This document shows positions 1-64,000 of a DNA stretch of 64,000 nt, one piece after another. A program made the translations under genes and the position numbers. The number at the start of each line of letters is the position of its first letter. Positions within the stretch are counted from its first letter, which is position 1. The notes under the pieces were generated by a model. That model was not told the DNA's origin. It was given only the letters and a program-made list of their open reading frames with translations, and ran no database searches. The DNA lies in the NCBI GenBank assembly GCA_000242935.3, contig CP007053.1, positions 7,053,001 through 7,117,000 on the forward strand, in the 5' to 3' direction. Source of the DNA: Opitutaceae bacterium TAV5. Lineage in GTDB: Bacteria > Verrucomicrobiota > Verrucomicrobiia > Opitutales > Opitutaceae.

Positions 1-78
1 CGTGGGTCGATGGACGGACAGCGCCTTCCCGGACCGGATGAATCCGTCAACAGCCGCAGCTCCATCCGGTCAGCCCGC

Positions 79-993
79 TCAGGCCAGCGCCACGATCACC
101 CCGAGCGACACCGCCGAAGCCAGCGTGCTCAGCACGATGCCTCCCGCCGCCAGCGCCTCGTCGCCGCCGAGTTGCTGCACCATCGTGTACGACATGATGG
201 CCGTCGGCGCCGCCATGTAGACCAGCATCACCGTAAGGTCGTCTCCCGTGACGCCCAGCCATCGCGCCACCGCGTACCCGACCAGCGGACACACCCACGC
301 CTTGCCCACCGCGCCGACCGTGGCCGCCCGGAGGTTGCCCCGGAGCGGCAAGGTCACCAGCGCCGAGCCGATACACAGGAGCGACACCGGCACCACCATG
401 CCGGCCACCAGCGTCAGCGTCTGCATCACCGGCAGCGGACACGTCAGCCCCGTCATGTAAAACAGCCCGCCCGCCACGCTCGCCAGGATGATCGGGTTTT
501 TGACGATCGCCAGCACCAGCGCCTTGACCACGCCCGGCCCGAAACCGTGATGGCTCGCGAGCAGCACGGACACCGCCAGCACGTTGTAAACGACCATGAG
601 CGGCGCGATCACCAGCATCGCCACGGTCGACGACACCTGCGGCAGCGCCACCAGCACCGGCAGCCCGACAAAGGCGCCGTTGCCGCGAAACACCCCCTGC
701 ACAAACGTGCCGCGCGCCGCCATCGGCAACCGCAACGCCCGCGCGCCCGCCCAGCCGGCCAGCAGCATGACGAGAGTCGCCAGCACCAGCGCGCCGAGCA
801 GCCGCACCGGTTCGTGGTCTGAATGCTCCGCCGAAGCCAGCCCCGAAAAAATCAGCGCAGGCAAGCCCACGAAAAACGCCAGCCGGTTGAGCGCCGGCAC
901 GACGCCTTCACGAAAAAAGCCGCCCCGCTGCAACGCCGCGCCCAGCGCGATGATCAGGAAGATCGGCAAAAGGGTCGCGAGAACGGCGTGCAT
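79..993 (-). CDS. AEC-family permease (auxin efflux carrier type)
   Basis: About 304 residues, almost entirely hydrophobic, with roughly ten predicted membrane spans. It has the AEC/Mem_trans family layout: an N-terminal MHAVLATLLPIFLIIALG-type helix, then a conserved NRLAFFVGLPALIF segment. The family exports or takes up small carboxylates and similar anions at the inner membrane; the substrate cannot be read from sequence. I chose the ATG at 993 because the longer open frame adds an arginine-rich, non-membrane stretch overlapping the ridA end. It lies 19 bp downstream of ridA on the same strand, so the two are probably co-transcribed. Bases 1-78, downstream of its stop, hold nothing I recognise. 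Confidence 0.85.
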   Translation of the reverse strand: MHAVLATLLPIFLIIALGAALQRGGFFREGVVPALNRLAFFVGLPALIFSGLASAEHSDHEPVRLLGALVLATLVMLLAGWAGARALRLPMAARGTFVQGVFRGNGAFVGLPVLVALPQVSSTVAMLVIAPLMVVYNVLAVSVLLASHHGFGPGVVKALVLAIVKNPIILASVAGGLFYMTGLTCPLPVMQTLTLVAGMVVPVSLLCIGSALVTLPLRGNLRAATVGAVGKAWVCPLVGYAVARWLGVTGDDLTVMLVYMAAPTAIMSYTMVQQLGGDEALAAGGIVLSTLASAVSLGVIVALA

Positions 994-1012
994 CGGTCCG
1001 GAGGAACGCCCC

Positions 1013-1474
1013 TCACTCCGCGACCTCGACCACAAGCTGCACCTCGGTGGTCGCGCCAAACGGCAGGCCGGCCACCGCCACGGCGGCGCGCGCGTGCTTG
1101 CCGGCGTCGCCGAAAACCGCCACGAGCAGATCGCTCGCGCCGTTGATCACCGCCGGGCTGTCCGCAAAACCCGCCACGCCGTTGACGAAACCGTTGACCA
1201 TGACGATGCGCCTGACTTTTTCCAGCGAACCGGTGGCGGCCTTGATGTTGGCCAGCGTATTCAGGACGGCAATACGGGCGGATTCGTAACCGGTCTGCAC
1301 CGTCTGCTCGCTGCCGACCTTGCCGGCATGCGTGACCTGGCCGTCCCGGATCGGGAGCGTGCCCGCGCAATAAAGCAGGTTGCCCGTGCGCACGACAGGC
1401 AGGTAATTGCCGCCGGCGGCAGGCCCGGCGGGAAGTTTCAGTCCGAGTTCGGCAAGTTTTTGCTCCGGAGTCAT
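1013..1474 (-). CDS. RidA/YjgF/Rid family protein
   Basis: 153 residues, close to the longer YjgF-like subgroup (YP_/TdcF-like, about 150 aa). Visible family features are the N-terminal TPEQKLAELG segment, GNLLYCAGTLP, and NTLANIKAATGSLEKV followed by VNGFVNG. Rid proteins hydrolyse reactive enamine/imine intermediates from PLP enzymes in the cytosol, but this subgroup often lacks the canonical RidA arginine, so the activity is uncertain. The ATG at 1474 is preceded on the minus strand by a short AT-containing leader. It probably forms a two-gene unit with the AEC permease. Confidence 0.85.
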   Translation of the reverse strand: MTPEQKLAELGLKLPAGPAAGGNYLPVVRTGNLLYCAGTLPIRDGQVTHAGKVGSEQTVQTGYESARIAVLNTLANIKAATGSLEKVRRIVMVNGFVNGVAGFADSPAVINGASDLLVAVFGDAGKHARAAVAVAGLPFGATTEVQLVVEVAE

Positions 1475-1914
1475 GGGTGTGGATCGATGGTAAACGGATT
1501 AAAGGAAGCTCTGAAAAAGTTTTTGAACAGAAGATAACGAAGGAAACGAAGGCTCGCTGATAGCGGGTGGAGGGTTGGGCATGGGCAACCTTTTCCTTTC
1601 CTGAAAAGGGTCCGGATGCGGGACGGATGACAGAATCCGGAAAACATCTTCGTTATCTTCTTATCTTCTGTGAAAGGGATTGGCCGGTTTTGGCGTTTTT
1701 CAGAGGTTCGTTAATGGAATCGAAAGCTGAAACCACCATCCTGATGCTCGCCTCGCGGAAGGAAAAGCCGGTGTTTCCCGAATTTCGGGAGATCAGTCTC
1801 ACCCGGGCGGCGACGCGAGGACCACCCGGCCTGCCGGCTGCACAATCCCCCTCTTTTCTCACTCACCCAAATTCCCTCTTGATCTGAGACTGAGTCTTGT
1901 TTTCAGATTTTATC
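1475..1914. other. Intergenic region with a 14-bp inverted repeat
   Basis: No credible gene lies between ridA and the next plus-strand gene. It holds a 14-bp perfect inverted repeat (AGAAGATAACGAAG at 1529-1542 and its complement at 1648-1661) about 105 bp apart. This looks like a dispersed palindromic repeat rather than a terminator, because no T-tract follows. Promoters for both divergent neighbours must lie here but I cannot place them. Confidence 0.5.
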
Positions 1915-2805
1915 ATGCTTGCTCGCATCCCGTCCACATGGCGTCACACCGGTCCGATCCGCTCGGTTCAGGTGCGGGCGCGTCCAGAAGGCGAGCGCAT
2001 CCCCCTCCTGGCCGACTGGCCGCGGTTGCTCGACGCGATCCGCGACGCAGGCGAGGTCGTGTTGCAGGTGCGCCATCGTTACGGGCGGCTCATCGGCTGC
2101 GGGCAACTGCCTGCGTTATCCTGGGATGCCACCGGGCAAAACGCCCGTGGCGGCGGCGACGGTCATGCTCTCGACCTGCACACCGCCCGCTGGGCGCATG
2201 CCTGCGGCCGGGTCCGGACCTGTGCGCGCTGCTGTTCGCCCGGCGGCATCTTTATCCACGATCACGGCGACGCCGGTTTTCTCCAGATCTGCCCCCCGGC
2301 CCGCGCTTCGGCCACGCGCTGGGCACACCTGCTCGACGAGTGGCGATCCGGCCCCCCCCTCCCCCCTGCATCGCGACCGCCTGCGGCCGCCTTCAGCGCC
2401 CTGCCGGTTGCCTTGCCCGCTTCGGCTCGCCCCCTCGGTGGCGAGGCCGCCACGCTTCTTGCGCTCCTGCAAGCCGTTATCGACCAGAAACTCGCCATCG
2501 GCTGCGCGCTCGAAACCGCCGGCGCTCGCCAGTACCGCGAGTTTGTCCCGCGTCACCTTGCGCTCGAAAACGGCCTTCTTATACTTTCCGGTGACGGTGT
2601 CGTGGCCCAGGTGATCCTGCCTGTCATCGCAGGACTCGCTCTCGATGATGCCGACGACGCCGCGCCCGCCGGCCGCAGAGGGGGCGTTCTCCATCTCGTC
2701 AATGCCGACGGCAGTTCGCTGCTCTCGGTCGGACCCGCCTCCGGACCCCCCGCCGCCACCCGCTGGCGGACGGTTCTCCGGTCAGCCTTCGCCGGGCTTC
2801 GCTGA
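1915..2805 (+). CDS. Possible HemS/ChuX-like haem-utilisation protein
   Basis: About 296 residues. The layout of the first half resembles half of a HemS/ChuS/HutX repeat: WPRLLDAIRDAGEVVLQVRHRYGRL, then LDLHTARWAHACGRV, then GGIFIHDHGDAGFLQI. A proline/alanine-rich linker separates a second domain. HemS-type proteins bind or degrade haem in the cytosol. The match is from memory of family layout and is weak, so hypothetical protein is a fair alternative. I start at the ATG at 1915 rather than the TTG at 1897. A flavodoxin gene follows 59 bp downstream on the same strand, which fits an electron donor for haem or iron chemistry. Confidence 0.4.
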   Translation: MLARIPSTWRHTGPIRSVQVRARPEGERIPLLADWPRLLDAIRDAGEVVLQVRHRYGRLIGCGQLPALSWDATGQNARGGGDGHALDLHTARWAHACGRVRTCARCCSPGGIFIHDHGDAGFLQICPPARASATRWAHLLDEWRSGPPLPPASRPPAAAFSALPVALPASARPLGGEAATLLALLQAVIDQKLAIGCALETAGARQYREFVPRHLALENGLLILSGDGVVAQVILPVIAGLALDDADDAAPAGRRGGVLHLVNADGSSLLSVGPASGPPAATRWRTVLRSAFAGLR

Positions 2806-2864
2806 TCAACTCCCCCGCCCTTGCACCCTTTTTCCCGTAACAAACCAACCCACCGATATCAGAC

Positions 2865-3341
2865 ATGAGCAACAGTCTCACCATCTACTACGCCACCATG
2901 ACCGGCAATGCCGAGATGCTTGCCCGCCGGGCCGAAGAGCGGGCCACCGCCGACGGCTGGACGGTCAATCTCGTCAATCTGGCCGATGCGAAACCCGACG
3001 ATCTCGCGGCCAATGCGCCTCTCGCGCTCTTCATCGTCAGCACCTGGGGCGACGGCGAACCGCCGTCCGATGCCGAGAGTTTTTACGGCGACCTCACCGG
3101 GTCGTCCGTCGATCTCTCCGCGCTGCGCCATGCCGTCCTTGGCCTCGGCGACCGCGATTACCAGTTTTACAACGCCTTCGCCCGCAATCTCGACGAACGC
3201 CTCGTCGCTCTCGGTTCGAAGACGCTGCTCGACCGCGTCGAGGCCGACCTCGACTTCGAAGACACTTATACGGAATGGGAAAACCGCGTTTTCGCCACCC
3301 TCGCTGAAGTCCGCCAGGACGCCTCGGCGACCTCCGCCTGA
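2865..3341 (+). CDS. Flavodoxin / MioC-like flavoprotein
   Basis: 158 residues, the normal size of a short-chain flavodoxin. The FMN phosphate loop is visible as YYATMTGNAEMLA, the isoalloxazine-flanking 50s-type loop as STWGDGEPPSDAESFY, and the second loop as LGLGDRDYQFYN. This is the arrangement of MioC and of the flavodoxin domain of sulfite reductase/CPR. It would carry one or two electrons in the cytosol. A clear ATG at 2865 follows the upstream gene on the same strand, so the pair may be an operon; the electron acceptor is unknown. Confidence 0.9.
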   Translation: MSNSLTIYYATMTGNAEMLARRAEERATADGWTVNLVNLADAKPDDLAANAPLALFIVSTWGDGEPPSDAESFYGDLTGSSVDLSALRHAVLGLGDRDYQFYNAFARNLDERLVALGSKTLLDRVEADLDFEDTYTEWENRVFATLAEVRQDASATSA

Positions 3342-3387
3342 GCACGCCGCCGGCGCAGCTTTCGCAGCACCGGCCAATCCCGACCTC

Positions 3388-3486
3388 ATGGGCACGACGG
3401 GCGACACCTTCCGGTTTGTCTGCGGGCTGGCCTTCGCGCTGGCCCTGCTCGCCGCATTCGTCCTCATGGTCCACGCCGCGCTGTAG
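3388..3486 (+). CDS. Possible small single-span membrane peptide
   Basis: A 32-codon frame directly downstream of the flavodoxin gene. It encodes a short polar N-terminus and one hydrophobic helix (FVCGLAFALALLAAFVLMV). No family is recognised. The frame is short and the region is GC-rich, so it could be chance; position and composition suit a small operon membrane peptide. Confidence 0.3.
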   Translation: MGTTGDTFRFVCGLAFALALLAAFVLMVHAAL

Positions 3487-3542
3487 CCGCCGGGACAGGG
3501 TCCGCGCGGAGCCTTCTCCCTGCCCTGCTCCCGGGGCAGTAA

Positions 3543-3704
3543 CTGATGTTACCCGGAGCACGCAATGGAGGGGCGGCGTCCCCGCCGCCGGACGGACCGG
3601 CAGGTCCGCCAGAATGAAGCCCTTGTACAATCCGGGCGCGCTGACGCGCGTCGGGCGACGAGGACGTCGCCCCTCCTGCCAATCCTCCTTCCGCGTAACA
3701 TCAG
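3543..3704. repeat. Palindromic intergenic repeat element
   Basis: The segment begins with CTGATGTTAC (3543-3552) and ends with its complement (3695-3704). Further inside, the arms are also related: a GGAGGGGCGGCGTCC-like stretch on the left and its diverged complement on the right. About 160 bp in all, between the small peptide and the stop codon of the VOC gene. It looks like a dispersed extragenic palindrome; no transposase or target duplication is visible. Confidence 0.6.
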
Positions 3705-4157
3705 TCAGTAAATCGGCCATACTCCCGGCGTCAGCAGCTCCAGGAGGTGGCCGTCCGGATCGCGGAAAAAAATGCTGGTGCCACCGGCAGGCCAGGAAAG
3801 CGTGCTTTCGATCGCAATCCGGCGTGCCGCGAGACGCTCCCGCCAGCCGTCGAGCGTTTCCGCCGGCACACTGAACCCGATATGGGTCGGCCCCTGCGTC
3901 CCGTGCGGCGGGATGTCGCCAAACGGCAATGTCGAGCCGAGCGCCGTCCCGTCGTGCGCGAAGAGCAGGAGCACCTGTTTCCCGCCGATGTTGAAGGCGC
4001 AGAAACGTTCGTCGGAGGTCATGACCTCGTAGCCGAACAGGCCGGTGTAAAACTCCCGGGCCCGGGCCAGATCGGCGACATACAGGCATGTTTCCAGCAC
4101 GGCGGACGGAGGAGCGAGCGGCTGTCCGGCGTCGGTATGGGAGGGGCGCGGTGTCAT
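3705..4157 (-). CDS. VOC superfamily (glyoxalase/bleomycin-resistance fold) protein
   Basis: About 150 residues with one glyoxalase-type domain: ETCLYVADLARAREFYTGLFGYEV at the N-terminus, THIGFSVPAETLDGW in the middle, and SIFFRDPDGHLLELLTPG at the C-terminus, which carries the metal-ligand glutamate of the family. VOC proteins include metal-dependent lyases, dioxygenases and resistance proteins, so the reaction is not predictable. I use the ATG at 4157; the longer frame to 4193 adds a basic tail. It is divergent from carB. Confidence 0.85.
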   Translation of the reverse strand: MTPRPSHTDAGQPLAPPSAVLETCLYVADLARAREFYTGLFGYEVMTSDERFCAFNIGGKQVLLLFAHDGTALGSTLPFGDIPPHGTQGPTHIGFSVPAETLDGWRERLAARRIAIESTLSWPAGGTSIFFRDPDGHLLELLTPGVWPIY

Positions 4158-4228
4158 GGTGGTTCTTTTACGGGGCGGGAAAGAGATGGCCACCCTAACC
4201 GCAACACCCCTTGCATTCTTCTTGCTGG

Positions 4229-4338
4229 CAACCGGTTAATCGCCTCTTTCCGACAAACCGGCAACCGGGGAAACGGCCCGGTGGCCGGGCCTCCGGCCGT
4301 TTTCCGTCCTGCCACTGATTTTCTTTTGCAACCGGTTA
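4229..4338 (+). promoter_or_regulatory. Paired CAACCGGTT palindromes upstream of carB
   Basis: Two copies of GCAACCGGTTA/T lie 100 bp apart (4229-4238 and 4329-4338) in the 239-bp gap before carB. The core AACCGGTT is a perfect palindrome. The second copy is followed by TATATTAAA, which could serve as a -10 region. The arrangement suggests operators for a dimeric repressor or activator, but no regulator is identified. Confidence 0.4.
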
Positions 4339-4396
4339 TATTAAATTTGTCGCCCGCCTGCCCGGTTGCACACTCCCGCGCCAAACCCTCCCTCCT

Positions 4397-7612
<3,216 letters not shown>

Positions 7613-7683
7613 CAGGCGAAGTCGGCTACCGAAGCCAAGGGGCGCACTTCACGTGCGCCCCTGCTTTCTGGTCCCCCCGCCCT

Positions 7684-10341
7684 TCACCGCCACTCATGGC
7701 GAGGATAACGGCGCGACAGCTCGGCCTTCACCTTCGGGTACATGTCGCGCCAGAAACTCGTCAGGTCGTCCGTCACCTGGATCGGGCGATGGTTGGGAGC
7801 GAGCACCGCGATCTTCACCGGCACGCGCCCGTGGCCGAGCGTGAATTTCCCTTGCACCCCGTAAAGCTCCTGTATCCGGGCCGACAATACCGGCGGACCT
7901 TCCTTTGCATACTCGACCCTCGAGCGCCGGCCGTTGCCCATCACCAGCCGCTCGGGCAAATAGTCGTCGAGCACCGCAAGCTGCTCCGGACGCAGCCATT
8001 CGCGCAGCACCGGCATCACCGGTTTGTCCTTCAGTTCGCGCGCGCCATAGCTCCCGTAGCAGATCTGCTCGATCAGCGTCGCGCGGTCGGCGTCGGTGAT
8101 CGGCGTCACCTCCAGTTCGGGGAACCACTCGGCCAGCCGGTTCACGCGGACGATCCACTGCTCCACGTTCCCGTTCCACTCGCCGAGCTGGATGCGACCC
8201 GCCAGCACCTCCTCCGCCAGCAAGGCCGCCGCCGCGCTTGCCGGCGGCTCGTCGGCGGTCTGCTTCGCCTCCAGCACGAGATCGCGGAATTTTCGTTCGC
8301 GCCGGGCGATCACCCGCCGGGCCTGCGCGTCGAAGACCACGCCCGTCTCGTCGCGATAATCCGCCGGGAACAGTTCGCGCAGCCATTCTTCCCGCACGGC
8401 CGTGGCAAGCGAGAGCAGCACGTTGACCTCGCCGCCCCGGCCTCCGATCTCGCTCACTTCGGCGGCCACGAGCAACGGCGCCCGCTGGATCGCGCTCTCG
8501 CGGGCGAGAAGCCCCCGTCGCCGGTGGACGAGTTCGCAGCGCAGCGTGCCCGCGTCGAGCCGCTTCGCGAGGTGGTCGGAGAATCCCGCGAGCACACATT
8601 TGCAAATCTCCTCCCCCGCCTCTCCTCCGGCGTCTTTCCCGCTGCCCGCCGCGCCCGCATCGAGCCCTTCCTTCTCCGCAATCTTCAGAAACTGTTCGAA
8701 CAACGGCCCCACCTGCCGCGCGCCCTGGGCGTGCAGGCCGAGCCGGCGGCACGCATCCGGCGCATAACGCTCCCGGTCGGCATAACGCCAGGCGCGCATC
8801 AGCAGGAAAAAGTCGCTTTCCGCCTCCTCGCCAAGCGTATCCTCGCGGGCGTCCTCGATATCGCGCGACACGCCGCGCAGGAGAAAATTCCGCCCCTGCA
8901 CGAGCGCCGCCATCAGCGCCACGCTGCGCACGCACCCGCGCCGGTCCGCCTCCAGCAGCATGCGCGCGTAGCGCGGATGCACCGGGAAACGCAGCATGCG
9001 CCGGCCCGTTTCGGTGATTCGTGTGGCACGGGCTTCCAGCCCGTGTTCCGGGGAGGTGACGCCTGCGTCACCGGAGCATCCCGCCCCGGCGGCCATCACG
9101 GGCTGGAAGCCCGTGCCACGTCCCTCCAGCGCCCCCAGATCCGCCAGCAGCAGCTCCGCCCGCTCCAGCGCCTTCGCGTCCGGTTTCTCCAGCCACGGGA
9201 AACCCGCCACGTCGTCGATGCCGCTCGCCTTGAGCGTCAGCACGACCTCCGCCAGATCGAGCCGCCGCACTTCGGGCAGTTCCTGCGCCGGCCGGTCCGC
9301 GTGCTCGCGTTCGGTCCAGAGCCGCACGCACACACCCGGCGCGGTGCGCCCCGCGCGTCCGGCGCGCTGGTCGGCCGAGGCGCGCGAGATTTTTTCGACC
9401 AGCAGCGTGTTGATGCCGCGGTTCGGGTCGAACCGCGCCACGCGCGCCAGTCCGCAGTCGATGACCGCCGTGACGCCGTCGATGGTGAGCGACGTCTCCG
9501 CGACATTGGTCGAGACGATGATCTTGCGCGCCTCATAACGCGCCACCGCCCGGTCCTGCGCCTCGGGCGGCAGCTCGCCGTGTAATGGAAATACGATACA
9601 ATCGCGCAGCGACCGCTCGCCTTGCAGCGCCTGGACGGTGCGGCCGATTTCGTACGCGCCCGGCATGAAAACCAGCAGGTCGCCGGGTGTTTCGCCCGCC
9701 ACGCGCGCCGCCTCGCGCGCGGCCACCTCCCACACCGGTTCACGCTCGAAATCCACGCGCTTCGGCAGGTAGCGCACCGTCACCGGAAAACTCCGGCCCT
9801 GCGAGGTGAGGATGTCGCACGGCGCGAGGTAGTCGCCGAGCGCCGCCGCGTCGAGCGTGGCCGACATGACCACGATCCGCAGATCGGGACGCGCCGCGCG
9901 CTGGATTTGCAAGGCCCGCGCCAGCGAAATGTCGCCGTAAAGATGCCTCTCGTGAAACTCGTCGAACACGAGAGCCGCCACGCCTTTCAGCCCGGGATCG
10001 AATGACATTTGCCGCAGCAGGATTCCTTCCGTGACAAACCGGATTTTTGTCCGTTCCGACACGCGCGATTCGAGCCGGATCTGGTAGCCGACTTCCGCGC
10101 CGAGCTGGACGCTCATTTCTTCGGCCACGCGTTTCGCCAGCATGCGCGCCGCCAGCCGACGCGGCTGGAGCACGACGACCTCGCCGTCATCGAGAAACCC
10201 GTGCCGCCACAGCATCTGCGGGATCTGCGTCGATTTGCCCGAGCCAGTCGGCGCCTGCACCACCACGCGCCCCTGTCCGCGCAACGCGGCGACGAGCGTG
10301 TTTTCGAGTTCGTAGATCGGCAGTGCGGCGGGTGTCGGCAT
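7684..10341 (-). CDS. hrpB: ATP-dependent helicase HrpB (DEAH-box)
   Basis: 885 residues, slightly longer than usual for HrpB. Order: Walker A QAPTGSGKSTQIPQ near residue 30, the DEFHERH variant of the DEAH box, the SAT motif, helicase C with AETSLTIDG and DQRAGRAGRTAPGVCVRLW, then the HrpB-specific C-terminal region ending PRHEWR. It is a nucleic-acid-dependent ATPase, probably acting on RNA. A 30-odd residue insertion (TGFQPV...GLEARAT) between LGALEG and TETGRRMLRFPVHPR comes from an intergenic palindromic repeat inserted in frame; relatives lack it as far as I recall. It is convergent with carB. Confidence 0.95.
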   Translation of the reverse strand: MPTPAALPIYELENTLVAALRGQGRVVVQAPTGSGKSTQIPQMLWRHGFLDDGEVVVLQPRRLAARMLAKRVAEEMSVQLGAEVGYQIRLESRVSERTKIRFVTEGILLRQMSFDPGLKGVAALVFDEFHERHLYGDISLARALQIQRAARPDLRIVVMSATLDAAALGDYLAPCDILTSQGRSFPVTVRYLPKRVDFEREPVWEVAAREAARVAGETPGDLLVFMPGAYEIGRTVQALQGERSLRDCIVFPLHGELPPEAQDRAVARYEARKIIVSTNVAETSLTIDGVTAVIDCGLARVARFDPNRGINTLLVEKISRASADQRAGRAGRTAPGVCVRLWTEREHADRPAQELPEVRRLDLAEVVLTLKASGIDDVAGFPWLEKPDAKALERAELLLADLGALEGRGTGFQPVMAAGAGCSGDAGVTSPEHGLEARATRITETGRRMLRFPVHPRYARMLLEADRRGCVRSVALMAALVQGRNFLLRGVSRDIEDAREDTLGEEAESDFFLLMRAWRYADRERYAPDACRRLGLHAQGARQVGPLFEQFLKIAEKEGLDAGAAGSGKDAGGEAGEEICKCVLAGFSDHLAKRLDAGTLRCELVHRRRGLLARESAIQRAPLLVAAEVSEIGGRGGEVNVLLSLATAVREEWLRELFPADYRDETGVVFDAQARRVIARRERKFRDLVLEAKQTADEPPASAAAALLAEEVLAGRIQLGEWNGNVEQWIVRVNRLAEWFPELEVTPITDADRATLIEQICYGSYGARELKDKPVMPVLREWLRPEQLAVLDDYLPERLVMGNGRRSRVEYAKEGPPVLSARIQELYGVQGKFTLGHGRVPVKIAVLAPNHRPIQVTDDLTSFWRDMYPKVKAELSRRYPRHEWR
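9023..9119. repeat. In-frame GTGFQPV palindromic repeat inside hrpB
   Basis: Perfect 23-bp inverted arms, GTGGCACGGGCTTCCAGCCC+GTG at 9023-9045 and the complement at 9097-9119, enclose a 51-bp loop that is itself partly palindromic (GGTGACGCCTGCGTCACC). The same arm sequence occurs at 53.34 kb and 54.45 kb in non-coding DNA. The 97-bp repeat plus junction bases keeps the hrpB frame open. Confidence 0.85.
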
Positions 10342-10463
10342 GGAGCGGTTTCGGCGTGGATGACGTGAGAAACCCGGACGGAAAAATCCGGGAACGAGCC
10401 GTCAACCGAAACCGTCCCGCCCGCCCCCGTGCAAGCCGCAATGCGACCGGGCTCCTCCCGCGC

Positions 10464-11078
10464 TCACAAGCCCGACATGTCCATCTTCCGCGCCGTGAGC
10501 TTGTCGCGTTCCTGCTGGTCTTTTTCCTCCAGCGCGGAATCCGAATACACAACCCAGAGCGTGCCGATGTTGCTGACCGAGATTTTCCGGGTGCCGCGCT
10601 TGAGCGAAAAACTGTTGTCCGACCGCACCACGGCCAGGCTGCCGCTGCTGCCGTACTTGCCGATCAGGAAACGGTAGAGAAACTCGAACGTTTCCTTGTC
10701 CTCCGCCGGGTTGCCCACATCCGCCACGCCCCGGATCTGGTAGATCGTCTTTGTCACCGGCGTCACGCTCACCAGATAAAGCTGGAACAGTCCGCTCGCC
10801 ACCGGAGGCACCACGCTGTACGTGTTGGCCGAGCTCTCGCCGGCCACCGGTTTGCCCTTCGCCACATCAAAGGTGTCACCGAGCTTCAGACCGAAGGCCC
10901 CGTCGATTTCGGGCACAGCCGCAACGGCCGGGGCCACAACCGGAGCCACTCCCTCGGCCGGCGCCGCCGGGGTGTCCGGAGCGGCCGGGGCCACCGGGGC
11001 GGGAGGCTGCACTTCAACGGTCTGTGCGGGCAGGGATGCGACCAGAACGAACGGGAGGAATGACAACAGGTTTTTCAT
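10464..11078 (-). CDS. Secreted hypothetical protein
   Basis: About 204 residues with a clear signal peptide (MKNLLSFLPFVLVASLPAQ, likely cleaved after the AQ), followed by a Pro/Ala/Val-rich linker to about residue 55. A compact domain follows, containing GLKLGDTFDV, FQLYLVSVTPV and TFEFLYRFLIGKYG. The C-terminus (SDSALEEKDQQERDKL) is charged and helical. I do not recognise a family; the position after the signal suggests a periplasmic protein. ATG at 11078 was chosen because it begins the signal peptide. It is divergent from the 11292 gene. Confidence 0.65.
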   Translation of the reverse strand: MKNLLSFLPFVLVASLPAQTVEVQPPAPVAPAAPDTPAAPAEGVAPVVAPAVAAVPEIDGAFGLKLGDTFDVAKGKPVAGESSANTYSVVPPVASGLFQLYLVSVTPVTKTIYQIRGVADVGNPAEDKETFEFLYRFLIGKYGSSGSLAVVRSDNSFSLKRGTRKISVSNIGTLWVVYSDSALEEKDQQERDKLTARKMDMSGL

Positions 11079-11291
11079 GAGCGAAAGGGAATTGGCGACT
11101 CCGACCCTGGGCGGATCACGCGCCGGATGCGAGCCATGAATCCGCCGCACTTTCGTGCCTGGCACTTCCCCTGGCGCCCTCCCTTCGCCCTGCCGGCGGC
11201 GGCGTCTCCGCTCCGTTCACAACAAAGCTGCATGTCACTCCTTGCGTTACCCGCAACCATCGCCATCCATAACCACCTTCACGATCTGACC

Positions 11292-11822
11292 ATGACGCTT
11301 ACGCCCGAACAAAAAGCCGCTGTCGCCAGCTGGATTGCCGCCGGCGACAATCTTTCCACCGTCCAGAAACGACTCCTGGAGGAGTTCAATCTTTCCATGA
11401 CCTACATGGACGTGCGCTTCCTCGTCGATGACCTTGATCTCACGCTCAAGGATCCCGTCAGGCCCAGGGCCGACGCCTCCGACGTCAGCAAACCCGGAAC
11501 GGCTCCGGCCGGGGGCGACGCGGCCCCGGCAGCTGGCGACGATGACGAGATCGAGGACGACGCCCTGCCCGCCACTCCCGACGGAGAGGCCGTCCCCGGC
11601 GGCAACGTCGTGGTCAATGTGGACAACGTCACCCTCATTCCGGGCGCCCTCGCCAGCGGCACGGTGACCTTCAGCGACGGCGTCACCGGAAAGTGGATCG
11701 TCGACAACTACGGCCGGCCCGGTTTCACGGAAGTCAGCAAGGAAGGCTACCGGCCCACCAAGGAAGACGCGCAGAGCTTCATGCAACAGCTCGACGCAGC
11801 GCTGCGCCAGAAGGGCTTCTGA
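11292..11822 (+). CDS. Conserved-looking hypothetical protein with acidic linker
   Basis: 176 residues. The N-terminal part (TPEQKAAVASWIAAGDNLSTVQKRLLEEF, then MTYMDVRFLVDDL) looks like a small helical, HTH-like domain. An acidic Ala/Asp linker follows, and the C-terminus is a beta-rich domain (NVVVNVDNVTLIPGALASGTVTFSDG, then WIVDNYGRPGF). I recall similar proteins in Verrucomicrobia but no function. The ATG at 11292 begins the recognisable domain. It is the last backbone gene before the cassette array; the hairpin CTTTTCCTGACGGAAAAG near 11896 may end its transcript. Confidence 0.65.
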   Translation: MTLTPEQKAAVASWIAAGDNLSTVQKRLLEEFNLSMTYMDVRFLVDDLDLTLKDPVRPRADASDVSKPGTAPAGGDAAPAAGDDDEIEDDALPATPDGEAVPGGNVVVNVDNVTLIPGALASGTVTFSDGVTGKWIVDNYGRPGFTEVSKEGYRPTKEDAQSFMQQLDAALRQKGF

Positions 11823-12047
11823 TCGCGGCTCTGCCACCGGAGAGCTTTTCCTGGAGCATCTTGACAGAACTGTAGTCGTAGCCACAGACCTCGACTTTTC
11901 CTGACGGAAAAGTGCCTGTGGTAACGATGCGTAGCATCACCGGTTTGGGGCGAGGCGCCCCGCCCACCAAGCAGAGACTCTCCCTCATCATTCCCTCACC
12001 CATTTTCATTTCCGGTCCGAAATTCAGGTAAAGAGAGGGTCATGGTG

Positions 12048-12236
12048 GAATGGCGCTTAGTTAAGCCGTCTCTCCGTTGAAAACCAGTGACTTCCCAAAG
12101 CCATGAAAAAACGTGAAACCCGTCCAACCTTTTGAGAGGGAAACCCCTCTGGAATCCGGGCCAACATTGAGATCGATTCATGCATTGGAAATTACCTCTC
12201 AAAACGACGGAAAACCGCCTTAACTAAGCGCCATTC
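12048..12236. mobile_element. 189-bp MITE with 18-bp terminal inverted repeats
   Basis: Ends are GAATGGCGCTTAGTTAAG (12048-12065) and its exact complement (12219-12236). Both sides carry the 11-bp direct repeat GGGTCATGGTG (12037-12047 and 12237-12247), i.e. a target-site duplication. The homologous leader at 27.68 kb has the uninterrupted site with one copy. There is no coding capacity. An 11-bp duplication fits IS4-type transposases; a parent element is not in the window. Confidence 0.85.
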
Positions 12237-12280
12237 GGGTCATGGTGTCATTGCACTCCATACTTGCAGTTCTCCTGCTT

Positions 12281-12415
12281 TCAGATCGTTGCAAGCAGCC
12301 CAGGCTTGTCTTCATTCCATGAATCCGCCAACTTGTGCACCGGATTCAGCTTCGAGCCTCCGGTTGGCAGCCTCCTCTCGGTTTTCTTCCCCATGGCTTT
12401 CACTTTCATCCTCAT
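12281..12415 (-). CDS. Possible 44-codon ORF in the left leader
   Basis: A 44-codon frame pointing out of the array. Its counterpart at 27502-27636 has the same length with no indels; both read VKAxGKKTxRRL, then TGGSxLN, and KLxDSWxExKP. Many differences are non-synonymous, so it may be a non-coding repeat with a fortuitous frame. It occupies the position of the 5' end of intI but does not resemble an integrase. Confidence 0.25.
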   Translation of the reverse strand: MRMKVKAMGKKTERRLPTGGSKLNPVHKLADSWNEDKPGLLATI

Positions 12416-12611
12416 CCGATTTTTCCCGATGGTTACCTCCCTGTTCCGGGGACGTGACGGGGCGAAGCTCGGAAAATTTCTCTTTTGGCAACAAGCATGG
12501 AGGGAAACCCGGACTTTTCATTCGTACAGCATATGAATACAAAAAATCCGCTTTTCCCCGGATTTGCCGGGTTAAAGCCGACAAAGACCAACTTTCTTAC
12601 AGCTAAACAAC

Positions 12612-12618
12612 ATTCGGC
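12612..12618 (+). other. First cassette junction (core site ATTCGGC)
   Basis: The sequence AACATTCGGC directly precedes the first cassette gene and matches the R' core form seen at other cassette starts in this array (e.g. 18152-18158). Everything to its left is leader rather than attC, so this would be the attI/cassette boundary. The core is a degenerate GTTRRRY. Confidence 0.5.
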
Positions 12619-12621
12619 AAT

Positions 12622-13197
12622 ATGAAACTCGTATTCCTCCACGGTCCGGCCGCTGCCGGAAAACTCACGATTGGTCGCGCGTTGCAGGATCTCACCGGTT
12701 TTCGCCTCTTTCATAATCACCTCGTGGTCGATACACTGCTATCGGTGTTCCAGTTTGGTTCGGAATCATTCATTCGCCTGCGAGAGGAAATGTGGCTTTC
12801 GGTATTTAGTGAGGCCGCCAAGCAAGGCGTTTCGCTAATCTTCACGTTTGCTCCAGAGACGACTGTTCGGCCAGAGTTCATTGGGAGGACAATAGACACC
12901 ATCAAAGCCGCAGGAGGAGAAGTCCATTTCGTTGAGTTGACTTGCCCGATTGATGAGCTGGAGAGAAGAATTGAAAATCCTTCAAGAGCACAGTTCATGA
13001 AGCTCCGCTCTGTGGAAACTTTTAGAAAAATCAGGCAAAACAAGCCAGGGCAGTTTCCGCCATTGCCATCGTCAGGACTCTCAATTGACACTAGTACGAT
13101 GCAGCCGAATGAATCGGCACGCCAAATTTGTGGCCACCTGAATTTACCGATTGTCTCAGGAGGCGCGAAGATTGAGCACTATCCTGAAGCCAATTAG
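12622..13197 (+). CDS. Cassette gene: P-loop (shikimate-kinase-like) nucleotide-binding protein
   Basis: 191 residues. Walker A is GPAAAGKLT at residues 8-16, preceded by the hydrophobic strand KLVFLH. A kinase-like LID region is suggested by ELERRIENPSRAQFMKLR. This is the AAA_18/AAA_33 small-kinase layout; the substrate is unknown. It is the first gene of the left cassette array, only 3 bp after the core site, and is followed 6 bp later by an attC site, the normal compact cassette form. GC is clearly lower than in the backbone genes, consistent with foreign origin. Confidence 0.75.
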   Translation: MKLVFLHGPAAAGKLTIGRALQDLTGFRLFHNHLVVDTLLSVFQFGSESFIRLREEMWLSVFSEAAKQGVSLIFTFAPETTVRPEFIGRTIDTIKAAGGEVHFVELTCPIDELERRIENPSRAQFMKLRSVETFRKIRQNKPGQFPPLPSSGLSIDTSTMQPNESARQICGHLNLPIVSGGAKIEHYPEAN

Positions 13198-13203
13198 GAA
13201 TTG

Positions 13204-13302
13204 GCCGAACAAGGTGATGCAGCCTACTCCGGTAAGAGTCATACCCTGTGCTTACGCACAGGCCGCGCCACTTACCTCCATGGCTGATCTTCGACGTTAG
13301 GC
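13204..13302 (+). repeat. attC-type site 1
   Basis: Starts with GCCGAAC (R'') and ends with GTTAGGC (R'); the 99 bp between fold as imperfect palindromic arms (GGTGATGCAGCC, and GGCTGATCTTCGAC near the end). Confidence 0.85.
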
Positions 13303-13309
13303 AAATATC

Positions 13310-13810
13310 ATGAGCACTCCTCAAAGATACAAAGCGAATTGGTGCAAATCTCTTGTTGTCATTACATCTGTAGTGAGTCTTTTCCTCATCGGATTAGCAT
13401 GGTTTTCCATCAGGAATGGACACCCACCGGTTTCGCTTCCCGTCATTCTTCCAGTCGCAATTATCCTGCTAACCGTTCCGTTTCTCATCAGAGGTTACAC
13501 CATCGCCACCGACGCTATCCTTGTGCACCGTTTATTCTGGAATACCAAGTTGCCATTTCAGGGATTGCGCTCAGTTGAGGTTGATCCCAAGGCCATGGAT
13601 CATTGTATGCGTCTTTGCGGTAACGGTGGCCTTTTCTCCATCACTGGATTTTTCTACAATAGTCGGTTTGGCATGTTTCGCGCATTTGCAACCGATCCCC
13701 AAAAATCAGTGATTCTTTACTACAAAAAGCGCCCCATCATTATCTCTCCTGAGTCTCCGGAGGAGTTTGTCAGGAATCTTGAAATCAAAAGAAAAGAAGA
13801 AGGAGCCTGA
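13310..13810 (+). CDS. Cassette gene: two-span membrane protein with PH-like domain
   Basis: 166 residues. Two adjacent membrane helices lie at about residues 15-34 and 43-61. After them come RGYTIATDAILVHRLFWNTKLPFQGLRSVEVDP and a beta-rich stretch ending VILYYKKRPIIISPESPEEFV, the pattern of bacterial PH (bPH/YdbT-like) domains attached to the membrane. The role is unknown. Its stop codon overlaps the start of attC site 2, typical of cassette genes. Confidence 0.7.
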   Translation: MSTPQRYKANWCKSLVVITSVVSLFLIGLAWFSIRNGHPPVSLPVILPVAIILLTVPFLIRGYTIATDAILVHRLFWNTKLPFQGLRSVEVDPKAMDHCMRLCGNGGLFSITGFFYNSRFGMFRAFATDPQKSVILYYKKRPIIISPESPEEFVRNLEIKRKEEGA

Positions 13811-13873
13811 CAAGGCGCCAGAGCCAATGCCTTTGCTGCCTGTCACAGCCATGGCTGATCTTTGACGTTCGGT
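13805..13873 (+). repeat. attC-type site 2
   Basis: 69 bp from GCCTGAC to GTTCGGT; internal arms CAAGGCGCCAGAGCC and GGCTGATCTTTGAC. Short form of the same family. Confidence 0.8.
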
Positions 13874-13884
13874 AAAATCAGAAT

Positions 13885-14157
13885 ATGAGCACATCCAAGA
13901 TACAGAAAATCGGACGCGGCCTGAAAGCAGCGGCGAAGACATTTGTTACAGTTCCGGTAGAATTTACGATTTCAGGAAAGCAGATTCGCTGTCCGCATTG
14001 TGGGCATACGAAGTTCGATCAGCAGGATATTCTCATGAATACGCGTGGCGCTACTTTCGTGAACATGGATTGGCTGAATCGAAATGCGACTGCCCTCATA
14101 TGTAAGAAATGCAGCCGAATCGAATGGTTTAATAACCCACCTGAATCCCTATCATAA
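13885..14157 (+). CDS. Cassette gene: small zinc-ribbon protein
   Basis: 90 residues with a CPHC ... CKKC pair spaced about 36 residues apart, a treble-clef or zinc-ribbon arrangement (RCPHCGHTKFDQQDILMNTRG, then NATALICKKCSRIEWF). The WF-NP ending resembles small proteins annotated as DNA-binding YgzB-like zinc ribbons. A basic N-terminus (KIQKIGRGLKAAAK) may bind nucleic acid. Third gene of the left array, flanked by attC sites 2 and 3. Confidence 0.7.
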   Translation: MSTSKIQKIGRGLKAAAKTFVTVPVEFTISGKQIRCPHCGHTKFDQQDILMNTRGATFVNMDWLNRNATALICKKCSRIEWFNNPPESLS

Positions 14158-14169
14158 AAAAGCAAGCCC

Positions 14170-14277
14170 GCCTAACAAGTCGCTAGAGCCAATGCGATTG
14201 TTGCTACGCAGGTGCCCGGAAAGCATTTTCGGCATTTATGAGTCTCCCGCTCGCATGGCTCATCTCGAACGTTAGGC
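14170..14277 (+). repeat. attC-type site 3
   Basis: 108 bp from GCCTAAC to GTTAGGC; arms CAAGTCGCTAGAGCC and GGCTCATCTCGAAC. Confidence 0.85.
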
Positions 14278-14285
14278 AGAAATCC

Positions 14286-14675
14286 ATGAAATTCTTGGAA
14301 TATATAGCATTGGGAGCATTTGTAATCTCTTTCGGACTGCCCGCCTTTTCGGACTTTTCAGGGTGGCAATGCCTATGGGTGTGCGCAAACGCCCTCACAG
14401 GTGACGATTTTCAGGGGCTCTCACGTATTTATTACTTTGGATTTACCGCTGTTAATCTCGGATTCTTTCCGCTCTTTATTCGCGCCCTTCGAGGGAATTA
14501 TTCACACGGTTATTTTATCACCAGCATCTTAGCCACGCTCTATGTGATCTCTTGGCCCACTTTGCTCCTCGTATCCTCGGACTGGAGCGACCTAAGAATT
14601 GGTTACTTCGTATGGCTCGCCAGTTTTGCGATCATTTCATTTATTTTAAGACCCAAAAAGAAGAAAGGAGCCTAA
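14286..14675 (+). CDS. Cassette gene: four-span membrane protein
   Basis: 129 residues with four hydrophobic helices separated by short polar loops and a basic tail (RPKKKKGA), so the C-terminus should be cytosolic. No family recognised. The ATG at 14286 lies 8 bp after the core site, while the longer open frame upstream is only translated attC. The stop codon lies within the R'' core of attC site 4. AT-rich compared with the backbone. Confidence 0.7.
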   Translation: MKFLEYIALGAFVISFGLPAFSDFSGWQCLWVCANALTGDDFQGLSRIYYFGFTAVNLGFFPLFIRALRGNYSHGYFITSILATLYVISWPTLLLVSSDWSDLRIGYFVWLASFAIISFILRPKKKKGA

Positions 14676-14773
14676 CAAAGCAAAGCAATGCAGCCAATTC
14701 CGGTAGCTATCACGTCCCATGCTGTCGCATGCGACGCGCCATCTATTTCCATGGCTGATCTTGGACGTTGATC
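14670..14773 (+). repeat. attC-type site 4
   Basis: 104 bp from GCCTAAC to GTTGATC; the R' core is degenerate. Highly similar to the right-array sites at 24943, 25812 and 26643 when those are reverse-complemented. Confidence 0.8.
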
Positions 14774-14817
14774 TAGCTGCGATTCTGCAAGAGGGAAAAA
14801 GCAGTGGCAGCCCAATG

Positions 14818-14919
14818 ATTTATCAGGTATCTGTTTATATAAACTATTTTGCCGATGGAGGCACAGGACAGGGACCGGTCGATTATAGGATAAACGCGTG
14901 CGTGGGTTGGTTGGCGTGA
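14818..14919 (+). CDS. Possible 33-residue cassette ORF before the IS110 element
   Basis: A short frame beginning MIYQVSVYINYFADGG right after attC site 4. It has the size and place of a cassette gene, but no attC in the normal orientation follows before the IS110 element. It may be the stump of a cassette broken by IS insertion or deletion. The remaining bases to 15142 contain no gene; an attC-like stretch in the reverse direction may lie at about 15034-15101. Confidence 0.25.
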   Translation: MYQVSVYINYFADGGTGQGPVDYRINACVGWLA

Positions 14920-15142
14920 TCCTGGCTGTAAACCGTGATCGTGCTGATCTACGCGGGTTGGTTACCGACAGTTCATTGGTGCGTCTTGCCCGCATGCCCT
15001 AGGCTCGTGCGTGGCGGACGGATAGGCTCCGATACCGCTGCCCCTAACGTCAACATGCATGGGCCGGCCGCCCGGTCCCTGACTTGTGCCGCCATTCGGC
15101 CTTTGAAAGAACATCCTCCCCCTCTTCGCAGACGTGGTTGGC

Positions 15143-16267
15143 TTATGCGCAGCGAGTCATATGATCCCAGTCGACGGTTTTGAGCATGGCCCAGACAAAG
15201 CCGGCCATTTCGCGAGCGAGGGCCACGGTGATTTTGGGCTTCATCACGCCGCGCCGGCTCAGGTGCCATGCGCGGCTGTGCAGCCGCAACTGGACCTTCC
15301 AAGCCAATTCTTTTCTGTGCACGGGCTGGCCTTCCTGCCGTTTGGACAAGTGCGCGGAGACCTTGGGCGGTAACCAGGCGTGCTGGACCATTTCGACCAG
15401 TATCCAGCGCGCATGGGCGTTGCCGGCCTTGGTGATCGAACCGAGTTTGCGGGTTTGCCCCGAGCTTTCCTCCTTGGGCACTAGCCCAAGAAACGCCATC
15501 AGGTCACGCGGATGAGTAAACCTGCGTATATCGCCCAACTCTGCGACCAGCACGGCTGCGGCGACCAATTGAACGCCACGCAGCGTCATCAGAGCCTCGA
15601 CCGCCGGATACAAGCGCCACAAGGGCGCCTGCAATTCCAGCAATTGCTCCAGCCGGTTCACCCGGTCCTCGCACTGACTGATGGCCAAAAGGTATTCCTC
15701 GAGCACCGCCTTGAGCCCCGGCAACGGCAACACCAGCTCTCGCAGATACCGACGGTGCGCCTCACTCCAGTTCGCCTTGCCCGAGTAACGATAACCATGA
15801 CGCAACAAAAACGACTTGAGGCGCTGCCGGGCCCGCGTCAGGTCGTGCACCGCGTCCGCCCTGGCCCGGGTCAAATCGCGCATGGCTTCGTCCGCCGCGT
15901 CCGGCACGTGCACGGCGGTCAACTCCCCGGCCCGGTGCAACCGCGCCAGCATCTGTGCATCCCGGCGGTCCGTCTTGCGCCGTGCCGCCTTGTCCACCGG
16001 CGTCTTCGATGCAGCCACCACCACGCACTCAATCTGTAATTGCATCAACCGGCGATAAATCACGTAGCCGGTCGGCCCCGCCTCGTAGGCCACGTGCAAT
16101 GCCCCGCCGTCCGATCCGATCTTCCTTAACGCCTTCTCTATGGCGTGCAAATCATTGCTGATCTGCCCGTAAAGGCGAACCTCGCCCTCGCGGCCGCCAT
16201 CGGCCACCGCCACCATCACTGTATCTTTGTGGACATCCAGTCCAACATAGTGCTCTGTCTTTCTCAT
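15143..16267 (-). CDS. IS110-family transposase (DEDD recombinase)
   Basis: 374 residues. The N-terminal RuvC-like DEDD domain shows D11 (VGLDVHKD), E62 (YEAGPTGY) and D100/D103 (RKTDRRDAQ). The C-terminal Tnp_20 domain has MTLRGVQLVAAAVLVAELGDIRRF, then LGLVPKEESSGQTRKLGSITKAGN, which contains the likely catalytic serine. IS110 enzymes act with a bridge RNA made from the element's non-coding end. The frame is intact and may be active. It lies inside the left cassette array, antisense to the cassettes. Confidence 0.93.
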   Translation of the reverse strand: MRKTEHYVGLDVHKDTVMVAVADGGREGEVRLYGQISNDLHAIEKALRKIGSDGGALHVAYEAGPTGYVIYRRLMQLQIECVVVAASKTPVDKAARRKTDRRDAQMLARLHRAGELTAVHVPDAADEAMRDLTRARADAVHDLTRARQRLKSFLLRHGYRYSGKANWSEAHRRYLRELVLPLPGLKAVLEEYLLAISQCEDRVNRLEQLLELQAPLWRLYPAVEALMTLRGVQLVAAAVLVAELGDIRRFTHPRDLMAFLGLVPKEESSGQTRKLGSITKAGNAHARWILVEMVQHAWLPPKVSAHLSKRQEGQPVHRKELAWKVQLRLHSRAWHLSRRGVMKPKITVALAREMAGFVWAMLKTVDWDHMTRCA

Positions 16268-16362
16268 GCGCTTGTCCTCGTTTTCAGGTTGTTTGGGTTA
16301 TACTCTCAGCCTTGTGGATAGGCCCCGCTTCCCGGGGCAACCCACGCTTAGGGGACAAGCGC
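16268..16362 (-). ncRNA. Candidate IS110 bridge RNA (element 5' non-coding end)
   Basis: Directly upstream of the transposase start, on its strand, a 10-bp perfect stem (GCGCTTGTCC at 16353-16362 as read on the minus strand, pairing with 16268-16277) closes a structured region. Inside is a strong hairpin, GCCCCG-GGAAG-CGGGGC (16322-16338), plus GTGGGTT/AACCCA pairing. Multi-hairpin RNA just upstream of the recombinase matches the IS110-group bridge RNA location. The fold was done by eye; guide loops are not assigned. Confidence 0.5.
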
Positions 16363-16469
16363 TTCCTTTTACAGATCGCTCTTGCCCTCAGCTATAATGT
16401 CTAGGCAAGATCATGATCCAATGAATCCACAGTCATTTGTTATATTACCGATTATTGCGGGGACAATCG

Positions 16470-16536
16470 TCACTTTGATGCCTGCATTATACTTTGTTAT
16501 ATCTTCATAAAAGATGAAAAATAAGGAGATTTCATT
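16470..16536 (+). promoter_or_regulatory. Probable promoter and RBS of the acetyltransferase gene
   Basis: A TTGATG hexamer is followed about 17 bp later by TATATC, with an overlapping TATACT. AAGGAG then lies about 8 bp before the ATG at 16537. The region is AT-rich and unlike the compact cassette leaders, suggesting this gene brings its own promoter. Confidence 0.4.
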
Positions 16537-17097
16537 ATGACGGAAAAAGAAAAATCGCATGCTGGAATGTTATATCAGCCCGGTGACCCTGAGCTTGTAT
16601 CAGATCGTGACATTACCATCAAAAAGCTGTATAATTACAATAAATTGAATCCACTCGACCGTGATGCACGACAAATTGCTATACGCGAGTTGTTAGGCAA
16701 GGCTGGAGATAACTGCGTTGTGGAGCAACCGCTTTTTTGCACTTATGGGTATAATACGGAGGTGGGCGATAATTTTTTCCTCAACGTCAATTGCAAGCTT
16801 ATGGACAGCGGGAAAATCACAATTGGAAATAACGTATTCATTGCACCAAATGTCTGCATTATAACAGAAGAACATGCAATGGATGTCAGACAACGCTTGG
16901 CAGGATTGGAGTATACCCACCCAGTAAATATCGGTGACAATGTGTGGATTTGTGCAGGAGCGATTATATTGCCGGGGGTAACTATCAGTGAGAACAGTGT
17001 AATCGGTGCAGGCAGTGTCGTTACAAAAGACATTCCGCCAAATAGTTTGGCTGTTGGCAATCCCTGCAAAATAATCCGCACACTAACAAACGAGTAG
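16537..17097 (+). CDS. Sugar O-acetyltransferase (maltose/galactoside acetyltransferase type)
   Basis: 186 residues, the standard length of Maa/LacA/NodL enzymes, which move acetyl from acetyl-CoA to a sugar hydroxyl. It has the N-terminal Mac domain (MLYQPGDPELVSDR, then KLYNYNKLNP), then left-handed beta-helix hexapeptide repeats. Catalytic His is in TEEHAMD, and the C-terminal NSVIGAGSVVTKDIPPNSLAVGNPCK is classic. Base composition is AT-rich and the RBS strong, resembling Firmicutes genes, so recent transfer is likely. It lies between the IS110 element and a degenerate attC-like stretch. Confidence 0.9.
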   Translation: MTEKEKSHAGMLYQPGDPELVSDRDITIKKLYNYNKLNPLDRDARQIAIRELLGKAGDNCVVEQPLFCTYGYNTEVGDNFFLNVNCKLMDSGKITIGNNVFIAPNVCIITEEHAMDVRQRLAGLEYTHPVNIGDNVWICAGAIILPGVTISENSVIGAGSVVTKDIPPNSLAVGNPCKIIRTLTNE

Positions 17098-17161
17098 TCT
17101 TTCTTTGACTTGTATTGTCCAATCGCGATCTTGCCCTTGTGGCCAGATCGACGCTGGCAGA

Positions 17162-17216
17162 CGCCAACAAGCAGCGGGGCTGGCGGATGTGGCAGGACCT
17201 GGGCCAAACGTTGATA
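17162..17216 (+). repeat. Degenerate attC-like stretch after the acetyltransferase
   Basis: CGCCAACAAGCAGCGGGGC... runs to CCAAACGTTGATA; the AACAAG-GC and AACGTTGAT ends resemble the family's R'' and R' boxes. It is much poorer than the other sites and could be chance. Confidence 0.3.
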
Positions 17217-17269
17217 TGCAAGGCGCGTCCTCTTTACGCGGGGTAAGACCTGGTAAGACATTGACGACC

Positions 17270-17473
17270 CCACGTTACGGTGGCGTTCTGGTTGGACCGT
17301 CCTTTCTGCGTCAGGTATTCAATGATACGGAATCGGAGGTTTTGTGGCTTATCGTCGGGGCTCCCGACAAAGAATTTGAGTCCGGCAAGGTTGACTTAAG
17401 GCAGTTTTATCCGGTCGAGCCTACTCAGCTTCCTGTCGAACTGGAAGACGTCGCTTGGCCATCAAAAGAATAA
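17270..17473 (+). pseudogene. 3' remnant of a cupin-domain gene
   Basis: The reading frame from about 17270 gives YGGVLVGPSFLRQVFNDTES, then VLWLIVGAPDKEFES and LRQFYPVEPTQLPVELEDV. This is the C-terminal strand and tail of a common cupin protein whose usual length is about 150 residues. The N-terminal two-thirds, with the metal-binding motif, are missing; the upstream part of the open frame (from 17105) does not look like protein. A good attC site follows, so it is a cassette truncated at its 5' side, probably with the IS110/acetyltransferase insertion. Confidence 0.65.
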
Positions 17474-17478
17474 AATGA

Positions 17479-17593
17479 GCCTAACAAGGCGCTACAGACA
17501 ACGACCCGCAGCTCCCCCGACTCCGCCTATCTTTTCTCGATGCGATTCATCTCAGTATTCTATGCGGGTCGCGTCTGACCTTGAACGTTAGGC
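17479..17593 (+). repeat. attC-type site 5
   Basis: 115 bp from GCCTAAC to GTTAGGC; arms CAAGGCGCTACAGAC and GTCTGACCTTGAAC. The central part is longer than in its neighbours. Confidence 0.85.
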
Positions 17594-17600
17594 AAATATC

Positions 17601-18065
17601 ATGAAATACTGGATTCGAATCGATAATTGTGAATTTGGCCTACGTACTTTTGGCCCACTGAGCAAAGAAGATATCGTGAGATTTTATGGTAATGAAGTCA
17701 CTTCTAAAACACCCTGTTGTGCGGTTGGCGAAAATCAATGGCATGACATTATAGAAATACTGCCAGAAATCCTTGATCCGGCACAAAGGGAATTACTTAA
17801 GTCAGCTCCTGAGCCGACCGCCCCAGCAACGAATCCAAAAGATGATATCCACGAAAAAAAGCTGAGAAAGACTTTATTGTATATTGCTTGTGCCACATTG
17901 ATAGCCCCATTTATTTTATGGACGGCAGCCTATCGGTGGCTTGTCGATCCGTGGGCAGCTATATTGCTTGGTGTTATATCCGCCACTTCGATTATCGTAG
18001 CATTTATCCTTTTTCAGATTCTCTTCATCACCCGGAATCGAAGCAAAAAGAGACAAGCCGCCTGA
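17601..18065 (+). CDS. Cassette gene: GYF_2-like domain plus two membrane spans
   Basis: 154 residues. The N-terminus (KYWIRIDNCEFGLRTFGPLS, with a later W48 HDI) matches the GYF_2-type fold that recognises peptides at membranes. A Pro/Ala linker leads to a charged helix and two membrane helices near residues 92-110 and 119-140. It ends in a basic tail. The function is unknown. A GYF_2-type protein also occurs in the GTPase operon of the nearby island (40277), but the two are not close paralogues. Confidence 0.65.
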   Translation: MKYWIRIDNCEFGLRTFGPLSKEDIVRFYGNEVTSKTPCCAVGENQWHDIIEILPEILDPAQRELLKSAPEPTAPATNPKDDIHEKKLRKTLLYIACATLIAPFILWTAAYRWLVDPWAAILLGVISATSIIVAFILFQILFITRNRSKKRQAA

Positions 18066-18158
18066 CAAGGCGCTGGAGCCGACGTCCGTATCTGTCACGC
18101 ATCCTGCTGTCGCAGGCCGCGAGCCAGCTATGGCCTCCGCTCACCTTTAACATTCGGT
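18060..18158 (+). repeat. attC-type site 6
   Basis: 99 bp from GCCTGAC to ATTCGGT; R' is degenerate. The central hairpin CATCCTGCTGTCGCAGG is visible. Confidence 0.75.
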
Positions 18159-18165
18159 AAAAATC

Positions 18166-18603
18166 ATGACAGACGCTAGCCTGGAGCTCCCAATCGACAA
18201 GGACGCCGCCTACAAGCACTTGTGGGCCACAACTCTTACGTGGTCGCTTGTCGGGTGTATCTACCTTGGTGCAGGTCTGTTCTTTCTCCTATGGGCATAT
18301 CTGAATCGGGGAAGAATGCGACGCTGGTGTTACGAAACGAATGCCACCCTGACCCGGTCAGAACTAATCATCAGGCGGCACTCGTTCTCCAGGACGATTA
18401 CTTACATACCATTCAAAAAAATCGGGCATATCACCATTACGCAAGGTCCCTACCTAAGAAAATATAAAATATGCAATATTCAGATAGGATGTAACGATCA
18501 GGCTGGCGGAAGGCTGGTCAGTCATCTTATACCTGCTGTCCCGGAAGACAAAGCAGAAGATGTTGTTTCGCTGCTCCGTAAGCGAATGGAAGCAGAAACA
18601 TGA
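18166..18603 (+). CDS. Cassette gene: one-span membrane protein with bPH_2-like domain
   Basis: 145 residues. A single membrane helix lies at about residues 24-45. Then WCYETNATLTRSELIIRRHS, TITYIPFKKIGHITITQGPY and NIQIGCNDQA follow the strand order of bPH_2 (YdbS-like) domains, in which a PH fold sits at the membrane. The C-terminal helix VPEDKAEDVVSLLRKRM fits the domain end. Second PH-type membrane cassette protein in the same array. Confidence 0.7.
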   Translation: MTDASLELPIDKDAAYKHLWATTLTWSLVGCIYLGAGLFFLLWAYLNRGRMRRWCYETNATLTRSELIIRRHSFSRTITYIPFKKIGHITITQGPYLRKYKICNIQIGCNDQAGGRLVSHLIPAVPEDKAEDVVSLLRKRMEAET

Positions 18604-18613
18604 AAACCAGGAA

Positions 18614-18662
18614 GCCCGACAAAGCGATGCGGCCGACCCCGGTAGCTGATCTTCGACGCCAG
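18614..18662 (+). repeat. Degenerate, shortened attC-like site 7
   Basis: Begins GCCCGACAAAGCGATGCGG and passes into GCTGATCTTCGACGCCAGCC, so both ends of the family consensus are present but the centre is deleted and R' is lost. Probably not recombinogenic. Confidence 0.5.
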
Positions 18663-18703
18663 CCAGAAACGAGGGCGATGCATCTCATCCCAAGGGTAAT
18701 TCA

Positions 18704-19132
18704 GTGAGCGAGGTAAACTCATATGGGGGCCGGCCGACTTCGGTTTGTTTTGAGGCCAAATGTCCGATGTGTGACAAGCGCACGAAATTTCGCCTGCTCG
18801 AACTCCAACTCGGCCTCTCATCCGAATATATGATAACCGGTGTTTCGTGTGATTCGTGCCATTTCGAGGTCAGGACGTCCGATAATGAAGAAAGGCATAG
18901 ACTGTTTCAGGCGTCGGAGATAAGTAAGGGACTGAAAGCCGACGAAGTCGCCGAGGTCGCACCTATCGAAGATCTGGAAGAACTTGAATCTGCAACGATT
19001 GCCAGAATACTGGCTGAATCCAGATCGTGGAAATGCCCATTCTGTAATGAATCGAACCCACCTGATTTTCTGGAATGCTGGAGCTGTCAGAAAGAACGAC
19101 TTCTTGACGAAGAAACATCCAAACCAGCCTGA
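18704..19132 (+). CDS. Cassette gene: double zinc-ribbon protein
   Basis: 142 residues from a GTG start. Two zinc sites: an N-terminal ZPR1-like four-Cys set (CPMC, later CDSC) and a C-terminal RanBP2/zinc-ribbon-like set (WKCPFCNESNPPDFLECWSC, with CxxC...CxxC). A helical acidic linker joins them. This suggests a nucleic-acid or protein adaptor; no specific family. Last gene of the left array, ending inside attC site 8. Confidence 0.65.
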   Translation: MSEVNSYGGRPTSVCFEAKCPMCDKRTKFRLLELQLGLSSEYMITGVSCDSCHFEVRTSDNEERHRLFQASEISKGLKADEVAEVAPIEDLEELESATIARILAESRSWKCPFCNESNPPDFLECWSCQKERLLDEETSKPA

Positions 19133-19227
19133 CATGAGGTGCTGGAACCCATGCGATGAACTGTCACGTGTCATGCTTACGCATACCCTAGGCGCGTCCA
19201 CTGCATAACGCATTTATAACGTCAGAC
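19127..19227 (+). repeat. attC-type site 8 (last of the left array)
   Basis: 101 bp from GCCTGAC to GTCAGAC. The R' box is degenerate, as might be expected at the distal end of an old array. Confidence 0.6.
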
Positions 19228-19358
19228 TAAAGCCGTGGCTCATCCTGGACACGCCCCCCAGGCTCACGCCCAAAGATAAAGAACAGAGAGCGCAGCGACA
19301 TGTTTCAGGCCCAACTGGAAGCTTCCTGACCTAGAACAGTCCGTCCCGTCCGTTACGA

Positions 19359-19387
19359 AGCCCTGATGTAACCTTCAGGGCTTTTTT
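19359..19387 (+). terminator. Rho-independent terminator before the island
   Basis: AGCCCTGA/TCAGGGCT stem (19359-19366 and 19375-19382) followed by TTTTTT. About 40 bp including the flanks match the terminator at 21241-21270 in inverse orientation. The rest of 19228-19537 holds no gene. Confidence 0.85.
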
Positions 19388-19537
19388 GTGCCCTCTCGCT
19401 TTGATCCGCAGCAGGAACCTGCGTCCTCGAAAAAATCGTTCCTCCTCCTGGTCAGCCCGCATTTGCTGTTTTTCAGCGCAGCCAGATTTTCCCGAGTCCT
19501 GACCCTCTCTCCGGAATTCCGTAACCCTTTTTTGGTG

Positions 19538-19612
19538 AAGTGGTGCCAGAGGGCAGGATTGAACTGCCGACCAAGGGCTTATGAGTCCCCTGCTCTACCA
19601 CTGAGCTACTCT
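19538..19612 (-). repeat. attL-side copy: 75-bp tRNA-Met remnant
   Basis: Identical over 75 bp to 48164-48238. It contains the tRNA 3' end with CCA and the CAT anticodon, but the 5' acceptor strand is CGAAAAG instead of GCCAGAG and cannot pair, so it should not give a mature tRNA. Left boundary of the island. Confidence 0.92.
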
Positions 19613-19682
19613 TTTCGGTCTTGATCTTTTTTTGCCGTTTTCAGAGGCATTTTCAGAGGTAAATCGAAGAAAATCGAAATCG

Positions 19683-21200
19683 ATGAAAACGGTAAAAAAG
19701 ACGCTACCAATCTCAGAAATTGGCAGGGAATTGGCAGGGGAATTGCCTGAAAATATGTCCCCTGCCAATTTGAGTGCTCGCCCAAAAGCCCGCCTTTCCA
19801 AAGCCCATCCCGACTATTGGGTGAGTCGCATCTACCGGGACACTTACTCCGACGGGAACGGCAATCGCGTCGAGTTACCCGAATTTTGCGTGCGCATCCT
19901 CTTTAATGGCAAACGAGGCTATTTTCCGCTCCGTGAGGCCAACAAAGCCAAGGCATCGACCAAAGCCCGAGACATCTATGCATCGCTCGTCGCCAACGGA
20001 TGGGATGTCACGCAGGCCAAGTATCATCCTGAAGCCACGAAGAAGATCATCTACCCCACGGTTGGCGAATTTCTGGACGCCGTCAAAGCCATCACCAGCG
20101 TCTCGGCCACCTGCTTTGCCACTTATTCCCGGAAATTCCGTCATGTCGTAGCGAGCGTCATGGGCATTGAGGCTCCCAAGGAAAAACGCCCTGAAATCAA
20201 TCCGGTAACCGGACAACAAATGAGGAACCGCAAGACGGGTAAGCTGAAATTCCGCGTGGTCGATCTTCGCTACGACTACGTCCACGGAGGAGCCAAGAAA
20301 TGGCGAGCCTCCATTGATGCCGTTCGCCTCGACAAGATCACGTCCGAGAAAGTGCAGCAGTGGATCGCCTCTCGTCTCCAGGATGTCTCCGACAACCCTG
20401 CCAAACTGGCATCAACCAAGATCACCCTCAATAGCCAGCTCAGGGCGGCAGGCAGCCTTTTCACGCCTCGCATCCTGAAGCATCTGAAACACCTCTCCCT
20501 GCCCGCTCCACTGCCCCTCGCAGACGTAGAGCGGCCACCTGCCACCCGCAAGCGTTACGTTTCTCGTGTCTCGGTAGAAATCCTCCACGCAAAGGCCGAA
20601 GCCGAACTGAAAGGTGCGACCGGAGACGACGCCGACGACCGCCAGCAAATGTTCACTATTTACCTTTTGGCCCTGTTCGCCGGCCTTCGTCGTGACGAAA
20701 TCGATACACTCACATGGCAGCAGATCGACTTCGATAACGGCCGGGTTTTTGTGGAAACGAACGAACACACCACCGCCAAGAGCGAACACAGCGAGGACTT
20801 CGTCATGCTTGCGCCAGAAGTTGTCGTTCACCTCAAAGAACGCTTCAAGGCGCGTCGCTCTCAATTCGTTATCGAGTCACCCGTGGAACCCAAGCCCGGC
20901 GTCAGCTATTATCACTACCGCTGCAATCGCCTGCAAACGCGCCTCATTGAATGGCTGCGCGAAAGCACAGGGATCACGGATGACAAACCGCTCCACATGT
21001 TGCGCAAGGAGTTTGGCTCCTTCATCGCCAAAAAGTTCGGGATTTTTGCCGCCTCTGAAGCATTGAGACATGGTGATATTCGCCTCACAAGGGACTACTA
21101 CCTGTCGAAAGATCGCAGAGCCACGTTTGGGCCAGCTTCGTTGAGTGCAGTCACCGCGCCAAGTGAAAGCGCTGAACCCAATGCACCAGTATCAACGTAA
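19683..21200 (+). CDS. Tyrosine recombinase (island integrase)
   Basis: 505 residues from the ATG at 19683 (ATG 19755 is an alternative; the open frame begins with TTG at 19632). Catalytic residues: first Arg in AGLRRDEIDTLTW, HxxR in LHMLRKEFGS, second His in LRHGDI, and nucleophile Tyr in TRDYYLSKD. An N-terminal SAM-like/arm domain precedes them. It catalyses site-specific integration and excision. It is far longer than IntI (about 330 aa) and lacks the features of integron integrases. It sits 70 bp from the tRNA remnant; two arm-like repeats fall in its first codons, which may couple expression to excision. Confidence 0.93.
   Translation: MKTVKKTLPISEIGRELAGELPENMSPANLSARPKARLSKAHPDYWVSRIYRDTYSDGNGNRVELPEFCVRILFNGKRGYFPLREANKAKASTKARDIYASLVANGWDVTQAKYHPEATKKIIYPTVGEFLDAVKAITSVSATCFATYSRKFRHVVASVMGIEAPKEKRPEINPVTGQQMRNRKTGKLKFRVVDLRYDYVHGGAKKWRASIDAVRLDKITSEKVQQWIASRLQDVSDNPAKLASTKITLNSQLRAAGSLFTPRILKHLKHLSLPAPLPLADVERPPATRKRYVSRVSVEILHAKAEAELKGATGDDADDRQQMFTIYLLALFAGLRRDEIDTLTWQQIDFDNGRVFVETNEHTTAKSEHSEDFVMLAPEVVVHLKERFKARRSQFVIESPVEPKPGVSYYHYRCNRLQTRLIEWLRESTGITDDKPLHMLRKEFGSFIAKKFGIFAASEALRHGDIRLTRDYYLSKDRRATFGPASLSAVTAPSESAEPNAPVST
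19720..19768. other. Left arm-type repeats of the island integrase
   Basis: TTGGCAGGG (19720) and TTGGCAGGGG (19731) are 11 bp apart in direct orientation, then an inverted copy CCCCTGCCAA lies at 19759-19768. The same pair recurs with the same 11-bp pitch at 48087 and 48098. Position 100-150 bp from the core repeat suits integrase arm sites. Confidence 0.6.
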
Positions 21201-21240
21201 AATGCCTGTTCTCGTCGCCTCACGAGAAATATGAAGGCAC

Positions 21241-21270
21241 AAAAAAGCCCTGACGGTATGCATCAGGGCT
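21241..21270 (-). terminator. Terminator of the HTH-protein gene
   Basis: On the minus strand AGCCCTGA...TCAGGGCT followed by TTTTTT; ends the 21302 gene. Nearly identical to the terminator at 19359. Confidence 0.85.
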
Positions 21271-21301
21271 TCGCAACGAATGAGGCTGATTTGATTTCAG
21301 A

Positions 21302-21739
21302 TCAGGAAGCAATCGGCGTGGACCCTTCACTGGCGGGAGCCGAAACAGGAGCGGTATCGCCACGAGCAGTCACCAGCCCAAATTCCTTTTTGATGTTCTG
21401 CACGCTGGGAACGGAGATGCCGAACTGAGCGGCAATCGCAGAGCCGGTCTTGCCTTCAAGGACAGCGGCCTTCACCTGCTCCTTGAGTTCAGGTGTAATC
21501 TTGGCGCGGGTCTTCTTGCCAGCGGGTTTGTCAGAGGGTGCCTTGGCGGCTCTATTCCCTCGCTTGCCACGAACACCGACAACCTGCTTCAAAACCTTGA
21601 TGAAGTCATTGACATCGGAATAGCCATACTGGCTAGGAATGGCAGCAAGCTCAGCGGTGCGTTCCTGTTCGATACCGGCTGCAAGTTTGGCAATGCGAAG
21701 ACGGAGTTCGGTGAGTTCTTGAATTTTTTGGACGAGCAT
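21302..21739 (-). CDS. Small basic HTH DNA-binding protein
   Basis: 145 residues. An N-terminal coiled-coil-like helix (KIQELTELRLRIAKLAAGIEQ) is followed by a short hydrophobic segment, then a Lys/Arg-rich linker (RGKRGNRAAKAPSDKPAGKKTRAK). The C-terminus is a Hin/homeodomain-like HTH (TPELKEQVKAAVLEGKTGSAIAAQFGISVPSVQNIKK). The layout recalls nucleoid-type silencers or recombination accessory factors. It is convergent with the integrase and has its own terminator, so a role in controlling the island is plausible but unproven. Confidence 0.65.
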   Translation of the reverse strand: MLVQKIQELTELRLRIAKLAAGIEQERTAELAAIPSQYGYSDVNDFIKVLKQVVGVRGKRGNRAAKAPSDKPAGKKTRAKITPELKEQVKAAVLEGKTGSAIAAQFGISVPSVQNIKKEFGLVTARGDTAPVSAPASEGSTPIAS

Positions 21740-21815
21740 AAGTAAAAGTTCCTTCTACAAATGTTATTTAGGTCACAAGCAAACATATTCCGGGATGAGC
21801 CGGACACATGGCATC

Positions 21816-21968
21816 ACGCACTACTACGGCACCAGCCCCAATGCCGTGAAAACCCAAATCTGGATCGCCCTGTGCGTTTACCTCATCATCGCTATCCTTC
21901 ACAAGCAACTCAACCTCCCCGGCTCTCTTTACAGAAATATACAGGTTTTGAGCGTTCATTATTTTGAA
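21816..21968 (+). pseudogene. C-terminal remnant of an IS4-type transposase
   Basis: The frame reads HYYGTSPNAVKTQIWIALCVY, then LIIAILHKQLNLPGSLY and QVLSVHYFE. This is the C-terminal end of the common IS4-family DDE transposase, with NAVKTQIWIA its hallmark. Nothing of the catalytic core is left. It is the only coding trace in 21740-22084, between the HTH gene and the far end of the right cassette array. Confidence 0.75.
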
Positions 21969-22084
21969 AACCTGCTCCATTATATACTTGCATGTAATCA
22001 TTATTAAAACATGATAAATGCATCCTTAATCAATTGTCTATCTGGTATTTATAGCCGGACAACTGGGGATCTTTCTTCTTTACT

Positions 22085-23158
22085 TTAATTTTTTCCAGAA
22101 AACCCACATTTATCAATTGAACCAAGTGCCTGAAGTTTTTCGAAAATGAGCCGACTTCGTTCAAAATCAACGCCAAGCTGCATCCTTATTGTTCGCGGAT
22201 CTATTGATCCACTGATTTGTACTATCTGTAGTGCTCGGACTAGCAGCGCATCCTCTTCTTCCCAATTTTGAAGCACATTCAGGTCGGTTGCCCTATATTC
22301 TTCTTCAACTGGATAGCGAGTTGCTATGGATTTCACTATATCAACTGCAATGCACGTATCAACCTTAAAGAATTCACGTCCTTCTGATACTCTATACTCA
22401 TGCAGATACTCGTGGATCTCCTTTTCTGCACAAACAGAATTAGAGACTTCTTCTTGCCATACCAAAACAAAAGGTGTTGGAATTCCTGTCGCGGATGAAA
22501 GCTCCTCAATCCTCTCATAAGATGTTCGATCAGTCCTGCCGATTTTGAGTAAGCCTGGCATATGGGAGTTGCCTAATATATATATCCAGCCCGTGTTGCG
22601 TTCTGAAGTAGAGAAAGGGAGCTTATTCTTACGGATCAGATCCTCTATTCTGTTAATCAAGTTTTCTATTGGTAAATATTTCCCTGTTACCGTATCCCAA
22701 AATACAGCTGATGGAGAATATTTTTTATGGATAACCTCGCTTAGGTTCGTTGTAGATAATATTCCGCAAAACTCGCCCTCATAATCTCTAATGTAGACCT
22801 GATTATCCTTGGTCTCTCTTTGGAACATCTCGGCTTCAATATTCCATTTCTGAATTTTTTCCCATATTTTAACGTAATGCATCGCGCTAATCCCGTAACG
22901 ATGGGTAATGTCTGAAAATAGATGAGAGCGCAATGATAAAATACCAAACAAGCTAGTGCCAGTAAGGAAACGGTCAATTTCCTCTTGTGATAAAGAAATA
23001 TTGGTGAGTTTTTTAATTTCATTTTCAATTTCAATATAGCACTGAGGCACTTGGACCTTTGGCTTCCGAATCCATTTGTCGATTTGTTTTCGCCAAGCTC
23101 GTTCGGTTTCCTCATCAGGAATGAAATATTTAGCTTTCTCTATTTGTCTATTTATCAT
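22085..23158 (-). CDS. Cassette-like gene: GIY-YIG (T5orf172/MUG113-type) nuclease-domain protein
   Basis: 357 residues. A unique helical N-terminal half is followed by a GIY-YIG-type domain: GWIYILGNSHMPGLLKIGRT, then RIEELSSATGIPTPFVLVW and an acidic catalytic AEKEIHEYL. The C-terminus (ALQIVQISGSIDPRTIRMQLG, then RLIFEKLQALGSI) resembles the FtsK gamma winged helix. T5orf172 domains occur in phage and defence proteins. It is AT-rich. At its 5' side the boundary with the next cassette is only CTTAACGTTGATC, i.e. without a full attC; no attC is visible at its 3' side. Confidence 0.75.
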   Translation of the reverse strand: MINRQIEKAKYFIPDEETERAWRKQIDKWIRKPKVQVPQCYIEIENEIKKLTNISLSQEEIDRFLTGTSLFGILSLRSHLFSDITHRYGISAMHYVKIWEKIQKWNIEAEMFQRETKDNQVYIRDYEGEFCGILSTTNLSEVIHKKYSPSAVFWDTVTGKYLPIENLINRIEDLIRKNKLPFSTSERNTGWIYILGNSHMPGLLKIGRTDRTSYERIEELSSATGIPTPFVLVWQEEVSNSVCAEKEIHEYLHEYRVSEGREFFKVDTCIAVDIVKSIATRYPVEEEYRATDLNVLQNWEEEDALLVRALQIVQISGSIDPRTIRMQLGVDFERSRLIFEKLQALGSIDKCGFSGKN

Positions 23159-23209
23159 CTGATTTTGCTAGATCAACGTTAAGGACACTCCTTTTTCGCA
23201 TATTTCTTT

Positions 23210-23932
23210 TCAATTTCTTAAACGAATAAAAATGTGCATATTTGGTGATCCGTCTCCCATCGGGACAGACTTAATCTCTAAGTATGGCTGAGAACGAACC
23301 AATTCCCCCAGCTTTTGATAACCATAATTTCTAGGGTCGAATGATGGATTCGCCTTCATAATAAATGATCCAACTGCGGATAAGGCGGCCCACCTGTCAT
23401 CACGAGCCGCAGCACTAATAGCAGCTATAAGCACTGGTTGCAGCGGTTCTTCAGAAGCTGGAGCTGAAGCAGGTGCAGTGTCTTTTGCATGTGGTCGAAG
23501 AATCTCTGTGAATACAAACTTATCGCAGGCTGCAACGAAAGGACGAGGCGTCTTCTTTTCGCCAAAGCCATATACTGTTAAACCTGCCTCCCTTATTCGC
23601 GTTGCTAACCGAGTAAAGTCACTGTCAGATGAGACCAAACAAAATCCATCCACACTTCTTCCATGCAGAAGATCCATAGCATCAATGATTAGGGCCGAAT
23701 CCGTTGCATTTTTTCCAACTGTAAATCTGAATTGTTGTATTGGTTGAATCGCATGATTGTGCAGGGTTTCCTTCCATCCAGTTAGATTGGATGTTGTCCA
23801 ATCGCCATAAGCCCTTTTAACTGTCGCTGTTCCATACTGGGAAACTTCTGCCAAAAGTTCAGCAGCAACGCTTGCTTGTGCATTATCAGCATCTATAAGA
23901 ACGGCTAGGTTATCTGATGTTTGAGGTGTCAT
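23210..23932 (-). CDS. Cassette gene: NYN-domain RNase-like protein with OST-HTH/LOTUS domain
   Basis: 240 residues. The NYN/LabA (PIN-like) domain has its acidic residues in AVLIDADNAQ, ATDSALIIDAMDLLHGR and LVSSDSDFTRLATRIRE. The C-terminal LOTUS domain contains DDRWAALSAVGSFIMKANPSFDP and LGELVRSQPYLEI. Proteins of this two-domain form are widespread and thought to cleave or bind RNA; substrates are unknown. Its start is 14 bp from the attC site of the upstream cassette, so it is the penultimate unit of the right array. Confidence 0.88.
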   Translation of the reverse strand: MTPQTSDNLAVLIDADNAQASVAAELLAEVSQYGTATVKRAYGDWTTSNLTGWKETLHNHAIQPIQQFRFTVGKNATDSALIIDAMDLLHGRSVDGFCLVSSDSDFTRLATRIREAGLTVYGFGEKKTPRPFVAACDKFVFTEILRPHAKDTAPASAPASEEPLQPVLIAAISAAARDDRWAALSAVGSFIMKANPSFDPRNYGYQKLGELVRSQPYLEIKSVPMGDGSPNMHIFIRLRN

Positions 23933-23946
23933 TGTATCCTTCTTTT

Positions 23947-24035
23947 ATCTAACGTCAATAATCCAGCTATGGAGGTAGCATGCGAAAGCACGAGGCATGA
24001 TAGCCATTGGAATTGTCTGCATCGCTTTGTTGGGC
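23947..24035 (-). repeat. attC-type site A (right array)
   Basis: Read on the minus strand: GCCCAAC to GTTAGAT, 89 bp. Both cores fit RYYYAAC/GTTRRRY (last R-run degenerate). Confidence 0.75.
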
Positions 24036-24040
24036 TCATT

Positions 24041-24451
24041 TTAATTATTAATTATTCCGAACACGAGAAGTGCAACGATCCCAAACACAAACGATCCTAA
24101 CATGACCCGCCAGCAGAGTTCCGCACTTTTGAGCGACCGCTGCAACTCAGGAGGGATTCCCGCCATCGGCTCTACCGGCTTAACTTTCTTAATCTTTTCG
24201 TTAAGCTCCCTATGCCGATTGTTCCAGAATACAGCGTTCGAAGCCTCCATAAGTCGGAGAAAGACGTACGAAATCGGAACCAGTGCCAGAAGGATCCACG
24301 CGAGAGATAATATCCATTTCGCTTTGGCACCTTCCGGCGCAATTTCGCCTCGAAAGGTAATCGATAGCGCCAGTGCTCCAGTGGCGATTTGGAAAATCGC
24401 TTGAAAGGCGCTGTCGAGCTTCTGCTCGGCTTCAGTTAGATGTTCGCTCAT
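24041..24451 (-). CDS. Cassette gene: three-span membrane protein
   Basis: 136 residues. It starts with a charged helix (MSEHLTEAEQKLDSAFQAIF), then three membrane helices at about residues 21-35, 46-66 and 114-133, with a basic loop (RHRELNEKIKKVKP) between the second and third. No family recognised. The stop codon is 5 bp before attC site A. Typical compact cassette. Confidence 0.65.
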   Translation of the reverse strand: MSEHLTEAEQKLDSAFQAIFQIATGALALSITFRGEIAPEGAKAKWILSLAWILLALVPISYVFLRLMEASNAVFWNNRHRELNEKIKKVKPVEPMAGIPPELQRSLKSAELCWRVMLGSFVFGIVALLVFGIINN

Positions 24452-24460
24452 GGTTTCTCT

Positions 24461-24535
24461 GCCTAACGTCGAAGCTGAGCCACGCAGGTAGCTGGCGTGA
24501 CAGCTAACAGAGTTGCCTGCAGCGCCTTGTTAGGC
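24461..24535 (-). repeat. attC-type site B
   Basis: 75 bp, GCCTAAC to GTTAGGC on the minus strand; a short member of the family. Confidence 0.85.
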
Positions 24536-24934
24536 TCCGTTTTCTTCTCTAACATTTGATGTCGAGTTAACAAAGAAGATCTTAATATTCAAATGCAGCA
24601 GGATATCGATGATCGCTTGAATTTCCGCAGTGTGGTCGTCATTATCTGGAAATACAAGCGCCGTATTCCAGCCAGCGGCACAAATCTTCAATATACGGAG
24701 CAGCCCTCTGCCTACATGATCATTTACTTGATCTCGGCTAAAACATTCTTGTCCGACATTTGTGGGTCGGCTAGAGCCTTCTCCTTTTGCCTCTATGAAC
24801 AGTAAACCCTCTTGGGGGTGGGATGCTATGATATCAATTCCGCGTTGATTGGTGTAGCATTTTCCCTCAATTTCATATCCCGTATTTTCTAAATGGCGAC
24901 AAAGCGCGTCAATGATCCTATTCTCTGTAATCAT
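24530..24934 (-). CDS. Cassette gene: PD-(D/E)XK-type nuclease-fold protein
   Basis: 134 residues. The motif core is visible: RGIDIIASHPQEGLLFIEAKG, with Asp in GIDII and the E-x-K pair in IEAK. An N-terminal helix (ITENRIIDALCRHLENTGYEI) precedes it, as in Mrr/VRR-like small nucleases. It may act on DNA; the target is unknown. Start at 24934 fits, lying 9 bp after the core of site C; the longer frame upstream is translated attC. The stop overlaps site B. Confidence 0.75.
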   Translation of the reverse strand: MITENRIIDALCRHLENTGYEIEGKCYTNQRGIDIIASHPQEGLLFIEAKGEGSSRPTNVGQECFSRDQVNDHVGRGLLRILKICAAGWNTALVFPDNDDHTAEIQAIIDILLHLNIKIFFVNSTSNVREENGA

Positions 24935-24942
24935 ATATTTTA

Positions 24943-25041
24943 GCCTAACGTCCAAGATCATCCATGGGGGTAGATGGCGCGACTCATGCGATAGCATGAG
25001 TCGTGACAGCTACCGGAGTTGGCTGCATCGCTTTGTTAGGC
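24943..25041 (-). repeat. attC-type site C
   Basis: 99 bp, GCCTAAC to GTTAGGC on the minus strand; central hairpin CTCATGCTATCGCATGAG. Confidence 0.9.
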
Positions 25042-25058
25042 TCGGTTTTCATTCTGCA

Positions 25059-25271
25059 TCATAATTCCAGGATGACCTTTCCTTTCCCGTTAGCGGCGAT
25101 TCGAATTAGATCATCGGTCGTTTTACTGCCCGCTCCTCGAATTATTACTGTAGCCCCGCTACTCGCTGCGTTCGCTGCAATTCGGATCAAGTCATTGGTC
25201 GTTTTGCTAGCGTCGACAATAACGCCACCACCATTGGCGACGATACGGATAATATCATTTGTAGTTTTCAT
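25059..25271 (-). CDS. Cassette gene: 70-residue three-repeat protein (KTTxDLIRIAANG)
   Basis: The whole protein is three copies of a roughly 23-residue unit: a KTTNDIIRIVANGGG-type helix followed by a short hydrophobic strand (VIVDA, ATVIIRG, KVILEL). Alternating amphipathic helix and strand suggests a small alpha/beta repeat solenoid or an oligomerising peptide. I recognise no function. The frame starts 14 bp after site D and ends 17 bp before site C. Confidence 0.6.
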   Translation of the reverse strand: MKTTNDIIRIVANGGGVIVDASKTTNDLIRIAANAASSGATVIIRGAGSKTTDDLIRIAANGKGKVILEL

Positions 25272-25285
25272 GTTTTACTTGCTTT

Positions 25286-25385
25286 GCCTAACGTCGAAGA
25301 TCAGCCACGGAGGTAGATGGCGCGACTCGTGCGTTCAGCACGAGGCGTGACAGCTACCGGAATTGTCTCCATCGCTTTGTTAGGC
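25286..25385 (-). repeat. attC-type site D
   Basis: 100 bp, GCCTAAC to GTTAGGC on the minus strand. Confidence 0.9.
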
Positions 25386-25392
25386 TCATTTT

Positions 25393-25797
25393 TCATTTTG
25401 CTGTCATTCTGCCTTTTGAATTCTGCACGGCCGACTTTCCCGGCGGGATCGCTACCATTCTTCCGTCGGATCCTTGAAGCGCTCTGTAGCCGGGCGGAAC
25501 CGCGATCATTCTGCCATCTGACCCTTGCACGGAACGATAGCCGGCGGGCACTTCGATCATTCGTCCATCACTCCCCTGAACGGAGCGGGCTCCCGGTGCT
25601 ACCGCAATCATTCGGCCGTCACTTCCTTGAACGGAACGATAACCGGGCGGGACGGCAATCATGCGACCATCGCTTCCTTGGACCGCACGCTCGTCAGGTC
25701 CGACCTTGATCATGTGTCCATCGCTCCCTTGGAGAGATCTGTAGCCGGGTGGAATCTGGATGCTTCGACCGTCACTGCCTGTAACTTTACGATTCAT
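25393..25797 (-). CDS. Cassette gene: 17-residue tandem-repeat protein (VQGSDGRMIAVPPGYRS)
   Basis: 134 residues made of about seven 17-residue (51-bp) units of the form GYRSVQGSDGRMIAVPP, starting after MNRKVTG. The SDGRMIxVP core is strict, while codons differ between units, so the repeat is kept at protein level. The regular Gly/Asp turn plus beta strand suggests a beta-solenoid or hairpin stack. No signal peptide. The start at 25797 is 14 bp from site E; upstream codons in the open frame are attC. Confidence 0.65.
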   Translation of the reverse strand: MNRKVTGSDGRSIQIPPGYRSLQGSDGHMIKVGPDERAVQGSDGRMIAVPPGYRSVQGSDGRMIAVAPGARSVQGSDGRMIEVPAGYRSVQGSDGRMIAVPPGYRALQGSDGRMVAIPPGKSAVQNSKGRMTAK

Positions 25798-25811
25798 AGT
25801 TTTGGTTTTCT

Positions 25812-25910
25812 GCCAAACGTCCAAGATCAGCCATGGAGATAGATGGCGCGGCTCATGCGATAGCATGAGGCGTGACAGCTACCGGAATTGGCTGCATCGC
25901 TTTGTTAGGC
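25812..25910 (-). repeat. attC-type site E
   Basis: 99 bp, GCCTAAC to GTTTGGC on the minus strand. Confidence 0.88.
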
Positions 25911-26267
25911 TTATTTCTTGTTTTTATGTATCCACTCCGCGATTTCGATTAACACAGCGCAATCTCCATCGTCATTCCAAATTGGGCCTTTGAGTCCCCA
26001 GTAACAATGATGCGTCATCGTATTATCTGAATTTTTGGTGGAGCTGTCGGTGCCTGACCTTGTGTAAATAATTATTGAGTCGCCTTTTTTGGCCGCTGCG
26101 GGAATCCAATACATGTGACGTAATAGCGAGGACACCTTGCCCTCTTTTGTGTAAGTTGTATCGGTAATAATGTGACTCCATGCCCTAATGTCGGATTCGG
26201 CTTTTAGCCAAACGTATTCTTTTGTTTGGTCGCCGTGATTGTGAATTGATAGGATGCTGAGCTTCAT
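25911..26267 (-). CDS. Cassette gene: possible lamin-tail-like (LTD) beta domain
   Basis: 118 residues. The C-terminal part has KKGDSIIIYTRSGTDSS, later HCYWGLKGPIWNDDGDCAVLIE, which follows the LTD pattern (G-x-x-V-x-x-Y-T-G-x-G ... W-N-x-x-G-D-x-A-x-L). The first half (LSILSIHNHGDQTKEYVWLK) supplies strands. LTD domains bind nucleic acids or membranes in diverse proteins. Confidence in the domain is modest. The stop codon lies at the edge of site E. Confidence 0.6.
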   Translation of the reverse strand: MKLSILSIHNHGDQTKEYVWLKAESDIRAWSHIITDTTYTKEGKVSSLLRHMYWIPAAAKKGDSIIIYTRSGTDSSTKNSDNTMTHHCYWGLKGPIWNDDGDCAVLIEIAEWIHKNKK

Positions 26268-26285
26268 GGTGATTTTATTGATATT

Positions 26286-26393
26286 GCCGAACGTGAAAGA
26301 TGAGCCATGCGAGATGGAAGGTGACGAGAACCAAAGAAACCTTGCGAATACTTGCGTAGCTCCAATCGCATTGGCTCCAGCGCCTTGTTAGGC
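26286..26393 (-). repeat. attC-type site F
   Basis: 108 bp, GCCTAAC to GTTCGGC on the minus strand; centre differs from the other right-array sites. Confidence 0.85.
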
Positions 26394-26627
26394 TCAGTTT
26401 TCATTCTTTTCGATTCGCTTGGTAAGTAATCGGACGGTTACGACTCCTGCAAATATCGCCATCCATATCAGAACGGTGGCACCGAGGGACTTTTCTTCGA
26501 GTATCTCACGCTGTCCATACGCCAGATTGATGCCAATTCGGCTGTAGAATATGGCGGCATAAGTGGATGGAATACCGACGAGCATGATCACCGGAGCGAT
26601 CCACCATGGCAACGTTCTGCTTTTCAT
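26394..26627 (-). CDS. Cassette gene: small two-span membrane protein
   Basis: 77 residues with helices at about 8-27 and 49-66 and a charged loop (YGQREILEEKSLG) between them; the tail KRIEKNEN is probably cytosolic. No family recognised. Start is 15 bp after site G; the stop abuts site F. Confidence 0.6.
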   Translation of the reverse strand: MKSRTLPWWIAPVIMLVGIPSTYAAIFYSRIGINLAYGQREILEEKSLGATVLIWMAIFAGVVTVRLLTKRIEKNEN

Positions 26628-26642
26628 ATTGGTGTTTCTTTT

Positions 26643-26741
26643 GCCTAACGTCCAAGATCAGCCACGGAGGTGCTTGGCGCAGAGCGTGCGTCAGCACGAT
26701 CTGTGACAAGCACCGGAGTTGGCTGCATCGCTTTGTTAGGC
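26643..26741 (-). repeat. attC-type site G
   Basis: 99 bp, GCCTAAC to GTTAGGC on the minus strand. Confidence 0.9.
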
Positions 26742-26749
26742 TTCTTCTT

Positions 26750-27034
26750 TTATTCTTCTGAGTAAGTGTCGCGCACAGTGCCCAGCTTAGTATTCCCTGT
26801 AACTTTCTTTCCGTTTCCGTCTATCACATCAACCGTATAGCCAGGAAACGTAGGCGAAAATCTGGCCTTCTTCCACTCACTTACGGTCATATCATTTTTC
26901 GCCATCTTCTCGTATTTGATGTAGTGAGGTAATCCTGATGCGTCGCTTCGCTTATTCTTCCCGTTTTGTTTGATAACGACATCGAATCCTTCGATGTCCC
27001 AGATGCGTTTCTCTACATTTTTTACTTTAGTCAT
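26750..27034 (-). CDS. Cassette gene: hypothetical basic protein (first of the right array)
   Basis: 94 residues, rich in Lys, with a beta-type pattern (KRIWDIEGFDVVIKQNGKNKR, later PGYTVDVIDGNGKKVTG). No motif I recognise. It begins 20 bp after the array junction at 27055-27061 and is followed 8 bp later by attC site G. Confidence 0.6.
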   Translation of the reverse strand: MTKVKNVEKRIWDIEGFDVVIKQNGKNKRSDASGLPHYIKYEKMAKNDMTVSEWKKARFSPTFPGYTVDVIDGNGKKVTGNTKLGTVRDTYSEE

Positions 27035-27054
27035 GATTTTGTTTTTTGATTTCT

Positions 27055-27061
27055 GCCTAAC
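27055..27061 (-). other. First cassette junction of the right array (core GTTAGGC)
   Basis: Read on the minus strand the leader ends AACACTGTTAGGC and the first cassette follows. There is no attC upstream, so this is the attI-like side of the array. Confidence 0.55.
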
Positions 27062-27447
27062 AGTGTTATTGAGCGGAACTCGGGGTTCGGTTTTTTGGGG
27101 GAAGTCGGGAAATAGTGATGTTGGGTTTGATCATCAGTAAGTTGTTTATGAATCGATTCTTGTAAACCAAATGAAACTTGGTCCCTGGATCCAGTTCGGC
27201 TTTTGGGGAGTATGGTAACTTCGCAAAGCGGAAGCCAAAAAGCGGAACCGAAGGCATGAGAGGGGCCGATTTTTTCGCAGGATGGGCCGGGGATGCGGAG
27301 TCCGCTGGACGGATAGGGCCGGGTGGATAACGGGTTTCGGATCTGAAATTTCGATGCGCTGAAAGGGGCAATGAATTTGCATCACCTGATGAAGCCTTGC
27401 CAGGTGACGTTTCAGGCAGGATCCGATCGGCCGAGGAGAACTTACGT

Positions 27448-27700
27448 GAGCTTCGCCCCGTCACGTTCCCGGAGCGGAAAAGTAACCAGTGAGAGGAATG
27501 GGTGGTTGAAAGGGTGAAAGCCAAGGGGAAGAAAACCGATAGGAGACTGGCAACCGGAGGCTCGACGCTGAATAGGAAACGGAAGTTGGGAGATTCATGG
27601 CGTGAAGGCAAGCCTGTGTTAGTTGTGGGCTTCTGAAAGCAAGAGAACTGCAAGTATGGGGTACAATGACACCATGACACTCTTTTTACCTGAATTTCAG
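27448..27700 (-). promoter_or_regulatory. Right cassette-array leader (inverted copy of the left leader)
   Basis: About 250 bp homologous to 12019-12470 on the other strand but without the MITE. Between it and the junction at 27061 are about 390 bp with no gene; an open minus frame of 204 codons spans the region but has no protein character. It probably holds the cassette promoter and attI. Confidence 0.55.
27502..27636 (+). CDS. Possible 44-codon ORF in the right leader
   Basis: Counterpart of the 12281-12415 frame, same length, GTG start, pointing away from the cassettes. Shared residues include VKA-GKKT-RRL-TGGS and DSW-E-KP. Coding status is doubtful. Confidence 0.25.
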   Translation: MVERVKAKGKKTDRRLATGGSTLNRKRKLGDSWREGKPVLVVGF

Positions 27701-27858
27701 AATAGAAAAAATAAATGAAGAAATGAACAGGGAGAGGTTCTGCCTTTTCGGTGTCACGGTGTCATCATCTGCTCCCCTTTTTCTCCAGGTCTCCCCTCCC
27801 AGCTAAAAAAAGGCCCTCCATAGGAGAACCTTTGTCGATGGCCGGGGTTGCCAGCCAG

Positions 27859-28596
27859 TCAGTTCCTCCCGGCCAGCCCCACGTACCCGTCCATCAGGCC
27901 ATGCAAAGCTTGGGTGCGGGCGGGAAGCATCGGGAGGTTGCCTTTAAGCGCCTCGGTGAAGCCGTTGAACAGGCTCCAGATGTTGCGCGGTCGGAACTCT
28001 TCGTAGCCGGGTTTACGCCATTCGCCGAGAACCTTGGGCAGCGTCGTGACCGGGCAGACGCCGCTGTCCACCGCCCGGATCATCAGATCGTGCGCTTCGG
28101 TGTCTCCGATATGAACATCCCGATAGCGGGCAATGCGCTCGTCCTGCGAATGCCACCGGTCCACAAGCTGGCCGATGGCCCTCTCGGTGAGCATGGGCAG
28201 ATCACGGTTGAGGAAACGCGTATGTTTTCTGGCGATACTGATTTCGCCGTGAAACGACAGATTGTCGCAAACGAAGACCTGGGAACCGGCGACGAGACCG
28301 GCAGGAAAGCGTTTGTCGTGCGAGTTTCGCAGGCCGAGAACCCAGGCATAGTCGGAATGCTGCGAGCCGTTACGGACCTGAATGAGGCCGAAATAACGGT
28401 CGCCGCCGTGCGACAGGGCATGGGCCTGATTGACGATGGAGAGGCGGGCGGAAACCAGCGCACGCTCGATCTGTTCGACGAGCCGCAAATGCGGGATCGG
28501 CGTCCAGGTGGGCGTTGCCAGCGGTGTGCGAACTTCGCGGAGTGCGCTGCGTTCGACGGCAGCGGCTCCGCAGTGGAGGAGGAGGTTACATTTCAT
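27859..28596 (-). CDS. DUF932 domain protein (phage/plasmid-like)
   Basis: 245 residues. Family features include HALSHGGDRYFGLIQVRNG, then DYAWVLGLRNSHDKRFPAGLVAGSQVFVCDNLSFHGE, the conserved GLRNSHDK...G..VFVCDNL core of DUF932/TIGR03299 proteins from phages, plasmids and islands. It is somewhat shorter than the usual 300-plus residues. Such genes often sit near replication genes, as here, with the DnaN-like gene 170 bp upstream on the same strand. Function in the family is not established. Confidence 0.8.
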   Translation of the reverse strand: MKCNLLLHCGAAAVERSALREVRTPLATPTWTPIPHLRLVEQIERALVSARLSIVNQAHALSHGGDRYFGLIQVRNGSQHSDYAWVLGLRNSHDKRFPAGLVAGSQVFVCDNLSFHGEISIARKHTRFLNRDLPMLTERAIGQLVDRWHSQDERIARYRDVHIGDTEAHDLMIRAVDSGVCPVTTLPKVLGEWRKPGYEEFRPRNIWSLFNGFTEALKGNLPMLPARTQALHGLMDGYVGLAGRN

Positions 28597-28678
28597 GATG
28601 ATTGATGGTGTGGTTGATGGTTGGCTGTTTTGTGCGATGTGGATGTGACGGATCGGTTTTGCGTGTGCGGAAAACGAC

Positions 28679-28713
28679 GAAGGCCACGCTCCCTCGGGGA
28701 ATACGTGGCCTTC
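28679..28713 (-). terminator. Hairpin downstream of the clamp gene
   Basis: Perfect 10-bp stem GAAGGCCACG/CGTGGCCTTC with a 15-nt loop between the clamp gene and the DUF932 gene. It lacks a strong T-tract (GTCGTTTT follows), so attenuation is as likely as full termination. Confidence 0.5.
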
Positions 28714-28769
28714 GCCTGCTCTCTGCTTTGTCTGCTTTCTGTGTTGTGTAGTTATCTGATAAACACGCG

Positions 28770-30353
28770 CTACACTTCGACGGTGCGGAGGGCGCGGATG
28801 TTTTTCTTCAGGGTTTCATGGTCGCGTTCGAGCGCCTTGTGCTGGCGGACCGATTCACGGACAAGAACCTGAAGGTTGCCCAGCGCGCCGTTCAACTCCC
28901 GGAGGAGATCACGGGCTCGCTGGATCGACTGCTGCGCGGCATCGACGCCGGAAGCCTGGGCCTCCGGCGCGGCAATGACGTGCGGCTTTTGTGACGTGCT
29001 GGCGACAATGCCGGGAGTGCCGGTGTTGTTGCCGATGCGTTGATGTGCGATGGCTACCATGGTTGTGCTTTCGTTGCGGGTTGTGATTGTGACCGGGCTG
29101 TTGCCGGTCGTGGTTTTGTTTTCGTTGGTGGATGCGGCCTGCGATGAGGCAGGCTCCGCATCCGGGTGATCCGCAGCTTTCGGCGTGATGGCCGGGGCGG
29201 CGGACGGAGTGGTTGACGTTCTGGCCGGAGCGGGACCGACACGCGGACGGTTGGGAATCCACAGGTTGAGCCTGTGTTCGTCGCGCATGACAACAGGTGT
29301 CACGTCGTCGAGGATGCGCAGTTCCCGAAACCCTCGCCGGAGTGCTCCCAGCAGGTAGTTCGCGTCGAACTGCACATCCTGAAGACCGTCGCCATCGTCC
29401 GGAACGGCCAGAACCCGGCTTTTGTCCAGATCCACGCGGACCTGCGGCAGGTGCGGCGGCGGATTCAGGAACGCGCCTTCCTCCCGGATCGTCAGGCAAA
29501 CCGGGCTGTGCCCGTCCCTGTATCCGGGAAGTTGTGGCAACACCGTCGTGAGACGTTCCGCATCCTCTTCCGAGATACGCAGACGGGCCTTGTAGCCGTC
29601 GATATCGGGAATCACCCGGTGCCAGTTCGGATATTTCCCCTCGATCAGCCGGGTGGTCCACAACCACGGTCCCGCCGCGATTCTTGCCAGTGACCGGCAA
29701 CCCTGTTTCCACGTCCGGAAAAGCAGCGTGTCGCCGGCATTCTTGCCGAGGACGGCGGGCGCTCCGGAGAGAGGAAATACAAGGCACTCGTCGGCCAGAG
29801 GCAGGTTGAGGTGGTTGCGCACGTACATCTGCCGTCCGTCGCAGCCGACAACGGCGTGCTTTTCGAGCAGCACGCTGTTGAGCAGGTAACGGTTGGCGTC
29901 GGTGCTCGCGCAGCCTGCCGCCTCGACCATCGCGGCCAGCACACATGACGGAATGCCGACCGGAGTGCATCTGCCTGCGTCCGGCGCGTCCGGCCAGTCG
30001 GCCAGCGGCTGGGTAGCGAACGGCAAAACCACCGGCCCGCCCTTGCTCTCGCAACGGATCACGGGATCGGGCTGCGTGCAGATCGAGACGGTTGAACCGG
30101 CATCGGCGGTTTTGACGACACCGTTCAGCACGCTCCAGGGGACGAGTACCTTTTCTTCCGTGCGAGGCTCGCCGGATTTTCCGGGGACTTCGTACAAAAG
30201 GTATTCGTCCAGGCTGGTGGCTTCGAACCGGACAACGCCGTCGGTTCCGGTGACACGGACACAGCGCAAGGCCGCGAGTCCCTGTCTGCCGGGTTTGAGA
30301 ACGCGCAGGCCGGAAAGGGCCTCGCGGAGTGTTTCTTTTGAAAACGAGATCAT
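28770..30353 (-). CDS. DnaN-like sliding clamp with C-terminal coiled coil
   Basis: About 527 residues. Residues 1-360 show the three-domain beta-clamp layout: ISFSKETLREALSGL at the start, ALRCVRVTGTDGVVRFEAT, CASTDANRYLLNSVLLE with CDGRQMYV, EGKYPNWHRVIP and VQFDANYLLGAL. The normal C-terminal clamp ending is replaced by a Thr/Pro/Ala-rich linker of about 100 residues and a final coiled coil (QQSIQRARDLLRELNGALGNL...). It should encircle DNA and tether island replication proteins. ATG 30353 is chosen because it starts the first clamp strand; the longer frame is not protein-like. Confidence 0.8.
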   Translation of the reverse strand: MISFSKETLREALSGLRVLKPGRQGLAALRCVRVTGTDGVVRFEATSLDEYLLYEVPGKSGEPRTEEKVLVPWSVLNGVVKTADAGSTVSICTQPDPVIRCESKGGPVVLPFATQPLADWPDAPDAGRCTPVGIPSCVLAAMVEAAGCASTDANRYLLNSVLLEKHAVVGCDGRQMYVRNHLNLPLADECLVFPLSGAPAVLGKNAGDTLLFRTWKQGCRSLARIAAGPWLWTTRLIEGKYPNWHRVIPDIDGYKARLRISEEDAERLTTVLPQLPGYRDGHSPVCLTIREEGAFLNPPPHLPQVRVDLDKSRVLAVPDDGDGLQDVQFDANYLLGALRRGFRELRILDDVTPVVMRDEHRLNLWIPNRPRVGPAPARTSTTPSAAPAITPKAADHPDAEPASSQAASTNENKTTTGNSPVTITTRNESTTMVAIAHQRIGNNTGTPGIVASTSQKPHVIAAPEAQASGVDAAQQSIQRARDLLRELNGALGNLQVLVRESVRQHKALERDHETLKKNIRALRTVEV

Positions 30354-30468
30354 TGTAGTTTTTCCAAAATACATTATTGATGGTTTGACAAAAAGCCCGC
30401 GACGGATGGACGGCGCAGGCACGGGTTGAGGTTGACGGTTGATGCGAGTGAACGCGGACAGGCCGCAT

Positions 30469-30678
30469 TCACCCGTCACGAAGAGACGGAAGATCAGGCG
30501 GGGACGGCGGTTTTGTACGACAGCAATGCCACCAGAGCCATGCGGCCCCGATGGCAAGCAGCGGAAACCACAATCCCGCGCCCACGAAGACCCCGGCGAC
30601 AAACGCCGCCAGGACGATGACCGGCACGGAGCCGGAGACAGGGCGAAACTGCCACGAACGGACTGGCGGAATCTTCAT
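30469..30678 (-). CDS. Small membrane protein
   Basis: About 69 residues with two close hydrophobic segments (VPVIVLAAFVAGVFVGAGLW, then FPLLAIGAAWLWW) and a Pro-rich tail. No family recognised. Overlaps the end of the following minus-strand gene's frame by 4 bp (30675-30678), as in translationally coupled genes, so it belongs to the small operon 32516 to 30469. Confidence 0.5.
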   Translation of the reverse strand: MKIPPVRSWQFRPVSGSVPVIVLAAFVAGVFVGAGLWFPLLAIGAAWLWWHCCRTKPPSPPDLPSLRDG

Positions 30679-30869
30679 CGGCGTGCCCTCCATTCCCTCA
30701 CGGCAAAGGCGACGGCGAAGATCAGGATCGCCACCGAAAACACCATGAAGGGACTGAGGATTTGCCGGGCGTCACGGGCCAGCGCATGACTCCACGCGAG
30801 CGGAGTGATCGTGCTGCCCGCAATGAACGCCAGCGCCAGCATGACAACCAGACGGAGGATCACAGGCAT
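30675..30869 (-). CDS. Small two-span membrane protein
   Basis: 64 residues: helices at about 4-20 and 41-58, separated by a loop (SHALARDARQILSP), with a basic end RARR. Placed 2 bp downstream of the small lipoprotein gene and overlapping the next one. Such tiny membrane proteins are common in conjugative and phage-plasmid clusters; no function is assigned. Confidence 0.5.
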   Translation of the reverse strand: MPVILRLVVMLALAFIAGSTITPLAWSHALARDARQILSPFMVFSVAILIFAVAFAVREWRARR

Positions 30870-30871
30870 GG

Positions 30872-31084
30872 CTATTTCCTCCGGTTGTTGCGGCTGGCGA
30901 GAACGAGGCAGACCCCGCCCACAGTGGAGCAGAGCACCGCGCACGTCCCGACCCATTTGAGCGAACTTGCCAGTTTCGGCGCGTCCACCTCGACGGGTTT
31001 TCCGTTTGCCCCGTTGCAGGCTGCCAGGAGCAGCAGACCGGCAAGCAGCGCAGGAACCGGGAAAATGTGTAGTCTGTTTCTCAC
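30872..31084 (-). CDS. Small lipoprotein / membrane protein
   Basis: 70 residues from a GTG with GGAGG just upstream. The N-terminus is a lipoprotein signal (LLAGLLLLAACNG, Cys at residue 23), followed by a short stretch and a second hydrophobic helix (WVGTCAVLCSTVGGVCLVLA). Its start overlaps the stop of the nuclease gene, so the two are coupled. Entry-exclusion or lysis-type peptides look like this, but nothing supports a specific role. Confidence 0.55.
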   Translation of the reverse strand: MRNRLHIFPVPALLAGLLLLAACNGANGKPVEVDAPKLASSLKWVGTCAVLCSTVGGVCLVLASRNNRRK

Positions 31085-31944
31085 GACACACCTCCGGTCC
31101 ATTGCGCACACGCTTTCCGGAACGGACACCACGCACACTGCTGTCCCGGCGACGGGTAGTAGTGCCCGAGTTCCACCCCGTTGGCGTAGATGTCCACCAG
31201 CCGGTAAAACCGGTCCCGCTGAGCCTGCGTCGGAGAGGGGAACGCCTGCCGGACAATTTTCGGTATCTTGGTTTTCACCAGAAACACCAGTTCGTTGCCC
31301 GGACAGGTTTCCCCGGTGGCGTCCTCGATCAGCAGCGTGTAGGCGGTAAGCTGAAGCTCGTGTTGCCACGTCTCGTTTTCGAGGTTCGGAGTCTGCGCGA
31401 TGGTCTTGTAGTCCACCGGAGTGTGATCCGCCTTCACGAGGTCGATCACACCCAGCAGGGGCAAGGCCAGTCCGGGCAGTTCCGCCGACAGCCTCACCTC
31501 GACGCCGAGCGGTTTTTGTTCGGTTGCCGGGTGCACGCCGCTGGCGAGAAACGCCCGCAGGAGCACTTCGCCCTTGGCCTGAAGCTCTGCCTTCTCGTCG
31601 TTGCTTTCCCATTCGACCGGTTTCCCGTCGTCAGGGTCGGCAAACGCACGGCTGAAGGCGGCGAGCACGGCGGTTTCGGAAAAATCCCCGTCGCGCCAGC
31701 GAGCCTTGTTGAAGTGCTGCAAGCCCTCGTGGACCGCCTTGCCGAAGTGCAGCCCCGGCGAGACGGGCGCAGGCAATGCGAGCACTTTTTCGTAATAAAA
31801 CTTCAGGCGGCAGGACAGGAACGACTTCAGGCGCGACACGCTGACGTATTCCAGCGGATCGCCACCGTCAGCCGAAGCGGCGGGAGGCGGAACCGTGGTG
31901 CTGTTGCCCGCGTTGCCTTCCGGAAGCGGAGGGATGGCAATCAT
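31081..31944 (-). CDS. PD-(D/E)XK nuclease with Cys cluster (Cas4/AddB-type)
   Basis: 287 residues. YVSVSRLKSFLSCRLKFYYEKV carries the first Cys and the QxxxY-adjacent start of the fold. GLHFGKAVHEGL supplies the conserved His. LLGVIDLVKADHTPVDYKT has the D and DYK catalytic residues. The C-terminal CAWCPFRKAC supplies the other three Cys, so an iron-sulfur cluster as in Cas4, AddB and RecB-like exonucleases is likely. It would process DNA ends during island replication or recombination. It overlaps its neighbours on both sides. Confidence 0.85.
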   Translation of the reverse strand: MIAIPPLPEGNAGNSTTVPPPAASADGGDPLEYVSVSRLKSFLSCRLKFYYEKVLALPAPVSPGLHFGKAVHEGLQHFNKARWRDGDFSETAVLAAFSRAFADPDDGKPVEWESNDEKAELQAKGEVLLRAFLASGVHPATEQKPLGVEVRLSAELPGLALPLLGVIDLVKADHTPVDYKTIAQTPNLENETWQHELQLTAYTLLIEDATGETCPGNELVFLVKTKIPKIVRQAFPSPTQAQRDRFYRLVDIYANGVELGHYYPSPGQQCAWCPFRKACAQWTGGVS

Positions 31945-32516
31945 CGGCCCGCCCTCCCTGCCGCCGGATAACCCGACGTGCGGCGATACGAACCCCGTCC
32001 GCCTCCGTTGCCCCGTCCCTGCCTCCTGTCCGTGCAGGTTTCCAGCAATTCATCGATGAGGCCGGAAGCCTGCATCTTGTTGAGTTGCCGGACGCCGACG
32101 CCGAACCGCTGCACCGACAGGTCTTCGATGTCCTGTTTTTGCAGCGAGTGATCGGCGACGATCTTCAGTATCAGGTCGCGCTGCTTGTCCGAACAGCGCC
32201 AGCCTGCCTCGCCCGGATCGTTGCCGCTGGTTACAGTGGAGTCCGGGCCGGTTGAGGATCGGGAACGGAAGGTTTCGGGCTGTCCGGAACCGCTCCCCGG
32301 TGCCGCAAACCGTCCCGACTGGTCCGAGGGGACCAGACCGGTATTGACGATCTGGCCGTCAACCGAGGTTTGCAGCCGGGAATAAAGCTCCGCGTTGGTT
32401 CTCTCCAGTTGGGAGAGATCGGCCAGTTCGGTGCGGAGCGTGACCGAGTACTGGTGCGAGGAATAGTGAGGCAGCCCCACCTTCTTCGAATAGTTGGCTT
32501 CAATGATGACGGCCAT
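31941..32516 (-). CDS. Hypothetical protein, possibly recombination/ssDNA related
   Basis: About 191 residues. N-terminal VIIEANYSKKVGLPHYSSHQYSV followed by RTELADLSQLERTNAELYSRLQ is a pattern I have seen in phage/plasmid clusters without a known function. After a Ser/Gly/Pro linker there is a C-terminal helical domain (DKQRDLILKIVADHSLQKQDI, then LNKMQASGLIDELLE). Its stop overlaps the nuclease start (ATGA), which argues for a joint role in DNA processing. ATG 32516 is preferred. Confidence 0.55.
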   Translation of the reverse strand: MAVIIEANYSKKVGLPHYSSHQYSVTLRTELADLSQLERTNAELYSRLQTSVDGQIVNTGLVPSDQSGRFAAPGSGSGQPETFRSRSSTGPDSTVTSGNDPGEAGWRCSDKQRDLILKIVADHSLQKQDIEDLSVQRFGVGVRQLNKMQASGLIDELLETCTDRRQGRGNGGGRGSYRRTSGYPAAGRAGR

Positions 32517-32543
32517 AACAGGAGTTTCCTTTCGTACGGGCAC

Positions 32544-32572
32544 AAAAAAGCCCGCTCCGGTGAGTGAGCGGG
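32544..32572 (-). terminator. Terminator after the ribbon-helix-helix gene
   Basis: On the minus strand CCCGCTC...GAGCGGG stem followed by CTTTTTTG. It separates the 32899 gene from the nuclease operon. Confidence 0.75.
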
Positions 32573-32692
32573 TTCTTCATGCGTGGTTTTCGAGGGTCAG
32601 GCTTCGGCCTTCGTGGCTAAAACTTCCCTCAAAACGTTATACCACAAAAAATGACCGTTTCAGGGAGGGGGGAGGGGTCTGCCAGGGCACCT

Positions 32693-32899
32693 TCAGGGCT
32701 GCTTTTTTGTACCGGAAGCGCGTTTTGACTCTCTGGCCGGGATCACGATGGCTTTTTCACGTTCCACCTCGTCGAGTTTTTCGATGATCGCCTGGCGAAT
32801 CAGCACCGACGCCTTCACCCCATGACGCACAGCCAGAGCCTCCAGCTTCTCACGAAGCTCAGGGGACAGCCTTACGTTGATGCCGTTGTTCAATGCCAT
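32693..32899 (-). CDS. Ribbon-helix-helix (CopG/Arc-type) regulator
   Basis: 68 residues from the ATG at 32899. NVRLSPELREKLEALAVRHGVKASVLIRQAIIEKLDEVE is a textbook RHH: a beta strand, then two helices. The tail is basic. RHH dimers repress promoters of plasmid, toxin-antitoxin and island genes. It is divergent from another RHH gene at 32986, with an 86-bp gap that would hold both promoters. Confidence 0.75.
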   Translation of the reverse strand: MALNNGINVRLSPELREKLEALAVRHGVKASVLIRQAIIEKLDEVEREKAIVIPARESKRASGTKKQP

Positions 32900-32985
32900 C
32901 CCTCCATTCGTAGCGCATTGTTTTACTCCGGCAAGCAACTTTCGGCTTGTTCATTTGCGCTACAACAGGCTACTTTGCGACCCAT

Positions 32986-33207
32986 ATGAAGTCCTCCCGT
33001 TCAACTTCCTCGATCTGCATTCGCCTGGACAACCAGACCGAGACCCGCTTGCGGGCAGCAGCAACGCAAACCGGGGGAAAAGTTGCCGATTTCATCCGGA
33101 CTGCGCTGGAGGAAAAGCTGCCCCGTTGGCTCGCAAGACATTCCTGCCCCGTTCCGTCCCGTCCCTCCGACAGGGTCCGTGCAAAAACGCCCCGCTCTTC
33201 CCCCTGA
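32986..33207 (+). CDS. Second ribbon-helix-helix regulator
   Basis: 73 residues. SICIRLDNQTETRLRAAATQTGGKVADFIRTALEEKLPRWLA fits the RHH fold; the C-terminal tail is Pro/Arg-rich. It precedes the plus-strand lipoprotein and GTPase run and may regulate it. With the divergent RHH gene at 32693 it makes a likely two-regulator switch at the centre of the island. Confidence 0.65.
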   Translation: MKSSRSTSSICIRLDNQTETRLRAAATQTGGKVADFIRTALEEKLPRWLARHSCPVPSRPSDRVRAKTPRSSP

Positions 33208-33250
33208 CAATCAATCCGCTTTCCCTCCGGATCATCAGAGCCGTTCCCCG

Positions 33251-34399
33251 ATGAAAATCCCCGTCTTCCTTGTGACATCCTTGGCAGTGTTGCTGTCAGG
33301 TTGCGGACAAAAACAGGCCGAACAGGCTGACGAGGCACGACGCCAGGCCGAAATACGCTTGGCTCAGGAAGTGGCCGAGGTTGCCCGTCTGCGTGCCGAA
33401 TCGCAGGGACTGCGCAGTGAAATATCCCTGCTCAGTTCGGAGCTTTTCAGGGTACGCAACGAACTCGACAAGGCTCGGGATGGGCAGGCACGCCTAGGTG
33501 ACGAGCTTGCTGCCGCAGAGAGAAAATACTCGTCCCTGCTCTTTGATCGCCAAGGCTCCCTTCCGGATACCGCCGCTTCCGCTGCACCAAGGGCTCCCCG
33601 ATATCACAAGGCAACCCCGCCCGAAACAGTGGAAGAGTACATGGCGCGTTTCAGGGCACAGAACAGCAGCGTCACCGCCACTCCCGATACGGCCGATTCC
33701 GCACTCCTGGCAGAAACGGAACCGGTATCGCCGACGAATCCTGATCCTGTCGCAGATACTGCTGCCGCCCAAAATACCGACCCGGTTGCTGAAGAAAAAT
33801 TCGATGAGGAAATCAGGCTGATGAGCGGCTGGAAGTCTGCGCGCCGCAAGGGTGAGGAGGAAAACATTATCGAGGACTTGCGCCGTATTTTCAACGGTCT
33901 CGCGGCTCCATCGGATGATATCCGGGTTACACGACCGTTCCCGATCTACCGCGACATCGAATTTCTTGAAGACATAGAGTCGGCCAAAAAGAAACTGGGG
34001 GTTGCCACATTCGGGAGCAGGCCGTTCAACCTTCCCGGTTTCCCGCAACACTCCTTCTATGTCTATCGGGCAACGCTGGAAATCGACGGGTACCAGACCA
34101 TGCTGATACTCACCGACACCGCCCGGAGGATTGTCGCCGTCCAGCTTTCCCGCAACGGACGCAGAGGCTTCAACAATACCACGTACACCTACAGTCGATT
34201 TACGCTTCACGACATGCTCAATTATGCCACACGCGCCGGCCACAATACGCGAGTTGGCTGGAAAACCGCAGAGCAGTCCGATTCCGTCGTGGTTCTCGAT
34301 TCGGAGTTCCAGGGATCCAACCAGACGCAGTATACCCGCCTCTACATTGCTCGCCAGATAGTCGCCCTCGTTTTATGGAACATAAGAGAGAACTGGTAA
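33251..34399 (+). CDS. Lipoprotein with coiled coil and C-terminal globular domain
   Basis: 382 residues. Lipoprotein signal MKIPVFLVTSLAVLLSGCG with lipobox Cys at 18. Then a long coiled coil (about residues 22-95, LRAESQGLRSEISLLSSELF) and a Pro/Ala/Thr linker with acidic patches. The C-terminal domain is beta-rich (HSFYVYRATLEIDGYQTMLI, then VVLDSEFQG and ARQIVALVLW). No family recognised. It should sit in the outer or inner membrane facing the periplasm. First of the co-directional run leading to the GTPases, though gaps of about 90 and 270 bp follow. Confidence 0.65.
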   Translation: MKIPVFLVTSLAVLLSGCGQKQAEQADEARRQAEIRLAQEVAEVARLRAESQGLRSEISLLSSELFRVRNELDKARDGQARLGDELAAAERKYSSLLFDRQGSLPDTAASAAPRAPRYHKATPPETVEEYMARFRAQNSSVTATPDTADSALLAETEPVSPTNPDPVADTAAAQNTDPVAEEKFDEEIRLMSGWKSARRKGEEENIIEDLRRIFNGLAAPSDDIRVTRPFPIYRDIEFLEDIESAKKKLGVATFGSRPFNLPGFPQHSFYVYRATLEIDGYQTMLILTDTARRIVAVQLSRNGRRGFNNTTYTYSRFTLHDMLNYATRAGHNTRVGWKTAEQSDSVVVLDSEFQGSNQTQYTRLYIARQIVALVLWNIRENW

Positions 34400-34487
34400 C
34401 CCCTGCTTCCAACATCGGGGACTCGAAAAAACACGCCCTTTTTTGTATCTATAATCAAAATACAAAACAATCCGAACGATCCAAACC

Positions 34488-34649
34488 ATGAAAAAGAAAA
34501 TCATCATTATTGCTGCCGCCGCTCTCGTGGTGCTCTCCTCGGCGACCTACGCTGCGGTCAAGATCAAGTGTACCTTTTGCAAGGGCACGGGATTCCAGCC
34601 CAACACGCCGTTCACCTGTCAAGTTTGCCAAGGGAAAGGATTTCGCTAG
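34488..34649 (+). CDS. Secreted 53-residue peptide with DnaJ-type CxxCxGxG motifs
   Basis: Signal peptide KKKIIIIAAAALVVLSSATYA, then CTFCKGTGFQPNTPFTCQVC and QGKGF: two CxxCxGxG knuckles as in the DnaJ zinc-finger domain. The mature part would be only about 30 residues around one zinc ion. No identical family known to me. Lies upstream of the dynamin-like gene. The next 269 bp contain no gene. Confidence 0.65.
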   Translation: MKKKIIIIAAAALVVLSSATYAAVKIKCTFCKGTGFQPNTPFTCQVCQGKGFR

Positions 34650-34918
34650 GCGATGCGGCTGCGGGGTGTAATTACCCTTCAGCCACACATGTTCTCTCCG
34701 GTTGCGGAGCCGCGCCCGGCAGTTGCGGTTCTCTGGCATGTCGTTGCCCGGAGTGCCCCTCATCACCCTGCCCGGCCTTGTCCGTCCTGCGTCGTCCTTT
34801 CTTTCCTCAGGCAGGAATAACCCCGCCCCATTTTCGCGCCATACGTCTCCCTCCTTTGATTTTTCCCGCGCTTCTTCCCCTCGCGATCCCGCCCGAAGTC
34901 TCCCCCCCCGACCCAACC

Positions 34919-36817
34919 ATGCAAGAAACCGTCGAAAAAACACGAACCCGCTTGGTACAGTGGGCTGAACGCTGCCTTTCCGTCTGTCAGGACGAAGGCG
35001 ATACAAAAGCGGTCTCCATGATCCAGGAAGCCGTTTCCAGATACAGGGATGATCGCTTCGTGCTCTCCGTCATGGGCCTCGCCAAACGCGGAAAGTCCAC
35101 CCTCATCAACGCTCTTTTGGGTCGCGCCGATGATCTGCTGGCTCCCGTTGACAAGCTCCCTGCTACCAGCGTCACCACCACATTCAGTTGGGGGCAGACA
35201 CTTCTGGTCGAAGCGATCCTCCGCAACGGCACGAGTGTATCCCTGAAACCGGAGGATATTCGCGCATACGCCACGGAAGAAGGAAACCCCGGCAACATCA
35301 AGGAGGTGCAGTTGATCAGGATCACCGGACCGTTTCCGGAGCGCCTGCGCGGTCTCACGCTGGTTGACCTGCCCGGCCTTGGCTCCGTCCATGAACATCA
35401 CGACCAGATACTGCACCAGTTTTTGCCACAGAGTGATGCCGTGCTTCTCCTGACAACGGCCCGCATGCCCATTAACGAACAGGAACTCGACCTGTTACGC
35501 GACGCCCGGAAGGCCGATATCGACAAGCTGTTTGTTGCCATCAACCAGATGGACAAGACCGAACCGGGCGAACTGCTTGAATGCGAAGCGCACAATCGCA
35601 AACAACTCGGACTGTTAGGCGCATCTGTCCCCGTCATCCACAAGATCAGCGCCCGGCAAGCGTTCCTGGGTGAATGGGAGGCAAGCGGTGTTTCCGCGTT
35701 ATGGGCTGACATCGAAACCTTCCTCCAGAAAGAGCGAGGTGTCGTCATGACCAGGCGGCTTGTGTCCGCAGTCATGCAGGCGGCGTCCCCTGTTTTGCAG
35801 TCTCTGGCTACTCTTGCTGCCGCTGTCGGAAAGTCCTTCGGGGAATTGGCTGCGGAACGCGCACGATTGACCACGGAAAAGAAAAGCATCGAAAGCACCC
35901 GTCAGCTTCGGGAACGTGAATTCAAGATCAAATGGGACAACGCCGTTGACGAGACGGCAGAACAGTTGCCTCAGGCGGAAAAGGAGATTCGTCACCAGTT
36001 GACGGAGGAAATCAAAAAAACCGGGCTGGGTCAGGTAAAGGCGCTGGAAAAGCGCCTGCCCGGCATCTTCGCCAGATGTGTGGAATCCACGCTATCCCCG
36101 ATATTTTCTGCGATGGAAAATACGCTCCGGGACATTACTCGGGAATTCGATGCCACCTATCCTCGCGTAAGCATCGATGCCGAAGGTTCGGCACACATCG
36201 AGGCAAGCGCGGACAACACCCTGCTCAAAGGTGCCGTTGCCGGTGGGGCCATGATTGCAGGAGGTGTAGGGGTGGCAACTGCCGCTTCCGCAGCAATTGC
36301 GGCAGCAGTAACCACGGTTCCTTTAGCCGGGCTGGGGGCTGCCACGACTCTTGCAGGTGGCGCGTTGTCCTACTTTGGACTGACGGGGCTTGCCCCTGTC
36401 GCAGGTGGAGTAATTTCTGCACTCTGGCCCACAGCCACAGTTTCCACCGCATCCCCCCTCTTGCTTGCCGCTGGCCCGGTGGGGTGGGCTTTGGCCGGTG
36501 TCGGTGCCCTGGCGGTTCCGGTTGCGTGGAGCATGGCACGCAGCAAGCGCAGGCGCAATTTGCAGGAACAGATCGAAGAGCACGTCGCCGACGCCTTCTC
36601 CGGACTTAAAAACGAACGCCTGCCTGCCATTCGCCGGATGGCGGGCAAGATCATCGAGGAATTCCGCATCAATCTGGACCATCGCTTGGTCGCCATTGAT
36701 CTGGCCTTGGAAAAAGCTGCTCTCCAGCCGGGAGACGCCCAGGCCGCGAAAGCGAGCGAAGAACGTTACAGGCAGTTCGACAGCCTCCTTGCAGAATCGT
36801 CTCTCCTCATCCGATGA
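34919..36817 (+). CDS. Dynamin-like GTPase (bacterial DLP/LeoA-type)
   Basis: 632 residues. G1 GLAKRGKS (53-60), G2-like Thr in LPATSVTTTF, G3 DLPGLG (150-155), G4 NQMD (209-212). After the GTPase domain come long helices (stalk-like) and, at about 430-545, a Gly/Ala-rich hydrophobic region that could insert into membranes as the DLP paddle. A C-terminal helical part completes the fold. Bacterial DLPs remodel or seal membranes, and several act in phage defence or toxin release. The start at 34919 is the first Met of the family domain. Its stop overlaps the next GTPase gene (ATGA). Confidence 0.85.
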   Translation: MQETVEKTRTRLVQWAERCLSVCQDEGDTKAVSMIQEAVSRYRDDRFVLSVMGLAKRGKSTLINALLGRADDLLAPVDKLPATSVTTTFSWGQTLLVEAILRNGTSVSLKPEDIRAYATEEGNPGNIKEVQLIRITGPFPERLRGLTLVDLPGLGSVHEHHDQILHQFLPQSDAVLLLTTARMPINEQELDLLRDARKADIDKLFVAINQMDKTEPGELLECEAHNRKQLGLLGASVPVIHKISARQAFLGEWEASGVSALWADIETFLQKERGVVMTRRLVSAVMQAASPVLQSLATLAAAVGKSFGELAAERARLTTEKKSIESTRQLREREFKIKWDNAVDETAEQLPQAEKEIRHQLTEEIKKTGLGQVKALEKRLPGIFARCVESTLSPIFSAMENTLRDITREFDATYPRVSIDAEGSAHIEASADNTLLKGAVAGGAMIAGGVGVATAASAAIAAAVTTVPLAGLGAATTLAGGALSYFGLTGLAPVAGGVISALWPTATVSTASPLLLAAGPVGWALAGVGALAVPVAWSMARSKRRRNLQEQIEEHVADAFSGLKNERLPAIRRMAGKIIEEFRINLDHRLVAIDLALEKAALQPGDAQAAKASEERYRQFDSLLAESSLLIR

Positions 36818-37869
36818 GCCCGGTCACGACAAAAGAGATCATCGATGATCTGCTGCTCCTCGTTGCACAGTCGGAAAACCTTCACCCCGATGCGCAGGGG
36901 AAAATCCGCGTCCTGCTGTCCGGCCTCAGGCGGGAACTGATGTTGATGCGTCAACGGTGCCTGCGCCCGCCCGGAGCCTACAAGGTCGCCGTGGTCGGGT
37001 TGGGCAATGTAGGAAAATCCACCCTGCTCAATGCCCTCCTCGGCATGAAAATCGCGCCGGTCAGCAATGCCCCGTGCACCGCCAACATTGTCGAATTCAA
37101 CTATGGACCGGATTTCCGTCTCATGGCCGAGGCACAGGGACGCCTGATGCCGCAACACTGGACATTTCCGCAGCCCGCCTCTCTCCATGAACAACTCTCC
37201 AAAATGGTGGCGCACGATGGCGGCACGGAGCGCGAGTGGAACCGTCTCGAAGTCACCCTGCCCGCCGACATCCTTTCCGGGGGGCTGATTCTCGCCGATA
37301 CGCCGGGCTTCGGAGTGGCTGGCGAGGTCGGCCAGCACGACAACGAAGTCATTGCCGGTTTTCTCAAAAATGACGTGGCGCAAATATTCTGGGTGGTGAT
37401 GGCCGATCAGGGCATTGGCCGTCAGGAACTCGCCTTCTATCATCAATACCTCGTGGATCGCTGTGATGATCTGGTGGTGACCAACGCCGAAGACTGGGAG
37501 CCTGAGGACAGGAAGCGCTGGGAACAGCGTTTTGCGCCACAACTCCGGTCGGCGGTGCAGATTCATTTTGTCAAGGGAAAGCAGGCCCGGCTCGCCCGCG
37601 AAAGGCAGGACATCGAAGGGTGGGAGGAATCCGGTGCCGCCGACGTATGCAGGCGGATCGGTTTGCTCAAACACGCGGATGGCCGTCTCGACGGCGTAAA
37701 CCGCAACCTTGCCCTCCTCGGTGAAATCCTCTGCCGCAATCTTCAGGGAACCGGAATCCCCGGGCGCGTGTTCTGCCCGCTGGCAAACGCCCGCTTGCTC
37801 CGCAAATACGCTGATGAACCTGCGATGCTTTCGTGGATGCGGGCACTGTCGAAATCCGGGAACAACTGA
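36814..37869 (+). CDS. Second GTPase (dynamin/Era-like, stand-alone G domain)
   Basis: 351 residues. N-terminal helical segment, then G1 GLGNVGKST (62-70), G2 region APCTANIVEF, G3 DTPGFG (162-167) and a G4-like TNAED (223-227). Only a short helical C-terminus follows, so it lacks the stalk of the first GTPase; the two could pair as the large and small partners known from tandem bacterial DLPs. It overlaps the upstream gene by 4 bp and is 6 bp from the next one, so expression is coupled. Confidence 0.8.
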   Translation: MSPVTTKEIIDDLLLLVAQSENLHPDAQGKIRVLLSGLRRELMLMRQRCLRPPGAYKVAVVGLGNVGKSTLLNALLGMKIAPVSNAPCTANIVEFNYGPDFRLMAEAQGRLMPQHWTFPQPASLHEQLSKMVAHDGGTEREWNRLEVTLPADILSGGLILADTPGFGVAGEVGQHDNEVIAGFLKNDVAQIFWVVMADQGIGRQELAFYHQYLVDRCDDLVVTNAEDWEPEDRKRWEQRFAPQLRSAVQIHFVKGKQARLARERQDIEGWEESGAADVCRRIGLLKHADGRLDGVNRNLALLGEILCRNLQGTGIPGRVFCPLANARLLRKYADEPAMLSWMRALSKSGNN

Positions 37870-37875
37870 TACATC

Positions 37876-39312
37876 ATGGCTCAAATCTGCATCATAGGAA
37901 CCGAAGGCGCGGGCAAAACCGTTTTTATATCGGTCTTCGCCACGCGTCATCAGGAAATGACTCCGGGCTTCCCGTGGATGGCGTACAAAAACAGGGAAAC
38001 AGCGCGCTATGTCGCCCAAAACTGGAGTATCCTCGCCGACCAGCAAGACTGGCCTCCATCCACCCCCGCCGGCACCCTCCCCTCGCTAGAATGGGAGTTG
38101 CACACTCCCGATGGAGTTGAACATACGATGAAAGTACAGGATGCTCCCGGCCAGGACATCCGCGCTATCTTCGATTCACCTCCTGAAGACCTGAACGAAA
38201 AACAGACCGAACTGCTACGCACCATCCGCGAATCCGACATCCTTCTGTTTCTCATAAATCCGGGAGAGGCAATCCGCGCTGCAACCGCCATCGAACGGGC
38301 CGATGTCGAGATCCCCATCGCCATGGCACTCCGAAACGTCCTGGAGCGCAATACCCGTGCGGCGATTCTTCTCTCCCTGCACGACCAGTTATTGCCTTAT
38401 TTTGACAGCATCGGGGTTCCGCGAAGCGATCCGCTGGAAGCCATCCGGGCGTGCCTTCCGACTGTTTATGGGATCATTCGCAATGCGGGTGATCGCCTCA
38501 AGGCATTCTATGTGGCCTCCATTGCGGAAACGGTCCCGTTTGTCGATAATCAAGGCAATGCCCGCTCCCGTCCCAAGGCACAGTTTGAATCCGAAGGACT
38601 GGCCGAACTGATGATATGGCTGACCATGTCATTGCAGGATATCCGGAATGACGAAATCAATGCAGAAAGAGAAAAAAACGCCAAAGAACAGTCCGCTCAG
38701 GCAGAAAAGCTGAACGCGGCTAAAAAAAAACGAAACTGGTGGACTGGCTTCGCTCTGCTAGGACTTTTTCTGACTTCCTTGTTCATCGGAACAGGAATCG
38801 TTGATGCCAATACCCCGACACACAAAAATGTTTCTGTAAATAAACGAGGATATCGACCTATCCCGCAAGAATATTGGAAATGTGAGATCAAGCAAGGCGA
38901 TGTTGGTGTTGCCGATGACATCGTATTTTTCAATACGAGCCAATATCATTTTGAAAAACCATACATCGATGTGTCTTTTCGAGGGAAACAGTTCAGAAGA
39001 GAATATGGAGGCACCTTGTCAGCCGGGTATTATGTCACTTGGGAAAAAACATACAATTTCAGTTGGGGAGAGAAGGATGCACGCATCAATGCTTATTGTA
39101 TCATGGATTATGCAGAAACGGAGTCACAACCGTTAACCTCGGACGAAAAATTCCGGCTTCAGGCAACTAACCAAACCATTGCGACGTTAATATCTCTTGT
39201 TATCGCGGCTGTCGGTGCGGCCATCGTATTCGATTGCTGGAACAAGCATATCAAAAAGAATCAAAAAATCCCGCCACCGCTGCCACGATCCATCCCGTTA
39301 CCTCGACAATAA
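37876..39312 (+). CDS. Membrane-anchored P-loop GTPase-like protein
   Basis: 478 residues. P-loop GTEGAGKT (8-15), G3-like DAPGQ (89-93), then NTRAAILLSLHDQ where a G4 motif would be, without a clear NKxD. The cytosolic domain ends in a Lys-rich coiled coil (about 255-287). A membrane helix (about 288-309) leads to a beta-rich domain (FNTSQYHFEKPYIDVSFRG...), then a second helix near 440 and a Pro-rich tail. This resembles the double-GTPase/GTPase-associated proteins predicted in conflict systems, but that link is from memory. It may relay nucleotide state across the membrane. Confidence 0.7.
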   Translation: MAQICIIGTEGAGKTVFISVFATRHQEMTPGFPWMAYKNRETARYVAQNWSILADQQDWPPSTPAGTLPSLEWELHTPDGVEHTMKVQDAPGQDIRAIFDSPPEDLNEKQTELLRTIRESDILLFLINPGEAIRAATAIERADVEIPIAMALRNVLERNTRAAILLSLHDQLLPYFDSIGVPRSDPLEAIRACLPTVYGIIRNAGDRLKAFYVASIAETVPFVDNQGNARSRPKAQFESEGLAELMIWLTMSLQDIRNDEINAEREKNAKEQSAQAEKLNAAKKKRNWWTGFALLGLFLTSLFIGTGIVDANTPTHKNVSVNKRGYRPIPQEYWKCEIKQGDVGVADDIVFFNTSQYHFEKPYIDVSFRGKQFRREYGGTLSAGYYVTWEKTYNFSWGEKDARINAYCIMDYAETESQPLTSDEKFRLQATNQTIATLISLVIAAVGAAIVFDCWNKHIKKNQKIPPPLPRSIPLPRQ

Positions 39313-39335
39313 CCATTTTGTTCCGCATAACACCC

Positions 39336-40280
39336 ATGAACTGGTTTACATACGATTTTTTTGACCCTTCTTCTGCCTATGCTTACTGGACCGCTCAAAA
39401 CGGCGCGCCACCCCTCTCCTATATCAAGGGAATTGCTACCGAATTGACCGCACGATTCGGAATCATCACCTGTAACAACTGGTCTGATTCCGATTATATC
39501 GGCGGACTCAGGACGATGGGAGCACGAACCTGTGTTTTCCGTGTGCTTAATGGCGGGCGTGATCGTCGGGGTCGCCCTCACCGTTGGGTGCTTTTTGTCG
39601 CGGAAACCGAAGCGGGCGAATGGCAAGCGACAGATATTCTGGAAGCGCTGGAATCTCCCGTTTTTCAACAATATGCCAAAACTGCCGTTCCCTCGCCAGT
39701 GCCGATGCCATCTGCAATTCCCAAATGGCCCTTGCATCCGCAAAAATCAGGTGCGCTTCCCGATCAGCTTTCGCTGACAGGAGACGACTCACGGCAACAA
39801 ATCAGCAAATATTCATTAGTGATGACGTCCGGTCCGGAAAACAATTCCCTCCTGGTCGTCGAGAAACAGGGAACGCAATATCGGGCGTGGATTAAAGACA
39901 TCAAAAAGGCGTCAAAAACCGAAAAAACGTACCCGCCAACACCAATACCACCTCATTCTACCACGCTGCCGCACAACCCGGACAAGATTCTTTCGGGCAA
40001 CAATCCCTATTCATCAATAAAAATGCAATTTTCACTCAAGACACTCTTGATACTCACCATTATCGGATTCATTTGCGGTTTGGGCATCGGCTACTTTTTC
40101 GTGAAAAATAGCAATTCCGGCAAAGAAGTTCCACGTGTCACTATTAAAGGCCAGAAGACTGATACCGAAGGAAATCTTGTAATCACAATAGGGGTAAATT
40201 ACAACACATCCCTTCCGTCCAAGGCAGGAAGTAAACCGGCAGAGAGTAACCCTTACGGCAGGGAAGTACCAGAGCCATGA
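39336..40280 (+). CDS. Hypothetical GTPase-operon protein with C-terminal membrane helix
   Basis: 314 residues. The N-terminal domain (about 1-115: FTYDFFDPSSAYAYWTAQNG, then ELTARFGIITCNNWSDSDYI) is unfamiliar; its RFGIIT and later HRWVLFVAET strands suggest a beta-rich sensor fold. A Pro-rich linker is followed by one membrane helix (LKTLLILTIIGFICGLGIGY) and a short outer tail. It starts 23 bp after the third GTPase gene and overlaps the next gene by 4 bp. ATG 39336 is preferred to an upstream one inside the preceding gene. I assign no function. Confidence 0.6.
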   Translation: MNWFTYDFFDPSSAYAYWTAQNGAPPLSYIKGIATELTARFGIITCNNWSDSDYIGGLRTMGARTCVFRVLNGGRDRRGRPHRWVLFVAETEAGEWQATDILEALESPVFQQYAKTAVPSPVPMPSAIPKWPLHPQKSGALPDQLSLTGDDSRQQISKYSLVMTSGPENNSLLVVEKQGTQYRAWIKDIKKASKTEKTYPPTPIPPHSTTLPHNPDKILSGNNPYSSIKMQFSLKTLLILTIIGFICGLGIGYFFVKNSNSGKEVPRVTIKGQKTDTEGNLVITIGVNYNTSLPSKAGSKPAESNPYGREVPEP

Positions 40281-40930
40281 AATATAACATTTCAAGAAAC
40301 GGCAGGAACGTCGGGAAATATACTCTGGATGAGTTGAAATCTTACTATGGCAAGGGAATCTTGCTAGCCACTGATTGGGCTTGGCAGGAAGGGATGCCCG
40401 AATGGGTAAGCTTGGAAAGCATTCTGCAACCACTTTTAGTACAAGGCTCGGCATTACATACAAAAATTGCACCACCTCCTGAAACAGTCACGGTGGGCAA
40501 GCAGATTGAAGACAACTATGTCGGACCGAAAAACGCGCTAACTGCCTTTTTGGGTGATAAGTCGCAAAGGCCAACCGGTATTCGTCGGCTCCCGTTTTTT
40601 GGAATCTGCATCGCATTGCAATTAATATCCATTGTTCCTCAGGGTTCCACGGGAGAATCATGGGGGGTTTTCACTATATCTATGGTGCTGTTTTTGGGGA
40701 GTGTTTGGTCCCGTCTAAAAAACATAGGCATGACTCCATGGCTTTGTTTGCTTATGTTCGTTCCGATTGCCAATATCCTAATTCTGATTCGTTGCCTTGC
40801 CTTTCAAGAAGGTTACCAAACCACAAAGAAATTAGATACTGCGGGGAAGGTCGTCTCCATCATTGCACTCATTTGCATTTCGGCTCCCGTATTGTTTTTT
40901 CTGTTTTCATATATCACAAAAAATAGATGA
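40277..40930 (+). CDS. GYF_2 domain plus DUF805-like four-span membrane protein
   Basis: 217 residues. The N-terminal KYNISRNGRNVGKYTLDELK, then WAWQEGMPEWVSLESI matches GYF_2 (the usual W-x-x-G-M-x-x-W ending). The rest has four membrane helices with SRLKNIGMTPWLCLLMFVPIANI, the DUF805 hallmark (RLxDxG...W...iP..N). DUF805 proteins are inner-membrane proteins of unknown role. Its ends overlap both neighbours by 4 bp. Confidence 0.75.
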   Translation: MKYNISRNGRNVGKYTLDELKSYYGKGILLATDWAWQEGMPEWVSLESILQPLLVQGSALHTKIAPPPETVTVGKQIEDNYVGPKNALTAFLGDKSQRPTGIRRLPFFGICIALQLISIVPQGSTGESWGVFTISMVLFLGSVWSRLKNIGMTPWLCLLMFVPIANILILIRCLAFQEGYQTTKKLDTAGKVVSIIALICISAPVLFFLFSYITKNR

Positions 40931-41616
40931 AACCACCTGATTATAGACTTGGATCGATCTGCCTTCGTTGCGGCTGTACTGTATCTGAAGATGCTTGCCC
41001 AAAGTGCAAATCCATAATTTCAGCATTACCCAGTACCATTCCAACGACGAAGGATATATCCACGTCACAGACCGACTCACATGAAAAAACTGTTACTGCG
41101 GTCCAGGATTCTGATTTGTTTATCATCGTAGCGTTGCTGTATGGGGCAGCCTGCATTACCTTTCTGCTCGGCATTGTTCTTCCGTTGATCACGATAAAAA
41201 AGGAAGTCGTGATTTTTGGGATCAAGTGGGTGGATGAAATGAATACAGTTTCACTCCTGTCTGGCACATGGGCACTCTTGACGAATAGGCAATTATTCCT
41301 GTTCCTTATTATCTTTTTCTTTTCGATGGTATTTCCGGCTCTGAAACTGTTTTTCCTCTACAAAATAGGCTTTGATTCCAAAACTGATTTGAAAAAAAAG
41401 AAACACCTTGGTTGGCTCTCCGCTGTCGGCAAATGGTCCATGCTCGACATATTTGTGGTTGGCCTGCTGGTCGTAACCCTGAAACTCGGCGATCTGGTTG
41501 AGGTCAAGGTTCACGCAGGCCTGTATGCTTTTGCCGCTTCGGTTCTGTTGACCATGATATTAACCCTGCTCGCCAAAACAGACCGATTTCCCTCCGGCCC
41601 TCCGGTCAACCGATAA
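40927..41616 (+). CDS. Zinc-ribbon PqiA-like membrane protein
   Basis: 229 residues. N-terminal zinc ribbon (CLRCGCTVSEDACPKC), a linker, then four membrane helices with the PqiA signature region LSAVGKWSMLDIFVVGLLVV, followed by LKLGDLVEVKVHAGLYAF. PqiA is part of the PqiABC envelope lipid-transport and stress system; here PqiB (MCE) and PqiC are absent. Its presence next to dynamin-like GTPases strengthens a membrane-integrity theme. Confidence 0.75.
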   Translation: MKPPDYRLGSICLRCGCTVSEDACPKCKSIISALPSTIPTTKDISTSQTDSHEKTVTAVQDSDLFIIVALLYGAACITFLLGIVLPLITIKKEVVIFGIKWVDEMNTVSLLSGTWALLTNRQLFLFLIIFFFSMVFPALKLFFLYKIGFDSKTDLKKKKHLGWLSAVGKWSMLDIFVVGLLVVTLKLGDLVEVKVHAGLYAFAASVLLTMILTLLAKTDRFPSGPPVNR

Positions 41617-41658
41617 TCGGCTACCTGCCCGAAGATTTTCCTACTCCACAACCAACAT

Positions 41659-41853
41659 ATGATGAAATCCGCAGCCACCCTCTCACCCTGGAACAAATCC
41701 GTCATTACCAGACTGCTTCTCTGGCTCCTGCTTGTCGCTTCTGTGATAATAGCACGAGTCCTCAGCAGAAAACATTTGCGATACCTCCTGCCGGAAATGT
41801 TCCGATATGCTTCCAATGTATCTGCCCAGCCAACCTGTGCCATAATCGTTTAA
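41659..41853 (+). CDS. Small one-span membrane protein
   Basis: 64 residues: basic N-terminus, one helix (LLLWLLLVASVIIARVL), then a short tail with Arg and His. It begins 42 bp after the PqiA-like gene and ends 4 bp before the CPBP gene. No family recognised; translational coupling is plausible. Confidence 0.45.
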   Translation: MMKSAATLSPWNKSVITRLLLWLLLVASVIIARVLSRKHLRYLLPEMFRYASNVSAQPTCAIIV

Positions 41854-41857
41854 TTCA

Positions 41858-42406
41858 ATGCGGCCCCGTGCATCATATGCGCTCCCGCTTTCATGCCTGA
41901 CGGTATATCGAAACCGCCGCTCGATTCACTGGCTCCGGCTTCTGGCAGAAATCCGCAATTATTTCTATTCGGGGAAATCGTGGTGGCTGTTCCTGCTCTG
42001 CCTTGCTTTTGAAAACCAGATTGTTCTCCGAGGAGTTCATTTTATCGTGTACAAGATACTGAACCCGCCGAGATCTTCCCCTGGCGCGATTTTGCTGACG
42101 GATTATCTCTGGCGTTCCTGCATTCAAGTGCCGGTGACAGAAACATTCGAATACCAGTTGCTCCTGATTGAATTGGGACGTCTTCTGAAACTCCCTGTCG
42201 GAGCCCAGCACATCCTGAGCATGGCGGTTTTCGCCATCATGCACTATGCGGGGGGCGGACTGGCGCACGGACTTTGCGCAGGACTGGTCGGCGGATTTTA
42301 TCTTGCCTGGACCTACCTGTATTTCCGCCAGCGCTCGTTCTGGCTGGCGCTCGGGATGACCATAGCATTGCATTCATTACATAATTTTATTTGTATCTGG
42401 ATATGA
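41858..42406 (+). CDS. CPBP-family intramembrane metalloprotease
   Basis: 182 residues and several membrane helices. Motif 1 is ETFEYQ (Glu95 and Glu98, replacing the usual EExxxR; the Arg is missing). Motif 2 is FAIMH (125-129) and motif 3 HSLHN (172-176). CPBP/Abi enzymes cleave prenylated or small membrane proteins and often serve in bacteriocin immunity or abortive infection. It closes the plus-strand GTPase run. The degenerate first motif leaves activity uncertain. Confidence 0.7.
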   Translation: MRPRASYALPLSCLTVYRNRRSIHWLRLLAEIRNYFYSGKSWWLFLLCLAFENQIVLRGVHFIVYKILNPPRSSPGAILLTDYLWRSCIQVPVTETFEYQLLLIELGRLLKLPVGAQHILSMAVFAIMHYAGGGLAHGLCAGLVGGFYLAWTYLYFRQRSFWLALGMTIALHSLHNFICIWI

Positions 42407-42965
42407 CACGGGTTCACTCTAATGGTGAAGAAATGCACATAGGGGGTGCTTCCCTCCATGCCCAATCAAGCATTGCTTTTGCAAACGTCAACATAATAAT
42501 GGATTGAGAAAATTTCCGGGATCACTGTCTCCCATTTCAGACAAGTAATGATATAAGACCAAACAGGATAGGGGGATGTGAGCGGGACAATCATTGCATC
42601 AATATAGTATATCTGCCGTATTTTGCCAGAAAGATAACAACGCTCAGGCTTCTTGTTTGGCAGTTGATGCCGGACAGAAAAGATGTAGGCAGGGCGAGTA
42701 GTGACACTGTGTCATCGTTTTTTTTCTAGATTTTCAATCGGGGTATTTTTATAATATAAATATAACGGAAAATTACGGAAAAAGAGGTGTCACCGTGTCA
42801 CTGATCAATCAAGGCATCAGTAATGCCTATGTAACGTATTTACTCTAAAAAATTATGTAATTTCATGAATCATCACTCCCGATGATATGAGATATATCAC
42901 CGAGAGTGACACTGCTTGCTTTAGACTAAAAACCTGACTAATTTGGCATTAGAGTACTCCACTGG
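42407..42965. other. AT-rich convergent intergenic region with TGACAC palindromes
   Basis: No gene. It lies between convergent stops and contains TGACAC-T-GTGTCA (42702-42714, perfect palindrome), GTGTCACCGTGTCAC (42787-42801) and a single TGACAC (42907-42912). Around 42730-42780 the sequence is very AT-rich. Such a layout could be a replication origin or a protein-binding locus for the island. Confidence 0.45.
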
Positions 42966-45359
42966 TCACAACTCAGCGGGCGGTTCAATTATCCACAAGC
43001 GCTTCTGTGCTGTGCGCTTTCGTTTCACCCGGCGGCATTCCTCTCTTTCAAGCTGGCCTAGTAGCTGCCCGCATGCGTTCGGATGTGGAAGCAACTGTCT
43101 GGCGACACTGCCATAACTCGTGTTTTCAGTAAGTCTTGCCTGTAACTCGGGAGCTGTTCCTTCCCATGTTGACAGCGGGCGCGCCGGTCCGTCCAGAGCA
43201 CTAAACCCGTTCGAATGCTCGGCGAACAGGACTGCATCAATAATTTCAATCAATGTTGTTGCTGGTGCGATTTCGCCCAACCCTTGTAACAGGTCCGGGT
43301 GATGGTAGTGGGTAACGTTGAACCGCTCACACCTGATCTCGTCCGGAATCTGGTATTTCAGCAGGTAGTCGGCCAGCGAGGGAAGTTCCGCTACCAAGGC
43401 ATTCCAGAATGCGGCTTTCTGATCGGCAGTTTCGGTTGGCATCGGCATGTTGCAATGACTCACCTTCAAGAGCATGATCTTGTCCCGGACATCCTCGTCG
43501 ATAGGCGGTAGCACCTGAAGACAGGTCGGTTCGTCATTCAGGGATATTGTCGCCGCCCAGATTGGCATGAGCGTGACCGAATCACGGTACTTCTGGGAAC
43601 AATTCTGTTTCTTGTTCACAGCTATCTGCTTGATGTAGCTGGCAAGACGCCTGCGTATCGCGTAATTTGTCGATTCTGCTGCATCTTCTACCATGAGGTG
43701 AGTCGCAGCAAACCAGTCGCTATTGAACGCGGTTACTCCGGTCATGAACGGATACGGATTGGCAGATGTCCCACCAAAAAACTCTGTCAGCAGTGCCTGA
43801 AAAAGCGACTTCCCCGAATTCCTCGGCCCACATAGAGCCAGTACCTGACCATAATGCCAACGCCGGTTCAGCAGGGATTCATACCTGATTTTCAGCCATC
43901 CATAGACATAGGCTTGTTGGCATTCGCCAAACAACTGCTGAAAAATGTCTCGAATGAGCGGGAAATCACCGGCTTTGGCTTCAACCGGCCTAGATTCCCG
44001 TGTAACGAGAATCTTGCGACCCAGCACGGCATGCAGCCCGACCGGATACCCGGCAACAGGTGCGGCATAATCCAAGGCTTTGTCTTTAACAAGCTGGATG
44101 ATCGCACGTTTGGTTTCAGGCAAGGGTTCTCCGTTAAGAGGATTTTTGCTGACTCCGGCATCGACCAGAATGTTTTCGGCCAGCGCTTGGGACACTTCAG
44201 TCCACCCTGTTTCCGTCTGGGTGTAGAACAGCCCTCTTGACCCGGTGTAGTAGAGTTCGGGAAGCGGAAGTGCGATCTCCAGTGACCGGATATCTCCGGT
44301 TGTGGCAGCAGCAGGATCGCAATAGACTAGCTCCTGGTAACCGCGTCCGCGAGGAAAGCCCGGCAATCTGGCAGGCTGACTGGCGGTGAACATTTTCGGG
44401 TCACAGCCCAGTTGAGGCAAAATCGCCTTCAGCTCCTGCAAGGTTTTCTCGTCCGGATACCGGAACCACCCATGTAGGCTTTTACCTCCTGTGTTGACGA
44501 CTGCAATCAGAGGCAGGCCCACGTTGTCACGAAGGAATCGGAAAATTCCTCCTACCCTGTCGCGGTCAAGCGTGTCCGACTCCACCACAAGGAAGCGCCG
44601 TGTATCCAATGAGGCATTACTACGGGAATGCGAACCACTGCGAAACGTGGCGGGGCAAATAAAGGGGGCCGGAGGAGGAGTGCAGTTCGCTATCCATTCC
44701 TCCCGTGTCCTGAAGTACGCGCCGTGACGTAGCTGGCCGGAGGCGGTGAGTTCTCCGACCCAAATCGTGTCGCCGGATTCAAAGCACTCGATCAGCATCC
44801 GGCACTGAGCGGCGTGATCATCGGGAGGAATTGCAACCGGTGACGCCCCTTTGATCGCATTGTACGGCCACTGAAATTCCCTCAGCAAGTAATCCCGGAC
44901 GTAACGTGCCCGGCGACTGATTCGCGCCAGCTCCTCGCTGCGCAGTCTCATTATTTTCTCCAGCGCAGAGCGAGCTTTCTTGTCCGCATGGGTATCGCTG
45001 CTCCGGGCAAAACCTGTCAACCGGGCATTAGCGGTCTTTACCTCTGCACTGCAATTCTGGTGGAAGCAGTGGATGTGTGGCGTCGGTTCGAGATACAAGC
45101 GGCAATCTTTGGGACCATTCTTCCCGGTATGGTTGGCCTGTCCGGGACAGGTACAGAACCATGCCCCGGAAGAGGCGTCTTTTCGGACATCACCCAAAAC
45201 CTGATAAACAAATTCGGGACATTCGTGGTTTGGTGCCTCGTCGAACTGAAACACCTGCGTTTCGGTGTCTGGGTCTGGTGCGGATGAAGTTGCAACGTTG
45301 GCAACTTCGCTGGCCGTTTGTGTCGTGGTGACTGCTGTATTTTGGTCTAAAATGCTCAT
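42966..45359 (-). CDS. Primase/SF3-type helicase replication protein
   Basis: 797 residues. A zinc-finger-like N-terminus (FCTCPGQANHTG, then HIHCFHQNCSAE) and a central AEP-like region (FLVVESDTLDRD, then VVNTGGKSLHGWFRYP) precede a helicase domain with Walker A CGPRNSGKSLFQ, Walker B-like LMVEDAAES and a sensor region WAATISLNDEP. This is the primase-plus-D5/SF3-helicase layout of phage and plasmid-satellite replication initiators, so it probably starts island DNA synthesis. ATG 45359 chosen. The C-terminal winged-helix-like part ends RLWIIEP. Confidence 0.8.
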   Translation of the reverse strand: MSILDQNTAVTTTQTASEVANVATSSAPDPDTETQVFQFDEAPNHECPEFVYQVLGDVRKDASSGAWFCTCPGQANHTGKNGPKDCRLYLEPTPHIHCFHQNCSAEVKTANARLTGFARSSDTHADKKARSALEKIMRLRSEELARISRRARYVRDYLLREFQWPYNAIKGASPVAIPPDDHAAQCRMLIECFESGDTIWVGELTASGQLRHGAYFRTREEWIANCTPPPAPFICPATFRSGSHSRSNASLDTRRFLVVESDTLDRDRVGGIFRFLRDNVGLPLIAVVNTGGKSLHGWFRYPDEKTLQELKAILPQLGCDPKMFTASQPARLPGFPRGRGYQELVYCDPAAATTGDIRSLEIALPLPELYYTGSRGLFYTQTETGWTEVSQALAENILVDAGVSKNPLNGEPLPETKRAIIQLVKDKALDYAAPVAGYPVGLHAVLGRKILVTRESRPVEAKAGDFPLIRDIFQQLFGECQQAYVYGWLKIRYESLLNRRWHYGQVLALCGPRNSGKSLFQALLTEFFGGTSANPYPFMTGVTAFNSDWFAATHLMVEDAAESTNYAIRRRLASYIKQIAVNKKQNCSQKYRDSVTLMPIWAATISLNDEPTCLQVLPPIDEDVRDKIMLLKVSHCNMPMPTETADQKAAFWNALVAELPSLADYLLKYQIPDEIRCERFNVTHYHHPDLLQGLGEIAPATTLIEIIDAVLFAEHSNGFSALDGPARPLSTWEGTAPELQARLTENTSYGSVARQLLPHPNACGQLLGQLEREECRRVKRKRTAQKRLWIIEPPAEL

Positions 45360-45568
45360 TGTATATGAGATTTGACAAGGCTCCGCCCCGAAGGAACGAA
45401 ATGCATCCAAATTATGAATACAGAGCGAAGCCTATAGTCGTTTTATGTGTGGGCAAAGGAATCCCGTCCGCGCAGCAGGGGGCAGCAGGCCGACAGGCGA
45501 AGGCCATGAGGTATGGCCGTCACCTGCGGATCATGCATCTCAGGCAGGCTGCGCGGACAGGTTCGGGT

Positions 45569-46738
45569 TCAGGCGGCTTCCTCCTGGATGTCCTCCGGTC
45601 TTTCGAACGGATTTGGCGGCGCGGATACCGAATTGAGCATCCGGACTTCATGCCCGGGCCATTCGGAAATTCTGGACCACCAGTAATCGACCCACCGGGA
45701 GTAGTTCTCAGGGTTGGCCTGCTGCCTCCGGAATTCCTTCGTGCCGAGAGCCCCGTCCACCCACAGGTGCAGGCGGTCGTAGAGCCCTGTGGCCTTGGCG
45801 GCGTGTTCCGCCTCGGCAAAGGCACGGAGGGCATACTTGGGCCACTCGTCCGGCGCAAAGCACTCTTCCTTGAACAGGATGTTCTTGGAACGGGCGTAGG
45901 CTGCTATGCGGCTCACGTTTTCGCCCCGGATGTTGATCGGTTCGTGGAAGACGGTGAACGGATTCAGTTCCTTCACCGCAGACATGGTTTGCAGCAGGTC
46001 GTCACAATCCGACTCCGGGAAAACCGGAGCGATTGCGACGAACACGGGGATACCTGCCTCCGCAGCGGCCTTCAGGGTTTCCAGCCTGCGTGCGGGAGCC
46101 GGTGCTCCAGGTTCGTAAAGTGCGCTGAGGTCGGCCCGCAGGGTTGGCAGGCTCATCCCCAGCAGCAGCCGGTTCCCGAAACTCTTTAGCAGGTCAAAAT
46201 CCTTTTTCACAAGAGGGCTCCGGGTCAGGATGCGCACATTCAGCGAGGACTGGTCCCGGATCGCCTCCAAGGCTTGGACCATCAAGCCGGACCTTGATGT
46301 ATTGAGGGCGATTCGCGTTTCTGCGTCCGGGTGATAAATGACCTGATACGGATCAGTCGTGCTCGAAAACATCACGGCTCGATGTCCGTCCGGTGTCAGC
46401 TTTTCGGCAGGCAACCGGTCGGCCCGCCTGAGTGACCTCAGGAAGGTCGCCGCATCATACGGACGCAGGAAGACATAGCTACCCCATTCGCTGTCAGGAT
46501 CGGAAACCCCGAGCGGTTCCAGCTTCTTGGCCATCTTTGAGGCCGAGACCTCCGGAACGTAACAGAATCGGCATTTGTGGGCGCAACCGACTGCAATGTT
46601 GGCTGCAAAATCACTCAGGCTTTTGTGCTTGAATCGATTCTGCGCAATTTCTAGCGGCTTATCCCAGAATCCGATCGGATACGGATGCAGCCCGGCTAGA
46701 TTGTTTGGATTGATATTGTCTTGAATAGAAATGTTCAT
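45569..46738 (-). CDS. Radical SAM enzyme (spore-photoproduct-lyase-like)
   Basis: 389 residues. The cluster motif CAHKCRFCY lies at residues 52-60, followed by GVSDPDSEWGSYVFLRP and FSSTTDPYQ, which fits the SplB-like group of radical SAM proteins (three-Cys CxxxCxxC, S-T-D-P-Y). It would bind a 4Fe-4S cluster and cleave S-adenosylmethionine. The substrate is unknown; SplB repairs thymine dimers. It is the last island gene before the right att site, with a 208-bp empty gap to the primase start. Confidence 0.8.
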   Translation of the reverse strand: MNISIQDNINPNNLAGLHPYPIGFWDKPLEIAQNRFKHKSLSDFAANIAVGCAHKCRFCYVPEVSASKMAKKLEPLGVSDPDSEWGSYVFLRPYDAATFLRSLRRADRLPAEKLTPDGHRAVMFSSTTDPYQVIYHPDAETRIALNTSRSGLMVQALEAIRDQSSLNVRILTRSPLVKKDFDLLKSFGNRLLLGMSLPTLRADLSALYEPGAPAPARRLETLKAAAEAGIPVFVAIAPVFPESDCDDLLQTMSAVKELNPFTVFHEPINIRGENVSRIAAYARSKNILFKEECFAPDEWPKYALRAFAEAEHAAKATGLYDRLHLWVDGALGTKEFRRQQANPENYSRWVDYWWSRISEWPGHEVRMLNSVSAPPNPFERPEDIQEEAA

Positions 46739-48163
46739 GGTAAAACTGGCACTTAGTGCCTTTAATTATCCAGTAGCCTGCCGATAGTCCCATTTGGGCA
46801 TGACAGGCCCTTGGATGCCCGAATCCGGGCAGAGCTATAGAACACTATTGTATGTATGCAGGCTAGTGTTGCCAATTTGGATACAGCAGAACCTGCGCTG
46901 CCCATTTTTGGGCACACCAATAGATTATTAATCTTTGGCCGAACGTATAAACTACATCCGACTTAACCGTTAGTACGGCAAAGCAAAAGAATTTCAGTTC
47001 GGTCAATAATTATTATTTTTTATTATGTTCTGATATATGAATTCCCCGCCAAAGGACTCCCATTAAGGAATATGATTATAAAATGGTTAAAATTTAGACA
47101 ATTTGAAAATTCATTTTTCAGCGAAAAAACATGTGGGGTATTGTAGTGTCACTCAATTAATTCATTATTCGCTGTAAGTCAGTGTGCAAGAAGAACTCCA
47201 GTATTGTCAAGTTTTCACATTCTTCTCGGTTATGACTACTTTTCCAAACTGCCATCTGGAACTATGGGAGATCATTCGGCTTTTTTTAGTTCAGCTTCAT
47301 TATCACCCATAATGTGATGTATCAAATAAATCTGTCTTTTATGATTTTATTATTTTTGATCAACTGATCGGTTTATGCATTCTCCTGTGAGGTTAACGTC
47401 ATCAATGAATGACGATTCGCTTGCATCAGCGCCCGTGATCTTGGTGTCACAATTATACCAATTCCTTGGTATAACCGCAGGATCACAAACGCTGTTAAAA
47501 TTCCGCAAGCCGAAAGGCTGCGGAAAATTGATACGGCCTCCCTCTTCGACAGGATCAATCGTTGGAAAAATGCCTGATGAATGAAGGATTCGAAAATCAT
47601 CTTAAACGATCTAAATTTAGACTCAAAGAACAAAAATTCTGAAAATTGGACGGGCAAAAGCGGAGAAATTGGGCTGTTTGTCAAGCAATATGTCCACTAA
47701 TATGGCTATTTAATCATAACTATTTCCCAAACATCATCTTATTTGCATATTTTTATTCAAACTATAGGCAGATATTCAAAATTCTGTGCAGTCAACCCGG
47801 AAGTGAGGCACACGAGCGCCATATACCGCCCTGTTTTTCCATCCAGCCATCGCCCTACTCCGCCTTCCGCCGTCACATCCGGCAGCAGCGCAATCGCCGC
47901 CTTTTTCGAATCCTCGTCAACATGGGTACCGCCGCACTGTCCTGCCGATGATGTCACGCGCCACGGCTTCAACCACATCGGCATTCTCGACGTTTCACTG
48001 CACACCACGCGAATTCGTCACTGCCACCTTTGCCTCGAAACAATACCCTCTTCCATTAGAGAAGTGCATTGAGTCGACCTAAAAAATTGGCAGGGGATTG
48101 ACAGGGGATTTTCAATTTCAGTGTTTTTTGACATCAGAAAAATCTCCTAACTCTCTCTGTATC
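46739..48163. other. 1.4-kb AT-rich region without a credible gene
   Basis: The stretch to about 47.7 kb is very AT-rich and has only short frames. It includes AGTGTCACT (47145-47153) and GGTGTCAC (47443-47450), relatives of the TGACAC boxes elsewhere in the island. From 47.8 to 48.05 kb GC rises and a minus frame of 83 codons runs (47757-48008), possibly the remnant of a gene I cannot name. Confidence 0.5.
48087..48107. other. Right arm-type repeats of the island integrase
   Basis: TTGGCAGGGG (48087-48096) and TTGACAGGGG (48098-48107), 11 bp apart in direct orientation, as in the left pair. They lie 57 bp from the core repeat at 48164. Confidence 0.6.
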
Positions 48164-48238
48164 AAGTGGTGCCAGAGGGCAGGATTGAACTGCCGACCAA
48201 GGGCTTATGAGTCCCCTGCTCTACCACTGAGCTACTCT
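48164..48238 (-). repeat. attR-side copy of the 75-bp direct repeat
   Basis: Matches 19538-19612 over 75 bp. Right boundary of the island; restores the 3' part of the tRNA gene. Confidence 0.92.
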
Positions 48239-48241
48239 GGC
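48167..48241 (-). tRNA. tRNA-Met (CAT anticodon), attR-side intact copy
   Basis: 75 nt including an encoded CCA. Acceptor stem GCCAGAG/CTCTGGC pairs fully; the D-arm TAGCTCAGTGGTAGAGC and T-arm GGCAGTTCAATCCTGCC are canonical; anticodon loop CTCATAA gives CAU. A G1-C72 pair rules out initiator tRNA. A tRNA-Ile (lysidine-modified CAU) cannot be excluded without the identity elements. Its 3' 72 bp belong to the island direct repeat (48164-48238). Confidence 0.92.
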
Positions 48242-48457
48242 GGGAAATGAGGGGATGTGACTACGTAGCCCGCCGGAACCATAGCAAGCAAAAATTCCCC
48301 GGAATCCCCCGGCAACACCCGCCGCCAGCCCGGCCTGGCCTGATCACACTCGCCCTCCCCTCGCCCGCGCCAGCGTTCCCCTGTTCTTCCCATTACCATC
48401 TGCAATGCCATCCCCGGCTTGCCGCTTGCGTCTTTTCCGGTGAATATCCGCGTCATC

Positions 48458-48724
48458 ATGAACCTCACTACCATCATCGACGAAATCGCCAGCCAGGCGG
48501 ACGATTTTCTGGAAGGCTCCACCAGTCGCGATCAGGCACGCGCCGGCATCGCCGAACTCATCACGGTCGACTACAACCAGCTCGCCGCCGGCGACCGCAA
48601 AAAAGTCACCGATGGCGTCATGGCCATTCTCGAGGACGAAGGTTTTTTTGATTCCCGCTACGCCTTCGACACCGGGAGCAGCGACGGCGGCACCACCGAC
48701 GAAGAGGCCGGAGGTGACGAATGA
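48458..48724 (+). CDS. Small conserved-type protein upstream of DUF5069
   Basis: 88 residues, acidic. NLTTIIDEIASQADDFLEGST, then AELITVDYNQLAAGDRKKVTDGVMAILEDEGFF forms an all-helical domain with a Gly/Asp/Glu-rich tail. The stop overlaps the next start (ATGA), so the pair is coupled. I know no function. Confidence 0.65.
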   Translation: MNLTTIIDEIASQADDFLEGSTSRDQARAGIAELITVDYNQLAAGDRKKVTDGVMAILEDEGFFDSRYAFDTGSSDGGTTDEEAGGDE

Positions 48725-49173
48725 TCTCCTGGTCCGCCCCCGATCTCACCGTTCACCCGCCCCGCAGCCCGCGCCTCCGCCTCGGCGGCTTCGTTCACCT
48801 GCCGCGCCTGCTCGACAAGTCGCGTGCCTTCGCCGCCGGCAAACAGGGCGAGTACATCTACCCGTGCCCGCTCGACAAACGCCTCTTCGCCTTCACCGGC
48901 ATCGATCCCGACGCGTTTCTCGAAGCCGTCAAAACCGGTCGCAACGACACCGAAATGCTCGCCTGGGTCACCGCCAATACCCGTCCCGCCCGCGCGCCGC
49001 ACGAAATCCTCGCCTGGTCCGCCTGGCTCGAAAACCTCGCCCCCGGCGACGCCGATCGACACGGGCAATTTGCCGACGCCATCCGCACCCTCGCCCCGGG
49101 CCGCGATGACATTCGCACCACCTTCGACCGGCTCGATCTCGACGACTACACCAGCTTCGGCGGCAAGGCCTGA
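48721..49173 (+). CDS. DUF5069 domain protein
   Basis: 150 residues. The pattern PRSPRLRLGGFVHLPRLLDKSRA, then GEYIYPCPLDKRLFAFTGID and FLEAVKTGRNDTEMLAWV is that of DUF5069 proteins common in Verrucomicrobia. Their role is unknown. It sits in a short operon with the gene before it; ispH begins about 125 bp later. Confidence 0.8.
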   Translation: MISWSAPDLTVHPPRSPRLRLGGFVHLPRLLDKSRAFAAGKQGEYIYPCPLDKRLFAFTGIDPDAFLEAVKTGRNDTEMLAWVTANTRPARAPHEILAWSAWLENLAPGDADRHGQFADAIRTLAPGRDDIRTTFDRLDLDDYTSFGGKA

Positions 49174-49298
49174 ATTTTTCCGGAAACAGTCCGCGAAACA
49201 CACCCGGGACACGCAAAAGACCGCGTCACCCTGCCGCGGGACGATTTTCTTTTCGTGTCTTTTTGTGTGTTTCGTGGGCTTCTTTCCTCCGACATCCG

Positions 49299-51166
49299 AT
49301 GTCCGACTCCATCACGCTCTGTTTCGATACCAACAACCGCCTCGCCGTCCGGCCCGATCCCGCCGACCCGGCCCGGCGCCTCTCGCCCGCGCCCGCGGCC
49401 GACCTCCCGCTGCGCACGCAACCCGCCGAATTCTTCACCCTGCCCGATCCCGCCGATAACCGCCGCACACTCCGCGTCTCCTTCGCGCAAATCGCTCCCC
49501 CACTCTCCCCTTCCCTCGCCCCCTCCCCTCTGCCCTCCCCGCTGCCCTCCCCGCTCCTCTTCCGCTCCATCGAGCAACTGGAGGCCGGGCCCGCGGCGCT
49601 CTCGCCCCTTCTCGCCGCTCTCCTCCCGGCGCTCGAACCGCACCTGATCGCCATCCCCTACCTTCACCTCGGCGAGAGCGATTTCATCTACAAGTTCCGC
49701 CCCGAAAAAGAGCGCAACACCGCCATCTACGCGCAGGACGGCATCTCGTCCGCCCTCTACCAGTCGCAACTTTGCTCCGCCCTCAAGGCGCTCGCCCGCC
49801 GCCTCGAACGCACCGCCGCCGACCCCGTGCCGCTCGATTTCGGCGCCGTGAGCTACCTGGTGCCCAGCCACTTCGGCTTCTGCCTCGGCGTGAAAAATGC
49901 CATCGAACGCGCCTACGAAACCCTCGCCGCCAACCCCGGCCGGCGCGTGTTCATGCTCTCCGAACTGATCCACAATCCGTTCGTCAACGAAGACCTCCTC
50001 CGCCGCGGCCTCCGCTACCTGCAAACCGACAAGGGCACCCCCTTCACCACCGACGGCCGCAAAGCCTCCGCAGCCCCCCCCCCTCCCCCCCTCTCTCTCG
50101 CCCTTCCGCCTCCGACTCCGCCGCCCCCGCCGCCCCGCTGCTGTGGGATACGCTCACGCCCGACGACATCGTCATCATCCCCGCCTTCGGTGCGACCGAC
50201 GACGACAAGCGCCGCCTCATCCGCAAGGGCATCGCCCTCGGCGAATCCGACGCCACCTGCATGCTCGTCGAAAAAGTCTGGAAAGCCGCCCGCTCGTACG
50301 GGCGCGACGGATACACGATCATCATCCACGGCAAACACGAGCACGAGGAGACCAAGGCCACCTTCGCCAACACCCGCCGCCACGCTCCCGCCGTCATCGT
50401 GCGCGATCTCGCCGAGACGCGCCTCCTCGGCGAGATCATCGCCAGCCGCGACCCCGCCTTCCGCGCCACCTTCTACGAAAAGTTCGCCGGCAAACACACC
50501 GAGGACTTCGATGTCGCCCGCCACCTCGACCGCGTTGCCGTCGTCAACCAGACCACGCTCCTCGTCAACGAAACCCGCGAGATCATCGCCTGGCTGCGCG
50601 ACCTCTACGCCGCCACCTTCGGGCCCGACATCCCCGGCGCCCTCCCGCGCGTCGGCCGCGGCGGCCGCACCGACACCCTCTGCTACGCCACCCAGGTCAA
50701 CCAGGACGCCCTCGGCCGCGCCTTACAAAAGCCGCTCGACGCCGCCATCGTCATCGGCGGCAAAAACTCCTCCAACACCTGGCAACTCTACCGCCTCTGC
50801 GAACAGCAACTCGGCCCCCGCGCCTTCTTCATCCAGAGCGAACGCGACATCCGCTCCCTCGCCGAAGTGGAGCACACCGTCTTTGCGACGCACCAGGGGG
50901 CCAACCCCGCCGGAGGCACCGAAATCCGCCCCCTCCTTCCCGCCGGCGCTCCGCCGCATCCCTCGCCCGGACACCCCCTGCGCGTGCTCGTCACCGGCGG
51001 CGCCTCCTGCCCCGACGGCCTCATCCAGCAAGTCATCACCCGCATCAACAGCTTCATGCCCCCCGGCGCCCTTCGCCCCGTCGAAGCCGTCCTCGCCGAC
51101 ATCGAACACCTCGCCGCCGAAAACCCGCGCCGCCAGCCGGCAACCGCCGCCACCCTCGCCGGCTGA
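49299..51166 (+). CDS. ispH: 4-hydroxy-3-methylbut-2-enyl diphosphate reductase, frameshifted
   Basis: IspH makes IPP/DMAPP from HMBPP with a 4Fe-4S cluster, the last step of the MEP pathway. The three cluster Cys are visible: HFGFCLGV (residue 195), ESDATCMLVEK and DTLCYATQ. There is an N-terminal extension of about 185 residues not present in E. coli IspH. The frame breaks at the C-rich tract 50074-50091 (ten C, T, seven C): codons before it run in the 49299 frame and after it in the frame that is open to 51166. One extra base would restore one frame. Both halves keep family residues, so the gene was recently intact or the break is an assembly error. Confidence 0.88.
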
Positions 51167-51283
51167 GCCGCGTTCATAACGATCTCCCGCTTGCTCTGCT
51201 TGCGCCCGGTCGCGACCTTGTCACATTCCGCGCATCCACACTGCCACACCAACACCACACACCTGACCAACGGCCCCTCCAGC

Positions 51284-52993
51284 ATGTCCGCCGCACCGAC
51301 CTCGTCCACCACTCCCACCTACGTTATCGGACACAAAAACCCCGACGCCGACTCCGTCTGCTCCGCCATCGGCTACGCCGCCTACAAGGAAGCCCGCGGC
51401 ATCGGCGGCCACATTGCCGCCCGCGCCGGCAACTCCAACGCCCGCATCGACACCATCCTTCACCGCTTCCAGCACCCGCTGCCCCTCCTCGTCAGCGACG
51501 TCACCCCGCGCGTCCGCGACATCATGGTGTCCGATGTCGTCACCATCAACGAATCCGCCACCTGCGCCGAAGCCCTCGAACTGATCGACGAGCACGACGT
51601 GCGCATCCTCCCCGTCGTCGCCGATGACCGGCGCGTCCTCGGCACCCTCTCCATTTTCCAGCTCGGCGGCTTCTTCGTGCCCCGCATCCGCGCCGTGCGC
51701 GAACTCCGGAAGGTCCACACCAGCATCGACTGCATCGTCCACGCCCTCAAGGCCCGCGTCCTCCACACCGCGCGCCCCGACGTCATCGAGGAGCTCTACG
51801 TGCGCATCGGCGCCATGGACGTGCGCTCCTTCTGGAAAGTCGCCCAGGACGACGGCATCCCCGCCGAGCAGGCCATCATCATCGTCGGCGACCGCTGGGA
51901 TATCCAGCAACGCTCCATCCAGGTCGGCGTGCGCCTCCTCGTCCTCACCGGCGATCTCCCCGTCGAGGAAGAAATCATCCATGCCGCCCAGCAAAAAGGC
52001 GTGTCGCTGATCGTCAGCGCCTACGACTCGGCCACCACCGCCTGGATCATCCGCACCGCCACGCGCATCCACGACCTCATCGACCGGCAGTTTTCCTCGC
52101 TCAGCGCCGACACGCGCCTGGCCGACGTGCGAAAAAAACTCGCCGCCTCCTCCGCCGCCGCGCACGTCGTCCTCTGCGACGACGGCAAACTCCGCGGCAT
52201 CCTCACCAAGACCGACATGCTCAAACCCGCGCGCACGCGCCTCGTGCTCGTCGATCACAACGAACTCACGCAGGCCGTCACCGGCGCCGACCAGGTCACC
52301 ATCACCGAGATCATCGACCACCACCGGCTCGGCTCCCTCTCCACGCAGCAGCCCATCCTCTTCCTCAACGAGCCCGTCGGCTCCACCTGCACCATCGTGG
52401 GCGACCTCTTCCGGCGCGACGAGCTCCGGCCCACGCCGCAAATCGCGGGCATCCTCATGAGCGGCATCATCGCCGACACGCTCCACCTCAACAGCCCCAC
52501 CTCCACGGAAAAGGATTCGGTCGTCCTCGCCTGGCTCTCGCAAATCGCGGGCGTGGATTCGCGCGCGCTGGCCGACGAGATTTTCAGTTCCGGCTCGGTC
52601 ATTCTCGCCAGCCCGCCCGACAAGGTCATCCGCTCCGATTTCAAGGTTTACGACGAGGACGGCGTCCGCTTCGCCGTCTCGCAGGTCGAGGAGCTCGGTT
52701 TCGGCAACTTCTGGAAGAACTCGAAAAAACTCGCCGAGGCGCTGGAGGAAATGTGCACGTCCGAAAAACTCGCTTTCGCGGGCCTGCTCATCACCGACAT
52801 CAACACGCAGAATTCCCTGCTGATCGTGAAAGGCGACGCCGATTTCATCCGCCGCATCAGTTATCCGGCGGTGGAACACGGAGAGATTTTCGACATGCCC
52901 GGCATCGTCAGCCGCAAGAAGCAACTCATCCCCTACCTCACCACCGTGCTGCACGAAATGGCCGCCGAAGGCGTGGTGCCCGGAGTGGAGTGA
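51284..52993 (+). CDS. Manganese-dependent (family II) inorganic pyrophosphatase with CBS domains
   Basis: 569 residues. The DHH catalytic part is split by a regulatory insert: GHKNPDADSVCSAIGYAAYK begins the metal site, VLVDHNELTQAV and EIIDHHRLG supply the DHH motif, and the DHHA2 end includes RSDFKVYDEDG. The insert holds two CBS domains around a DRTGG-like region (IMVSDVVTINESATCAEALEL...), as in clostridial CBS-PPase, where adenine nucleotides control activity. It hydrolyses pyrophosphate in the cytosol. ATG 51284 chosen because earlier codons lack domain character. Confidence 0.93.
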   Translation: MSAAPTSSTTPTYVIGHKNPDADSVCSAIGYAAYKEARGIGGHIAARAGNSNARIDTILHRFQHPLPLLVSDVTPRVRDIMVSDVVTINESATCAEALELIDEHDVRILPVVADDRRVLGTLSIFQLGGFFVPRIRAVRELRKVHTSIDCIVHALKARVLHTARPDVIEELYVRIGAMDVRSFWKVAQDDGIPAEQAIIIVGDRWDIQQRSIQVGVRLLVLTGDLPVEEEIIHAAQQKGVSLIVSAYDSATTAWIIRTATRIHDLIDRQFSSLSADTRLADVRKKLAASSAAAHVVLCDDGKLRGILTKTDMLKPARTRLVLVDHNELTQAVTGADQVTITEIIDHHRLGSLSTQQPILFLNEPVGSTCTIVGDLFRRDELRPTPQIAGILMSGIIADTLHLNSPTSTEKDSVVLAWLSQIAGVDSRALADEIFSSGSVILASPPDKVIRSDFKVYDEDGVRFAVSQVEELGFGNFWKNSKKLAEALEEMCTSEKLAFAGLLITDINTQNSLLIVKGDADFIRRISYPAVEHGEIFDMPGIVSRKKQLIPYLTTVLHEMAAEGVVPGVE

Positions 52994-53042
52994 ATACGGA
53001 CCGGGCCCCCCTGCATTCCGCCTTTCTGCGGCGAAGCCGCCC

Positions 53043-53107
53043 TGGAGTGCGGCAGTCCTCTGCCGCTTTCCGCTCGCTCCAAAGCGGCAGAGGACTGCCG
53101 CACTCCA
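53043..53107. repeat. Perfect 27-bp inverted repeat (cruciform-like)
   Basis: A 27-bp arm starting TGGAGTGCGGCAGTCCTC at 53043-53069 is exactly complemented at 53081-53107, with an 11-bp spacer. It lies just after the pyrophosphatase stop. Beyond it (53140-53315) are pyrimidine-rich then purine-rich stretches (TTCTCTTTCTCC, GAGAAAGAGAAGGAG) that are loosely inverted. No gene in 52994-53392. Confidence 0.85.
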
Positions 53108-53338
53108 AGGCTGGCTTCGCCAGCAGCCGGAATCGTTCTCGTACTCTTTCCCGTTCTCTTTCTCCGGTCCGGGTTCGTTCTCCTTCTCTTTCTCCTGATC
53201 GTTCTCCTGCTCCGGCCACTCGCACGGCGCGCCGCAGCACGAGTACGAGAAAGAGAAGGAGTACGAGAATGAGTACGATCCGGAGAAAGAGTGAGAGAAC
53301 GAGAAAGGGTAAGAGTGGATGCGGGCGGGACGCCCGCA

Positions 53339-53399
53339 GAACACGGGCTGGAAGCCCGTGCCACTTCATGGGCAAGGATGCCCATGCTACCTTCACTCC
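53339..53399. repeat. GTGFQPV-type repeat, left flank of the hydrolase gene
   Basis: Runs from GAACACGGGCTGGAAGCC through GGGCAAGGATGCCCATG to CTTCACTCC. It is the near-exact inverse of 54405-54466 and shares its arm with the hrpB insertion. Confidence 0.85.
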
Positions 53400-54331
53400 C
53401 CCTGCCGTTGCAGCCAGGTGCGGCTGATCTGCTCATGCGTGAGCAGGAAAAAGTGATCGGCACCCGGAATCGTCGCGGCGTCAAAACGCACGCCTCGCCG
53501 ATGCAGAAAATCGAGCGACTGCTGCCACACGCCTTCCACGACAAACCCTTCGGCCGCCCCGGCCAGAAACCGGATCTGCCGGCCCGCCGCCAGCAGCCGC
53601 AGCGTATCCTCCGGCGGATACGCCGCGAGCACGGTCAGCGAAGCGTACTCCTCCGGTCGCGCGGCAAACAGGCGGCACGCGCCGAATCCCCCTGCGGACA
53701 ACCCCGCCAGTTGCGGACGCGCCAGCGGAAACCCCAGCCGTTGCTCCGCCGCCCGTCTCGCTTCGGAGACATAGGCCGCCGGCACGGTCGCCCCGCTCAG
53801 CCCGTAGGCCGGCAGCAGGAGGATCGCGTCCGGATACACCTCGTGGAGGAAATGCGCATACCACAAAAAACTGCCCCCGTATCCGTGAAGGAATACAACC
53901 GTCCGCGATCGCGCGTTCGCTCCCGCCGGGACCACCAGCGTGGCGAAGCCCGACGCCGGCCGGGTCTCCGAAAGGCAGTAGTCGAGCGCACCCGGCGCCG
54001 TGTTGAAACCGGGCGCCTGCGCGATCCGTTCGTAACGCCGGGAGACCAGGCGGCCCAGTTGCGCCGCCTGCTCCTTCGGCAGGCCGAGCAATTCCGCCTG
54101 CCCGAGGGCAAGCCCGATCACCGCCGATTCCGGCAACGTCCTTACCGCCAGCCGCACCGCCGGGAGCCATTGCCGGACGCGGTCCTCCAGCTCGGCATCG
54201 ACCGGAGCCGCCGCCAGCTTCGTGGGCCAGGACAGCGGCAACACCGTCACGGCCTGCGCGCACGCCGTCCCGGCGAGCAAGGCCGGCAACAGGCGACCAA
54301 CCAGCACCGTGACGAAGATCATTTTCCGCAT
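53393..54331 (-). CDS. Secreted alpha/beta hydrolase
   Basis: About 312 residues. Signal-like N-terminus (MIFVTVLVGRLLPALLAGTACAQ). The catalytic layout is oxyanion HGYGGS, nucleophile elbow GLSAGGFG and a late His in IPGADHFF. This is an esterase/lipase-type fold; substrate unknown. ATG 54331 fits the signal; further upstream codons read the flanking repeat. The gene is bracketed by inverted copies of the palindromic repeat, and its stop lies inside the left one. Confidence 0.7.
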   Translation of the reverse strand: MRKMIFVTVLVGRLLPALLAGTACAQAVTVLPLSWPTKLAAAPVDAELEDRVRQWLPAVRLAVRTLPESAVIGLALGQAELLGLPKEQAAQLGRLVSRRYERIAQAPGFNTAPGALDYCLSETRPASGFATLVVPAGANARSRTVVFLHGYGGSFLWYAHFLHEVYPDAILLLPAYGLSGATVPAAYVSEARRAAEQRLGFPLARPQLAGLSAGGFGACRLFAARPEEYASLTVLAAYPPEDTLRLLAAGRQIRFLAGAAEGFVVEGVWQQSLDFLHRRGVRFDAATIPGADHFFLLTHEQISRTWLQRQGE

Positions 54332-54404
54332 GCGCCAGCTTCGGGTGTAACCCGGGGCGAAGTCAACTGGCCGGGAGGCCGGGGGGATCCGGAGCGGTGT
54401 AACC

Positions 54405-54527
54405 GGAAGTGAGGGTGGCATGGGCATCCTTGCCCATGAAGTGGCACGGGCTTCCAGCCCGTGTTCCGGAAGGCGGCCCTTCGCGCCGTCCACGGGCAAG
54501 GATGCCCGTGCCACTTCTCTGCCAATC
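54405..54527. repeat. GTGFQPV-type repeat, right flank of the hydrolase gene
   Basis: Inverse of 53339-53399 at its left part (to GTGTTC at 54466). It is followed by a second palindromic half (ACGGGCAAGGATGCCCGTGC near 54500). Non-coding. Confidence 0.8.
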
Positions 54528-54545
54528 CGGCCCGATTACACCCGT

Positions 54546-55046
54546 CTACTCCCGGGCTTTCGTGTCGATCACCAGCGTGACCGGCCCGTCGTTGACCAGC
54601 GCCACCTGCATGTCGGCGCCGAATTCGCCCCGCTCCACACGGCGACCGCCGAGCGCGGCCTCCATCTGCGCGAGAAATTTTTCGTAAAGCGGACGCGCCA
54701 GGTCCGGCCTCGCCGCCGCGTCGAACGACGGTCGCGTGCCCTTCCTCGTGCTCGCGAACAGCGTGAACTGGCTCACCACCAGCACGCCGCCGTCGCCGCT
54801 CCCGTCGACAGCCGGCTCCGCCACGCTGCGATTCATCGGCCCGGGGCCGTCGGGATTATCGGGGTTGTCAGGGTTGTCGGGAAAAATGCGCAGCCGCGCC
54901 AGTTTTTGCGCGAGCCATTCGCCGTCGGCTTCGGTGTCGTCGCGGGCCACGCCGAGGAGCACGAGCAGGCCGCGGCCGATCCGGCCCGTGACGCGTCCGC
55001 CGATCGTGACGGACGCGGACGACACGCGCTGCACCACCGCTCTCAC
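54546..55046 (-). CDS. dtd: D-aminoacyl-tRNA deacylase
   Basis: 166 residues. The family start [15 protein letters not shown], the active-site SQFTLFA and the Gly-cisPro motif region ([15 protein letters not shown], NxGPVT) are intact. It removes D-amino acids and glycine from mischarged tRNA. The loop after LRIFPD carries an Asn-Pro-Asp repeat ([14 protein letters not shown]) not seen in typical Dtd, making the protein about 20 residues longer than usual. The start is 22 bp from the fabV stop, on the same strand. Confidence 0.93.
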
Positions 55047-55068
55047 CGGTTCGCCTTTCTCCGGCCGT

Positions 55069-56262
55069 TCACCCGACGGAGAGCGGCACGTGCGGATCGG
55101 TGTCGGCGTCGTAATCGATGCCCGGCAGCCCGAAGCCGAAGAGTTTCAGGAACTCGGCGCGGTAACCGGCGATGTCGGTCAGCGCGTCGAGGTTTTCCGT
55201 CGCCACTTCGGGCCAGATTTTTTGCACCTCGTCCTGCACGTCGGGTTGCATCTCCAGGTCGTCGATGCGCACGCGGCCGGCGTCGTCGAATTCCAGGCCC
55301 GTGCCGCCGTACATCTGTTTTTCGAAGAGGCGCTGGATCTGCTCGATGCAGCCTTCGTGCGTGCCCTTCGCTTTCATGATCTTGTAGAGGATCGAAATGT
55401 AGAGCGGCACGACGGGGATCGCCGAGCTGGCCTGCGTGACGAGCGCCTTGTTGACCGAAATGAAGGCGCGGCCGTAGCCGTGCGTCTTGAGTGTGGCGTC
55501 GATGGCTTTCGCGGCGCGCTCGAGGTCGTTTTTCGCGAGACCGATGGTGCCGTTCCTGTAGATCGGCCAGGTGACTTCGGGCCCGATGTAGGAGTACGCG
55601 ACGGAGGTGGCGCCGGGCGCGATGAGGCCGGCCTCGTCGAGGGCGTTGATCCACATTTCCCAGTCCTCGCCGCCCATGACGGCGGTGGTGTCGGCGATCT
55701 CGGCTTCGCTGGCCGGCTCGATGGTCACGGAGCTGACGATGCCCTTGTCGGTGTCGACGGTCTTGTTGGTGTAGGGCTGGCCGACGGGCTTGAGCACGGA
55801 TTTGTGGGTGACGCCGGTCTTCGGATGCGTGCGGCGGGGTGAGGCGAGCGAATAGACGATGAGGTCCACCTGGCCGAGGTCGGCCTTGATGGCGGCGAGC
55901 ACGTCGGCCTTGAGCGCGTCGGAAAAGGCGTCACCGTTGAAGTTGCGCGCGTAGAGGCCGGCGGCCTTCGCGGCGGCGGTGAAGGCGGCGGTGTTGTACC
56001 AGCCGGGCGTGCCGGTCTTGTCGACATCGGAGGGACGCTCGAAAAACACGCCAATGGTGGCCGCGCCGGAGCCGAAGGCGGCGCCGATGCGCGAGGCGAG
56101 TCCGTAGCCGGTGGAGGCGCCGATCACGAGGACCTTTTTCGGACCGTTTTTCAGCGGCGGCCGGCTTTTTACGTACGCGATCTGCTCCTGCACATGGGCG
56201 GCGCAGCCGGCGGGGTGGGCGGTGATACAGACGAATCCACGAACCTTGGGTTTTATGACCAT
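55069..56262 (-). CDS. fabV: Trans-2-enoyl-ACP/CoA reductase FabV
   Basis: 397 residues, the standard size. The last step of fatty-acid elongation, NADH-dependent. Dinucleotide-binding [17 protein letters not shown]-terminal [19 protein letters not shown] and the catalytic YxxxxxxxxK ([10 protein letters not shown]) are visible, along with [13 protein letters not shown]. The Y-x8-K spacing is diagnostic for FabV. It is probably co-transcribed with dtd. Confidence 0.95.
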
Positions 56263-56326
56263 ATGAACGCCGGAGTTTCAAAGACCGGCGGGACGTGACA
56301 AGTAGCAAGTTTGGTCCGCCGTTCCG

Positions 56327-57622
56327 TCACTTCGTCCCGGTCCGGAATACCGGGCTGCGCGCCAGCAGCCAGCCGAGCAGGCCCTGGAAGACGCCGTGGC
56401 AGGCCGGGTTGTCGCGTCCGCCCGACAGGCCGGTTTCACGAAGGCAGGCCATCAGTTCGTCGGGCTGGTCGCCCGGCAGCCAGATACGCCAGAGCGGCCA
56501 GAGGTCCTGCGCCGAGCCCGCTCCAGGGCCGTCCGCCTCCGCCTGCGCGGCGAGCAGCGGAAAGGCGGCGTCACAGAAAAAGGTGTCGAGCCGCGTGCCG
56601 CCGCCGGGCGCCTCCGCGCCGGTCAGCCGGGCCAGTTCCTCGCGTAACGGACGCAGCTTCGCCTGCCGGCGTGCCGCCGCCACCCGCCAGTCGTCTCCCC
56701 TGCCCTGCTCCGCGGCGCTCGCCGCAGCCGCTTGCAGGCGCGGCCACGCCTCCCGCAAACGCGACGGCCAGTCGGGCGCGGCGGCGATCCAGCGGGCGTA
56801 TTGCGCCAGCCTCACGCGCGGGCGGTTGGCCGGACGCACACCGCGCTGTTGCCAGCGCTCGCGCTCCGCGTCCCGGGCAGCGGCAGCGGTGCGATCCGGT
56901 GCCGCCCGCCAGGCTGCCAGCGGGAAGGCCGCAGCCACGGCCAGCATCGGCGAGCGGTTCATCCGGTAACCGAGCACTTCGAGCGCGGCGTGGTGACAGG
57001 CGGCCTCCCAACCGAGACGGGTGATGCGCTGCCCGGCGAAACGGACTTTCTGCCGCCAGCGTTTTTCGGCGTGCAGCGCGACGCCGTCGGACAGCGCCTC
57101 GCGCGGGAGCGTTGCCAGGAGCGCGCGCAGCTCGGTGACAGGGCGGCCGGCAAGCGCCTCGATCGCCTCCTCCGCGGCGTAGGCTTCCAGATCCTGATGG
57201 AGGTACGACAACAGCGCGAGCACCGGCAGGCGCCGTCCCTGCGCGCCCGCTGTGAAGGTCTCGTGCGCGGCGGGCGGAAACAGCACCACATGCAACACCA
57301 CATCCGCGTAGGCCGGATCGTGCGCGTGGGCGTGCGCTTGCCAGTCGGCGGTGTACAGGTGCAACTCCACATCGCCCGTCAGGGGCTGGCCGTCGAGCAG
57401 CAGGCGCGCTTCGCGAAAATCCGGACCCGCCAGCCGGTTCCACCGCCCCGGATGGACGATGCGGAGCGGGTGCCCGTCGGCGGTTTGCAGGGACGCGCGG
57501 TCGAAATCACCGCGCAACCAGATCTTCTGGAGCAGGTTTTCGGAAAACGAAAACGCTCCGTCCAGTCCCGGCATTTCCGCGACCATGCCGGCGGCCTCGT
57601 GCTCAGCAGCATTGCCTGTCAT
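56327..57622 (-). CDS. DUF2851 family protein
   Basis: About 431 residues. NLLQKIWLRGDFDRASLQTADG, then GRWNRLAGPDFREARLLLDG and LTGDVELHLYTADW are the N-terminal DUF2851 signature, and the rest is helix-rich with many Arg/Ala. I know no function for this family, common in Bacteroidetes and Verrucomicrobia. ATG 57622 is preferred; an upstream start at 57664 would add an unlikely tail. Confidence 0.8.
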   Translation of the reverse strand: MTGNAAEHEAAGMVAEMPGLDGAFSFSENLLQKIWLRGDFDRASLQTADGHPLRIVHPGRWNRLAGPDFREARLLLDGQPLTGDVELHLYTADWQAHAHAHDPAYADVVLHVVLFPPAAHETFTAGAQGRRLPVLALLSYLHQDLEAYAAEEAIEALAGRPVTELRALLATLPREALSDGVALHAEKRWRQKVRFAGQRITRLGWEAACHHAALEVLGYRMNRSPMLAVAAAFPLAAWRAAPDRTAAAARDAERERWQQRGVRPANRPRVRLAQYARWIAAAPDWPSRLREAWPRLQAAAASAAEQGRGDDWRVAAARRQAKLRPLREELARLTGAEAPGGGTRLDTFFCDAAFPLLAAQAEADGPGAGSAQDLWPLWRIWLPGDQPDELMACLRETGLSGGRDNPACHGVFQGLLGWLLARSPVFRTGTK

Positions 57623-57665
57623 GAGGGCCAAGCATCCGGGTTGAAAGCCCGGTCGCAACTGCAAT

Positions 57666-58259
57666 TCATCCCTCCTGCTTTTTCACCGGAGCGTCGGGTT
57701 TGCGCTCCAGTTGCTCGGCCAGCGACAGGGCGCCCTGCCCATCAAGGCGGCGTTTGATGATTTTCTGGAAAAACATGTTGTTGGGCACCTGGATCAGTCG
57801 CCCGTCCTGGTCCTGCAACGTCGTGTAGACAAAGTTGAGGTTGACCACCTTGCCGCGCACGCCGGCCGGATCGGTGAACTCGATCTCGTCGCCGACCTCG
57901 AAGGTCCGCGACATGAGGATGACCATCGTGCAGGAGACGTTGCTGAGCACGCTCCACACCGCCACGAATCCGATGGCGATCATCGCCAGCATTGTGGCGA
58001 GGAGGGTCCAGATATCGCCAAGATTGACGCCAAGGACTCCCATGATGACGACCACCGTCACGACCACGACGCTCACCTGTCCGCCGCGCCTCAGGGGTTG
58101 CAGGAAGATCGACGATGTGCGCGCGGCGACGAGGCTGGAGAGATGCTGCAGTACGAAATTGGCCGCCAGCGCAAGCGCCACGATCAGGATCAACACCGGC
58201 CAGACCGCCAGAATTGTGTGCCAGAAGGAGGAGAAATTGGACAGGAAATCGACTTGCAT
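57666..58259 (-). CDS. Small MscS-type mechanosensitive channel
   Basis: 197 residues. Two N-terminal helices, then the pore-lining TM3-like segment (VLGVNLGDIWTLLATMLAMIAIGF, with the small residue pattern of MscS). The beta domain follows (FEVGDEIEFTDPAGVRGKVV, then VPNNMFFQKII, the PN motif). Length is short, so only the core channel. It would relieve osmotic pressure in the inner membrane. Situated just downstream of the lipid-type gene cluster. Confidence 0.85.
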   Translation of the reverse strand: MQVDFLSNFSSFWHTILAVWPVLILIVALALAANFVLQHLSSLVAARTSSIFLQPLRRGGQVSVVVVTVVVIMGVLGVNLGDIWTLLATMLAMIAIGFVAVWSVLSNVSCTMVILMSRTFEVGDEIEFTDPAGVRGKVVNLNFVYTTLQDQDGRLIQVPNNMFFQKIIKRRLDGQGALSLAEQLERKPDAPVKKQEG

Positions 58260-58306
58260 GCGGCCAACTCCGGAAAGGTGGCCGGCGCAGGCAAGCTCTT
58301 TTCCCG

Positions 58307-59899
58307 CTACGCCCGCGCCTGTAACACGTGGAAGTTCGCCATGGAGATGCCGCTGAGCATCGCGCCGACGATGCCGAGAAACCCCTGGTCGGTGCCGGCC
58401 AGGTAAACATTTCCCAGGGCGGTGCGGCCGTCGCGGAGTTTTCGCGGCGAACCGTAGATCGCACCCTGCGCGTGGCCGGTGTAGCGCACGATCGTCAGCG
58501 GCGTGAACATGTCGGTGGCGACGGTGGCTGCGGCCAACACGCCGGCGTCGTCGTGTGCGGCGGCGTTGGCGGCGGAGCCTGCTGCCGCCCGAGCCGTCAG
58601 TCGCGGCGGCGGGAGGAAGCGCAGGGCGCTCGCCTGCATGGCGGCGAACCACACGCGCTTCGCCTCGCGGTAGGCGGTTCCCTGGCGGCCGGCGGGATCG
58701 GCGGCGGCAAGCGCGGCCCAGCGGTCGTGGTTGGCAAGGCAGGTGCAGCGCAGCCAGCCGTCGGCGAGTTGCCGCGGCGCGCCGGTGGCGGGATCGGCGC
58801 CGAACTCGAAGTTGTTGGGAAAACAGATGACGCCGCTGCGCGTGTCCACGAGGTCCGCCGGGCGTTCGTAAGCGAAGCGGTTGCCGTCGTTGAAAAACAC
58901 GATGGTGTCATCGCCCCAGCCGAGCGCGGCCGGCTGGCGGTCGAGCACGGTGATGGTCTCGCAGTAGCTGAGGCGGCCGGGCGGATGCGAGGGCTTCGCC
59001 ACGGCGTCGGCCATTCGGGATTCCGGATTTGAAATTTCAGATTCGGGACCGGGGCTCCCCCCGGCGACGAGCGCCTCCGTCTCGGGCGCACCGATCGTGC
59101 TGATGATGTGCGTGGCGGTGACTTCCTCGCCGTTGTCGAGGACGAGCGCGGCGGCGCGGCCGGCGCGGGAGACAATCCGGCGGACGCCGCACTTCATCCG
59201 GCGTTCGCCGCCGGCGGCGCGGTATTTTTCCAGCAACACGCGCAGGATCACGCGCACGCCGTCGAACGGCCGGGCAAACCCTTCGAGGAAGAGCGCCTTG
59301 AACATGATCACGAACTGGCCGAACTCCATGTCGCGCTCCTGCGCGCTGCCGTAGTACATGACCGGGCAAAACAGCATGTCCTCCAGCAACGGGTCGGTGA
59401 CGTGGCGGCGCACGACGGCGCGGGCCGATTCGGGCTGAGCGCCGAGCGAGACGTCGTCGTATGTTTTCACGACGCCGACGAGCCGGCGGAAGCCGTCGAT
59501 CTGCGCCGGGAAGGCGCGGGCGACCTCGCTCTCGAAGACGGCAAAGTCGTTGGTGAACGCGAGCGAGACCTGGCCGCCGTCCGGCCCGCCGGGCGCGAAA
59601 GCGATGCGCGAGCGTTTTTGCGGGCAGAGCGCGAACTCGTCGCGATCGATGCGGAGCTGGCGCAGGAGCTTGCCGAGCGGCGTGCCGCGGACGCCGGGCG
59701 GCACGTAGTTGGTCATGGCGTGCAGGCCCACGTCGTACTTGCGGCCGGCGATGCTGTAAAAACTGTTGAGCCCGCCGACGACGTTGTGCCGTTCGAAGAT
59801 GCACACGCGTTTGCCGAAGTGCGCCAGCCGGATGCCGGCCGCGAGGCCCGACATCCCGGCGCCGATGATGGCGACGTCGTAGTGTGGTGCGATGGTCAT
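58307..59899 (-). CDS. FAD-dependent phytoene-desaturase-like oxidoreductase
   Basis: 530 residues. The N-terminal Rossmann motif is VAIIGAGMSGLAAGIRLAHFG, with GKRVCIFERHNVVGGLNS as in CrtI/CrtN and retinol saturase relatives. The C-terminal FAD segment includes VYLAGTDQGFLGIVGAMLSG. It would desaturate or saturate a polyene or fatty chain. The gene follows an ACP and a ketosynthase in the same direction, so it probably acts on an ACP-bound or derived lipid, as proposed for ladderane-type clusters in anammox bacteria (recalled, not checked). A linker near residue 290 is lengthened. Confidence 0.85.
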   Translation of the reverse strand: MTIAPHYDVAIIGAGMSGLAAGIRLAHFGKRVCIFERHNVVGGLNSFYSIAGRKYDVGLHAMTNYVPPGVRGTPLGKLLRQLRIDRDEFALCPQKRSRIAFAPGGPDGGQVSLAFTNDFAVFESEVARAFPAQIDGFRRLVGVVKTYDDVSLGAQPESARAVVRRHVTDPLLEDMLFCPVMYYGSAQERDMEFGQFVIMFKALFLEGFARPFDGVRVILRVLLEKYRAAGGERRMKCGVRRIVSRAGRAAALVLDNGEEVTATHIISTIGAPETEALVAGGSPGPESEISNPESRMADAVAKPSHPPGRLSYCETITVLDRQPAALGWGDDTIVFFNDGNRFAYERPADLVDTRSGVICFPNNFEFGADPATGAPRQLADGWLRCTCLANHDRWAALAAADPAGRQGTAYREAKRVWFAAMQASALRFLPPPRLTARAAAGSAANAAAHDDAGVLAAATVATDMFTPLTIVRYTGHAQGAIYGSPRKLRDGRTALGNVYLAGTDQGFLGIVGAMLSGISMANFHVLQARA

Positions 59900-59972
59900 G
59901 GAACAGAAAAGCCGGAAGGCAGAAGGGCCTCCCGGCTTTCGGAAACCTGGTGTCGCCGGAGCGCGGTTGCGG

Positions 59973-60230
59973 TTATTTGCCCAGCGCCGTGAACTTCGGC
60001 GTCAGGTAGTTCGCGCAACTGTCGAGGCTGGCGAGTTGCATGTAGTCGGCCTCCGGCACCTCGATGTTGTGGCGCTTGCGAAGCTCCATCACGATATCGA
60101 GAAAATCCATCGAATCGAGCTGGAGCTGGTCGCGCAGACGCACGTCGGGCTTGAGGTTGGAGATGTCCTCGTCAGGAGCGATGTCCGCGATGATTTCGAG
60201 GACTATCTTTTTGCATTCGTCTTGGGTCAT
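59973..60230 (-). CDS. Acyl carrier protein
   Basis: 85 residues, acidic helical. The 4'-phosphopantetheine site is LDSMDFLDIVMEL (Ser). It sits between the ketosynthase and the FAD-dependent gene, 25 bp after the former. Not the housekeeping acpP, judged by its position and sequence (DISNLKPDVRLRDQ). Confidence 0.92.
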   Translation of the reverse strand: MTQDECKKIVLEIIADIAPDEDISNLKPDVRLRDQLQLDSMDFLDIVMELRKRHNIEVPEADYMQLASLDSCANYLTPKFTALGK

Positions 60231-60254
60231 TGGAATTCAGTTAAGGGGTCAGAA

Positions 60255-61496
60255 TCAGGCGACAAATCGCTTCACAATCAACGTGGAATTTATCCCCAGC
60301 ATCCCGAATGAATTATTCAGAATCGTATCGACCTTCGCCACCTTGCGCGGCTGGCCGATGACGAGGTTGGGCAACGCACATTGCGGATCGAGGTCATCCA
60401 CGTTGATCGTGGGGTGAACGGTGAGGTCGTCGAACGACGGCAGGTTGCCCGCCAGTTCGAGCGCGCCGGCCGCGCCCATGCAGTGGCCGATAAAACTCTT
60501 CGTGTTGTTGATGAACGTCTCCGGACAATCCGTGAACACCTGTCCGAGCCCCTGGCACTCCTGGATGTCGCCCTGCGGCGTGGCGGTGGCATGCGTGTTG
60601 ACGATGTGGATATCCTGCGGCCTGAGGCCGCCGCGTTCGATGGCGCGGCTCACGCATTCGGACTGGCGGGCGGGGTTGGGCAGCACGTAGTCGGAGGCGT
60701 CGCTGTTGACGCAGTAGCCGGAAATCTCGCCATAGATTTTCGCGCCGCGCGCCTGCGCGTCCTCGAGGCGTTCGAGCGTGTAGATGCAGCCGCCCTCGGA
60801 AATGACGATGCCGTTGCGCGCCTTGTCGAAGGGGCGCGAGGCTTTTTTCGGGTCCTCGTGATGGGCGAGCGCGCCCTGGGACTTGAAGGCGGCAAAAATG
60901 CCGAAGGTGCCAACGCTTTCGCTGACGCCGCCGCAGAGCGCGACATCCACCTCGCCGAGACGCAGCATCTGGGCCGCATGAATCAGGCCCATGTTGCCGG
61001 CCGCGCAGGCCGCGCCGATCGTGTAGGCGGGGCCGGTGATGCCGAGGTTGAGCGAGACTTCGCCCGCCGGGTTGTTGGCGACGGTGCGCGGGTTGTGGTA
61101 GTGCGACCAGAATTTGGTGTCGTAGCCGAATTTGGAAATCGCGTAGATCTCGTTTTCCGTCTCCACGTTGCCGTGCTCGGTGATGCCGATGTAGATGCCG
61201 GCGCGGTCCTTCGGAACATTTTCCCAGGCGATGCCGCTGTCGGCGAGCGCCTCGCGGGCGCAGTAGATCGAGATCGAGCCGGCGCGGGTGCCGACGCGCA
61301 GTTCCTTCTTTTTCTGGTAACGCAGCGGATCGAAGTGGCAGATGCCCGCGATGAGTTTGCCCATGTAGCGCACCTCGAGCGGCTCCACGCCGGCCACGCC
61401 GTTGAGGAGATTGTGCCGGAACTCGGCCAGATTGTTGCCGTTGGGGGCCGCGAGGCCGACTCCGGTGATGACGATGCGTGAGGTGTTGGGCGTCAT
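60255..61496 (-). CDS. Beta-ketoacyl-ACP synthase (FabF/KAS II-like)
   Basis: 413 residues. Active-site Cys in TIGAACAAGNMG, His in VNTHATATPQGD, then Lys/His in KSFIGHCMGAAGALEL; the complete Cys-His-His triad of a decarboxylating KS. It would extend the chain on the adjacent ACP. ATG 61496 (MTPNTSRIVITGVGLAAPNG) is standard for FabF. First gene of the cluster; galE lies 91 bp away, divergent. A specialised KS rather than the housekeeping copy, by context. Confidence 0.9.
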   Translation of the reverse strand: MTPNTSRIVITGVGLAAPNGNNLAEFRHNLLNGVAGVEPLEVRYMGKLIAGICHFDPLRYQKKKELRVGTRAGSISIYCAREALADSGIAWENVPKDRAGIYIGITEHGNVETENEIYAISKFGYDTKFWSHYHNPRTVANNPAGEVSLNLGITGPAYTIGAACAAGNMGLIHAAQMLRLGEVDVALCGGVSESVGTFGIFAAFKSQGALAHHEDPKKASRPFDKARNGIVISEGGCIYTLERLEDAQARGAKIYGEISGYCVNSDASDYVLPNPARQSECVSRAIERGGLRPQDIHIVNTHATATPQGDIQECQGLGQVFTDCPETFINNTKSFIGHCMGAAGALELAGNLPSFDDLTVHPTINVDDLDPQCALPNLVIGQPRKVAKVDTILNNSFGMLGINSTLIVKRFVA

Positions 61497-61586
61497 AATT
61501 GAGAAACAGGCTAGCCAACCCGCCGGGCGGCGCAATACAAGCTTCGCTTCCCTTCACATTCCGCAGTCTTGCCTGAAAAAACGCTT

Positions 61587-62585
61587 ATGAACGTTCTCGT
61601 CGTCGGAGGTGCCGGTTACATCGGCAGTCATTGTGTTCGCCAACTCGTCGCAGCGGGGCACCGCCCCGTGGTGCTCGACAACATGGTCTTCGGCCATCGC
61701 GAGGCCGTGGCCGCCGGCATCCCGTTTTACGTCGGCAATCTCGGCGACGAGGCGCTCGTCGGCGACATCCTCGAAAAGGAAAAAATCGAGGTCGTGATGC
61801 ACTTCGCCGCCTACATTTTCGTCGGCGAGTCGGTCAACGACCCGATGAAGTATTATTTCAACAACGTCGTTTCCACGCTCCACCTGCTGCGGACGATGCT
61901 GGCGAAAGGCGTGAAGAAATTCGTCTTTTCCTCGACCGCCGCCACCTACGGCATTCCCGAAAAGATGCCCATCACCGAGGATTCGCCGACCAGTCCCATC
62001 AACCCCTACGGCCAGACGAAGCTCGATGTGGAGCACGCCCTGCACGCCTTCGCGCACGCCTACGGGCTGAGCGCGGCGGTCTTCCGCTATTTCAACGCCT
62101 CCGGCGCCTCCGAAGACGGCACGATCGGCGAGGACCATTCGCCCGAGACGCACCTCATCCCGCTGGCCATCGGCGCCGCCACCGGCGACCACCCGCCGCT
62201 CAAGCTCTTCGGCGACGATTATCCCACCCCCGACGGCACCTGCCTGCGCGACTACATCCACGTGGACGACCTGAGCCGCGCCCACATCGCCGCCTTCGAC
62301 AAGCTGGCCGAGCCGGGCAAGGTGTTCACCTGGAACCTCGGCACCGGCACGCCGGTGTCGGTGCTGGAGATCATCCGCACCGTGGAAAAGGTAACGGGCA
62401 AAAAAGTCCCCTACTCGGTCGCGCCCCGCCGCGCCGGCGACCCGCCCGCACTCTACGCCGACTCGACGAAGGCGCAGCGCGAACTCGGCTGGAAGATCCA
62501 GTACCACGACATCGGGTCGCTCGTCGCCAGCGCCTGGAAGTGGCACTCGGCCAACCCGAAGGGGTATCCGAAAAAGCAGGACTGA
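61587..62585 (+). CDS. galE: UDP-glucose 4-epimerase
   Basis: 332 residues. NAD-binding MNVLVVGGAGYIGSHCVRQL, catalytic YGQTK (YxxxK), STAATYG and sugar-nucleotide contacts NASGASEDG and LRDYIHVDDLSRAH are present. It interconverts UDP-glucose and UDP-galactose in the cytosol for cell-surface polysaccharides. ATG 61587 chosen over a TTG at 61569. Divergent from the ketosynthase gene. Confidence 0.95.
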   Translation: MNVLVVGGAGYIGSHCVRQLVAAGHRPVVLDNMVFGHREAVAAGIPFYVGNLGDEALVGDILEKEKIEVVMHFAAYIFVGESVNDPMKYYFNNVVSTLHLLRTMLAKGVKKFVFSSTAATYGIPEKMPITEDSPTSPINPYGQTKLDVEHALHAFAHAYGLSAAVFRYFNASGASEDGTIGEDHSPETHLIPLAIGAATGDHPPLKLFGDDYPTPDGTCLRDYIHVDDLSRAHIAAFDKLAEPGKVFTWNLGTGTPVSVLEIIRTVEKVTGKKVPYSVAPRRAGDPPALYADSTKAQRELGWKIQYHDIGSLVASAWKWHSANPKGYPKKQD

Positions 62586-62640
62586 CGCCCCGCTGCTCCG
62601 GCCACGACTCCATCTGGTACCAACGTCCCCAATCTTCCGG

Positions 62641-62943
62641 ATTTTTACACAAAGAGCGCGAAGGGCGCGAAGGATTGCCGGTTATCTTCCTTCGCAAGCT
62701 ACCCTGAAAAATCGTGCGCGGAAGCGCATGATTTTCCTCGGTGCGGATGCGTTCCGGATTCAAACCGGGATGGCCACAAAAAACACAAAAATCCCTTCTG
62801 TCCGACGGGAATCTCCCGCGCGCTTATAAGCGCGATGGAGGATTTCATGCGCGGTGTGTTTTTTCGTGTTTTTCGTGGCTATTCTATCTGCTCCTTCGGT
62901 TGCGGCAAAGCCACTCCAGGCCCTTCGCGATCTTTGTGTAAAA
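62641..62943. repeat. Nested inverted repeats in the galE-AraC gap
   Basis: Outer pair TTTTTACACAAAGAGCGCGA (62641) and its diverged complement ending near 62943; inner pair GGCCACAAAAAACACAAAAAT and TTTTTCGTGTTTTTCGTGGC. Looks like decayed palindromic intergenic repeats; a related ACGCAAAAGAC/TCTTTTTGTGT stretch lies at 49.2 kb. No gene in 62586-62974. Confidence 0.55.
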
Positions 62944-62974
62944 TCAAAGACATTCGGGGCACGGTTATTCCGGC

Positions 62975-63796
62975 TTATCTCACCGGTTTCTCGTCAGGAT
63001 TCGTCCGCAGCGCGCTCGGCGGTTGCCCGAACTGTCGCCGCACGGCCTTGTTGAAATGCTGCGCATCCGGAATCCCCACCTGCCAGGCGATCTGCTTGAT
63101 CGACATCGTCGTGTGCCGCAGCAGATGCAGGGCTGTCTCCATGCGGCGCCCCCGGATGTAGTCGCCCACGGTGGTTTCCACCGCCGCCTTGAACAGGCGG
63201 TTGAGGTGTGTTTGCGAGACGCCGAGCTCTCCCGCGAGCGCCTCGACCTCGATGGTTTCCGCCAGGTGCATGTCGATTTCATCCATGGCCCGGGCCACGA
63301 TGGGATGTCGCCAGTTTCCGCCAGCTTCGCGTCCCGACGGCTGTTCGGGCACCAGTTGCCAAAGGATATCCCAAAGCCGCGCCACTGCCCGCTCCGGCTG
63401 CGCCCGGTAAAGCGACGACACCCGTTGCAACTCCGCCCGCAGCGGTTCGAATTCCCTGCCCAGGTCCTGCATGACCGGGATGTCCACGGCACGCCCGTCC
63501 GGCTCCGTTTCCGGAATGAAGTGAGCCCATGTTTTGACCGTCGGTTTCCGAAAGGTGTAAACGAGATCCGCATCCGGCCACGTGATGCCTGCATATCCGT
63601 GGTGAAACGGAAACACGTCGCCATCGATGCTCAGTTCTCCTTCCCCCTGAAACAGATTGAGACACCAGAACCGGTCGAGCCGATAGCGTTCCGCGCCGTG
63701 GCGCCCATGCGTGCGCCGTCCGGACATCCGCAGAATCGACGGGGGCCGGGTGAGCGGGATCGCATGACAAGGGGAACGAAAGAGCGGGGGTACCAT
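62975..63796 (-). CDS. AraC-family transcriptional regulator
   Basis: About 273 residues. The C-terminal two-HTH AraC domain is clear: VEALAGELGVSQTHLNRLFK, then TTVGDYIRGRRMETALHLLRH and WQVGIPDAQHFNKAVRRQFG. The N-terminal domain (FQGEGELSIDGDVFPFHHGYAGIT) is a cupin-like ligand-binding fold, suggesting sugar or organic-acid sensing. A start at 63796 or the upstream GTG at 63868 is possible; the longer form adds a hydrophobic stretch that looks untranslated. Confidence 0.85.
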   Translation of the reverse strand: MVPPLFRSPCHAIPLTRPPSILRMSGRRTHGRHGAERYRLDRFWCLNLFQGEGELSIDGDVFPFHHGYAGITWPDADLVYTFRKPTVKTWAHFIPETEPDGRAVDIPVMQDLGREFEPLRAELQRVSSLYRAQPERAVARLWDILWQLVPEQPSGREAGGNWRHPIVARAMDEIDMHLAETIEVEALAGELGVSQTHLNRLFKAAVETTVGDYIRGRRMETALHLLRHTTMSIKQIAWQVGIPDAQHFNKAVRRQFGQPPSALRTNPDEKPVR

Positions 63797-63900
63797 GAGG
63801 ATTGCGAAAACAGAGAAGCAAAACGCCCGCAATGCGATGTTGATTTTATACCACTTTTGGCGACTCACGCCAATTGTCGGCGAACCCTCCGGAGGATACC

Positions 63901-64000
63901 ATGATCAGCATCGAAACGGGTGCTCTCGCCCACCGCCGATCACCCGAACCACCAACACCCACACCCGCACGCTCCATGAAACACGCGCTCCCCTCTCTCG
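63901..64000 (+). other. Window edge: possible start of a divergent gene
   Basis: A plus-strand ATG at 63901, after CCGGAGGA, and another at 63976 (MKHALPSL...) run off the end of the window. The 24 to 100 bases visible are too short to identify. AraC regulators are often divergent from their target gene, so this may be it. Confidence 0.3.

What the first reader, a model, noticed from the sequence alone, without database searches (positions are those of the whole stretch)
16268..16362. Candidate bridge RNA of an IS110 element inside the cassette array
Just upstream of the transposase is a closed stem of ten pairs, a GC-rich hairpin and further pairing, the place of the bridge RNA in IS110-group elements. 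The element is intact and antisense to the cassettes. Its ends are not defined by sequence here, and a reverse attC-like stretch lies at its 3' side, so it may target cassette DNA.
Basis: partly seen in the sequence, partly recalled or inferred. Interest (0 to 1): 0.6.

Follow-up and report, generated by a model that had tools for sequence, protein, structure and literature searches.

The report
Transposase leader hairpin, not bridge RNA
The hairpin next to this mobile element's transposase gene is real and conserved, but it is most likely the start of the transposase message and controls its translation, while the RNA that guides the element into integron attC sites is encoded at the other end of the element.

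Summary
The structure at 16268-16362 (minus strand) is real: a 10-bp stem closes a GC-rich hairpin (z -3.7, no shuffle of 200 folds as well), and its arms coevolve across 40 related elements (0 of 20,000 swaps as stable). It is not the bridge RNA. Five copies in the genome define the element as 14770-16402 (1633 bp, minus strand), inserted in one orientation in attC sites. The guides are in the 3' non-coding end (RE, 14770-15142): a target loop with GACGTTAGG and GCCTAG facing each other, and a donor guide TAGATCAG matching the circle junction. Across 40 elements these track each element's own target and own ends (0 of 20,000 permutations for the target right half and for the donor junction); the 5' leader shows no comparable signal. 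Alphaproteobacterial relatives have other targets and correspondingly changed guides. The leader stem ends within 0-7 nt of the transposase start codon, or encloses it. It most likely controls transposase translation, as the structured leader of ISPpu9 does. The transposase clade (with ISSfr2, ISSso6, ISEc45) lies apart from the sampled IS1111 transposases but has IS1111-like ends and guide order. Nothing was tested experimentally.

The parts
14770..16402 (-). whole insertion sequence (1633 bp), 5' end at 16402 (AGACATT), 3' end at 14770 (GATC)
   Evidence: five copies in the genome with different flanks; ends set by the joined attC target and by relatives
16268..16402 (-). left end / 5' leader of the transposase gene (135 nt)
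16268..16362 (-). conserved leader structure: 10-bp outer stem (16353-16362 with 16268-16277) and inner hairpin; the 3' arm abuts the ATG and holds part of the likely Shine-Dalgarno GAGG
   Evidence: fold; arm coevolution; distance to start codon; covariance model
15143..16267 (-). transposase, 374 aa, DEDD_Tnp_IS110 + Transposase_20, motif GLVPKEESSG
14770..15142 (-). right end / 3' non-coding end (373 nt) that encodes the guide RNA
14860..15084 (-). predicted guide (bridge/seek) RNA core, closed by CAGGGACCGG / CCGGTCCCTG
   Evidence: alignment A1 and consensus fold; the single-sequence fold is not better than shuffles
15043..15051 (-). target guide 1 GACGTTAGG, complementary to the top strand of the joined target CCT|AACGTC
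14999..15004 (-). target guide 2 GCCTAG, identical to the left junction GCCT|AG; faces guide 1 in the same internal loop
14944..14951 (-). donor guide TAGATCAG, identical to the predicted circle junction TAGATC|AG
16386..16395 (-). left subterminal inverted repeat (ATAGCTGAGG), 7 bp from the left end
14773..14782 (-). right subterminal inverted repeat (TCGCAGCTAG), 3 bp from the right end
   Evidence: up to 12 bp perfect in relatives such as L030 (sequences)
14785..14790 (-). possible -35 TTGCAG, which in the circle would lie 18 bp from CATTAT (16394-16399)
   Evidence: reading of the sequence only; inferred junction promoter, not tested

Best explanation
The 95-nt structure is the folded 5' leader of the transposase mRNA of an attC-targeting DEDD insertion sequence. 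Its outer stem holds the ribosome-binding region and ends at the start codon, so by default it keeps transposase translation low, and something (the transposase, the guide RNA or an antisense RNA) opens or stabilises it. The element finds its target with a separate guide RNA from its 3' end: two target guides face each other in one loop and pair with the two strands of the attC R' site, and a donor guide pairs with the joined ends of the excised circle. Shown: ends, attC targeting in one orientation, guide location and its tracking of targets and ends, and coevolution and position of the leader stem. Inferred: that the leader is transcribed, that it represses translation, that the guide RNA binds the transposase, and the circle intermediate.
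For: Guide location: the complement of the right half of each element's own target occurs in its own RE (z 8.0, 0/20,000 permutations; z 5.5, 0/20,000 in the 14 non-attC relatives alone) and shows no such signal in the LE (z -2.2). Identity across the left junction in the non-attC set: 1/20,000 in RE, nothing in LE. Circle-junction identity: 0/20,000 in RE, nothing in LE. attC targeting. Leader: own stem arms pair at -31.0 versus -24.6 kcal/mol for swapped arms, 0/20,000; 8 of 31 predicted pairs have compensatory changes within Opitutaceae-type elements; a model built only from those elements finds the leader at the same place in Azospirillum and other families; the 3' arm lies 0-7 nt from the start codon in most elements. 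Precedent: in ISPpu9, another IS110-family element, mutations that weaken the leader structure raised a reporter 26-fold (PMC8450116).
Against: No transcript or translation data. In the L059/L070 group the stem closes beyond the start codon, so the element is not a simple Shine-Dalgarno block everywhere. The few non-Watson-Crick pairs in the outer stem are mostly C.A or A.C in the sense strand (10, against 2 G.U), and the opposite strand of the region folds somewhat better; both would fit an antisense RNA. The inner hairpin has a sense G.U pair in most of the closer relatives, which points the other way. Permutation tests do not fully correct for relatedness of the elements. In the attC set alone the separate left-half guide test is not significant, where targets hardly vary.
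Confidence: 0.66

Rival explanations
1. The LE structure is itself the bridge RNA, as the first reader proposed and as in the IS110/IS621 group.
For: Position upstream of the transposase and a conserved covarying structure, as in IS621 (PMC11208160).
Against: No match to target or donor tracks the element in the LE, while the RE has target and donor guides at conserved places. Relatives with different targets show the change in the RE.
Confidence: 0.03
2. The leader is a second RNA partner of the system: it pairs with the RE guide RNA (CGNGGGUU with AACCCNCG) or mimics part of it and is bound by the transposase, giving feedback between guide level and transposase level.
For: The LE motif is complementary to conserved RE segments, up to 11 consecutive pairs (L059, L094); own pairs are better than swapped ones (z about -3, 10 to 22 of 20,000).
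Against: The test does not correct for relatedness. Several own pairs carry mismatches, and the complementary RE segment differs between Verrucomicrobiota and alphaproteobacteria.
Confidence: 0.15
3. The functional molecule is an antisense RNA from the LE (like Asr9 of ISPpu9), read on the + strand of the window.
For: The + strand folds more stably than the - strand; sense C.A and A.C mismatches, which are G.U in the antisense RNA, outnumber sense G.U 10 to 2; Asr9 precedent (PMC8450116).
Against: Few independent events; the inner hairpin has a sense G.U in most closer relatives; no conserved antisense promoter was looked for systematically.
Confidence: 0.1
4. The LE structure acts at the DNA level, as a folded or double-stranded binding site for the transposase during excision.
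For: It lies in the LE, 40-135 bp from the end; the motif reappears inverted in the RE of some elements.
Against: Short IS ends suffice in studied relatives (PMC11187229: mini-IS with LE of 29-84 bp); the structure is tied to the start codon rather than to the IS end.
Confidence: 0.06

Closest known systems
IS1111-attC group (ISKpn4, ISPst6, ISPa25)
   Same: DEDD transposase; insertion in attC in one orientation; guide RNA in the 3' NCR with the top-strand complement before the bottom-strand match; subterminal inverted repeats
   Different: The transposase clade lies far from the sampled IS1111 transposases (IS4321, IS5708, ISShdy1), is 360-381 aa rather than 330-350, has a large structured LE leader as well, and the attC-targeting members found here are all in Verrucomicrobiota. 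No ISKpn4-type sequence was compared directly.
ISSfr2 / ISSso6 / ISEc45 type elements
   Same: Same transposase clade (44-51% identity; 100/100 support). The ISSfr2-annotated copy (L083) shows the same ends, RE guide layout and LE leader; most of the relatives L084-L094 likewise.
   Different: ISSfr2-type relatives have other, non-attC targets, with guides changed to match. Ends were not worked out for ISSso6 and ISEc45.
IS110 group with upstream bridge RNA (IS621, ISEc21)
   Same: Transposase domains; RNA-guided by target and donor pairing; circle intermediate presumed
   Different: Guide RNA upstream there, downstream here; order of the target guides reversed; the LE here carries a leader structure without guides
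ISPpu9 structured 5'-UTR with Asr9/Ssr9
   Same: Structured transposase leader that includes the ribosome-binding site in an IS110-family element
   Different: No antisense RNA shown here; sequence relation between the leaders was not tested

Membership tests
IS110 superfamily (DEDD transposases) | DEDD_Tnp_IS110 and Transposase_20 domains | tested here: met
IS110 group (bridge RNA in LE) | guide RNA upstream of the transposase gene | tested here: not met
   guides in RE, none in LE
IS1111 family | guide RNA / NCR downstream of the transposase gene | tested here: met
   RE 373 nt
IS1111 family | top-strand complement precedes bottom-strand match in the guide RNA | tested here: met
   guide 1 (15043-15051) lies 5' of guide 2 (14999-15004) on the minus strand
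IS1111 family | subterminal inverted repeats of 11-13 bp with 7 bp and 3 bp extensions | tested here: inconclusive
   7/3 extensions fit; the repeat is imperfect and about 8 bp here, 8-12 bp in relatives
IS1111 family | transposase of 330-350 aa within the IS1111 clade | tested here: not met
   374 aa; separate 100/100 clade; long branches make the exact placement unsure
attC-targeting IS | copies inserted in attC in one orientation | tested here: met
   5 of 5 copies in this genome and the Verrucomicrobiota relatives
bridge RNA / seekRNA | RNA bound by the transposase and required for transposition | not testable with these tools
   needs RNA co-purification and transposition assays
ISPpu9-type translational leader | leader structure represses translation | not testable with these tools
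   only position and coevolution of the stem were tested

The most novel reading that the evidence does not exclude
The leader is a dedicated regulatory RNA partner conserved across a whole DEDD transposase clade: it pairs with, or mimics part of, the RE guide RNA or is bound by the transposase, so that translation of the transposase is set by the amount of free guide RNA.
Probability: 0.15. Interest if true: 0.65.

Novelty: new variant of a known kind. Interest (0 to 1): 0.45.

Why it matters
It places the guide of an RNA-guided transposase correctly and shows that a covarying structure upstream of an IS110-type gene need not be the bridge RNA. It documents what appears to be a second lineage of guide-RNA elements that attack attC sites, in Verrucomicrobiota, with relatives naturally redirected to other targets. 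It also gives a testable, widely conserved leader structure that may set transposase dose, which would matter for anyone using these recombinases.

Tried and rejected
Rfam found nothing credible in the element. The viral contig scan gave no relative. A first guide test that required exact matches spanning the junction by 2 nt on each side was weak for guide 1 (1750/20,000), because in non-attC relatives guide 1 covers mainly the right half; the local test on each half replaced it. The single-sequence fold of the RE core is not better than shuffles (z 0.27), and its consensus shows little covariation because it is so conserved, so the RE case rests on guide tracking, not on folding. A core CT dinucleotide as in IS621 was considered for the ends and dropped, because the right junction GATC|AACG does not fit it. 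L087's model hit is away from the leader and was ignored.

Full report
Observation. The stem and hairpin described at 16268-16362 exist on the minus strand, just upstream of an intact 374-aa IS110-type transposase. The 95 nt fold at -39.8 kcal/mol, z -3.68, with no shuffle of 200 as stable.

Element and target. The genome (an Opitutaceae-related Verrucomicrobiota, judged from its relatives) holds five nearly identical copies. Aligned with their flanks, all five start after ...GCCT or a variant of it and end before AACGT..., inside an attC site and in the same orientation. The window copy is 14770-16402, 1633 bp. The same junctions occur in relatives of 46-84% protein identity from several families of the class. 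The right flanks pair with a downstream attC arm better than shifted controls do (-24.6 against -18.4 kcal/mol), whereas non-attC relatives do not. An integron integrase lies at G000:C1:464656, about 3 kb from one copy and outside this window.

Where the guide is. Published work puts the guide RNA mostly upstream in the IS110 group and downstream in IS1111, with the order of the two target guides reversed (PMC11187229, PMC11208160). Here both ends are non-coding (LE 135 nt, RE 373 nt). For 40 elements with both flanks known, including 14 relatives with other targets, I asked whether each element's own target is better matched by its own RE or LE than other elements' targets are. The complement of the right half of the target is in the RE (z 8.0, 0/20,000; non-attC set alone z 5.5, 0/20,000) and not in the LE (z -2.2). 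Identity across the left junction in the non-attC set is in the RE (1/20,000) and not in the LE. Identity with the circle junction is in the RE (0/20,000) and not in the LE. Clear redirections: L085 target AGATGTTTC, guide GAAACATCTA; L089 guide TCGATGGAACT, 11 of 11; L092 14 nt across the left junction. In the consensus fold of the RE the two target guides face each other in one internal loop region. This is the IS1111 order.

What the LE structure is. Its outer stem changes sequence between families yet stays paired: own arms -31.0, swapped arms -24.6 kcal/mol, 0/20,000. Within the closer group 8 of 31 pairs show compensatory changes. A covariance model from that group alone finds the leader at the right place in several other families, with E-values from 3e-6 to about 0.5, and not in the sampled IS1111 elements. 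The 3' arm ends 0-7 nt from the start codon in most elements, and in one group the stem encloses it. The simplest reading is a leader that limits translation initiation, as shown for ISPpu9 (PMC8450116). Which strand acts, and what releases it, are open.

Kinship. The tree puts the window protein with other Verrucomicrobiota elements, and these with ISSfr2, ISSso6, ISEc45 and a Leptospira element (100/100), apart from IS4321, IS5708 and ISShdy1. The element works like an IS1111-attC element but fails the transposase criterion for IS1111, so I do not file it there. Since attC-targeting IS1111 elements are described in another transposase lineage, a separate origin of attC targeting is likely, but was not tested against ISKpn4 itself.

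Limits. Everything is comparative sequence analysis. Permutations treat elements as exchangeable, although many are related. Some flanks come from draft genomes. Some stem arms were picked by eye from the duplexes.

Noticed in passing
window 16537-17097 (+): Cassette gene for a hexapeptide acetyltransferase (Mac and Hexapep domains), next to the element.
   Followed up: partly
window 19340-21289: A 522-aa ORF that looks like a tyrosine recombinase (19632-21200, not classified here) lies beside a tRNA (19548-19612) and between two pairs of imperfect inverted repeats (19340-19395 and 21233-21289); it looks like a separate mobile unit.
   Followed up: no
window 12048-12077 and 12207-12236: Inverted repeat of 30 nt, 87% complementary, 129 nt apart.
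   Followed up: no
window cassette array, about 13200-18700: attC sites without an integron integrase in the window; the only match over the family cut-off in the genome is at G000:C1:464656.
   Followed up: partly
L019, L020, L022, L023: Degenerate copies in genome G046 with interrupted transposase frames, a leader deletion (L019) and fragments, all at attC junctions.
   Followed up: partly
L059, L094 and others (LE and RE): The leader motif GGGUU is complementary to conserved RE segments, up to 11 nt; the meaning is unknown.
   Followed up: partly
L033 (Gemmatimonadales): A 40%-identical transposase has a leader with the same CGTGGGTT hairpin motif.
   Followed up: no
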